Source: Kofleriaceae bacterium
GTDB taxonomy: Bacteria > Myxococcota_A > Polyangia > Haliangiales > Haliangiaceae
Direction: 5' to 3'
Length of the DNA stretch: 32,324 nt
NCBI GenBank assembly: GCA_022842285.1
Contig: JALHPV010000048.1
Span: forward strand, 1 to 32,324
Shown here piece by piece: positions 1-32,324 of the stretch (position 1 is the stretch's first letter; the number at the start of each line of letters is the position of its first letter). The notes beneath the pieces are model-generated. The model was not told the DNA's origin and searched no databases. It worked only from the letters and a program-made list of their open reading frames with translations. Position numbers and translations under genes: made by a program.

Positions 1-171
1 GTCTCCGTCGTAGCGCTTGCGCGCCGCGCGCAGGTCCGGTGGACGTGCGTGCGTGGCGACCTCGCTTACCCGCTCCTCCTGGCGGAGGTCACGGAGCGGG
101 CCGATGCCATCCACGACGCGTTGTTCGGCGACCACCGCGATCTCGCCACGTCCTACACGCCCATGGTCTAG
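1..171 (+). CDS. 3' end of an unidentified gene (C-terminal 56 residues)
   Basis: Frame 1 is open from the window edge to a TAG at 169-171. It reads as 56 codons whose third positions are almost all G or C, which is the coding signature of every real gene here. The visible tail is soluble and mixed-charge, ending in LATSYTPMV, with no membrane segment and no motif I recognise. The start lies outside the window, so product and length are unknown. It runs in the same direction as clpS, separated by 90 bases containing that gene's putative promoter, so it is probably a separate transcription unit. The existence of coding sequence is fairly secure; the function is unknown. Confidence 0.6.
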   Translation, partial: VSVVALARRAQVRWTCVRGDLAYPLLLAEVTERADAIHDALFGDHRDLATSYTPMV

Positions 172-233
172 ACCAAATGCTGGGTTACTGCCCGAAATCA
201 CGGGCTGCTTCGGATGCCCGCATGCCCTACACA

Positions 234-246
234 GACCTCCGAGGTC
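234..246. promoter_or_regulatory. Perfect palindrome upstream of clpS
   Basis: GACCTC-C-GAGGTC is a perfect 6+1+6 inverted repeat ending four bases before the putative -10 box at 250-255. That position suits an operator that blocks or recruits RNA polymerase. Its role is inferred from position and symmetry only. Confidence 0.3.
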
Positions 247-249
247 TCG

Positions 250-255
250 TAAGAT
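250..255 (+). promoter_or_regulatory. -10-like box TAAGAT for clpS (leaderless)
   Basis: TAAGAT ends six bases before the ATG at 262, which would place the transcription start at or next to the start codon. It fits the TANNNT pattern at most first genes in this window. No convincing -35 is visible. Confidence 0.5.
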
Positions 256-261
256 TACGTC

Positions 262-615
262 ATGGTCGTTGTGATGTCGGACGACAAGAAGCCGCCCGCA
301 CCGCGGCGTGATGGAGAGCGCTCGACGGGGCTCGTCCTCGACGAGCGCACGCGGACGAAGAAGCCACCCATGTACAAGGTGCTGCTTCACAATGATGACT
401 ACACGACGCGCGAGTTCGTCGTGTGGGTACTCCAGAGCGTGTTCCACAAGAGCGAGAGTGATGCGACCGCAATCATGAGCCACGTCCACAACAACGGCGT
501 CGGGGTCGCGGGCGTGTACACGTTCGAGGTCGCCGAGACCAAGGTCACCAAGACGCTGCACCTCGCGAAGGCGCAGCAATTCCCGCTTCAGCTCTCGATC
601 GAGCCCACGGATTAA
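262..615 (+). CDS. clpS: ATP-dependent Clp protease adaptor ClpS
   Basis: ClpS delivers N-end-rule substrates to ClpA for degradation by ClpAP in the cytoplasm. The 117-residue product has a polar, disordered N-terminus (about residues 1-33). The conserved core follows: [17 protein letters not shown] (residues 41-57) carries the N44-D45-D46 set that contacts the substrate alpha-amino group. [20 protein letters not shown] follows, with H76 aligned to the conserved substrate-pocket histidine of E. coli ClpS. Two ATGs are possible, 262 and 274. I prefer 262 because TAAGAT ends six bases before it, matching the leaderless pattern seen elsewhere. clpA follows 22 bases after the stop, as in many proteobacteria. 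Confidence 0.95.
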
Positions 616-628
616 CGTGAGCACCTCT

Positions 629-633
629 GGAGG
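629..633 (+). promoter_or_regulatory. Shine-Dalgarno sequence that decides the clpA start
   Basis: GGAGG lies four bases before the ATG at 638. It is the clearest ribosome-binding site in the window, and it belongs to an operon-internal gene. It favours ATG 638 over the upstream in-frame GTG at 617. Confidence 0.65.
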
Positions 634-637
634 CCAG

Positions 638-2916
<2,279 letters not shown>

Positions 2917-2920
<4 letters not shown>

Positions 2921-3360
2921 GCAAGGCGTTCACGAAGGAAGACGACGCGGAGACTCCCGTCGTCGCGCCGCGCCGCCGTGATCTCGAGCTCCCGCCGGGC
3001 ACCACGAACTACGTGACGCCGTCGGGCGAGCGCGCCCTCCGCGCCGAGCTCGCGTCGCTCGCGCTGGCGACCGACCCGGCGGACAAGCAGCGTCACGCCG
3101 ACCTCGCGAGCCACCTCGCCCTCGCCACGATCGTCGACACGGCGGCGCTGGACGCCGTCACCTTCGGCGCCACCGTCACCCTGCGCGACGACGATGACCG
3201 CTCGCTCACCTACCGCATCGTGGGGGTCCACGAAGCCGATCCGCGCGCCGGACTCATCTCCTTTCTATCCCCGGTGGCCCGCGCCCTCCTCGGCCGCACG
3301 CTCGGTGACACGGTCCGGCTTCCCGGCGGCGACGCCGAGATCACCGCGATCACGCACTGA
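2917..3360 (+). CDS. GreA/GreB-family protein with shortened coiled coil, probable CTG start
   Basis: The frame opens with SKAFTKEDDAE, the typical N-terminus of stand-alone GreB-like proteins, immediately after a CTG at 2917-2919. There is no in-frame ATG, GTG or TTG nearby upstream; the first conventional candidate inside is GTG 3013, which would remove the conserved N-terminus. I therefore infer a CTG start in a CTGA overlap with the clpA stop. The product is 147 residues. The C-terminal FKBP-like Gre domain is intact (VTFGATVTL, then YRIVGVHEADPRAGLISFLSPVARALLGRTLGDTV). The N-terminal coiled coil is about 30 residues shorter than E. coli GreB and lacks the acidic GDRSEN-type tip that stimulates transcript cleavage. 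It could occupy the RNA polymerase secondary channel without cleavage activity, as proposed for Rnk-like proteins. Family assignment is confident; role is inferred. Confidence 0.8.
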
Positions 3361-3420
3361 CGGCGGCCCGCGCTGTCGCGGCGCGCACCCGTGCCTTCGG
3401 CTCGCCGCGCAGCCCTGAGC

Positions 3421-3426
3421 TAGAGT
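3421..3426 (+). promoter_or_regulatory. -10-like box TAGAGT for the first kinase (leaderless)
   Basis: TAGAGT ends seven bases before the GTG at 3434. The same hexamer with the same spacing occurs before glnE on the other strand. Confidence 0.55.
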
Positions 3427-3433
3427 TGGGCCC

Positions 3434-5326
3434 GTGGCGCGCAGCGATCAGCCGACGGGGATTGCCGACACGGTGATGGGTGTCGGCGCGACGGCGGCGA
3501 CGCCTGGCGACGCCCGGTCGACGGAGCCCGCGAAGCCGGGGAGCGTCGAGGGAGACCGAGAGGGCATCGGCAAGCGCTTCCAGCTCCTCGCGACCCTGGG
3601 GCGCGGTGGCATGGGGGAGGTGGAGCTCGCGAAGGACCGCCGCATCGGGCGCGAGGTCGCGATGAAGCGAATGCGCGCAGTGGCGCCGACCCAGGAGCAG
3701 CTCGATCGGTTCGTACGCGAGGCGAGAGTGCAGGGTGGGCTGGAACATCCCGCGATCGTGCCGGTGCACGACTTCGGCGTGGATCGCGAGGGGCGGCCGT
3801 TCATCGTGATGAAGCGGCTGGTGGGGACGACGCTCGCCCAGAAGATCGGGGACCGGGTCGAGCGGGCGGAGCTCCTGCGCGCGTTCGTGGACGTGTGCCT
3901 GGCGATCGAGTTCGCACACACGCGCGGCATCGTGCATCGCGACTTGAAGCCGGCGAACGTGATGCTCGGCGAGTTCGGCGAGACGTACGTGATCGATTGG
4001 GGCGTGGCTCACGCGACGACCGTGTGGCGAGCGCGGCTCGGCGAGCCTGCGTCCGCCGAGTCCCTGAAGTGGAGACCTCCCGATCCAGGACTGCCAGAGC
4101 CGCCCGACGAGGACGGGCCGGACGACTCGACGCGCGTGGGGGCGGTCATCGGGACCCCGGCCTACATGGCGCCGGAGCAGATGCTCGGGGAGCCGGCGAC
4201 GGCGGCGGTGGATATCTATGCGCTCGGGTGCATCCTGTTCGAGGTGCTCGCGGGCGAGCCGCTGCACGGCGCGCAGCGCGGGCTGTCGTCGGTGGCCGAT
4301 GCTGTCGATGCGCGGCCATCGCGGGTGAAGCCGGACGTACCGCCGGAGCTGGATGCGATCTGCGTGCGGGCGACGGCGCGGGAACCGGCGCAGCGATACG
4401 CCTCGGCGCGCGCGCTCGGGGAAGCCGTGCAGGACTTCGTCGACGGGGATCGTGACGAGCATGCGCGCATGCTGCTCGTGGAGCAGCACCTGGGCCTCGC
4501 GCGGGCGGCGATGAAGCGGGATGACGAGCACAGCCGGCGGGACGCGATGCGAGCTGCGGCCCGGGTCCTGGCGGTGAAGCCCGACCAGGCGGAGGCCGGA
4601 GGGATCATGGCGCGCATGCTCCTCGAGCCGCCCAAGAAGATTCCCGCGGAGCTCGAGGCCGAGCTGCAGGAGCAGGCGGACGCGGCCACGAAGCAGCGCG
4701 CCAAGATCGGGACCTACGCGTACCTGTCGGTCGTCGCGCTGTGGGCGGTCATTCCGGCGATGACCGTGCGGAGCTGGCCGTGGCTCGTCGCGTTCTACGC
4801 GACGCTCGGCGCGAATGCGGTGTTCTCGGTCCGCAGCGCGCTCACGGGAAAGATCTTCACCCCCGCGTCGCTCGTCGGGAACATCGCCCTCGCGATCGTG
4901 TGGTCGCGGCTGTTCGGGCCGTTCATGCTCACGCCCGTCTTCATCTGCGGCGTCATGCTCGCGATCGTCGCGAACCCCTGGATGATCCGGCGAACGTGGG
5001 CCGTGCTCGCATGGACCACCATCGCGGCGATGGCCCCGGTCGTGCTCGAGACCGTGGGCGTGCTCGAGCCGACGTGGCGCATCCACGACGGGACTCTCAC
5101 CACCACGTCGACCATCTTCAGCATTCACGGGAACCTGGAGCTCGGCGTGCTCATCGGGCTCGACCTCATGTTCATGCTCGTCGTCGCGGGGTTCGCGCTT
5201 TCGCTGCGACGAGCCGCGGTCGATGCGCAGCGGCGCGTGACGATCCAGGCCTGGCACCTGCGGCAGATCGTGACGGAGGCGGCGCCGGTGACGGTGTCGA
5301 GCCGACGCGGACCGGGACGGGACTAG
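3434..5326 (+). CDS. Membrane Ser/Thr protein kinase, DWG type
   Basis: This is a Hanks-type kinase of 630 residues. The kinase domain spans about 49-340: glycine loop LGRGGMGEV (55-63), ATP-binding lysine in VAMKRM (K78), catalytic HRDLKPAN (168-175), metal-binding DWG (188-190) where most kinases have DFG, and MAPEQ (245-249). All catalytic residues are present, so activity is expected. About 50 residues between DWG and MAPEQ form an unusually long, Pro/Asp-rich activation segment. A helical linker (340-425) leads to a hydrophobic C-terminus with about six membrane segments (427-590), so the kinase domain should face the cytoplasm. Substrates are unknown. The gene at 5705 is a paralogue with the same architecture, ending in the same AWHLRQ motif. 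The start is GTG, seven bases after TAGAGT. Confidence 0.93.
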   Translation: MARSDQPTGIADTVMGVGATAATPGDARSTEPAKPGSVEGDREGIGKRFQLLATLGRGGMGEVELAKDRRIGREVAMKRMRAVAPTQEQLDRFVREARVQGGLEHPAIVPVHDFGVDREGRPFIVMKRLVGTTLAQKIGDRVERAELLRAFVDVCLAIEFAHTRGIVHRDLKPANVMLGEFGETYVIDWGVAHATTVWRARLGEPASAESLKWRPPDPGLPEPPDEDGPDDSTRVGAVIGTPAYMAPEQMLGEPATAAVDIYALGCILFEVLAGEPLHGAQRGLSSVADAVDARPSRVKPDVPPELDAICVRATAREPAQRYASARALGEAVQDFVDGDRDEHARMLLVEQHLGLARAAMKRDDEHSRRDAMRAAARVLAVKPDQAEAGGIMARMLLEPPKKIPAELEAELQEQADAATKQRAKIGTYAYLSVVALWAVIPAMTVRSWPWLVAFYATLGANAVFSVRSALTGKIFTPASLVGNIALAIVWSRLFGPFMLTPVFICGVMLAIVANPWMIRRTWAVLAWTTIAAMAPVVLETVGVLEPTWRIHDGTLTTTSTIFSIHGNLELGVLIGLDLMFMLVVAGFALSLRRAAVDAQRRVTIQAWHLRQIVTEAAPVTVSSRRGPGRD

Positions 5327-5646
5327 CTCCAACGCTGGTCAGTTAGCAGGTTCCCTGGGGCGTACACGTGCACGTGTCACGTGCTCGTTCACGTTCGTTC
5401 ACGTCCACGATCATCGGCAGAGCTTGCTCGGCATGCCGACCACGCGGACCAAGCGCAGCTTGGCCGCAGCCAGGTCCGACTCCGGCACCACGCCGATCAG
5501 CCGGATGACGTCGATGATGGCGCCACATCCAGCCCGATCGGCCGCGCCTCAGCCTGGTTGCCCAGGTCGTGCACGTGGACGAGCACGTGGCACGTGGCAC
5601 GTGCACGAACGACCTTAGTTAACTGACCGGGACGGGACTAGCTCCA
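5310..5646. mobile_element. MITE-like CACGTG-rich element with 22-bp flanking duplication
   Basis: A 22-bp sequence at 5310-5331, containing the stop codon of the first kinase, is repeated exactly at 5625-5646. Just inside lie inverted GGTCAGTTA ends (5337-5345 and, complemented, 5620-5628). Next come CACGTG-rich arms: three CACGTG hexamers at 5365-5383 and four at 5572-5603, with an 11-bp inverted match at 5378-5388 and 5579-5589. The core holds a decayed reading frame similar to a four-helix-bundle protein. The structure suggests insertion of a non-autonomous element with duplication of the target. A 22-bp duplication is longer than most transposases make, and the right end overlaps the repeat by four bases, so the mechanism is open. 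No transposase is present. Confidence 0.55.
5411..5548 (-). pseudogene. Decayed four-helix-bundle (S23/IVP-like) gene fragment
   Basis: On the minus strand a 45-codon stretch ends in TGA at 5411-5413. It includes GAIIDVIRLIGVVPESDL followed by AAAKLRLVRVVGMPSKLCR. This resembles the C-terminal helix pair of the four-helix-bundle family (23S rRNA intervening-sequence proteins and free-standing relatives). The frame is closed by a stop at 5549-5551. A neighbouring frame just upstream reads DLGNQAEAR, which looks like a frameshifted continuation, and the N-terminal half is missing. I recognised the family by eye, so a profile search is needed to confirm it. The fragment is the core of the CACGTG element and shows the element is degenerate. 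Confidence 0.4.
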
Positions 5647-5690
5647 GCCACTGCCGCTCGTGGTCGCGTTCGGGCTCGCCGGAAGTGGCG

Positions 5691-5696
5691 TACCAT
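5691..5696 (+). promoter_or_regulatory. -10-like box TACCAT for the second kinase
   Basis: TACCAT ends eight bases before ATG 5705 (five before the in-frame GTG 5702). It lies outside the inserted element, so the element did not separate this gene from its core promoter. Confidence 0.5.
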
Positions 5697-5704
5697 CGGC
5701 GGTG

Positions 5705-7516
5705 ATGGAGGACGACGGGCAAAATCCGTACGGAACGACGCAGCCCGGCGTGACGACCGTCGGCACACAGACCCTGGTACCGGGGCTCAATACGGTCGCC
5801 GGTCCTCTCGTGTTGCCGGCCGTCGGCTACGCGCTCGGCGACATGATCGGGCGGGGCGGAATGGGCGAGGTCGTGGCCGCGCGCGACCTCCGCATCGGGC
5901 GTGATGTGGCCATCAAGCGCATGCGGGCCGAGACGCCGAGTCAGGATGCACTCGATCGCTTCCTGCGCGAGGCCCGGGTCCAGGCCCGCCTCGATCACCC
6001 CGCCATCGTCCCCGTGCACGAGCTCGGCCTCGACGATCACGGCAAGCCGTACTTCACGATGAAGAAGCTGTCCGGCGCGACCTTCGCGCAGCGCATGACC
6101 GACGGCACACCGCTCGTCAAGCTGTTGCGCTTCTTCACCGAGGTGTGCCGTGCCGTCGAGTTCGCACATGCACGGGGCGTCGTCCATCGCGACCTGAAGC
6201 CCGCGAACGTGATGGTCGGGGACTACGGCGAGGTGTACGTCCTCGACTGGGGCATCGCGCGGGTCCTCGGCGAGGCGGTCGCGACCGGCGGGATCAGCCC
6301 CGTCAATGATGTCGAGACGCTCGAGGGCACCCAGACCGGATCCATCCTCGGGACGCCCGGCTACATGGCGCCGGAGCAGATTCGCGGGCTCGCCGTGGAC
6401 ACGCAGGCCGACGTGTACTCGCTCGGCGCGATGCTGTTCGAGATGCTGGTAGGGGAACCCCTCCACCCCCGCGGGCAGGCGGCGATCGCCACCACGCTCG
6501 CCCAGGCGCAGGTCGCTCCGCAGGAACGTGCGCCGGACAAGAGCATCGCCCCCGAGCTCGACGGCCTGTGCTTCCGGTGCCTGTCCGAACTGCCGGAGCG
6601 CCGGCCTACCGCGCACGAGCTCGCCGAGACCATCGAGAACTACCTCGACGGCGATCGCGATCTCGCCGCGCGGCGTCGCCTCGCCGCCGAGCTGGCGGCC
6701 TCGGCTCGCAGTGCCTTCGAGTCGACGGACCCCGATGCGCGCGCCATCGCTACCCGTCGTGCGGGCCGGGCGATCGCCCTCGATCCCACGAACGTCGACG
6801 CAGGCGAGCTACTCTCCCATCTCGCTCTGAAGCCCCCCGAGCGCAAAGACTATCCGCCCGAGCTGGTGCGGGAGCTCGACGAGTCCGAGGCCGCGCTCTC
6901 GAGCCAGCGCAGTCGCAATGCGCGCTACGCGTATCTGTCCATCTTTGCGATGCTGCCGCTCACCGCGATCATCACGGTGACGAACTGGACCCTCGTCATC
7001 TCGTTCTACGGGCTGGTGGCGGCGGGGCTGGTGCTGGCGCACATCTCCGCCACGACGGGCCGGCCACGCGTGGCCCCGATCTTCGCGGTCACGCTCTGCC
7101 TCGCCCTCATGTTCACGCGCATCGCCAGTCCCTTCGTGATCACGCCGCTGGCCATCTGTGCGGGCATCGCCGCGCTCACGCCCATCGCTTGGTTCATGGC
7201 CCGGCCCTGGGCGCTGTTCCTGTGGACAGGCCTCGCGGTGCTCGTGCCGTTCGTCCTCGAGTGGGTCGGCTTGTTTCCGCGGACGTGGGTGTTCGACGGT
7301 CACGGGCTCGTGATCACGAGCAGCATCGTCGACATCCGCTCGCGGGCGGAGGGGCTCTCGCTCGTGGTGACAAACTTCGCCTTCACCCTCCTCATCTGCT
7401 GGTTGACGCTGAAGATCAACCAGCAGCGCAGCGCCGCGCAGCACGCCGAGTTCGTCACGGCGTGGCACCTGCGCCAGCTGCTGCCCGGCAAGAACAAGTG
7501 GGACATGAAGGTGTGA
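5705..7516 (+). CDS. Membrane Ser/Thr protein kinase, DWG type (paralogue of the 3434 gene)
   Basis: This 603-residue Hanks-type kinase matches its upstream neighbour in layout. It has a Thr/Gly-rich N-terminus (1-40), glycine loop IGRGGMGEV, ATP lysine K71, HRDLKPANV (161-169), DWG (181-183) in place of DFG, and GTPGYMAPEQ. A helical linker over about 320-410 carries a TPR-like RAGRAIALDPTN segment. About six hydrophobic segments fill the C-terminal third before AWHLRQLL. The shared DWG and shared tail show tandem duplication followed by divergence. The start is ATG 5705, directly preceded by an alternative GTG 5702. The membrane tail may sense or anchor; no ligand-binding domain is visible. 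The kinase call is secure; biological role unknown. Confidence 0.93.
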   Translation: MEDDGQNPYGTTQPGVTTVGTQTLVPGLNTVAGPLVLPAVGYALGDMIGRGGMGEVVAARDLRIGRDVAIKRMRAETPSQDALDRFLREARVQARLDHPAIVPVHELGLDDHGKPYFTMKKLSGATFAQRMTDGTPLVKLLRFFTEVCRAVEFAHARGVVHRDLKPANVMVGDYGEVYVLDWGIARVLGEAVATGGISPVNDVETLEGTQTGSILGTPGYMAPEQIRGLAVDTQADVYSLGAMLFEMLVGEPLHPRGQAAIATTLAQAQVAPQERAPDKSIAPELDGLCFRCLSELPERRPTAHELAETIENYLDGDRDLAARRRLAAELAASARSAFESTDPDARAIATRRAGRAIALDPTNVDAGELLSHLALKPPERKDYPPELVRELDESEAALSSQRSRNARYAYLSIFAMLPLTAIITVTNWTLVISFYGLVAAGLVLAHISATTGRPRVAPIFAVTLCLALMFTRIASPFVITPLAICAGIAALTPIAWFMARPWALFLWTGLAVLVPFVLEWVGLFPRTWVFDGHGLVITSSIVDIRSRAEGLSLVVTNFAFTLLICWLTLKINQQRSAAQHAEFVTAWHLRQLLPGKNKWDMKV

Positions 7517-7544
7517 AGACCGCGACAGCCGCCCCCGGGCGCGC

Positions 7545-7550
7545 TAGCGT
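7545..7550 (+). promoter_or_regulatory. -10-like box TAGCGT for the 34-aa membrane peptide
   Basis: TAGCGT ends six bases before ATG 7557, at the spacing seen for clpS and gloB. This independently supports the small gene as real. Confidence 0.45.
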
Positions 7551-7556
7551 CGCCGC

Positions 7557-7661
7557 ATGGCCAACGTTCCGAAGAAGCAGCTGCGCTGGGATCGCATCAT
7601 CATGGTGCTGCTCCTGCTCGTGGGAGTTGGCGTTGGCGTGTACCTGCTGACCCAGCGCTAG
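7557..7661 (+). CDS. 34-residue single-pass membrane peptide
   Basis: The frame encodes MANVPKKQLRWDRI, then a hydrophobic run IMVLLLLVGVGVGVYLL, ending TQR and TAG at 7659-7661. The basic N-terminus followed by one membrane helix suggests an Nin-Cout small membrane protein by the positive-inside rule. Third positions are G/C-rich in the first half. A -10-like box lies six bases upstream, and the gap from the kinase stop is only 40 bases. The stop abuts, with no gap, the convergent stop of the next gene. Such peptides often modulate membrane kinases or transporters, so its location behind a membrane kinase is suggestive, but nothing in the sequence proves a link. Confidence 0.55.
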   Translation: MANVPKKQLRWDRIIMVLLLLVGVGVGVYLLTQR

Positions 7662-8711
7662 TCAGTCCGGCGGCAACGGATCATCTTTGTCGCGGAACAG
7701 GCGCATGCGCACCCGCTCGTGCTGGCGTGCCTTGTAGGCCTCGTGGCTCGACGCGCCGAGCTCGTTCTGGACGGCCGTCTCCTTGTCCGCGATCTGGAAC
7801 TCGGTGAGCACGAAGACGACATGAGACTGCTCGGGGAGCGGCTCACCGGGGGCCAGGAGCCGGTCGATGCGGATCGGGAGGTCGGCGATGAAATTGATGA
7901 TGCGGTACTCGGGACCGCTGAACTCGTTGTAGGGGAACGCCGTCGGGGCGCGACGCGGCTTGGGCGCGGCGAGATTCGCGGTGGCGAGCTCCTGGAGATC
8001 GACGAGCTGGTTCACGGACTCGCCCGGCACCACGTAGTTGAACGGGATGAGCTGGCGCGTGAGCGTCGCGAGCATCGGGACGAGGTCCTCCTGCGTCGGG
8101 ACGATGAGGCGAAACCGCAGCTTGTCGTAGATGTTCGCGGCGATCGTCGAGCGCTTCGCCATCAGCTTCGTGATCTGCGAGTCGCGCGGCTTGCGGGACC
8201 ACTCCCACTCGGCGAGCGGAGCTCCCGCACCGCGGAGCTGCTCGACCACCTGCATCACCTTCAGCTCGATCTCGCGAAAGATGATCTCGTCGGAGACGGA
8301 CATCTTCAGCAGGCCGGCGCGGCCATTGATGTGATGGATGATGTGCATCACCTTCAGCACCACGCAGGCCCACTTCTGGTGCGGACCCTGGCTCGAGGCG
8401 ACGAGGAACAGGTCGCGCGCAGGGAGGTCGGCCGCGACGTCGTCCGGGATGGCCATCGAGAAGGCGCGGCCGAGGTACTCGACCGAGTCCACCCGCAGGT
8501 CCTCGAGCCGGCTCATCTCCTCTTCGGATTCGGGATCGAATTCGTTGAGGCGAAGAAACCGGTCGACGTCCGCGTGCTCGGCGAAGGCGAGGCGGTGCCA
8601 GTCGATGACTGACTCGCCGCGCAGCATGAGGCGGATCGAATCGAGGTCCGATTGAGTCAGCTCGGAGAGAGCCGGTGGCCGCGAGACCCGCGGGAGGACA
8701 GTGGCGACCAC
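7662..8711 (-). CDS. TIGR04552-like conserved protein of Myxococcota type
   Basis: This is a 349-residue soluble protein without signal peptide or membrane segment. It resembles the TIGR04552 family of conserved deltaproteobacterial/myxobacterial proteins, recognised from its overall pattern: VVLKVMHIIHHINGR, KLMAKRSTIAANIYDKLRF and a VVFVLTEFQIADKE segment. The order of an IYDKLRFRLIV strand-helix unit followed by a late EFQI segment is reminiscent of RelA/SpoT nucleotidyltransferase folds. I treat that as a weak hypothesis, since I cannot identify the metal-binding residues. The start is GTG 8709-8711, seven bases after TAGACT. A possible small gene lies just upstream on the same strand, and its stop codon falls inside this promoter box. 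Confidence 0.75.
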   Translation of the reverse strand: MVATVLPRVSRPPALSELTQSDLDSIRLMLRGESVIDWHRLAFAEHADVDRFLRLNEFDPESEEEMSRLEDLRVDSVEYLGRAFSMAIPDDVAADLPARDLFLVASSQGPHQKWACVVLKVMHIIHHINGRAGLLKMSVSDEIIFREIELKVMQVVEQLRGAGAPLAEWEWSRKPRDSQITKLMAKRSTIAANIYDKLRFRLIVPTQEDLVPMLATLTRQLIPFNYVVPGESVNQLVDLQELATANLAAPKPRRAPTAFPYNEFSGPEYRIINFIADLPIRIDRLLAPGEPLPEQSHVVFVLTEFQIADKETAVQNELGASSHEAYKARQHERVRMRLFRDKDDPLPPD

Positions 8712-8718
8712 TGAGACG

Positions 8719-8728
8719 AGTCTAGACT
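8719..8728. promoter_or_regulatory. AGTCTAGACT palindrome: -10 box TAGACT for the 8711 gene
   Basis: On the minus strand TAGACT (8719-8724) ends seven bases before the GTG of the TIGR04552-like gene. The site is a perfect palindrome, so the plus strand also carries TAGACT (8723-8728), but no start codon follows at the usual distance there. It could drive a divergent non-coding transcript or bind a dimeric regulator. Confidence 0.5.
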
Positions 8729-8817
8729 CGCTTCTGCGGCTTTGTCAGTCGCAACGTGGCAGTGAACAAGCTGACAACGCCAAGCCCGGCGAGAACGTTT
8801 CCGATAACGGCAAGCAT
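8722..8817 (-). CDS. Possible 31-residue membrane peptide
   Basis: The minus-strand frame begins with ATG at 8817 and encodes MLAVIGNVLAGLGVVSLF, then TATLRLTKPQKRV and TAG. A hydrophobic helix of about 18 residues is followed by a basic tail, which predicts a small membrane protein with its C-terminus inside. AGGGG five bases before the ATG could serve as a ribosome-binding site, and an in-frame TAG lies shortly upstream, so the frame cannot be much longer. Third-position G/C is lower than in neighbouring genes, which weakens the case or suggests a foreign or fast-evolving gene. Its TAG lies within the TAGACT box of the next gene. No homologue recognised. Confidence 0.35.
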   Translation of the reverse strand: MLAVIGNVLAGLGVVSLFTATLRLTKPQKRV

Positions 8818-9001
8818 CTTGACCCCTGTCTTCTATGACAACGCCCACCCAACCTCCACTCTTCCCGGACATATGTTCTCAAGGCCGGGATCGAGGGGCC
8901 AAGTTTTGACGCGAACCCCGGTGCTCGGCGGTCCACCCCGCGCGCCATGCCCACGCACATGTGCGCCGCGCTTCGGGTCGATCCCGGGCGAGGGCCGGGG
9001 G

Positions 9002-9007
9002 TAGACT
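9002..9007 (+). promoter_or_regulatory. -10-like box TAGACT for the zinc-ribbon gene pair
   Basis: TAGACT ends seven bases before GTG 9015, the same hexamer and spacing as the TIGR04552-like gene on the opposite strand. Confidence 0.55.
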
Positions 9008-9014
9008 GGCCCCC

Positions 9015-9983
9015 GTGAGCGCTCCCGCGCAGCTCGCCTGCGGCCAGTGCGGCGCGGCGCTCGCGTTCGTGGGCGTCCGGACGGCGACGTGCCCGTACTG
9101 CGGGAGTTCCAGCTTTCTCCCCCGCACCCCGGCCGACGAGCGTCCCGATCCTCGCTTCGCGGTGGCCTTTGCCTCGGATGCGAAGGTGGCACGGCAGGAG
9201 GTGATGCGGTGGCTCGGCGCCCGACGGCTGTTCACCGACCGCACCCTGCGCACGGCCCAGGTGGAGGACCTGCGGGGCGTCTACGTACCGGCCTACCTTT
9301 ACAGCGCGGTTGCGCGCACCACCTACACCGTGCAGATCGGCGAGCGCTACACCGAGACGGTGGACGTGCCCATCGGTTCGCGCCCGGGGACGGAACCATC
9401 GGACGTGATGCCGCTGCCCTGGCCCGGCAAGCGCCGGCGGAAGCCGAAGCCCGGGCCGGCCACCGAGCAGCGCGTCGTCACCCGCACCGAATACCGGGCG
9501 CTGCGAGGCCGCCACTTCACCTACGTGACCGACGTGCTCGTCAGCGCGTCGGGGGGCCTGGCCCGCCACGAGCTCGCGCGGTTGCAGCCCTACGACTACC
9601 GCCAGCTGCGTCGGTTCTCGCCCGCGCTGGTCGCGGGCTTCGTGCAAGAGGACTACTCGCTCGCGGCGAGCGCCGTCGAGCAGGCGTCGCGGGCCGCGGC
9701 CGCCGAGCAGGTCGCGAGCAAGCTGCGCCGCTTCCTGCCGGGTGACAGCTACTCTGACCTCGAGATCCGGACGCAGACGCAATGGGAGTCGCTCGATCCC
9801 GTACTCGTGCCCGTGTGGATCCTGGGCGTGCGCTACCGCGCCGATCGTCCACCGCTCCGTGTACTCGTGAACGGGCAGACCAACGTCGTCGTCGGACGCC
9901 CCCCGCTGGTCTGGTGGAAGGTGCTCGTCGCGCTCGGCCTCGTCGCCGGGCTGGCCCTCCTCACGTGGCGGGTCCTGTCATGA
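9015..9983 (+). CDS. Zinc-ribbon protein with C-terminal membrane anchor (first of tandem pair)
   Basis: The 322-residue product starts SAPAQLACGQCGAALAFVG and continues to TCPYCGSS, giving a CxxC-CxxC zinc ribbon in the first 35 residues. A long soluble middle follows. It contains GVYVPAYLYSAVARTTYTVQIGERY, in which aromatic beta-strands dominate, and later a RYRADRPPLRVLVNGQ strand pair. A single membrane helix (VLVALGLVAGLALLTW) ends the protein. The ribbon plus one C-terminal helix suggests a tail-anchored cytoplasmic protein. An upstream in-frame start at 8961 exists, but coding character begins at GTG 9015, seven bases after TAGACT. The next gene overlaps by ATGA and is a diverged paralogue. 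I do not recognise a named family or function. Confidence 0.8.
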   Translation: MSAPAQLACGQCGAALAFVGVRTATCPYCGSSSFLPRTPADERPDPRFAVAFASDAKVARQEVMRWLGARRLFTDRTLRTAQVEDLRGVYVPAYLYSAVARTTYTVQIGERYTETVDVPIGSRPGTEPSDVMPLPWPGKRRRKPKPGPATEQRVVTRTEYRALRGRHFTYVTDVLVSASGGLARHELARLQPYDYRQLRRFSPALVAGFVQEDYSLAASAVEQASRAAAAEQVASKLRRFLPGDSYSDLEIRTQTQWESLDPVLVPVWILGVRYRADRPPLRVLVNGQTNVVVGRPPLVWWKVLVALGLVAGLALLTWRVLS

Positions 9984-10933
9984 GCAACCCGTGCATGCGC
10001 TGCCACACCGTCCTCGACGAGGGCGATCTGCGCTGCGCCGTGTGTGCGTTGCCCGTGCCCGTCATCGAGCACAAGCACTACCGCACCGTGTATCCGGAGG
10101 TGCTCCGCTGTACCGAGTGCGCGGCCGCGATCACCTTCGTTCCGGCCGCACGCGCCCCGTGCTGTGCGTTCTGCGGCGCCACGATGGCCATCGAGCAGCC
10201 GCACGATCCGATCGAGCGCGCGGAGCGTCGGGTACCGTTCGGCGTCTCGCGCACGACGGCCGAGGCCGTACTGCGGGGATGGTTCGCGACGCGCGGCTGG
10301 TTCGTTCCGCGAGCGCTGCGCACCGAAGCCGTCACCGAGTCGCTCGCTCCCATCTACTGGTCCGCCTGGTTCGTGACCGCACAGGCCACCGTCGCATGGG
10401 CCGCTGACAGCGACCACGATGCCCGGCGCTCTGCGTGGGCTCCCCACAGCGGCGAGACCACCCTGCGCTTCGACTCGTTGTGTATCCCGGCGTCGCGCGG
10501 CCTCACCCACGACGAATGCGCGTACCTCGCGCCGAGCTACGATCTCTCCCAGCAGCTGCCGATCGGCGACGAGCTGCCCGAGGACGGCGTCGTCGAGGCG
10601 TTCGAGGCCCAGCGCAGTGCAGCCCGGGCAGCGATCCAGGCCGCCCTCGACGCCCAGGCCGCAGCACGCGTGCGCAGTCACATCCCCGGCACGCGGATTC
10701 GCAACCTCCACGTCGCGAGCATGCTCGAGTCGCAGCTCACGGATCGCCTCGCGCTGCCGGCCTGGATCGTGACGTACCGCTATCGCGACCGCCGCTATCG
10801 CGCCATCGTGCACGGGCAGCGCCCGGACGTGGTCGTCGGCAAGACGCCCCTCGACGTGTGGCAGGTGCTGGCGGCGCTCGCCGTGGTGGCGGTGGTGCTC
10901 GCGGTGCTGGTCCTCCTCTCGACCGGTGCGTAA
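9980..10933 (+). CDS. Zinc-ribbon protein with C-terminal membrane anchor (second of tandem pair)
   Basis: The 317-residue paralogue of the preceding gene is translationally coupled through ATGA. It has two cysteine clusters. The first has CMRCH and CAVC (about residues 5-26). The second has CTEC and CAFCG (about residues 46-70), so it carries one more ribbon than its neighbour. The middle repeats the same order: a RVPFGVS segment, ALRTEAVTESLAPIYWSAWF (compare LRTAQVEDLRGVYVPAYLY next door), then YRDRRYRAIVHGQRPDVVVGKTPL and a final membrane helix. Co-translation and matching tails suggest the two form a heteromeric membrane-bound complex, which is an inference. The gene ends at TAA 10931-10933, 24 bases from the convergent UbiB-like gene. 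Function unknown. Confidence 0.8.
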   Translation: MSNPCMRCHTVLDEGDLRCAVCALPVPVIEHKHYRTVYPEVLRCTECAAAITFVPAARAPCCAFCGATMAIEQPHDPIERAERRVPFGVSRTTAEAVLRGWFATRGWFVPRALRTEAVTESLAPIYWSAWFVTAQATVAWAADSDHDARRSAWAPHSGETTLRFDSLCIPASRGLTHDECAYLAPSYDLSQQLPIGDELPEDGVVEAFEAQRSAARAAIQAALDAQAAARVRSHIPGTRIRNLHVASMLESQLTDRLALPAWIVTYRYRDRRYRAIVHGQRPDVVVGKTPLDVWQVLAALAVVAVVLAVLVLLSTGA

Positions 10934-10957
10934 TCGACCCTGGCGACGAGGTGTTCG

Positions 10958-12733
10958 CTAGCGCTTGCGCAGCAGGTTCCGCGACGACCACCAGCTCCAG
11001 GCGAGGAGCACTCCGGCGATGCGCGCGGTCCACCACGCGTACTCCGCGCGCTCCAGCTCGCCGCGGCCCTCGAGGGTGATGGCGACGACGGCGCCGGCGA
11101 TGCCGACTCCGGCGTAGATGAGCTGGTGGCCGAGTCGGTACATGAGCAGGGTGGGCTGCTCGAGGTTCTTGAACTTCAGCTGCAGCTCGCCGGCGTGGGC
11201 GGACCGCATGAACTTGCGGAGGTCCGTCGGCAGCGAGGTGACGGCCATGACGAGATCCTTCGACGTATCGAGGACGAGCGTCGACCAGTCACCTTCTTCG
11301 CCGAGGACGAACTTCTCGAGGTAGGGGCGGATGACGGTCATGGGGTTGAGGCCCGGGTCGAGCTCCGTGCAGAGCCCCATGAGGAGGAGCAGCGTGCGCT
11401 CGAGGATGATGATCTCCTTGGGCACGTGGAAGCTCGCCGAGAGCTCGCGGAGGGAGATGTCCATGCGGCGGAGGTCCGCCACGCTCTCGAGGCCCTTCTG
11501 GGGGTCGAACTTGATGTCCTTCAGGTTCAGCGAATCGAGGGAGATGTTCTCCTGGAAGCGCGCGTGGAAGTACTCGATGACCTGTTCGAACTTCTGGGTG
11601 TCGGCGCCGCGGGCGACGAAGCCCATCTGCTTCAGGGCGGTGACGATGCGGCGGGTGTCGCGCATGAGCGCACCGTGGACGAGCTCGACGAGGCCCGCGC
11701 GAATCTTGGGGCCGAGCTCGGCGACGGCGCCGAAGTCGAGGAAGACGAGCTGCGCCTTGCCGTGCGCGTCGGGGCGCACGAGCAGATTTCCGGGGTGCGG
11801 ATCGGCGTGATAGAGGCCGTCGGTGAAGATCTGCTGGCAGTAGCTCTCGACCACGAGGCGCGCGAGCTCGCTGCGGTCGAGGTTGGCTGCTTTCGTACCG
11901 GCGCGATCGGTGATCTTGCAGCCGGCTTCGAAGTGCGTGACGAGGACGCGCTGGGTCGAGAGCTCGGCCACCACCTGCGGGAAGGCGACGTCGGTGCGGC
12001 CGTCGAAGTTCGCGGCGATGCGCTGGGCGTTCGCCGCCTCCTCGCGGTAGTCGAGCTCGGCGAGGACGATGGTGCGGATCTCCCGGTACAGGTCCTCGAG
12101 CCCTTGGTAGGGGACGAACCACGAGATGATCTTGAAGATGCGGCGGAGCGTGTTGAGATCGCGCCGCACGATGTCTTCGATGTGTGGGTACTGGACCTTG
12201 ACCGCGACCTTGGTGCCGTCGGGCAGGCGGGCGAGGTGGACCTGGCCGATCGAGGCCGAGGCGATGGGGCGGCGCTCGAAGTACTCGAACATCTCCTCGG
12301 GGGACTTGCCGAGCTCGTCGCAGAGGCGCACCCGGATGTCCTCGAAGGGGTGCGGCGGGACGGAGTCCTGGAGACCCTCGAGCTCCCGGCGGAACTCCTC
12401 GGGGAGGAAGTTCGTCATGATCGAGATGAGCTGGCCCACCTTGATGAACAGGCCCTGCAGCCCGACGATCGCGCGCTCGATGCGGCGCGCGTTGCGGAGG
12501 TGGACGACCCGCAGGTTGTGCTCGACCCACTCGTCGGAGTGGAAGCGGGCCCGCAAGCGTAGCCAGTAGTAGCTGAAGATCACGCGCAGGGTCGTGAGGT
12601 ACGCGCGGAAGCTGCGGACCCGCAGCGGCGGGCGCTTGCCATCACCGTCGCTGCGATAGCGGCGCTTCTCCACCGCGAGTGCGGAGACCGAGTCTTCGGG
12701 CGCAAATGTCGCGCCTGAATCTCTCGCCGCCAT
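10958..12733 (-). CDS. ABC1/UbiB (AarF) family atypical kinase
   Basis: The 591-residue protein carries the signatures of the ABC1/ADCK/UbiB atypical kinase-like family: the KxGQ helix (GLFIKVGQLISI), an Ala-rich nucleotide loop in place of the glycine loop (ASASIGQVHLA), VAVKVQYP with the ATP-contact lysine, ExD-type ELDYREEAAN, YHADPHPGNLLV, and FLDFGAV. Two hydrophobic stretches lie near the C-terminus (YRLGHQLIYAGVGIAGAVVAI and the final AGVLLAW region), as in membrane-anchored UbiB. The family supports ubiquinone or isoprenoid-lipid metabolism by ATPase or kinase activity, but no other quinone-synthesis gene is nearby, so I withhold the symbol. ATG 12733 is chosen over TTG 12754 because TACCAT lies eight bases before it. 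It is divergent from the 12758 gene. Confidence 0.9.
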   Translation of the reverse strand: MAARDSGATFAPEDSVSALAVEKRRYRSDGDGKRPPLRVRSFRAYLTTLRVIFSYYWLRLRARFHSDEWVEHNLRVVHLRNARRIERAIVGLQGLFIKVGQLISIMTNFLPEEFRRELEGLQDSVPPHPFEDIRVRLCDELGKSPEEMFEYFERRPIASASIGQVHLARLPDGTKVAVKVQYPHIEDIVRRDLNTLRRIFKIISWFVPYQGLEDLYREIRTIVLAELDYREEAANAQRIAANFDGRTDVAFPQVVAELSTQRVLVTHFEAGCKITDRAGTKAANLDRSELARLVVESYCQQIFTDGLYHADPHPGNLLVRPDAHGKAQLVFLDFGAVAELGPKIRAGLVELVHGALMRDTRRIVTALKQMGFVARGADTQKFEQVIEYFHARFQENISLDSLNLKDIKFDPQKGLESVADLRRMDISLRELSASFHVPKEIIILERTLLLLMGLCTELDPGLNPMTVIRPYLEKFVLGEEGDWSTLVLDTSKDLVMAVTSLPTDLRKFMRSAHAGELQLKFKNLEQPTLLMYRLGHQLIYAGVGIAGAVVAITLEGRGELERAEYAWWTARIAGVLLAWSWWSSRNLLRKR

Positions 12734-12741
12734 CGTGGGGG

Positions 12742-12751
12742 ATGGTACCAC
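12742..12751. promoter_or_regulatory. Overlapping divergent -10 boxes around GGTACC
   Basis: The minus-strand TACCAT (12742-12747) ends eight bases before ATG 12733. The plus-strand TACCAC (12746-12751) ends six bases before ATG 12758. The two hexamers share the central TA of GGTACC. The whole intergenic space is only 24 bases, so both genes must use this site or start inside each other. Confidence 0.45.
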
Positions 12752-12757
12752 CAAGCC

Positions 12758-13333
12758 ATGGCCGGTACCGACGACGCATCCCGGGGTAAGGACGACGACC
12801 GGGACGGGCTGACCGAGACCATTCGCGCCAAGCTCGAGCAGATCGTCCCTGACCTGGTGAAGAAGACGTTTGCCGCGGGCATGGGCGCGGTCTTCCAGAC
12901 CGAGGAAGGTATCCGCAAGTTTGCGGGCGCCGCCCGGGACAGCGTGCCCGAGGTCGCCGGGTACCTCGCCTCATCGGCGGATGGCGCCAAGGACAAGGTC
13001 TTCGAGATCATCGCCCGCGAGACCCGCGAGTTCCTGACGACGCTGAACCTCACCGACGAGATCGCGAAGCTTTTGACGACGCTGTCGTTCGAGATCAAGA
13101 CGGAGATTCGCTTCATCCCGAACAGCGAGCGGGTGATGGGCGCCGAGCCCGATGTGAAGGCCAGCGTGCGCCTGAAGCGCAGCGACAAGGACAAGGACGA
13201 CAAGAAGGACGACGACGCCGCACGCGATAGCCGGTCGCGGCTCCGGTTCTGGCGGCGGGACAAGGACGGCGCCGGCGAGGGGGACGAGGGGGACGAGGCC
13301 GACCGTGACGAAGGTGACACTGTCGACAAGTGA
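12758..13333 (+). CDS. Conserved-looking hypothetical protein with charged C-terminal tail
   Basis: The 191-residue product has no signal peptide or membrane helix. Residues about 18-120 form a predicted run of amphipathic helices (TIRAKLEQIVPDLVKKTF, GIRKFAGAARDSVPEVAGYL, then FEIIARETREFLTTLNLTDE), loosely phasin-like in pattern. A short beta-type segment follows (FEIKTEIRFIPN). The last 50 residues are a low-complexity Lys/Asp/Glu tail (DKDKDDKKDDD, then EGDEGDEADRDEGD) that should be disordered. It shares a 24-bp divergent promoter region with the UbiB-like gene, suggesting co-expression and perhaps a lipid- or membrane-related role. I do not recognise a family. The next lipoprotein's likely start lies 23 bases downstream. 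Confidence 0.75.
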   Translation: MAGTDDASRGKDDDRDGLTETIRAKLEQIVPDLVKKTFAAGMGAVFQTEEGIRKFAGAARDSVPEVAGYLASSADGAKDKVFEIIARETREFLTTLNLTDEIAKLLTTLSFEIKTEIRFIPNSERVMGAEPDVKASVRLKRSDKDKDDKKDDDAARDSRSRLRFWRRDKDGAGEGDEGDEADRDEGDTVDK

Positions 13334-13343
13334 CGCGACCTGA

Positions 13344-13349
13344 TACGAT
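13344..13349 (+). promoter_or_regulatory. -10-like box TACGAT for the lipoprotein gene
   Basis: TACGAT ends seven bases before GTG 13357. It falls in the short gap after the preceding stop and points to 13357, not the overlapping GTG 13330, as the start. Confidence 0.5.
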
Positions 13350-13356
13350 TTTCCGC

Positions 13357-14847
13357 GTGGGGATTCGTATCGCGCGTGCCGCCGGCCTGGCGGCATTGCT
13401 CACCGGCTGCGCGCAGATCGCGGGCATCGACGAAACGTCGTTGCCACCCGACGCGCCCGCGCCAACGTCGAACTCGCTGACCATCGAGCGCATCTCCATC
13501 GGCGCGACGATCGTCAGAGCCCCCCTGGACCTGACCGGCCAGACAGCGACGTACTACGTACCCGCCGACGAGGCGGTCAGCTCCCTCGTGGCGGTGCCCG
13601 CGACCATCGAAGGCAACAAGTTCGTCGGGGCTGTCGAGTCGGCGGCCATCGTCGAGTACACGCTGCCCGACCTGCCGATGCCCGAGACGCCGATTCTGCG
13701 TGGCATCGACGTGCCGGCGCGTGATGTCACCGCAGGCTTCGGCATCCTCGAGCACCCGAATCCGACCAATCCCCTCGAGACCGACACGCTGACGTTCTCG
13801 GTGACCTCCGATGTCGCGGGCGCCGGGGCGGAGACGTACCAGCTCTACATCGTCGGAGCATGGGCGGCCCGCTCGCTTCCGGCGCCGGCTGCGGCCGCCA
13901 CCATGCTCGCCATCACCGACGCCCCGTATGCGACGCTGTCCAGCCTGACCGCGCGCCCGCTCGAGAGGTTCACGGCCGCCGACTCGATCCTCGTCTTGCG
14001 CTACGGCGCGCCGAACAGCCAACTTCAGGGGGCCCTGGAAGTCCCGCCGTTCGAACAGACCGGCACCGACGCGATCTCCGGAGCGCTCTCGACGGTACCT
14101 CTCGACCTGACCGTCACGTTTCCTTGGGACTCGGCGGCCATCGCGGCCCGCTTCGCCTTGGCACGTCCGGCTCCAGCGGCGGCTTCGCACGTGGCCAGCT
14201 GGGCGCTGAAGGCGGCGCCCGGTGCCGGTATCGCGAACGATGCCGGGCCCACGCTAGCGGCCGCAACCATCGATATCACCGGCGCGCAGACCGAGGTCAC
14301 ATCCTCCTTCGGGAATCCCTTTGCCGCCCGCTGGCCGACGGTGCTCTCCGTGGCCACGAGCATGACTCGCAGCCACCTGGTCGCGACCTTGAACAACTTA
14401 CCCGTCACGCTCACCTCGGAGTTGCGCCAGCACGGCGCACACACGCTGCCGGTGTCGTTCTCGGCGGAGCTCCCGGCGCAGATCGAGCTCGACGGAGCCC
14501 TCCTCTCCGTCGACGGCCAGGAGGTGCGGGCCCCCACCAAGCCGGCGATCTTGTCCTTCGCGACAACCACGCCGCACACCCTCTACTCGATGGCGATGTT
14601 CGAGCTCGTACCGAACGCGGTCGAGATGCCGACAGCAGCGGTCTACAAGCACATCTTCAGCCGCACCACGGCGGCGCCGCGCTTGGTCATTCCGGCGGAT
14701 CGCTTCGTCGTCGGCAAGTCCTACGTGCTGCGGATCTTCACCTGGCAGGGTGGCTTCACCGGCGTCGCGGCGGGTGACCTCCGCCCCAACGCGATGGACT
14801 TCTCTCGCGCGTACCACGACACGGCGGTCTTCACGGTGGTCCAATGA
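13357..14847 (+). CDS. Secreted lipoprotein, function unknown
   Basis: Starting at GTG 13357 the 496-residue protein begins MGIRIARAAGLAALLTGCAQ. This is a compact signal peptide with lipobox LLTGC at residues 14-18, so it should be lipidated and exported. The motif after the cysteine (AQIAGIDET) is common in myxobacterial lipoproteins. The rest is rich in Ala, Thr and Pro with alternating hydrophobic strands, suggesting beta-sandwich domains; there is no catalytic motif I recognise. A start at GTG 13330 would overlap the previous stop but adds nine residues ahead of a complete signal peptide. The next gene overlaps by ATGA, so the two are coupled and both exported, probably envelope partners. 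Confidence 0.75.
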   Translation: MGIRIARAAGLAALLTGCAQIAGIDETSLPPDAPAPTSNSLTIERISIGATIVRAPLDLTGQTATYYVPADEAVSSLVAVPATIEGNKFVGAVESAAIVEYTLPDLPMPETPILRGIDVPARDVTAGFGILEHPNPTNPLETDTLTFSVTSDVAGAGAETYQLYIVGAWAARSLPAPAAAATMLAITDAPYATLSSLTARPLERFTAADSILVLRYGAPNSQLQGALEVPPFEQTGTDAISGALSTVPLDLTVTFPWDSAAIAARFALARPAPAAASHVASWALKAAPGAGIANDAGPTLAAATIDITGAQTEVTSSFGNPFAARWPTVLSVATSMTRSHLVATLNNLPVTLTSELRQHGAHTLPVSFSAELPAQIELDGALLSVDGQEVRAPTKPAILSFATTTPHTLYSMAMFELVPNAVEMPTAAVYKHIFSRTTAAPRLVIPADRFVVGKSYVLRIFTWQGGFTGVAAGDLRPNAMDFSRAYHDTAVFTVVQ

Positions 14848-15806
14848 AACACGCCCTCGCATTCGCGCTTCTCCTCGCGGCGGCTGCGCCGGCCCACGCC
14901 AACAAGGCTGACGACCTGTTCCAGCAGGGACAGAAGGCGATGAAGCAGAAGGCCTATGCCGAGGCGTGCAGCGCCTTCGAGGAGAGCGACAAGCTCGATC
15001 CCGGCATCGGCGTGAAGCTCAACGCCGCTCGCTGCTACGAGGAGTGGGGCAAGCTCGCGCGTGCATACCAGTGGTACCTGGACGCGCTCAAGCTCGCTGA
15101 AAAGGCCGGCGACAAGCGCGGCGACAAGGTGAAGGAGATCCTCGCGAGCCTCGATCAGGAGGTCCCGAAGCTCCTCATCACCGTTCCTGCGAACAGCGAC
15201 CTCGAGGGTGGATCCATCATGTTCGATGGCAAACCACTCGACTCGAAGCTCCTCGGCAGCGAGTTCCGGGTCGACCCCGGCCCGCACGAACTCGAGTGGC
15301 AGGTCGGCGGCGAGAAGAAGACCAAGACCCTCGCCTTCGAGCGGGGCGCGTCGCGCGAAGTGACCATCGAGCTCGATCCCGCCCCGGTCCCCGTCTCCGG
15401 CGACGGCAGCACGCCGACCACCCTGGAGCCCTCGAAGGAGCCCGAGGTCGAGAAGGTCGGGCAGACCCGCAAGCTCGTCTCCTTCGTCCTCGTCGGCGCG
15501 GGGGCGGTCGCGCTCGGCGTCTCCGGTGCTCTCACCCTCGACGCGCGGGGCACGTACAAGGACGCGCTCGCGGAGCACTGCGGCGGCGTCACGAACATGT
15601 GTACGGAGGAGGGCGTCCAGATCACGGGTGACGCCCGGAGCCGCGCCAACATCGCAACCGGCGTCGCGATCTTCGGGCTCGCGGCCGTGGGGGCGGGCAT
15701 CGCGCTGTACCTGACTGCGCCCTCGCCGGAAGCGGACCCGACGCTGTCAGTCGGTCCGATCCTCGCGCCCGACACGACCGGCTTCGCCGTCTCCGGATCG
15801 TTCTAG
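14844..15806 (+). CDS. Exported TPR protein with PEGA-like domain and two membrane helices
   Basis: The 320-residue protein has a classic Sec signal peptide (MKHALAFALLLAAAAPAHA). A TPR-type helical region follows over about 22-110: KADDLFQQGQKAMKQKAYAE, then NAARCYEEWGKLARAYQWYL. About 110-185 look like a small beta domain of the PEGA kind (LLITVPANSDLEGGSIMFDG, VDPGPHELEW). After a Pro-rich linker come two hydrophobic segments (about 208-227 and 268-293) flanking a Cys-containing loop. This order is common in Myxococcota, where such proteins are thought to act in the envelope. It overlaps the lipoprotein gene by ATGA. A hairpin just downstream could terminate the pair. Confidence 0.85.
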   Translation: MKHALAFALLLAAAAPAHANKADDLFQQGQKAMKQKAYAEACSAFEESDKLDPGIGVKLNAARCYEEWGKLARAYQWYLDALKLAEKAGDKRGDKVKEILASLDQEVPKLLITVPANSDLEGGSIMFDGKPLDSKLLGSEFRVDPGPHELEWQVGGEKKTKTLAFERGASREVTIELDPAPVPVSGDGSTPTTLEPSKEPEVEKVGQTRKLVSFVLVGAGAVALGVSGALTLDARGTYKDALAEHCGGVTNMCTEEGVQITGDARSRANIATGVAIFGLAAVGAGIALYLTAPSPEADPTLSVGPILAPDTTGFAVSGSF

Positions 15807-15820
15807 CTAGGAGCTTCCAG

Positions 15821-15843
15821 GGCAGAGCACCGCGCGCTCTGCC
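15821..15843. terminator. Hairpin between convergent genes
   Basis: GGCAGAGC (15821-15828) pairs perfectly with GCTCTGCC (15836-15843) across a seven-base loop. It starts 14 bases after the TPR gene's stop. There is no T-run, so it is a candidate terminator or mRNA 3' stabiliser, not a canonical intrinsic terminator. Confidence 0.45.
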
Positions 15844-15953
15844 TGCGCCCTCCGCGATCATCGGCTCGCGAACCCTCGCCGATACGGACCAGACGGGCTC
15901 GCCATCGCGCCTGGCGGCCGCGTCGTCGTGGAGCGCCTCTCGGCGGGGCGGGC

Positions 15954-17690
15954 TTACTTCCGCCCGCCGAACAGCTCGTCGTCGTTCCGCGTCTTCCGCT
16001 TCTTCTTCGGGGACGACGGCTTGTCGGACTTCGTGGTCGCGGGCTTCTCGGACTTCGTGGTCTGGGGAGGCGTGGTCGCGGGCTTCTCGGACTTCGTGGT
16101 CTGAGGAGGCGTGGTCACGGGCTTCTCGGTCTTCGTGGTCTGAGGAGGCGTGGTCGCGGGCTTCTCGGACTTCGTGGTCTGAGGAGGCGTGGTCGCGGGC
16201 TTCTCGGACTTCGTGGTCTGAGGAGGCGTCGGAACGGTCGGCGTTGGAACGGTCGGTGTCGCAACGGTCGGCGGCTGCGTCACGGCCGGCGTGGTGGGCG
16301 TGGTCGCGATCGGCGGCGTGGGCGCAGCGACCGTGGGCGGGCGGACCGGAGCGGCCGAGCCTGATCCCGAGCCGGCGGTCGCCCCGACGTCGGGGGAGGT
16401 CGTTGGTGCTGCAACGGTCGGCGTGGGCGTGGGAACGGCGGGGAGAGCTGCCTTCGACGCGGGCGTGACCTCCGGCGCCGGCGCGGCCCCGGCGGTGTCT
16501 TCGGCCGGCGGCGGCGGCGACGTCTCCGACGCCGCGACCTTGGTGTCGTGGTTGATGACGGAGCTGACGATGTAGCCGCTCGCGCCCGCGATGATGACGA
16601 TGCTGGCGACGCCCGCGATGATCCAGCCGCGGTTGCTGCGCGTCCGGACGGTCATCTGCCCGGCCCCCTGCGAGACGCTGGATCCGGTCGGCGGCCAGCT
16701 GCGCGGGGTGAACTGGGCCGGCGCCTGCGGGACAGGGGTCGTGAGGCCGCCGCCCGCGGCGATGGCGAGGCCCTGCTGGCCGGTCATGCCGCTGCGCTGC
16801 TGGAGGATGCGCGCCGTCCGTGCGGCAGACTGGGCACCGGCGAGAGGGTCCGTCGCGTAGGGAGCGAGCATGCGGGCAAGCTCGGCCACGTTCTGGATCC
16901 GGAACCGCGGGTCCTTCTCGAGGCAACGCAAGATGACCTCGCCGAAACCGGCGGGGAGCGTGACGTGCATCGGAGCCGGCGGCTCGCTGTTCACCTTGAG
17001 CACGAGCTCGGCGTAGGAGTCGCCGTGGAAGGGCGGGCGACCGTTCAGGAGCTGGTACATCACGACGCCCATCGACCAGATGTCGCTGCGGGGGCCGGTC
17101 TCCTTGCCGCTCTTCATCTGCTCGGGCGCCATGTACGTCGGCGTGCCGATGATGGTCTGGGTGCCCGTCAGCTCGCTGAGGTTGAGCTTGTTCGGCGACT
17201 TCGAGATCCCGAAGTCGAGGATCTTGAGGAGCATCGTCCCGTCGATGCGACGGGTGATGAAGAAGTTCGACGGCTTGATGTCGCGATGAACGATGCCGAG
17301 GGCGTGCGCTTCGGCGATGCCCTCGCAGGCCTGCAACATGAGGTCGCACACGACCTGCGGCTGCTGCGGGCCGTGATGACGTAGCACCTGGTTCAGGTCG
17401 TTCCCCTCGAGGAACTCCATGATGATGAACGGACAGCCGTCAGGGGCGGTGCCGACGTCGTAGACGCGTGCGATGTGCTCGCTGCGGAGCTTTACCGTCG
17501 ACTGCGCTTCCTGGAGGAAGCGCGACACGGTGTTCGCGCTCTCCACCATCTCGGGCAGGAGGATCTTGATCGCGACGCTCTGCTGCAGGTACAGGTGCGA
17601 GGCGCGCACGACACGGCCCATCCCGCCCGTACCGAGGACCTCGTCCACGCGGTACTTGCCGAGCAGGACAGTGCCTAGCCCCAGATCCAC
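15954..17690 (-). CDS. Ser/Thr protein kinase with one membrane helix and repetitive C-terminal tail
   Basis: The 578-residue Hanks-type kinase is PknB-like. Motifs are: glycine loop LGTGGMGRV (19-27), ATP lysine K42, HRDIKPSN (135-142), canonical DFG (159-161), and GTPTYMAPEQ (182-191). The kinase domain ends near 278. A linker leads to one membrane helix (about 355-378, GWIIAGVASIVIIAGASGYIV). An external tail rich in Pro, Thr, Ala and Val follows, with five copies of a 13-residue repeat TPPQTTKSEKPAT (about 489-553) and a basic end (KKKRKTRNDDELFGGRK). Pro/Thr/Lys tails of this kind may span or contact the cell wall. The start is GTG 17690, seven bases after TACTAT. Unlike the 3434 and 5705 kinases it has DFG and a single helix, so it is a different subfamily. 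Confidence 0.93.
   Translation of the reverse strand: MDLGLGTVLLGKYRVDEVLGTGGMGRVVRASHLYLQQSVAIKILLPEMVESANTVSRFLQEAQSTVKLRSEHIARVYDVGTAPDGCPFIIMEFLEGNDLNQVLRHHGPQQPQVVCDLMLQACEGIAEAHALGIVHRDIKPSNFFITRRIDGTMLLKILDFGISKSPNKLNLSELTGTQTIIGTPTYMAPEQMKSGKETGPRSDIWSMGVVMYQLLNGRPPFHGDSYAELVLKVNSEPPAPMHVTLPAGFGEVILRCLEKDPRFRIQNVAELARMLAPYATDPLAGAQSAARTARILQQRSGMTGQQGLAIAAGGGLTTPVPQAPAQFTPRSWPPTGSSVSQGAGQMTVRTRSNRGWIIAGVASIVIIAGASGYIVSSVINHDTKVAASETSPPPPAEDTAGAAPAPEVTPASKAALPAVPTPTPTVAAPTTSPDVGATAGSGSGSAAPVRPPTVAAPTPPIATTPTTPAVTQPPTVATPTVPTPTVPTPPQTTKSEKPATTPPQTTKSEKPATTPPQTTKTEKPVTTPPQTTKSEKPATTPPQTTKSEKPATTKSDKPSSPKKKRKTRNDDELFGGRK
16033..16227 (-). repeat. In-frame 39-bp minisatellite, five copies
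   Basis: Five adjacent 39-bp units (starts at 16033, 16072, 16111, 16150, 16189) encode TPPQTTKSEKPAT with few substitutions; the middle copy reads TKTEKPVT. Because 39 is a multiple of three, copy-number change keeps the frame. A degenerate partial unit (TTKSDKP) sits on the C-terminal side. Confidence 0.95.
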
Positions 17691-17697
17691 GAGCGAA

Positions 17698-17703
17698 ATA
17701 GTA
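17698..17703 (-). promoter_or_regulatory. -10-like box TACTAT for the third kinase
   Basis: On the minus strand TACTAT, close to the TATAAT consensus, ends seven bases before GTG 17690. Confidence 0.6.
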
Positions 17704-17747
17704 GCAGCTACCTAGTAGCCAAGCTCACAACTTCTGGGACGTGTTGT

Positions 17748-18671
17748 TCAGACGTACGCGAGCCAGTGGTCGTGCTTCGTGTCGGCGCCCTTGACCACCG
17801 AGAAGAACGACTCCTGGAGGCGGCGCGTCACGGGCCCCGCCTCACCGCGGCCGATCTTGCGGTGGTCGATGTCACGGACGGGCGTGATCTCCGCCGCAGT
17901 ACCGGTCAGGAAGACCTCGTCGGCGATGTAGAGCTCGTCACGAGCGATCGGCTCCTCGCGGACGTCGACGCCCTGCTCGCGGAGGAGCGTGATCGCCGTG
18001 TCGCGCGTGATGCCGGACAGGATGGCGCCGGAGGTGGGCGGAGTGCGCACCACATCCTTCTTCACGACAAAGATGTTCTCGCCCGTCCCCTCGGCCACGT
18101 ACCCCTGCGGGTCGAGCATGAGGGCCTCCTCGAAGCCGCTCTTGATCGCCATGCGCTTGGCGAGGACCGAGCTGACATACTGGCCGCAGATCTTGCCCTT
18201 GTTCATGGCGGCGTTCGAGTTGGCGCGCGAGTAGCCCGACACCATGCACTTGATGCCCTTGCGCAGGCCCTCGTCGCCCAGGTACGCGCCCCACTCGTAG
18301 CAGGCGACCATCGTGCGGACGGGAGGCTCGAAGGAGCCAAGACCGAGCGCGCCATAACCGAGATAGACCAGCGGGCGGAGATAGCAGGAGGCCATCTTGT
18401 TCGCCTTCACGAGGTCGATGCAGGCCTGCATGATCTGGTCGCGCGTGTACGGCACGTCCATCGTGCAGATCACGGACGAGTCGAGCAGGCGCTCGATGTG
18501 CTCGCGCAGGCGAAAGATCTGCGTGCGACCGTCCGCGCGCTGATAGGCACGGATGCCCTCGAACGCGCCGACGCCGTAATGCATCGTGTGCGCGAGGACG
18601 TGATCGGTCGCGGCGTCCCACGGGACGAGTTGACCGTCGACCCAGATCGACTCGACCTTCTTGATGCCCAT
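17748..18671 (-). CDS. ilvE: Branched-chain amino acid aminotransferase (IlvE)
   Basis: This PLP fold-type IV aminotransferase catalyses the last step of Val, Leu and Ile synthesis (keto acid plus glutamate to amino acid plus 2-oxoglutarate). With ATG 18671 the protein has 307 residues and begins MGIKKVESIWVDGQLVPWDA, in register with E. coli IlvE. Key features are AHTMHYGVGAFEGIRAY (27-43), the probable PLP lysine K160 in NKGKICGQYVSS, and EALMLDPQGYVAEGTGENIF (182-201). A longer frame to GTG 18704 exists, but homology starts at 18671, where a weak box (TACGAA) lies six bases upstream. glnE lies 96 bases upstream on the same strand, so the genes may be co-transcribed; both relate to glutamate/glutamine metabolism. 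Confidence 0.95.
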   Translation of the reverse strand: MGIKKVESIWVDGQLVPWDAATDHVLAHTMHYGVGAFEGIRAYQRADGRTQIFRLREHIERLLDSSVICTMDVPYTRDQIMQACIDLVKANKMASCYLRPLVYLGYGALGLGSFEPPVRTMVACYEWGAYLGDEGLRKGIKCMVSGYSRANSNAAMNKGKICGQYVSSVLAKRMAIKSGFEEALMLDPQGYVAEGTGENIFVVKKDVVRTPPTSGAILSGITRDTAITLLREQGVDVREEPIARDELYIADEVFLTGTAAEITPVRDIDHRKIGRGEAGPVTRRLQESFFSVVKGADTKHDHWLAYV

Positions 18672-18767
18672 ATCGCGTTCGTACCAATGCGCGACTCGAT
18701 CCACAAGCGCGGCGGAGAATTGCCGTCGATCTGTACTGGCTCGTGACGCGACGCAGTGCGAATTCGC

Positions 18768-21713
18768 TTACGCACCGTCGAGCCTGGTGCCCGCACCCGG
18801 CGCAGGCGGAGCGGATGGATCGAGCCTGCGCGGTGACAGGATCTCGAAGGCCGCCGCTCGAATGTCGCGCTGCCAGCGCTCGACGTGCTCGCGCAGCGTC
18901 TTGCCATCGGGGAACCCCGACCGGCGTGCGAGCTGGTCTAGCTCGGCTCGCGTGGTCGGCAAGCGATGGACCGGGCGGTCGTTCACGACGCGGAGCCGGT
19001 TCTCGATACCGCGCAGGAACCGATAGCCTTGCATGAGGAGCTCGAGCTCGTGTTCGGGGGCCACGCCGGCGACGGCCGCGGCGGCGAGGGCCTCGACGGT
19101 CGAGCGCGTGCGCAGCGCGGGATGGGCATGGCCATGAGCGAGCTGGAGGTACTGCGCGGCAAACTCCACGTCGACGACGCCCCCCGCGCCGGTCTTCAGA
19201 TCATCGCCGCTCGACAGCTCGCGCTCCATGCGGCGGCGCATGCCGAGGATGTGGCCGGCGAGCTCGACGGGATCGGCGGGCGGAGCACCGTAGACGGTCT
19301 CCTGCGCATGCGCTTCGACCTCGGCCCCGAGCGCCGGATCTCCAGCGACGGCGCGAAGTTTTGTTAACGCCTGGCGCTCCCACGTGCGCGCGACCTCGGC
19401 GTGATAGCGCCGCCACGCGGGCAGGGAGCTGACGAGGAGTCCCTGCGTGCCCGACGGCCGGAGCCGGGTATCGACCTCGTAGAGCCGACCGCGCGGCGTG
19501 CGCAGGCGCAGGCCACCGAGGAGCCGCTGCGCGCACCGCGAGAACCAGTCGATGGTGGCCAGTGGTACCGGGCCGTCGGTCTCGGCGGCATCGTCGCCGT
19601 CGAACACGAACACGACGTCGAGGTCCGCGGCATACCCGAGCTCGCCGCCTCCGAGCTTGCCGAGTCCGAGCACCGCGAGCCGCGCCCCGCCCGGCGGTCG
19701 ACCGTGGCGTACGGCGAGTCCGCGCTCGACGACGGCGAGGGCGCCGCGCAGACAGGCCTCGGCGATCGCCGTGAGCTCCTTGCAGACAGCGAGGGCGTCG
19801 AGCGCGCCGCCGAAGTCCGCCACCCCCACGCGCAGGGCGTTCGCGGCTTTCACCTCCGCGATGGCGCTCCACGCTTCCTCCGGATCGAGGACATTGACGC
19901 GGGCGAGATGGGCGGCGAGGTCGCGATCGATCTGGGCGCTGCTCTTCGTGGGCGGTGCGCTGCCGATCTGGGCGAGCAGGTCGATGAGCTCGGGGGTATC
20001 GACGAGCGTGCGGGCCAGGTACTCGCTCGCCCCGAGCAGCGAGCCGAGGAGCCGCGTCATGGGTGGGTTCTCGGCGAGGAGCTTCCAGATCGACCAGGCT
20101 TCGCCTCGCTTCGCGATCAGATCGACGAGGAAGCGCAGCGCTTGATCCGGATCTGCCGAGGCCGCGATCGCTCGCAAGAGCCCGGCAGCACGCTGCGCAT
20201 CATGGCGGCGGGCGCGGGCGAGCTCGGCCCGCGCCGCGACGATGTCCACGAAGCCCAGCCGGGCGAGCGCGGCGGTCTCGCCCGCCTCGTCGAGCTCACC
20301 CGACATGAGCGCGTCCGCGTCGGCCGCGACCCGATCGTCCTCGGTGTCATCTCCCAGCGTCGCGAACATGCGCGCGACGGCACCGGTGTGCGCGGCGAGC
20401 TCCGTCGCGAGGGCCTCGCCGCCCGCATATCCGAGCCGGCGGGCGAAGCGCTCGGCGGCGACGGAATCGCTCGGAATGGTCTGCGTCTGCAGCCCCGCCT
20501 CGAGCTGCAGCACGTGCTCGGCGTGACGCAGCCACCGATACGCCGCCGCGAGCTCGGCATGCTCGTCGTCGGTGACGAGCCCCGCGAACAGCAAGGCGTC
20601 CAGCGCGGGCAGGGTGCCGCGGACGCGCAGGGCCGGCTGCTTTCCCGAGTGGATGAGCTGCAGCGCCTGCACGAAGAACTCGATCTCGCGGATGCCGCCC
20701 TCGCCATTCTTGAGATCGAAGCCGAGCACGCGCGACGAGGCCGGCCGCACGAGCTCGCGCTTGATGCGACGGTTCAGCTCGCGGACGTCGTCGAGGACGG
20801 TCGGGCTCACGATGCGCGGGAAGACGAACGGCCGGAGCGTGGTCAGCGCCTCCGCGCCGAGGGCCAGGTCCCCCGCGCACGGTCGCGCCTTGATCCAGGC
20901 CTGCCGCTCCCACGGTCGACCGAACGTCTCGTAGTAGCGCTCCGTCTGCGCGAGCGACAGGGCGATGGAGCCACGCGCCCCCTCGGGGCGGAGCCGCAGG
21001 TCGACGCGAAACACCATGTCGTCCTCGGTGACCTCGGCGATCGCGGCCGTGACCTGCGTGCAGAGCTTCGCGAAGTACTCGTGCAGCGAGAGCTCGCCCG
21101 CGGAGCCATCCTCGGACGTGTAGATGTAGATGACGTCGACGTCCGACGAGAAGTTCAGCTCCTCGCCGCCGAGCTTGCCCATCCCGATGACGGTCAGCCG
21201 AGCCTCGCGTGGCGTGTCGCCGTCGCTGTAGAGCGGCACGCCGTAGCGATTTCGCAGCTCGCGGTCGTGAAAATCGATCGCCGCGTCGAAGCAGAGATCG
21301 GCCAGGCGCGCGAGCTCCCGGCCCACCTCGGTCGGGAGCCCCAGCTCGAGCTCGCGGACCCCGAGACGCACCAGCTCGTCGGCCCGAACGCGGCGCAGGG
21401 CCGCGCGCAGCTCCGCCGCCGTACGGGCCGGACCGACCTGGCTGGCCAGCTCCGCCGCCAGGACTTCGCGTGGCTTTTCCCGACGGAGATACGGGTCGGC
21501 CGCCACCCGCACGAGCCGGTACGGGTCCCGCCCGATCAGGGTGGCCAGGTAGGGCGCGGCCCCGCACGCGAGGGTCGCGATCCGGACCGCCGACTCGCCA
21601 AGCACGCCTGGCGACAGGCCAACCCCGGCGGCGGCCTCGAATAGCCGCTCCGCCCGGCGCAGTGCGTCGGCGGGGTCGGCGGCGTTCAGCGCGAGGTCAG
21701 CGGGCTCGAGCAC
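18768..21713 (-). CDS. glnE: Bifunctional glutamine synthetase adenylyltransferase/adenylyl-removing enzyme
   Basis: GlnE adds or removes AMP on glutamine synthetase in response to nitrogen status signalled by PII. The 981-residue protein has the duplicated nucleotidyltransferase layout of the family. The N-terminal (adenylyl-removing) domain has GMGKLGGEELNFSSDVDV near residues 177-194. The C-terminal (adenylylating) domain has GLGKLGGGELGYAADLDV near 685-702. Each is followed by RVDLRLRPEG- or EVDTRLRPSG-type and helical PII-UTase-like segments. Length is normal. A frame start at GTG 21722 exists, but that codon overlaps the TAGAGT box at 21721-21726. GTG 21713 lies seven bases after that box and fits the leaderless pattern, so I choose it. 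glnA and glnB are not in the window. Confidence 0.95.
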   Translation of the reverse strand: MLEPADLALNAADPADALRRAERLFEAAAGVGLSPGVLGESAVRIATLACGAAPYLATLIGRDPYRLVRVAADPYLRREKPREVLAAELASQVGPARTAAELRAALRRVRADELVRLGVRELELGLPTEVGRELARLADLCFDAAIDFHDRELRNRYGVPLYSDGDTPREARLTVIGMGKLGGEELNFSSDVDVIYIYTSEDGSAGELSLHEYFAKLCTQVTAAIAEVTEDDMVFRVDLRLRPEGARGSIALSLAQTERYYETFGRPWERQAWIKARPCAGDLALGAEALTTLRPFVFPRIVSPTVLDDVRELNRRIKRELVRPASSRVLGFDLKNGEGGIREIEFFVQALQLIHSGKQPALRVRGTLPALDALLFAGLVTDDEHAELAAAYRWLRHAEHVLQLEAGLQTQTIPSDSVAAERFARRLGYAGGEALATELAAHTGAVARMFATLGDDTEDDRVAADADALMSGELDEAGETAALARLGFVDIVAARAELARARRHDAQRAAGLLRAIAASADPDQALRFLVDLIAKRGEAWSIWKLLAENPPMTRLLGSLLGASEYLARTLVDTPELIDLLAQIGSAPPTKSSAQIDRDLAAHLARVNVLDPEEAWSAIAEVKAANALRVGVADFGGALDALAVCKELTAIAEACLRGALAVVERGLAVRHGRPPGGARLAVLGLGKLGGGELGYAADLDVVFVFDGDDAAETDGPVPLATIDWFSRCAQRLLGGLRLRTPRGRLYEVDTRLRPSGTQGLLVSSLPAWRRYHAEVARTWERQALTKLRAVAGDPALGAEVEAHAQETVYGAPPADPVELAGHILGMRRRMERELSSGDDLKTGAGGVVDVEFAAQYLQLAHGHAHPALRTRSTVEALAAAAVAGVAPEHELELLMQGYRFLRGIENRLRVVNDRPVHRLPTTRAELDQLARRSGFPDGKTLREHVERWQRDIRAAAFEILSPRRLDPSAPPAPGAGTRLDGA

Positions 21714-21720
21714 GCTTGAC

Positions 21721-21726
21721 ACTCTA
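21721..21726 (-). promoter_or_regulatory. -10-like box TAGAGT for glnE
   Basis: On the minus strand TAGAGT ends seven bases before GTG 21713, identical in sequence and spacing to the first kinase's box at 3421. Confidence 0.55.
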
Positions 21727-21763
21727 CGCGCCGCGGCTTACCCAACGCTCTGATTTCCAAGCC

Positions 21764-22870
21764 ATGCGCGATCTGTACGAAGTTCTCGGCGTCGAACGTT
21801 CGGCCAGCAGTGGCGAGCTCAAGAAGGCCTACTACAAGCTCGCGAAGCAGTACCACCCGGACCACAATCCGAACGACAAGGCGGCCGAGGACAAGTTCAA
21901 GGAAGCCTCGACCGCGTACCAGGTCCTCTCCGACGAGGAGCAGCGCGCCCGCTACGATCGCTTCGGCTTCGAGGGTCTGCGGGGCGGGGCGGGGCAGGGC
22001 GGTGGCTCTGGCTTCTCCAACGTCGAGGATATCTTCTCCGCGTTCGGCGACCTCTTCGGTGACTTCTTCGGTGGTCGTGGCGGCGGCGGCCGGCGGCAGG
22101 CCCGGGGCGCGGACCTCCGCGTCGACCTCACCCTCGCGTTCGCGGAGGCCGTGTGGGGCGTCACCAAGGATGTGAAGGTGACGCGCGAGCTCGCCTGCGG
22201 GACGTGCACCGGCACGGGCGCGGCCCCCGGCAGCAAGCCGGAAGTCTGCGAGACCTGCAAAGGTAAGGGCCAGGTGGTCCACGCCCAGGGCTTCTTCATG
22301 GTGCAGACCACCTGCCCGCAGTGCCGCGGCGCCGGAAAGCGCATCAAGGATCCCTGCCCCGATTGCCGCGGCCGCGGCACCAAGCCCGAGACCAGCACGC
22401 TCAGCGTCACGGTCCCCGCTGGCGTCGACGATGGCCAGACGCTGCGCCTCGCCGGCAAGGGTGAGGCGATTCCCAACGGCCAGACCGGCCACCTCTACGT
22501 CGTCCTCCACGTCCAGGGTGACGAGCGCTTCAAGCGCGAGGGCGCGGATGTCCTCACCGAGGTTCCCGTCAGCTTCGTGAAGGCCACGCTCGGCGGCGAT
22601 CAGGAGATCTACACGCTCGACGACAACTGCACGGGCACCGCGACCATCAAGCTCGACCCGGGCACGCAGCCGGGTGAGGTCTTCGTCCGGCGGGGCCAGG
22701 GCATTCCGCGCGTCGGCGAGACCGGTCGCGGGGACCACGTCGTCCAGTTCGTCGTCGAGATTCCGACGAAGCTCACCGCTCGCCAGGAAGAGCTCATGCG
22801 CGAGCTCGCCAAAGAGATGGACGAGCCGGTTCGCGAGAAGCGCGGCTTGTTCGGCCGCAAGAAGAGCTGA
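21764..22870 (+). CDS. dnaJ: Chaperone DnaJ (Hsp40)
   Basis: DnaJ delivers clients to DnaK and stimulates its ATPase. The 368-residue protein has the full type I layout. The J domain (1-68) carries HPD at 31-33. A short Gly/Phe region (69-112) contains the FSAFGDLFGDFFGG stretch. Four zinc motifs follow: CGTCTGTG (145), CETCKGKG (162), CPQCRGAG (184) and CPDCRGRG (198). The C-terminal substrate-binding and dimerisation domains follow. All key residues are intact. It is divergent from glnE with a 50-base gap and has only a weak -10 candidate (TGATTT, seven bases before ATG). dnaK and grpE are not adjacent, so this may be one of several DnaJ paralogues. It is convergent with the OmpA-family gene, 19 bases apart. 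Confidence 0.95.
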   Translation: MRDLYEVLGVERSASSGELKKAYYKLAKQYHPDHNPNDKAAEDKFKEASTAYQVLSDEEQRARYDRFGFEGLRGGAGQGGGSGFSNVEDIFSAFGDLFGDFFGGRGGGGRRQARGADLRVDLTLAFAEAVWGVTKDVKVTRELACGTCTGTGAAPGSKPEVCETCKGKGQVVHAQGFFMVQTTCPQCRGAGKRIKDPCPDCRGRGTKPETSTLSVTVPAGVDDGQTLRLAGKGEAIPNGQTGHLYVVLHVQGDERFKREGADVLTEVPVSFVKATLGGDQEIYTLDDNCTGTATIKLDPGTQPGEVFVRRGQGIPRVGETGRGDHVVQFVVEIPTKLTARQEELMRELAKEMDEPVREKRGLFGRKKS

Positions 22871-22889
22871 GCGCCTCTCGCGTCCGCGC

Positions 22890-24134
22890 TTAGCGCGCGC
22901 TCAGCGGCACGTAGAGCTTGATCTCGACGCGGCGGTTCGCGAGGCGACCGCGCGGCTTGTCGTTGTCGGCCACCGGCTCCTCGGCGCCGCGGCCCTCGAC
23001 GTCGATCTTGTTCGCGAGCGCACCGAGGCTGACCATGGCTTGCTTGACCGACTCGGCGCGGGCGCGCGACAGATCGAGCGACAGCGTGGCGAGGTCGGGG
23101 GGGGCCTGGCCCTCCACCGGCTCGGCGAACTGCTTCGCTTCCTGATCGTCGCTGTGACCGATCAAGACCACCTTGATCGACGGGTGCGCCTTCATGAGGT
23201 CGACGATCTTCTGAAGGTTGGGCTGCGCGGAGTCGCGCACGGCCGTTTCGCCGTCAGCATAGAGCAGCCCCTCGACGGTGCCGCGCAGGGCATCGACCTC
23301 GGGCGGCACGGTGTCGGGGCAGCCGTCGTCGTCCTCGAAGCCGTTGTAGGCCTCGGGGACACCGCTGCACTTGTCGGCCACATCGAGGACGCGGTCGAGA
23401 TCGTTGTCGATGTCGGGGCAGCCGTCGAGATCCTCGTAGCCGTCGGCGTCCTCGGCGCGGTCGACGCACTTGTCGGTGGCGTCGGGGATGCCGTCGTCAT
23501 CCTGATCGGCGGGCTTGGCCGCGACCAGCGTGCCCTTGCTCGTGGCCGGCTTCGCGCGTCCGAACTGGAGCTCGAGGCCGAACCCCACGTCGACCTCGAC
23601 GGCGACCACCCGCTCGACGCCGGGCAGGAAGGCGACGCGGGCATCGGCGCGGATCGCGAAGCCCTTGCCCGTATCGAAGCGCACGCCTCCACCGACATAG
23701 CCATCGCCCGTGATGCCGGTACCGAACCGACCGGGGGCCGACGAGAGGGTGATCGGGGCGCCGCCGCCGATGACCAGGAACGGCAAGATGCGGCGGCCGG
23801 GGAACGGCTCGATGCGCAGGTGAATGCGCGGATTCATCCAGAAGACGTCGTCCGACATGGCGCCGCCGATCGGCTTCGTCTCGGTGGGCGCGACCGCGAG
23901 CTCGAACTCGGGGATGAGCCAGGGGAAGAACGGACGGGCCACGCGGAGGCCGAACGCCATGGAGTTATCGAGGGTCGGATGGAAGACCTCGTTCTCGAGA
24001 TAGCCGAGCCGCGAGTCATCGGAGTAGACCCGCGGGCCGAGCCAGAAGCCGGCCTGGATTTCGTCGGCGGCCGCCTCGGTGGACGCGCCCGCCAGCAGGG
24101 CGAGCGCCACGAGCGCGCGTACTCCGGTTCCCAT
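22890..24134 (-). CDS. OmpA-family outer membrane protein with thrombospondin type 3 repeats
   Basis: The 414-residue protein begins with a Sec signal peptide (MGTGVRALVALALLAGAST plus EAAA). An N-terminal beta-rich domain follows (about 25-215; alternating strands such as DGYVGGGVRFDTGKGFAIRA) and is likely a small barrel. Next is an Asp-rich thrombospondin type 3 region: DQDDDGIPDATDKC, DLDGCPDIDNDLDRV, DVADKC and FEDDDGCPD, with paired cysteines and expected calcium binding. The OmpA C-terminal domain (about 290-414) has IKVVLIGHSDD and the peptidoglycan-binding SLDLSRARAESVKQ and RLANRRVEI motifs. It should anchor the outer membrane to peptidoglycan. An upstream in-frame extension lacks a signal peptide. 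ATG 24134 lies eight bases after TAGTAT and 14 bases after the stop of the upstream lipoprotein gene. Confidence 0.92.
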   Translation of the reverse strand: MGTGVRALVALALLAGASTEAAADEIQAGFWLGPRVYSDDSRLGYLENEVFHPTLDNSMAFGLRVARPFFPWLIPEFELAVAPTETKPIGGAMSDDVFWMNPRIHLRIEPFPGRRILPFLVIGGGAPITLSSAPGRFGTGITGDGYVGGGVRFDTGKGFAIRADARVAFLPGVERVVAVEVDVGFGLELQFGRAKPATSKGTLVAAKPADQDDDGIPDATDKCVDRAEDADGYEDLDGCPDIDNDLDRVLDVADKCSGVPEAYNGFEDDDGCPDTVPPEVDALRGTVEGLLYADGETAVRDSAQPNLQKIVDLMKAHPSIKVVLIGHSDDQEAKQFAEPVEGQAPPDLATLSLDLSRARAESVKQAMVSLGALANKIDVEGRGAEEPVADNDKPRGRLANRRVEIKLYVPLSAR

Positions 24135-24142
24135 CGCGGGAA

Positions 24143-24148
24143 ATACTA
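24143..24148 (-). promoter_or_regulatory. -10-like box TAGTAT inside a 14-bp intergenic gap
   Basis: On the minus strand TAGTAT begins immediately after the TGA of the lipoprotein gene (its last base is 24149) and ends eight bases before the OmpA-family ATG. It could give that gene its own leaderless transcript within an apparent operon. Confidence 0.45.
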
Positions 24149-25486
24149 TCACTGCATGAGGACACCATCGCCGGGGAGGCCCGTGAACTCGTCGCGCGGC
24201 AGGAGGTTCAGCCACGGGTCGGACTTCGGCGTGAAGAACACCGACTCGTAGACCATCGCATTCAGTGTCTCGAAGTCGACGGTGCCCGTGGAAGCGATGT
24301 ACGAGCTGATCTGGGGGCGGAGGACGAGCTCGTTGATCGCGGTGTCGGCGACGATCGACTGCTCGTAGCGCGCCACGATGCCCATCAGCTCAGCCTTCGA
24401 TGGCTTGCGCACACCCGCAGGCACCGCGGACTGGAGCGTCATGACGAGGGCGCGGCTCTGCTCGTCGAGGATCTGGGGTGGGCTCGTCGGCGTGCCCTCC
24501 AGCTTCCACACGGCCTGGCCGATCGCCGCCCACGCGGCGCGGTCGTCCCGAGCCGATTGGGTCGAGGCCACGCCGAGCGCCACGAAGTCGGGCACCTCGA
24601 CGGCCGCCTTCGAGACGGTGACCCGCTGCGCCATCATCGCCGCCTTCTCGATCGCTCCCAGCGCAAGGAGTGAAGGGGAACCGGGGACGTAGGGCAGGCT
24701 GAGATTGGCGCTGCGCTTCGAGCGGTCCGCGGCGAGGAGTCGGTGGTGCTCGACGATGGCGACCGTGTCGACCTTGTCCATGCGCTGCTCCGGAGCGCCA
24801 TGGGCAACTCTGCGCCACAGCGCTTCGGCGGTCTCGAGCTCGGCGCGGAATACGCTCGGTGCATAGAGGCCGGGCAGCACGTCGATGACCGTGCCCGACT
24901 GGTCGAGAACGTAGTGCGCGCTGTTGCCGGTCGTGGTGCGGACGATGCGGCGGCCATCCCCGAAGTCGAAGGTCACGCGCGGCACCGGGCGCTCGCTCGA
25001 CCAGTAGAGGACGAAGTGGTCGCGCAGGTAGTCGCTCACGCCCGTGTTCGCGTAGAGCGCGGTGCGGAAGAAGCGGCTGTTCGCGCAGGAGAGCTCCTCG
25101 TCGAGGCGACCGAGCATGCGCAGAGCGAGGATCGGCTTGTCCTGCGCCTTGGCCGCGGCCTCGGCGGCGGCGAGATCCGTGTACCAGTAGAGGCGCGAGA
25201 CGGTCGCGTAGCGCTGCCCGGCGATGGCGTCGATCTGCTTCTCCATCGCGATGCGCTCCTCGCCCGGCGGGAGCTCGTCATAGCGCTGGAGCATGTGCTC
25301 GAGGCCAACTGGCCCCTGGGCACGCACGGCCGCCAGCTCGGGTGTCATCCCGGTCGTGGTCGTGATGGCCGGGGCGATGCCGGGATTGCCGGCGCCGGTC
25401 CAGCCCGTGGTGGAGGGCATGGGGGTGGCCGACGCGGCGGCACAGCCTGCGAGGACCGAGAGCGAGAGGGGTAGCGATGAGCGCAT
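24149..25486 (-). CDS. Lipoprotein with thioredoxin-fold-like domain
   Basis: The 445-residue protein starts MRSSLPLSLSVLAGCAAAS, a lipoprotein signal with lipobox LAGC (Cys 15). After a Thr/Pro-rich linker comes LYWYTDLAAAEAAAKAQDKPI, then NSRFFRTALYANTGVSDYL and NSAHYVLDQSGTVIDVLPGLY. This order resembles DUF255/thioredoxin-like proteins that begin with a 'helix, DKPILAL strand, helix' unit. The usual CxxC is absent (SCANSRFF has one cysteine), so disulfide reductase activity is unlikely. The C-terminal half is helical and unrecognised. It precedes the OmpA-family gene with a 14-base gap, so both are probably envelope proteins expressed together. A weak box (CAGAGT) lies six bases before the ATG. 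It is divergent from the two-component system. Confidence 0.75.
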   Translation of the reverse strand: MRSSLPLSLSVLAGCAAASATPMPSTTGWTGAGNPGIAPAITTTTGMTPELAAVRAQGPVGLEHMLQRYDELPPGEERIAMEKQIDAIAGQRYATVSRLYWYTDLAAAEAAAKAQDKPILALRMLGRLDEELSCANSRFFRTALYANTGVSDYLRDHFVLYWSSERPVPRVTFDFGDGRRIVRTTTGNSAHYVLDQSGTVIDVLPGLYAPSVFRAELETAEALWRRVAHGAPEQRMDKVDTVAIVEHHRLLAADRSKRSANLSLPYVPGSPSLLALGAIEKAAMMAQRVTVSKAAVEVPDFVALGVASTQSARDDRAAWAAIGQAVWKLEGTPTSPPQILDEQSRALVMTLQSAVPAGVRKPSKAELMGIVARYEQSIVADTAINELVLRPQISSYIASTGTVDFETLNAMVYESVFFTPKSDPWLNLLPRDEFTGLPGDGVLMQ

Positions 25487-25543
25487 GCGATCACTCTGCC
25501 GATGCCGACGGCACGGCGCTGTCAGGCCCTCGTAAGCACTGCT

Positions 25544-25560
25544 CTTACACGGCCCTTACA
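25544..25560 (+). promoter_or_regulatory. Direct repeat CTTACA-N5-CTTACA upstream of the response regulator
   Basis: CTTACA occurs at 25544-25549 and again at 25555-25560, an 11-base period. OmpR/PhoB-type regulators bind tandem half-sites with about this period. The site sits between the divergent lipoprotein/OmpA genes and the regulator, so it may be an autoregulatory site serving both directions. Confidence 0.45.
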
Positions 25561-25592
25561 TGCGGCCGCGACGGGCGTGGCACGATGATGGC

Positions 25593-26276
25593 GTGCGGGT
25601 CCTCGTGGTCGAAGACGAAGCCAGCCTCCGGGAGGGGATCGTCGACTTGTTGCAGGGCGACGGCCATGACGTGGTCGCCGTGGGTGATGGCGTCGCGGGC
25701 GTGGAGTCGGGGCTGCGCACGGCCTTCGATCTGGTGGTGCTCGACCTCATGCTGCCGCGTCTCGATGGCATGGAGGTGTGTCGCAAGCTCCGGGCTGCGC
25801 GGCCGGGCATGCCGATCCTGATGCTGACGGCCCGCGGCTCCGAGGACGACAAGGTGCGGGGCCTCATGGAGGGCGCCGACGACTATGTGACGAAGCCGTT
25901 CTCGGCCCGCGAGCTCCTGGCGCGGGTGCGCGTGCTCGGTCGTCGTAACGCGGGCGCCGGCGATGCGGTCGACAGCGTCGATGCGGACGGCGCGACGCTC
26001 GATCTCGCTCGCATGATGGTGGTACGCGGCGAGGCGCGGGTGGCCTTGACGCCGCGCGAGGTGGGCATCGTGCGCTGGCTGCACAAGCACAAGGATCGCG
26101 TGGTGACGCGCGCCGAGCTGCTCGAGCACGTGTTCGGTCAACGCGGCGATCTGCAGACGCGCGCCGTCGACATGGCCATCGCCGTGCTGCGCAAGAAGGT
26201 CGAGTCCGATCCCGCGCACCCGCGCGTGATCGTCTCGGTGAAGGGCGCGGGCTACGCCTGGGGCTCGGTGGCATGA
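25593..26276 (+). CDS. OmpR/PhoB-family response regulator
   Basis: The 227-residue protein has a receiver domain (1-115) with the acidic pocket in VVEDEASLREG, phospho-acceptor D51 in VVLDLMLPRLDG, T79 and K101 (VTKPFS). A winged-helix DNA-binding domain (about 130-225) follows, with LTPREVGIVRWLHKHKDRVVTR and VDMAIAVLRKKVE and ending in VKGAGYAW. GTG 25593 is chosen because the receiver domain begins directly there (MRVLVVEDE); the upstream frame extension adds only non-homologous residues. A weak box CACGAT lies six bases before it. The histidine kinase gene overlaps by ATGA, so they form a cognate pair. Targets are unknown, but the CTTACA repeat upstream suggests autoregulation. Confidence 0.93.
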   Translation: MRVLVVEDEASLREGIVDLLQGDGHDVVAVGDGVAGVESGLRTAFDLVVLDLMLPRLDGMEVCRKLRAARPGMPILMLTARGSEDDKVRGLMEGADDYVTKPFSARELLARVRVLGRRNAGAGDAVDSVDADGATLDLARMMVVRGEARVALTPREVGIVRWLHKHKDRVVTRAELLEHVFGQRGDLQTRAVDMAIAVLRKKVESDPAHPRVIVSVKGAGYAWGSVA

Positions 26277-28417
26277 AGTTGTCGCGGACCGTCACGGCCG
26301 GAGCGGCGCTGTCGCTCGTCGTGGGCGTGCTGCTCGTGGGCTTCTTCCTCGCGGGCTGGTCCGACGTGCGCGCGCAGCAGCGAGCGGTCCTGGCGGCGCC
26401 GGCGCGCGATGCCGAGCTGCGCGGAGCCGCGCTGGCGCATGCGCTGCGCGCCGAGCTGGCGCGGGTGATCACGCGCGAGAGCGAGCGCCCGTACTTCCAC
26501 TACCAGAACCTGTTCCACGATCCGCGCGTCGGTGACATTCGGGCCGTGGCGCCGTCGCCGCTGGCGGCGCTGCCGGCGGAGCCGATCGTGCTCGGCTACT
26601 TCCAGATCGACGCGGCAGGGCGAACGACGACGCCGACGGTCAACGACGACGAGCCGTCGCTGTCGGAGCAATCAGCCCTCGCGGGCAACCAGCGGTTTCG
26701 CGCCGATGTCGCGACGCACCTCGCGGGCGTGCTCGCCGCACCGCAGACGCCGGTGGTGGTCGCCGCGGCCGATCCGGTCCCGGTCCCCAGCGACGATCGC
26801 GGGGCCACGACCCGGACGAGACCTCCTGTCGTGGCCAGCGTGGATCCGCGGCCCGCCCCCTCCGCGCAGGTCCCGGCCGAGCCGAGCCCCACGATCGTCG
26901 CGTCGAACGACCCACCGCAGCAGATCCAGCAGCAGATCCAGATCGATCCGTCGAGCTACGTGCAGAACAACATGCCGACCGAGATCTACCGCGAGCAGAA
27001 CTCGCCGCAATCCCGCAGTCGGGTGGCACCACAGCAGCGCTCGGTGAAGGCGACGCGAGGTAAGGGCTCGTCGTCCTCGAACGAGGACGAGCTCCAGCAG
27101 CAGCAGCAATCGATCGGCGAGCGCCCGGACCCCGCACCACCGCCGCCGCTGCCGGAAGCGCCGGCCCATCCGCCGTCGTCCCCCGTGGCGGTCCTGCCGT
27201 CCGAGCAGCGGCGTCAGGAGGAGGAGACCGCGCAAGAGGCGGCCGCGCCGGCGGTCGTCGACACCACCGTCACCGAGCCCACCAAGCCTCGGAAGCGCGG
27301 GCGCCGCAAGCCACCGCCCGTCGAGCCCGTGGCCGAGGTGCCGGCCGCCCCCATCACCATCACCATCTCGCCCCTCGAGCTCTCGACGCACTCCTTCCGG
27401 GGCGAGCCGACGCTCGTCGCGCTGCGCCACGTCGAGACGCCCGACGGCACCCTCGCCCAGGGCTTCGTCATCGATCGCACGGCACTCGCCCGGTGGGTCG
27501 ACGGCCGTGCGACGGATCTCGACGCGGCGCTGCGCCCGGGCGACGAGGCCGGGGCGACGGCGATCGCGCCGGGCTGGCACCTCGAGGTCGCGCCCGCGCC
27601 GCTCGCGATGACCACGGCCACGACCGCGGCCTCGGAGCTCGTGCGCGAGTTCACGTGGCGGTTTGCCGGACTCGCCGCGCTCGCGATGCTGGCCGCGGCG
27701 TTCGTCGTGTGGCTCGTGGCGCGGGCCGAGCAGCTGGCCCGCGAGCGTAGCTCGTTCGCTGCCGCCGCCGCCCACGAGCTCCGCACCCCGCTCGCTGGAC
27801 TCCAGCTCTACGGTGACATGCTCGCCGACGACCTCGGTGACCCGAACAAGCTACGTGACTACGCCCGGCGCATGAGCGAGGAGGCCGCACGCCTCGGCCG
27901 CGTCGTCTCCAACGTCCTCGGGTTCTCGCAGCTCGAGCGCGGCAACCTCGCCATCGACGTGCGCGAAGCGTCGCTCGGCGATGCGCTCCAGGAGCTCGCC
28001 ACTCGTGCCGAGCCGGCTCTCGATCGCGCCGGCGCCATGCTCGCTCTCGACATCCCGCCGAACATCACCGCGCGCTTCGATCGCGACGCGCTCGCTCGGA
28101 TCGTGGGCAACCTCGTCGACAACGCCGAGAAGTACAGCCGCGGCGCCGAGGATCGCACCATCGAGCTCGCCGTCCGGGCAGCGGACAACGGTGCCGCCGA
28201 GATCAGCGTCTCGGACCATGGGCCCGGCATCACCGCCGCGGCCCGGACGCGCCTGTTTCGACCGTTCTCGCGCGGCGTCACCAGTGATGGTCCGGCCGGT
28301 CTGGGCCTCGGGCTCGCGCTATCGCGATCGCTGGCCCGCGCGATGGGCGGCGACCTCGAGCACCGGCCGACGGCGACCGGGACGACGTTCGTGCTGCGGC
28401 TCCCCGCGAAGGTCTGA
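26273..28417 (+). CDS. Sensor histidine kinase with very long low-complexity sensor region
   Basis: The 714-residue protein has membrane helix 1 (about 10-28), a 430-residue extracytoplasmic region and helix 2 (about 463-483). The cytoplasmic kinase core has H-box AAAHELRTPLAG (H501), N-box NLVDNAEKYSRG (about 613-624), G-boxes DHGPGI and GLGLGLAL, and an FRPFSRG F-box. The kinase core is complete. The sensor region is unusual: ordered ends are separated by about 200 residues rich in Pro, Gln, Ser and Arg (for example QQIQQQIQ, LQQQQQS, PPPPLPEAPAHPP, KPRKRGRRKPPP). This should be flexible and could span the periplasm or contact peptidoglycan. No HAMP domain is apparent between helix 2 and the H-box. 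Co-translated with the regulator. Confidence 0.93.
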   Translation: MKLSRTVTAGAALSLVVGVLLVGFFLAGWSDVRAQQRAVLAAPARDAELRGAALAHALRAELARVITRESERPYFHYQNLFHDPRVGDIRAVAPSPLAALPAEPIVLGYFQIDAAGRTTTPTVNDDEPSLSEQSALAGNQRFRADVATHLAGVLAAPQTPVVVAAADPVPVPSDDRGATTRTRPPVVASVDPRPAPSAQVPAEPSPTIVASNDPPQQIQQQIQIDPSSYVQNNMPTEIYREQNSPQSRSRVAPQQRSVKATRGKGSSSSNEDELQQQQQSIGERPDPAPPPPLPEAPAHPPSSPVAVLPSEQRRQEEETAQEAAAPAVVDTTVTEPTKPRKRGRRKPPPVEPVAEVPAAPITITISPLELSTHSFRGEPTLVALRHVETPDGTLAQGFVIDRTALARWVDGRATDLDAALRPGDEAGATAIAPGWHLEVAPAPLAMTTATTAASELVREFTWRFAGLAALAMLAAAFVVWLVARAEQLARERSSFAAAAAHELRTPLAGLQLYGDMLADDLGDPNKLRDYARRMSEEAARLGRVVSNVLGFSQLERGNLAIDVREASLGDALQELATRAEPALDRAGAMLALDIPPNITARFDRDALARIVGNLVDNAEKYSRGAEDRTIELAVRAADNGAAEISVSDHGPGITAAARTRLFRPFSRGVTSDGPAGLGLGLALSRSLARAMGGDLEHRPTATGTTFVLRLPAKV

Positions 28418-28499
28418 GCGCCTGCGCCCGGAGCAGCGTCGGCCCACGGTGATCTCGCATGACGCCGGCACGACGCTTCGGGTCGCCGGGCCCGCGGGC

Positions 28500-29243
28500 T
28501 TAGAACGTGTCCTTCCATGCCCGGAGGGCACGGAAGACCTCGTGCGGCTCGCGGGAGGCCGCGCCGTGGGCGAGCGCGGCCTCGATGACCGCGGGCTCGC
28601 TGCAGCGGAGGAACGGGTTGGTCGCGAGCTCGAGGTCCACGGTCGACGGTGTCGACGGCGCGGGGATCGCGGCGGCGCGGTCCGCCACCGCGCGGTTGGA
28701 CGGCTCGACGGCGGCCGCGAACCGGAGATTGCTCTGCGTGTACTCGTGGCCGAAGTAGAGGCGCGTCTCGCCGGGGAGGGCGGCGAGCTTCATGAGCGAG
28801 GCGTGCATCATGGCCGGATCGCCTTCGAACATGCGGCCGCAGCCGGCGCCGAACAGCGTGTCTCCGGTGAAGACGGCGTCGGCGATGCGAAAGCTGATCG
28901 CCCCGAGCGTGTGGCCGGGGTTATCGATCGCGTAGGCGCGGAGGTTGGCGGTCTCGGTCCACTCCTCGTCGGCGAGCCGCTGGGTGACTCCCTTGATCTT
29001 CTCGCTGTCCTTCGCGCTGGCGACGACCGGCAGGCCGGGACGGGCCGTGGTGAGGTCGGGCACGCCGCCGACGTGGTCCCAGTGGTGATGCGTGAGCCAG
29101 ATCGCGGCCAGCTCGACCCCCGCGCGCTCCAGCGCAGCCTCGACCGGCGCGGCCGCGCTGGGATCGACCACCGCCGCCTGCGTGCCCTCGATAACGAGGT
29201 AGGCGAAGTTGTCTTTGAGGCACGGCACGGCGACGACGCGCAT
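28500..29243 (-). CDS. gloB: Hydroxyacylglutathione hydrolase-type metallo-beta-lactamase (glyoxalase II)
   Basis: The 247-residue protein belongs to the metallo-beta-lactamase fold and looks like glyoxalase II, which hydrolyses S-D-lactoylglutathione to lactate and glutathione. It starts MRVVAVPCLKDNFAYLV, typical of GloB. Metal ligands are THHHWDHVGG (H52, H54, D56, H57), a later NPGHTLGAISF histidine, FTGDTLF and YFGHEY. The C-terminal HAGH-type region (LRFAAAVEPSNRAV, NPFLR) is present, so GloB is preferred over generic hydrolases. ATG 29243 follows TACGTT by six bases. It is divergent from the oxidoreductase gene through a shared promoter site. An upstream in-frame extension has no homology and overlaps that gene. 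Confidence 0.92.
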   Translation of the reverse strand: MRVVAVPCLKDNFAYLVIEGTQAAVVDPSAAAPVEAALERAGVELAAIWLTHHHWDHVGGVPDLTTARPGLPVVASAKDSEKIKGVTQRLADEEWTETANLRAYAIDNPGHTLGAISFRIADAVFTGDTLFGAGCGRMFEGDPAMMHASLMKLAALPGETRLYFGHEYTQSNLRFAAAVEPSNRAVADRAAAIPAPSTPSTVDLELATNPFLRCSEPAVIEAALAHGAASREPHEVFRALRAWKDTF

Positions 29244-29249
29244 GGGACG

Positions 29250-29259
29250 AACGTACAGT
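29250..29259. promoter_or_regulatory. Overlapping divergent -10 boxes around GTAC
   Basis: The minus-strand TACGTT (29250-29255) ends six bases before the gloB ATG. The plus-strand TACAGT (29254-29259) ends six bases before ATG 29266. They share the central TA, exactly as at 12742-12751. The intergenic gap is 22 bases. Confidence 0.55.
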
Positions 29260-29265
29260 CCAGGC

Positions 29266-30300
29266 ATGGGAATGCAAGCGATGGTTCTCCGCGAGCACGG
29301 CGGTCCCGACGTGCTGCGCATGGAGACGCTCTCGATCCCCGAGCCCGGACCGGGTGAGGCGCGGGTACGCGTGCGAGCGGTCGCGCTGAACCACATCGAC
29401 ATCTGGGTGCGCAAAGGCGGACCGGCGTTTCATCTCGAGTACCCGCATCGACTCGGCGCGGATATCGCGGGGACGATCGATGCGGTGGGCCCCGGCGTGA
29501 CCGCCGAGGTCGGCGCGCGGTGTGTCGTGCAGCCCGGCGTGTCGTGTGGCCGGTGCGCGTCGTGCCTCGGTGGTCACGACAACCTGTGCCGGTACTACAA
29601 GATCCTCGGCGAGAACACGCAGGGCGGTTACGCGGAGTACATCGTCGTCCCGGCGGTGAACCTCGCGCCGTATCCCCACCCTGACTTCACCTTTCCGCAG
29701 GCCGCCTCCTGCCTCCTGCCGTTCCTCACCGCGTGGCAGATGGTGGTGCACAAGGCGCGTGTGCAGCCGGGCGACACGGTGCTGGTACATGGCGCGGGCT
29801 CCGGCATCGGCGTGGCCGCGATCCAGATCGCGAAGCTGCACGGCGCCCGGGTCATCACGACGGCGAGCAGCGCCGAGAAGCTGGCGCAGGCACAGCAGCT
29901 CGGTGCCGATCACGTGATCGACTACACGCAGGTCGACTTCGCGGCAGAGTGCCGCACGTTGACCGGCAAGCGTGGCGTCGACGCCGTGATCGAGCATGTC
30001 GGGGGCGACGTGTTCGCGAGCAGCATCAAGGCCACACGCAACGGCGGTCGCATCGTCACGTGCGGCGCGACGGCCGGTTTTCATCCGAGCATCGACCTGC
30101 GGCACATCTTCTTCCGGCAGATCGAGATCCTCGGCTCGACGATGGGGAGCAAGGCGGATCTCCTCGCGGTGCTCGGGCACGTCGCCGCCGGTCGGCTCGC
30201 GCCGGTCGTCTACCGGCAGCTGCCGCTCGCGGCCGCCGCCGATGCGCATCGCATCCTCGAGGAGCGCCGGGGCTTCGGCAAGGTGGTGCTCGAGCCATGA
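29266..30300 (+). CDS. Zinc-containing quinone oxidoreductase / alcohol dehydrogenase family
   Basis: The 344-residue MDR-superfamily enzyme begins MGMQAMVLREHGGPDVLRM. The GroES-like domain has NHIDIWVRKG where classical alcohol dehydrogenases carry the catalytic-zinc cysteine, so catalytic zinc is probably absent. Four cysteines in CGRCASCLGGHDNLC match the structural zinc loop. The Rossmann domain has VLVHGAGSGIGVAAIQIAKL for NAD(P) binding. This combination fits quinone-oxidoreductase-like reductases. ATG 29266 is preferred over 29272 because TACAGT ends six bases before it. It is divergent from gloB; a detoxification link (reactive carbonyls) is plausible but inferred. The ABC transporter ATPase follows by ATGA overlap, so the three genes are likely one operon. 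Confidence 0.9.
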   Translation: MGMQAMVLREHGGPDVLRMETLSIPEPGPGEARVRVRAVALNHIDIWVRKGGPAFHLEYPHRLGADIAGTIDAVGPGVTAEVGARCVVQPGVSCGRCASCLGGHDNLCRYYKILGENTQGGYAEYIVVPAVNLAPYPHPDFTFPQAASCLLPFLTAWQMVVHKARVQPGDTVLVHGAGSGIGVAAIQIAKLHGARVITTASSAEKLAQAQQLGADHVIDYTQVDFAAECRTLTGKRGVDAVIEHVGGDVFASSIKATRNGGRIVTCGATAGFHPSIDLRHIFFRQIEILGSTMGSKADLLAVLGHVAAGRLAPVVYRQLPLAAAADAHRILEERRGFGKVVLEP

Positions 30301-31229
30301 CGACGGCGCTCTCACTGCGGGGGCTCGGCAAGGACTACGGCGCCCGGAAGGCGGTCCACGCCCTCGATCTCGATGTGGAGCGCGGGGAGTGTCTCGGCCT
30401 CCTCGGCCCGAACGGCGCGGGCAAGACGACGACCATCTCGATGGCCTGCGGCGTCGTCACGCCGACGCGCGGCACGATCGCCATCGGTGGGATCGAGCTC
30501 GCGCGCGATCCCCACGGCGCGAAGCGAAAGCTCGGGCTCGTGCCGCAGCAGCTCGCCGTCTACGACGAGCTGTCGGCGCTCCAGAACCTGCGCTACTTCG
30601 GCGCGCTCTACGGCCTGCGCGGCGACGAGCTGGCTCACCGCATCGACTGGGCCCTCGGCGTCGTCGGTCTGCGCGAGCGCGCGACGGACATCGTGAAGAC
30701 CTACTCGGGGGGCATGCAGCGTCGGCTGAATCTCGCGTCGGGCATCGTGCACAAGCCGGAGGTCCTCGTGCTCGACGAGCCGACCGTGGGCGTCGATCCA
30801 CAGAGCCGCAATCACATCTTCGAGACGGTGAAGGCGCTGCAGGGCGACGGCATGACGATCGTCTATACGTCGCACTACATGGAGGAGGTCGAGGCCCTCT
30901 GCGACCGCGTGGCGATCATCGACGGCGGCGCCATCGTAGCCGTCGGGACGATCGCGGAGCTGGTCGCCGAGCACTCGCAGCGCGGGGTGGCCGTCGACCT
31001 CGCAGGCACGCCCGAGCAAGTGGCCGCGGCCGAAGCGGCGGCCGCCGCACACGGAGTGGTCGAGCGGGTCGACGGCGAGCTCCGCATCGTCCCCACCGCG
31101 GGGTTGGCCCCGGTCGTGGCGGCCCTCGAGAGTACGGGGGCCACCATCGAGCGCATCGAGTCGCACCGCGCGAGCCTCGAGACCGCGTTCCTCGCCCTCA
31201 CGGGCAAGACGTTGCGAGACGACGCATGA
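30297..31229 (+). CDS. ABC-2 type transporter ATP-binding protein
   Basis: The 310-residue ATPase has Walker [10 protein letters not shown] (37-45), Q-loop LVPQQL, signature YSGGM (136-140), Walker B VLVLDEP (156-162) and H-loop TSHYMEE. After the nucleotide-binding domain (about 1-225) there is an extra C-terminal region of about 80 residues ending in [13 protein letters not shown], common in drug/lipid or antibiotic exporters (CcmA/DrrA-like). It starts in ATGA overlap with the oxidoreductase stop and ends in ATGA overlap with the permease gene, indicating tight coupling. The substrate cannot be deduced. Confidence 0.93.
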
Positions 31230-31975
31230 TCATCGCCTCCATTCGCAAGGACTGCTGGTTGCTGCTCCGCGATCGCGGCGCGCTGCTCTCGCTGTTCCTC
31301 CTGCCGATCGTGTTCATCCTGACCTTCGGCCTGATGTTCAGCGGCGGGGGTGGCGAACCGGGCAAGGGGCTGCCCATCACGAGCTTCCAGATCACGGTCC
31401 CCGGCAACGCGGTGCTGTTCGGCTTCTACATCGCGCTCACCGTCGCGGTCACGTTCGCCACCGAGCGTCGGACCGGCACGTGGCGCCGCCTGCTCGCCGC
31501 CCCGGTACCGCGTTCACACGCCTTGCTCGCCACGCTGGTGCCCTACTTCCTGATCGGCTGCGCTCAGCTCGCGTTCCTGTTCGGGCTGGGCGCCGGCGTG
31601 TTCGGCATGGAGGTGCGCGGCTCGGTGCTCGCGCTCGTCGTGCTGTCGCTGTGCGTGGTCCTGTGCGCCGTATGCCTGGGGCTGCTCTTCGCCGCCTTCG
31701 GCGGAACGGAACGGCAGCTCGGCGCGATGGGCTCGGTCACGCTGCTCGTGATGGGGCTCCTCGGCGGCTGCATGATGCCGCGGGTCGTCATGCCGGTAGC
31801 GATGCAGAAGGTCGGGCTGACCATGCCGCACGCGTGGGCGCTCGACGGCTACTACGCCGCCCTCGTCGAACCGTCGACGACGCTCATGGACGTGATGCCG
31901 TCGATCGGCGCGCTGCTCGGGTTCTCCGCGATCTTCGCGTTCGCCGGCCTCTCGCTGTTCAAGTTCGAGCGCTAG
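31226..31975 (+). CDS. ABC-2 type permease, short form
   Basis: The 249-residue permease has about six membrane helices: LLSLFLLPIVFILTFGLMF (near residue 20), AVLFGFYIALTVAVTFA, LLATLVPYFLIGCAQLAFLF, ALVVLSLCVVLCAVCLGLLF, VTLLVMGLLGGCMMP, and a last one near IGALLGFSAIFAFAGLSLF. Typical ABC-2 relatives have a periplasmic domain of 100 or more residues between helix 1 and the VPGNAVLFG motif. Here only about 20 residues (GGGGEPGKGLPITSFQIT) lie there, so the external domain is missing without frame disruption. It pairs with the ATPase to form an exporter. The following repeats begin about 45 bases after the stop. Confidence 0.88.
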   Translation: MIIASIRKDCWLLLRDRGALLSLFLLPIVFILTFGLMFSGGGGEPGKGLPITSFQITVPGNAVLFGFYIALTVAVTFATERRTGTWRRLLAAPVPRSHALLATLVPYFLIGCAQLAFLFGLGAGVFGMEVRGSVLALVVLSLCVVLCAVCLGLLFAAFGGTERQLGAMGSVTLLVMGLLGGCMMPRVVMPVAMQKVGLTMPHAWALDGYYAALVEPSTTLMDVMPSIGALLGFSAIFAFAGLSLFKFER

Positions 31976-32020
31976 CTCGCAACGCGCCGCAGGGCGTTGC
32001 CGCAGGACGTTGTCCACGCC

Positions 32021-32070
32021 GGTGCCGCACGCTGGTGCCCCAGGACGGTGCCGCACGCCGGTGCCCCAGA
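32021..32070. repeat. Two 23-bp imperfect tandem units
   Basis: GGTGCCGCACG[C/T]... units at 32021-32043 and 32048-32070 differ at one base and are 27 bases apart. The second runs into the larger repeat starting at 32053, whose second copy at 32206 begins with the same GCACGCCGGTGCCCCAG. Confidence 0.7.
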
Positions 32071-32171
32071 TTCTCAACGCCAAGACGCCATAGACGCCAA
32101 GGTAAGAGGGTTCGAAGGCCCTTCGGGCCGGACGTCCGCGATGGTGCCGATTCAAGTTCGCGCGCATGCGC
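32053..32171. repeat. 119-bp direct repeat, copy 1
   Basis: This stretch is identical to 32206-32324, giving a 153-bp period with a 34-bp spacer (32172-32205). Inside are three ACGCCA steps (ACGCCAAG, ACGCCATAG, ACGCCAAG), a GGCCC-TTC-GGGCC hairpin at 32117-32129 and CGCGCATGCGC palindromic sequence at the end. Any long minus-strand frame here is produced by the repeat and has no coding character. Confidence 0.95.
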
Positions 32172-32205
32172 GATCGCCTCATCACGGGCATCGTCGTGGG
32201 GTTCT

Positions 32206-32324
32206 GCACGCCGGTGCCCCAGATTCTCAACGCCAAGACGCCATAGACGCCAAGGTAAGAGGGTTCGAAGGCCCTTCGGGCCGGACGTCCGCGATGGTGC
32301 CGATTCAAGTTCGCGCGCATGCGC
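32206..32324. repeat. 119-bp direct repeat, copy 2, cut by the window edge
   Basis: Identical to 32053-32171 over its whole visible length. It reaches the last base of the window, so the match may extend further and more copies may follow. Confidence 0.95.

Follow-up and report, generated by a model that had tools for sequence, protein, structure and literature searches.

A candidate doubly leaderless bidirectional promoter in the 22-bp gap between gloB and an oxidoreductase operon of a Kofleriaceae genome

The 22-bp gap (29244-29265) between the divergent start codons of gloB (ATG 29243-29241, minus strand) and an oxidoreductase gene (ATG 29266-29268, plus strand) is likely to be a compact, doubly leaderless bidirectional promoter, in which one 10-bp site, AACGTACAGT, would serve both gloB and the oxidoreductase operon. 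We keep this reading at likely and no higher because both half-sites are weak and the start sites are only predicted. The mechanism itself is already known; what appears unusual is the combination of leaderless products in both directions with a gap made up of only hexamers and spacers. The window, that is, the whole 32,324-bp stretch of DNA analysed, corresponds to contig C48 in a draft genome of 7.9 Mb (G000; 69% GC in the part that was read) from an uncultured relative of myxobacteria, the nearest named relatives of which are Kofleriaceae/Myxococcales metagenome genomes. The features concerned are as follows.

28500-29243, minus strand: gloB, hydroxyacylglutathione hydrolase (glyoxalase II); TIGR03413 equivalog, 267.9 bits (cutoff 200.8), with PF16123 and PF00753
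29244-29249, minus strand: 6-bp spacer from the gloB -10-like hexamer to its ATG, without a Shine-Dalgarno sequence
29250-29259, both strands: 10-bp site AACGTACAGT (pattern ANNNTANNNT), proposed shared bidirectional -10 element
29255-29250, minus strand: TACGTT, -10-like hexamer of gloB, 6 bp from its ATG
29254-29259, plus strand: TACAGT, -10-like hexamer of the oxidoreductase gene, 6 bp from its ATG
29254-29255, both strands: shared TA, positions -12/-11 of both putative promoters, at the centre of GTAC (29253-29256)
29260-29265, plus strand: 6-bp spacer from the oxidoreductase hexamer to the first ATG
29266-30300, plus strand: zinc-type medium-chain dehydrogenase/quinone oxidoreductase-like protein; PF08240, PF00107 and orthologue alignment
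30297-31229, plus strand: ABC transporter ATPase (PF00005), overlapping the oxidoreductase stop by 4 bp, same operon
31226-31975, plus strand: ABC-2 type permease (PF01061), overlapping the ATPase stop by 4 bp

Further downstream, a 125-nt direct repeat (32047-32171 and 32200-32324; 98% identical, spacing 153) reaches the contig end; it is probably the reason why the assembly stops here, and the long ORF at 31514-32320 is a spurious product of it.

The shared site and leaderless starts across the genome

Positions 29241-29268 read CAT GGGACG AACGTACAGT CCAGGC ATG, so the preliminary description was exact in placing TACGTT (minus) and TACAGT (plus) in the 22-bp gap, each six bases from its ATG and overlapping at the TA of GTAC. 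The gap holds the shared hexamers and the two 6-bp spacers and nothing else. The opposite-strand hexamers have TA in common, which is the base sharing expected of a bidirectional promoter. Within 29101-29420, TA dinucleotides occur only at 29192, 29200, 29254, and 29366, and the shared TA is the sole one between 29202 and 29365. The pairing exceeds chance expectation: TANNNT, the frequency of which over 2.3 Mb of the genome is 7.9e-4 per position, occurs once per strand within 29001-29500, both times inside the gap and at the genome's preferred distance to the start codon; no further TANNNT was found within approximately 250 bp of the gap on either strand. A Shine-Dalgarno sequence is absent at both predicted starts, gloB being preceded by CGTCCC and ATG 29266 directly by CCAGGC.

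The preferred distance was obtained with a simple home-made codon-usage gene caller trained on approximately 2 Mb of G000, the upstream regions of the called starts being scanned; the gene-level statistics thus cover approximately 2.0-2.3 of 7.9 Mb. Among 449 genes with a divergent neighbour, TANNNT had its first T at -12 in 38 and at -13, -14, and -15 in 20, 20, and 15, respectively, against a background of approximately 3 per position and a flat ATNNNT control, and a clear Shine-Dalgarno peak was confined to tightly spaced codirectional genes. The peak at -12 to -15 indicates that leaderless or near-leaderless transcripts, with 6-9 bp between the -10 element and the start codon, are common in this genome. 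This agrees with the leaderless genes of a subset of delta-proteobacteria, reported in 8 of 33 genomes at an average of 15.8% (PMC3160421), and with the tested -10 motif of Deinococcus (PMC12340547). Widespread leaderless starts are thus indicated in a myxobacterial family for which we found no start-site map in the literature. TANNNT at -12 was also observed in 29 of 395 genes lying less than 30 bp behind a codirectional neighbour, which suggests that internal leaderless promoters are numerous within apparent operons.

On both sides of the studied gap, TANNNT stands 12 bp before the start codon (spacer 6), exactly at the genome's peak. Ahead of TANNNT, 61% of the leaderless promoters of G000 have G at -2 and 51% have it at -4, a signature resembling an extended -10 element, and a -35 element was not detectable among 164 of these promoters, TTGACA being barely above shuffled sequence; at the studied gap, TTGACA is matched at three of six positions on both sides. 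Neither half-site has the G at -2 or at -4, and both fall among the lowest-scoring 1-3% of the genome's leaderless promoters, so that neither is a good match to the consensus, a measure that lies outside the published definition of leaderless TANNNT-led genes. Genome-wide selection for symmetry through A at -4 was considered and rejected, A at this position being depleted in favour of G.

Orthologues and the history of the gene pair

Altogether, 12 genomes of the family retain the head-to-head gloB/oxidoreductase pair, two more genomes of the order have a similar pair, and the gap between the two genes in relatives ranges from approximately 20 to approximately 210 bp; the ABC ATPase gene also lies 3' of the oxidoreductase gene in six relatives. 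At a spacer of 6-8 bp, gloB orthologues have TA in 20 of 25 cases and TANNNT in 16 of 25, and the control ATNNNT in none of 25. TANNNT at the same spacer precedes 27 of 62 oxidoreductase orthologues, including those of Polyangiaceae genomes in which gloB is not adjacent, compared with 3 of 62 for the control. The element is thus conserved together with the start of each gene, and the position peak across the genome and the orthologues of both genes lend good support to the proposal that both products are leaderless, though at the level of predicted transcripts.

In the oxidoreductase gene, a second in-frame ATG at 29272, preceded at 7 nt by a weak AGG, encodes a Met conserved in all relatives. 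ATG 29266 is the likelier start because the -10 element in relatives tracks the first ATG and not the conserved internal Met; ATG 29272 is kept as an alternative.

Relatives with long gaps have a separate element for each gene, for example, G004 (56 bp), G024 (33 bp), and G017 (approximately 90 bp). In G004, gloB has TACGTT, the same hexamer at the same position as in the window, and the oxidoreductase gene has TATCGT 6 bp from its ATG. In relatives with short gaps, the elements overlap, with TA in common in G000, G005, and G007 and TATA in G010. The gloB hexamers of G005 and G007 lack the last T (TAGACA and TAGAAC, respectively), and the strict shared form was found at this locus in G000 only. 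A tree of the two proteins mixes lineages with overlapping elements among long-gap lineages, and it places G014, whose gap is 48 bp, with good support as sister to G005 and G007. As each gene keeps its own -10 element even at long gaps, two separate leaderless promoters appear to have merged on one TA. The simplest reading of this pattern would be that two old leaderless promoters merged repeatedly, and the reverse change is also possible. The long-gap and short-gap relatives provide a natural series for studying the merger of two promoters.

The same data bear on the suggestion that only one direction, most likely that of gloB, uses the site, the promoter of the other gene lying within the coding sequence opposite, perhaps served by a different sigma factor, and its transcript having a leader. 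The position of the gloB hexamer is the more conserved, both half-sites are weak, the AGG before ATG 29272 could act as a Shine-Dalgarno sequence on a longer RNA, and the oxidoreductase start of the family member G021 is led by AGGAG instead of a -10 element. However, the studied site is the only TANNNT for approximately 250 bp each way on both strands, and many Myxococcota have TANNNT 6-8 bp from the oxidoreductase start; we therefore consider this explanation unlikely. The earlier statement that the gap leaves no room for separate promoters nevertheless went too far, as the coding region on the other side could itself contain a promoter. One site for both genes is still the best available reading, favoured by the lack of other TANNNT nearby, the 23-bp class of start-site separation, and the recurrence of the layout, and weakened by the half-sites.

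Recurrence of the shared layout

The layout was searched for as CATN5-8 ANNNTANNNT N5-8 ATG, with a composition-matched control in which the TA of the core was changed to AT (ANNNATNNNT). The flanked layout had 9 matches in G000 compared with 11 for the control ANNNATNNNT, and the raw pattern count was thus discarded as proof; only gene context separates the two, true head-to-head starts being found for 6 of the 9 layout matches and none of the 11 control matches (Fisher p 0.002). The genome search for head-to-head pairs with the same core, as advised at the outset, was therefore uninformative for word counts and clearer at the gene level. When the first match per genome was taken in 28 family genomes, head-to-head starts accompanied 6 of 28 layout matches and 1 of 28 control matches. 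Among 257 divergent pairs gathered without bias, three had the shared form, and each of seven permuted forms was found at most once. A backwards-pattern control, which had 2 matches in G000, was too lenient, probably owing to ATG and codon bias, and the one-sided control ANNNTANNNA gave no decisive contrast across the family. The shared-TA layout is thus recurrent but uncommon, as judged from these sequence counts. Its repeated origin by chance, followed by retention, is to be expected because the self-complementary TA requires only one gained T for a second hexamer.

This low cost of sharing a palindromic TA, together with the bare 10-mer being hardly enriched in divergent intergenic DNA (1.17e-3, compared with 0.89e-3 for the matched control), is what speaks for the hexamers being random TANNNT words in a short gap, neither of them a promoter. 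Such a coincidence is very unlikely, considering that both hexamers lie exactly at the genome's preferred distance and that both are conserved in orthologues, where the controls are near zero. Least probable of all, and only barely credible, is a regulator that binds GTAC or GGAC-N9-GTCC and controls both genes, the -10 resemblance being secondary: a 4+4 inverted repeat, GGAC (29245-29248) and GTCC (29258-29261), does flank the core, but its arms are short and relatives do not share them, the retained feature being the TA-to-start distance.

Five other head-to-head pairs of G000 have a shared-TA 10-mer (C3:81681, C127:10900, C207:4461, C208:10385, and C217:1711), with start codons 23-26 bp apart. 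The window itself contains a second tight head-to-head pair (12731-12760), formed by a minus-strand gene at 10958-12754, judged by eye to encode a UbiB/ABC1-kinase-like protein, and a plus-strand gene from 12758; ATGGTACCAC lies between the starts of this pair, with TANNNT on the minus side only. In the relative G008, at least 14 dispersed copies of an approximately 31-bp word like CATCGTCGCGANNNTATATA(A/C)GC(T/C)CTAAATG were observed on different contigs, and this word may be one end of a repeated or mobile element.

Proposed mechanism and comparison with known systems

Considering these results, we propose the following scenario. The 10-bp AACGTACAGT would function as a sigma-70-type bidirectional core promoter without a clear -35 element. 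RNA polymerase may bind it in either orientation because the TA (-12T/-11A) reads identically on both strands, and each orientation would have its own T at -7 on the far side of the TA. Transcription would start approximately 7 nt past each hexamer, at or within approximately 1 nt of the A of the start codon, giving two divergent leaderless mRNAs, one for gloB and one for the oxidoreductase-ABC transporter operon, with predicted start sites approximately 23 bp apart. A 23-bp separation and a 7-bp distance to each start together imply geometrically that the -12T/-11A of both promoters coincide as the shared TA. The polymerases may be mutually exclusive, with strong firing in one direction reducing the other. 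In the ancestral state, each gene may have had one leaderless -10 element, shortening of the gap having moved both onto one TA. Should both starts be confirmed, start codons 22 bp apart with a shared 10-mer and no leaders would come close to the minimum needed to launch two genes. A wider proposal, that Kofleriaceae and their relatives reuse this minimal design, in which head-to-head genes 20-26 bp apart have a shared-TA 10-mer as the whole promoter for two leaderless mRNAs, arising repeatedly as two older leaderless promoters collapsed and serving as an either/or switch between the two genes, is tentative, and we regard it as possible and somewhat doubtful.

Bidirectional promoters have been described in Escherichia coli, Salmonella, and other prokaryotes by Warman, Grainger and colleagues (PMC12825309, PMC10268837, and the 2021 Nature Microbiology paper cited there). 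Start-site separations of 18 bp are the commonest among them, 10 and 23 bp also being common, and simultaneous binding of polymerase in both directions is sterically excluded (PMC12825309). The studied gap resembles these promoters in its shared -10 symmetry and in a predicted separation of 23 bp, which is one of their common spacings and falls within their 7-25 bp definition. In the commonest, 18-bp form, -7T and -11A coincide, whereas only -12T/-11A do so here, and AACGTACAGT does not belong to this canonical subclass (TANNNTA). The appeal of the preliminary description to -10 symmetry as known in bacteria thus holds for the 23-bp form and not for the canonical one. Unlike the E. coli and Salmonella promoters, the present candidate is known from sequence, and its predicted starts fall on the start codons in both directions.

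In motif, distance, and absence of a Shine-Dalgarno sequence, the two genes resemble the -10-led leaderless genes of Actinobacteria, Deinococcus-Thermus, and some delta-proteobacteria; those reports treat single genes, in contrast to the pair studied here (PMC3160421, PMC12340547, PMC3898074). Closely juxtaposed divergent promoters have been noted in Mycobacterium tuberculosis, where prpD/Rv1129c is divergent and leaderless on both sides, with no shared hexamer described in the portion of the source consulted. The EcoRV restriction-modification system also has two divergent promoters with overlapping polymerase sites, at which binding in one direction affects the other; it differs from the gloB/oxidoreductase pair in being regulated by a C protein, the transcript of which is not leaderless (PMC5333194).
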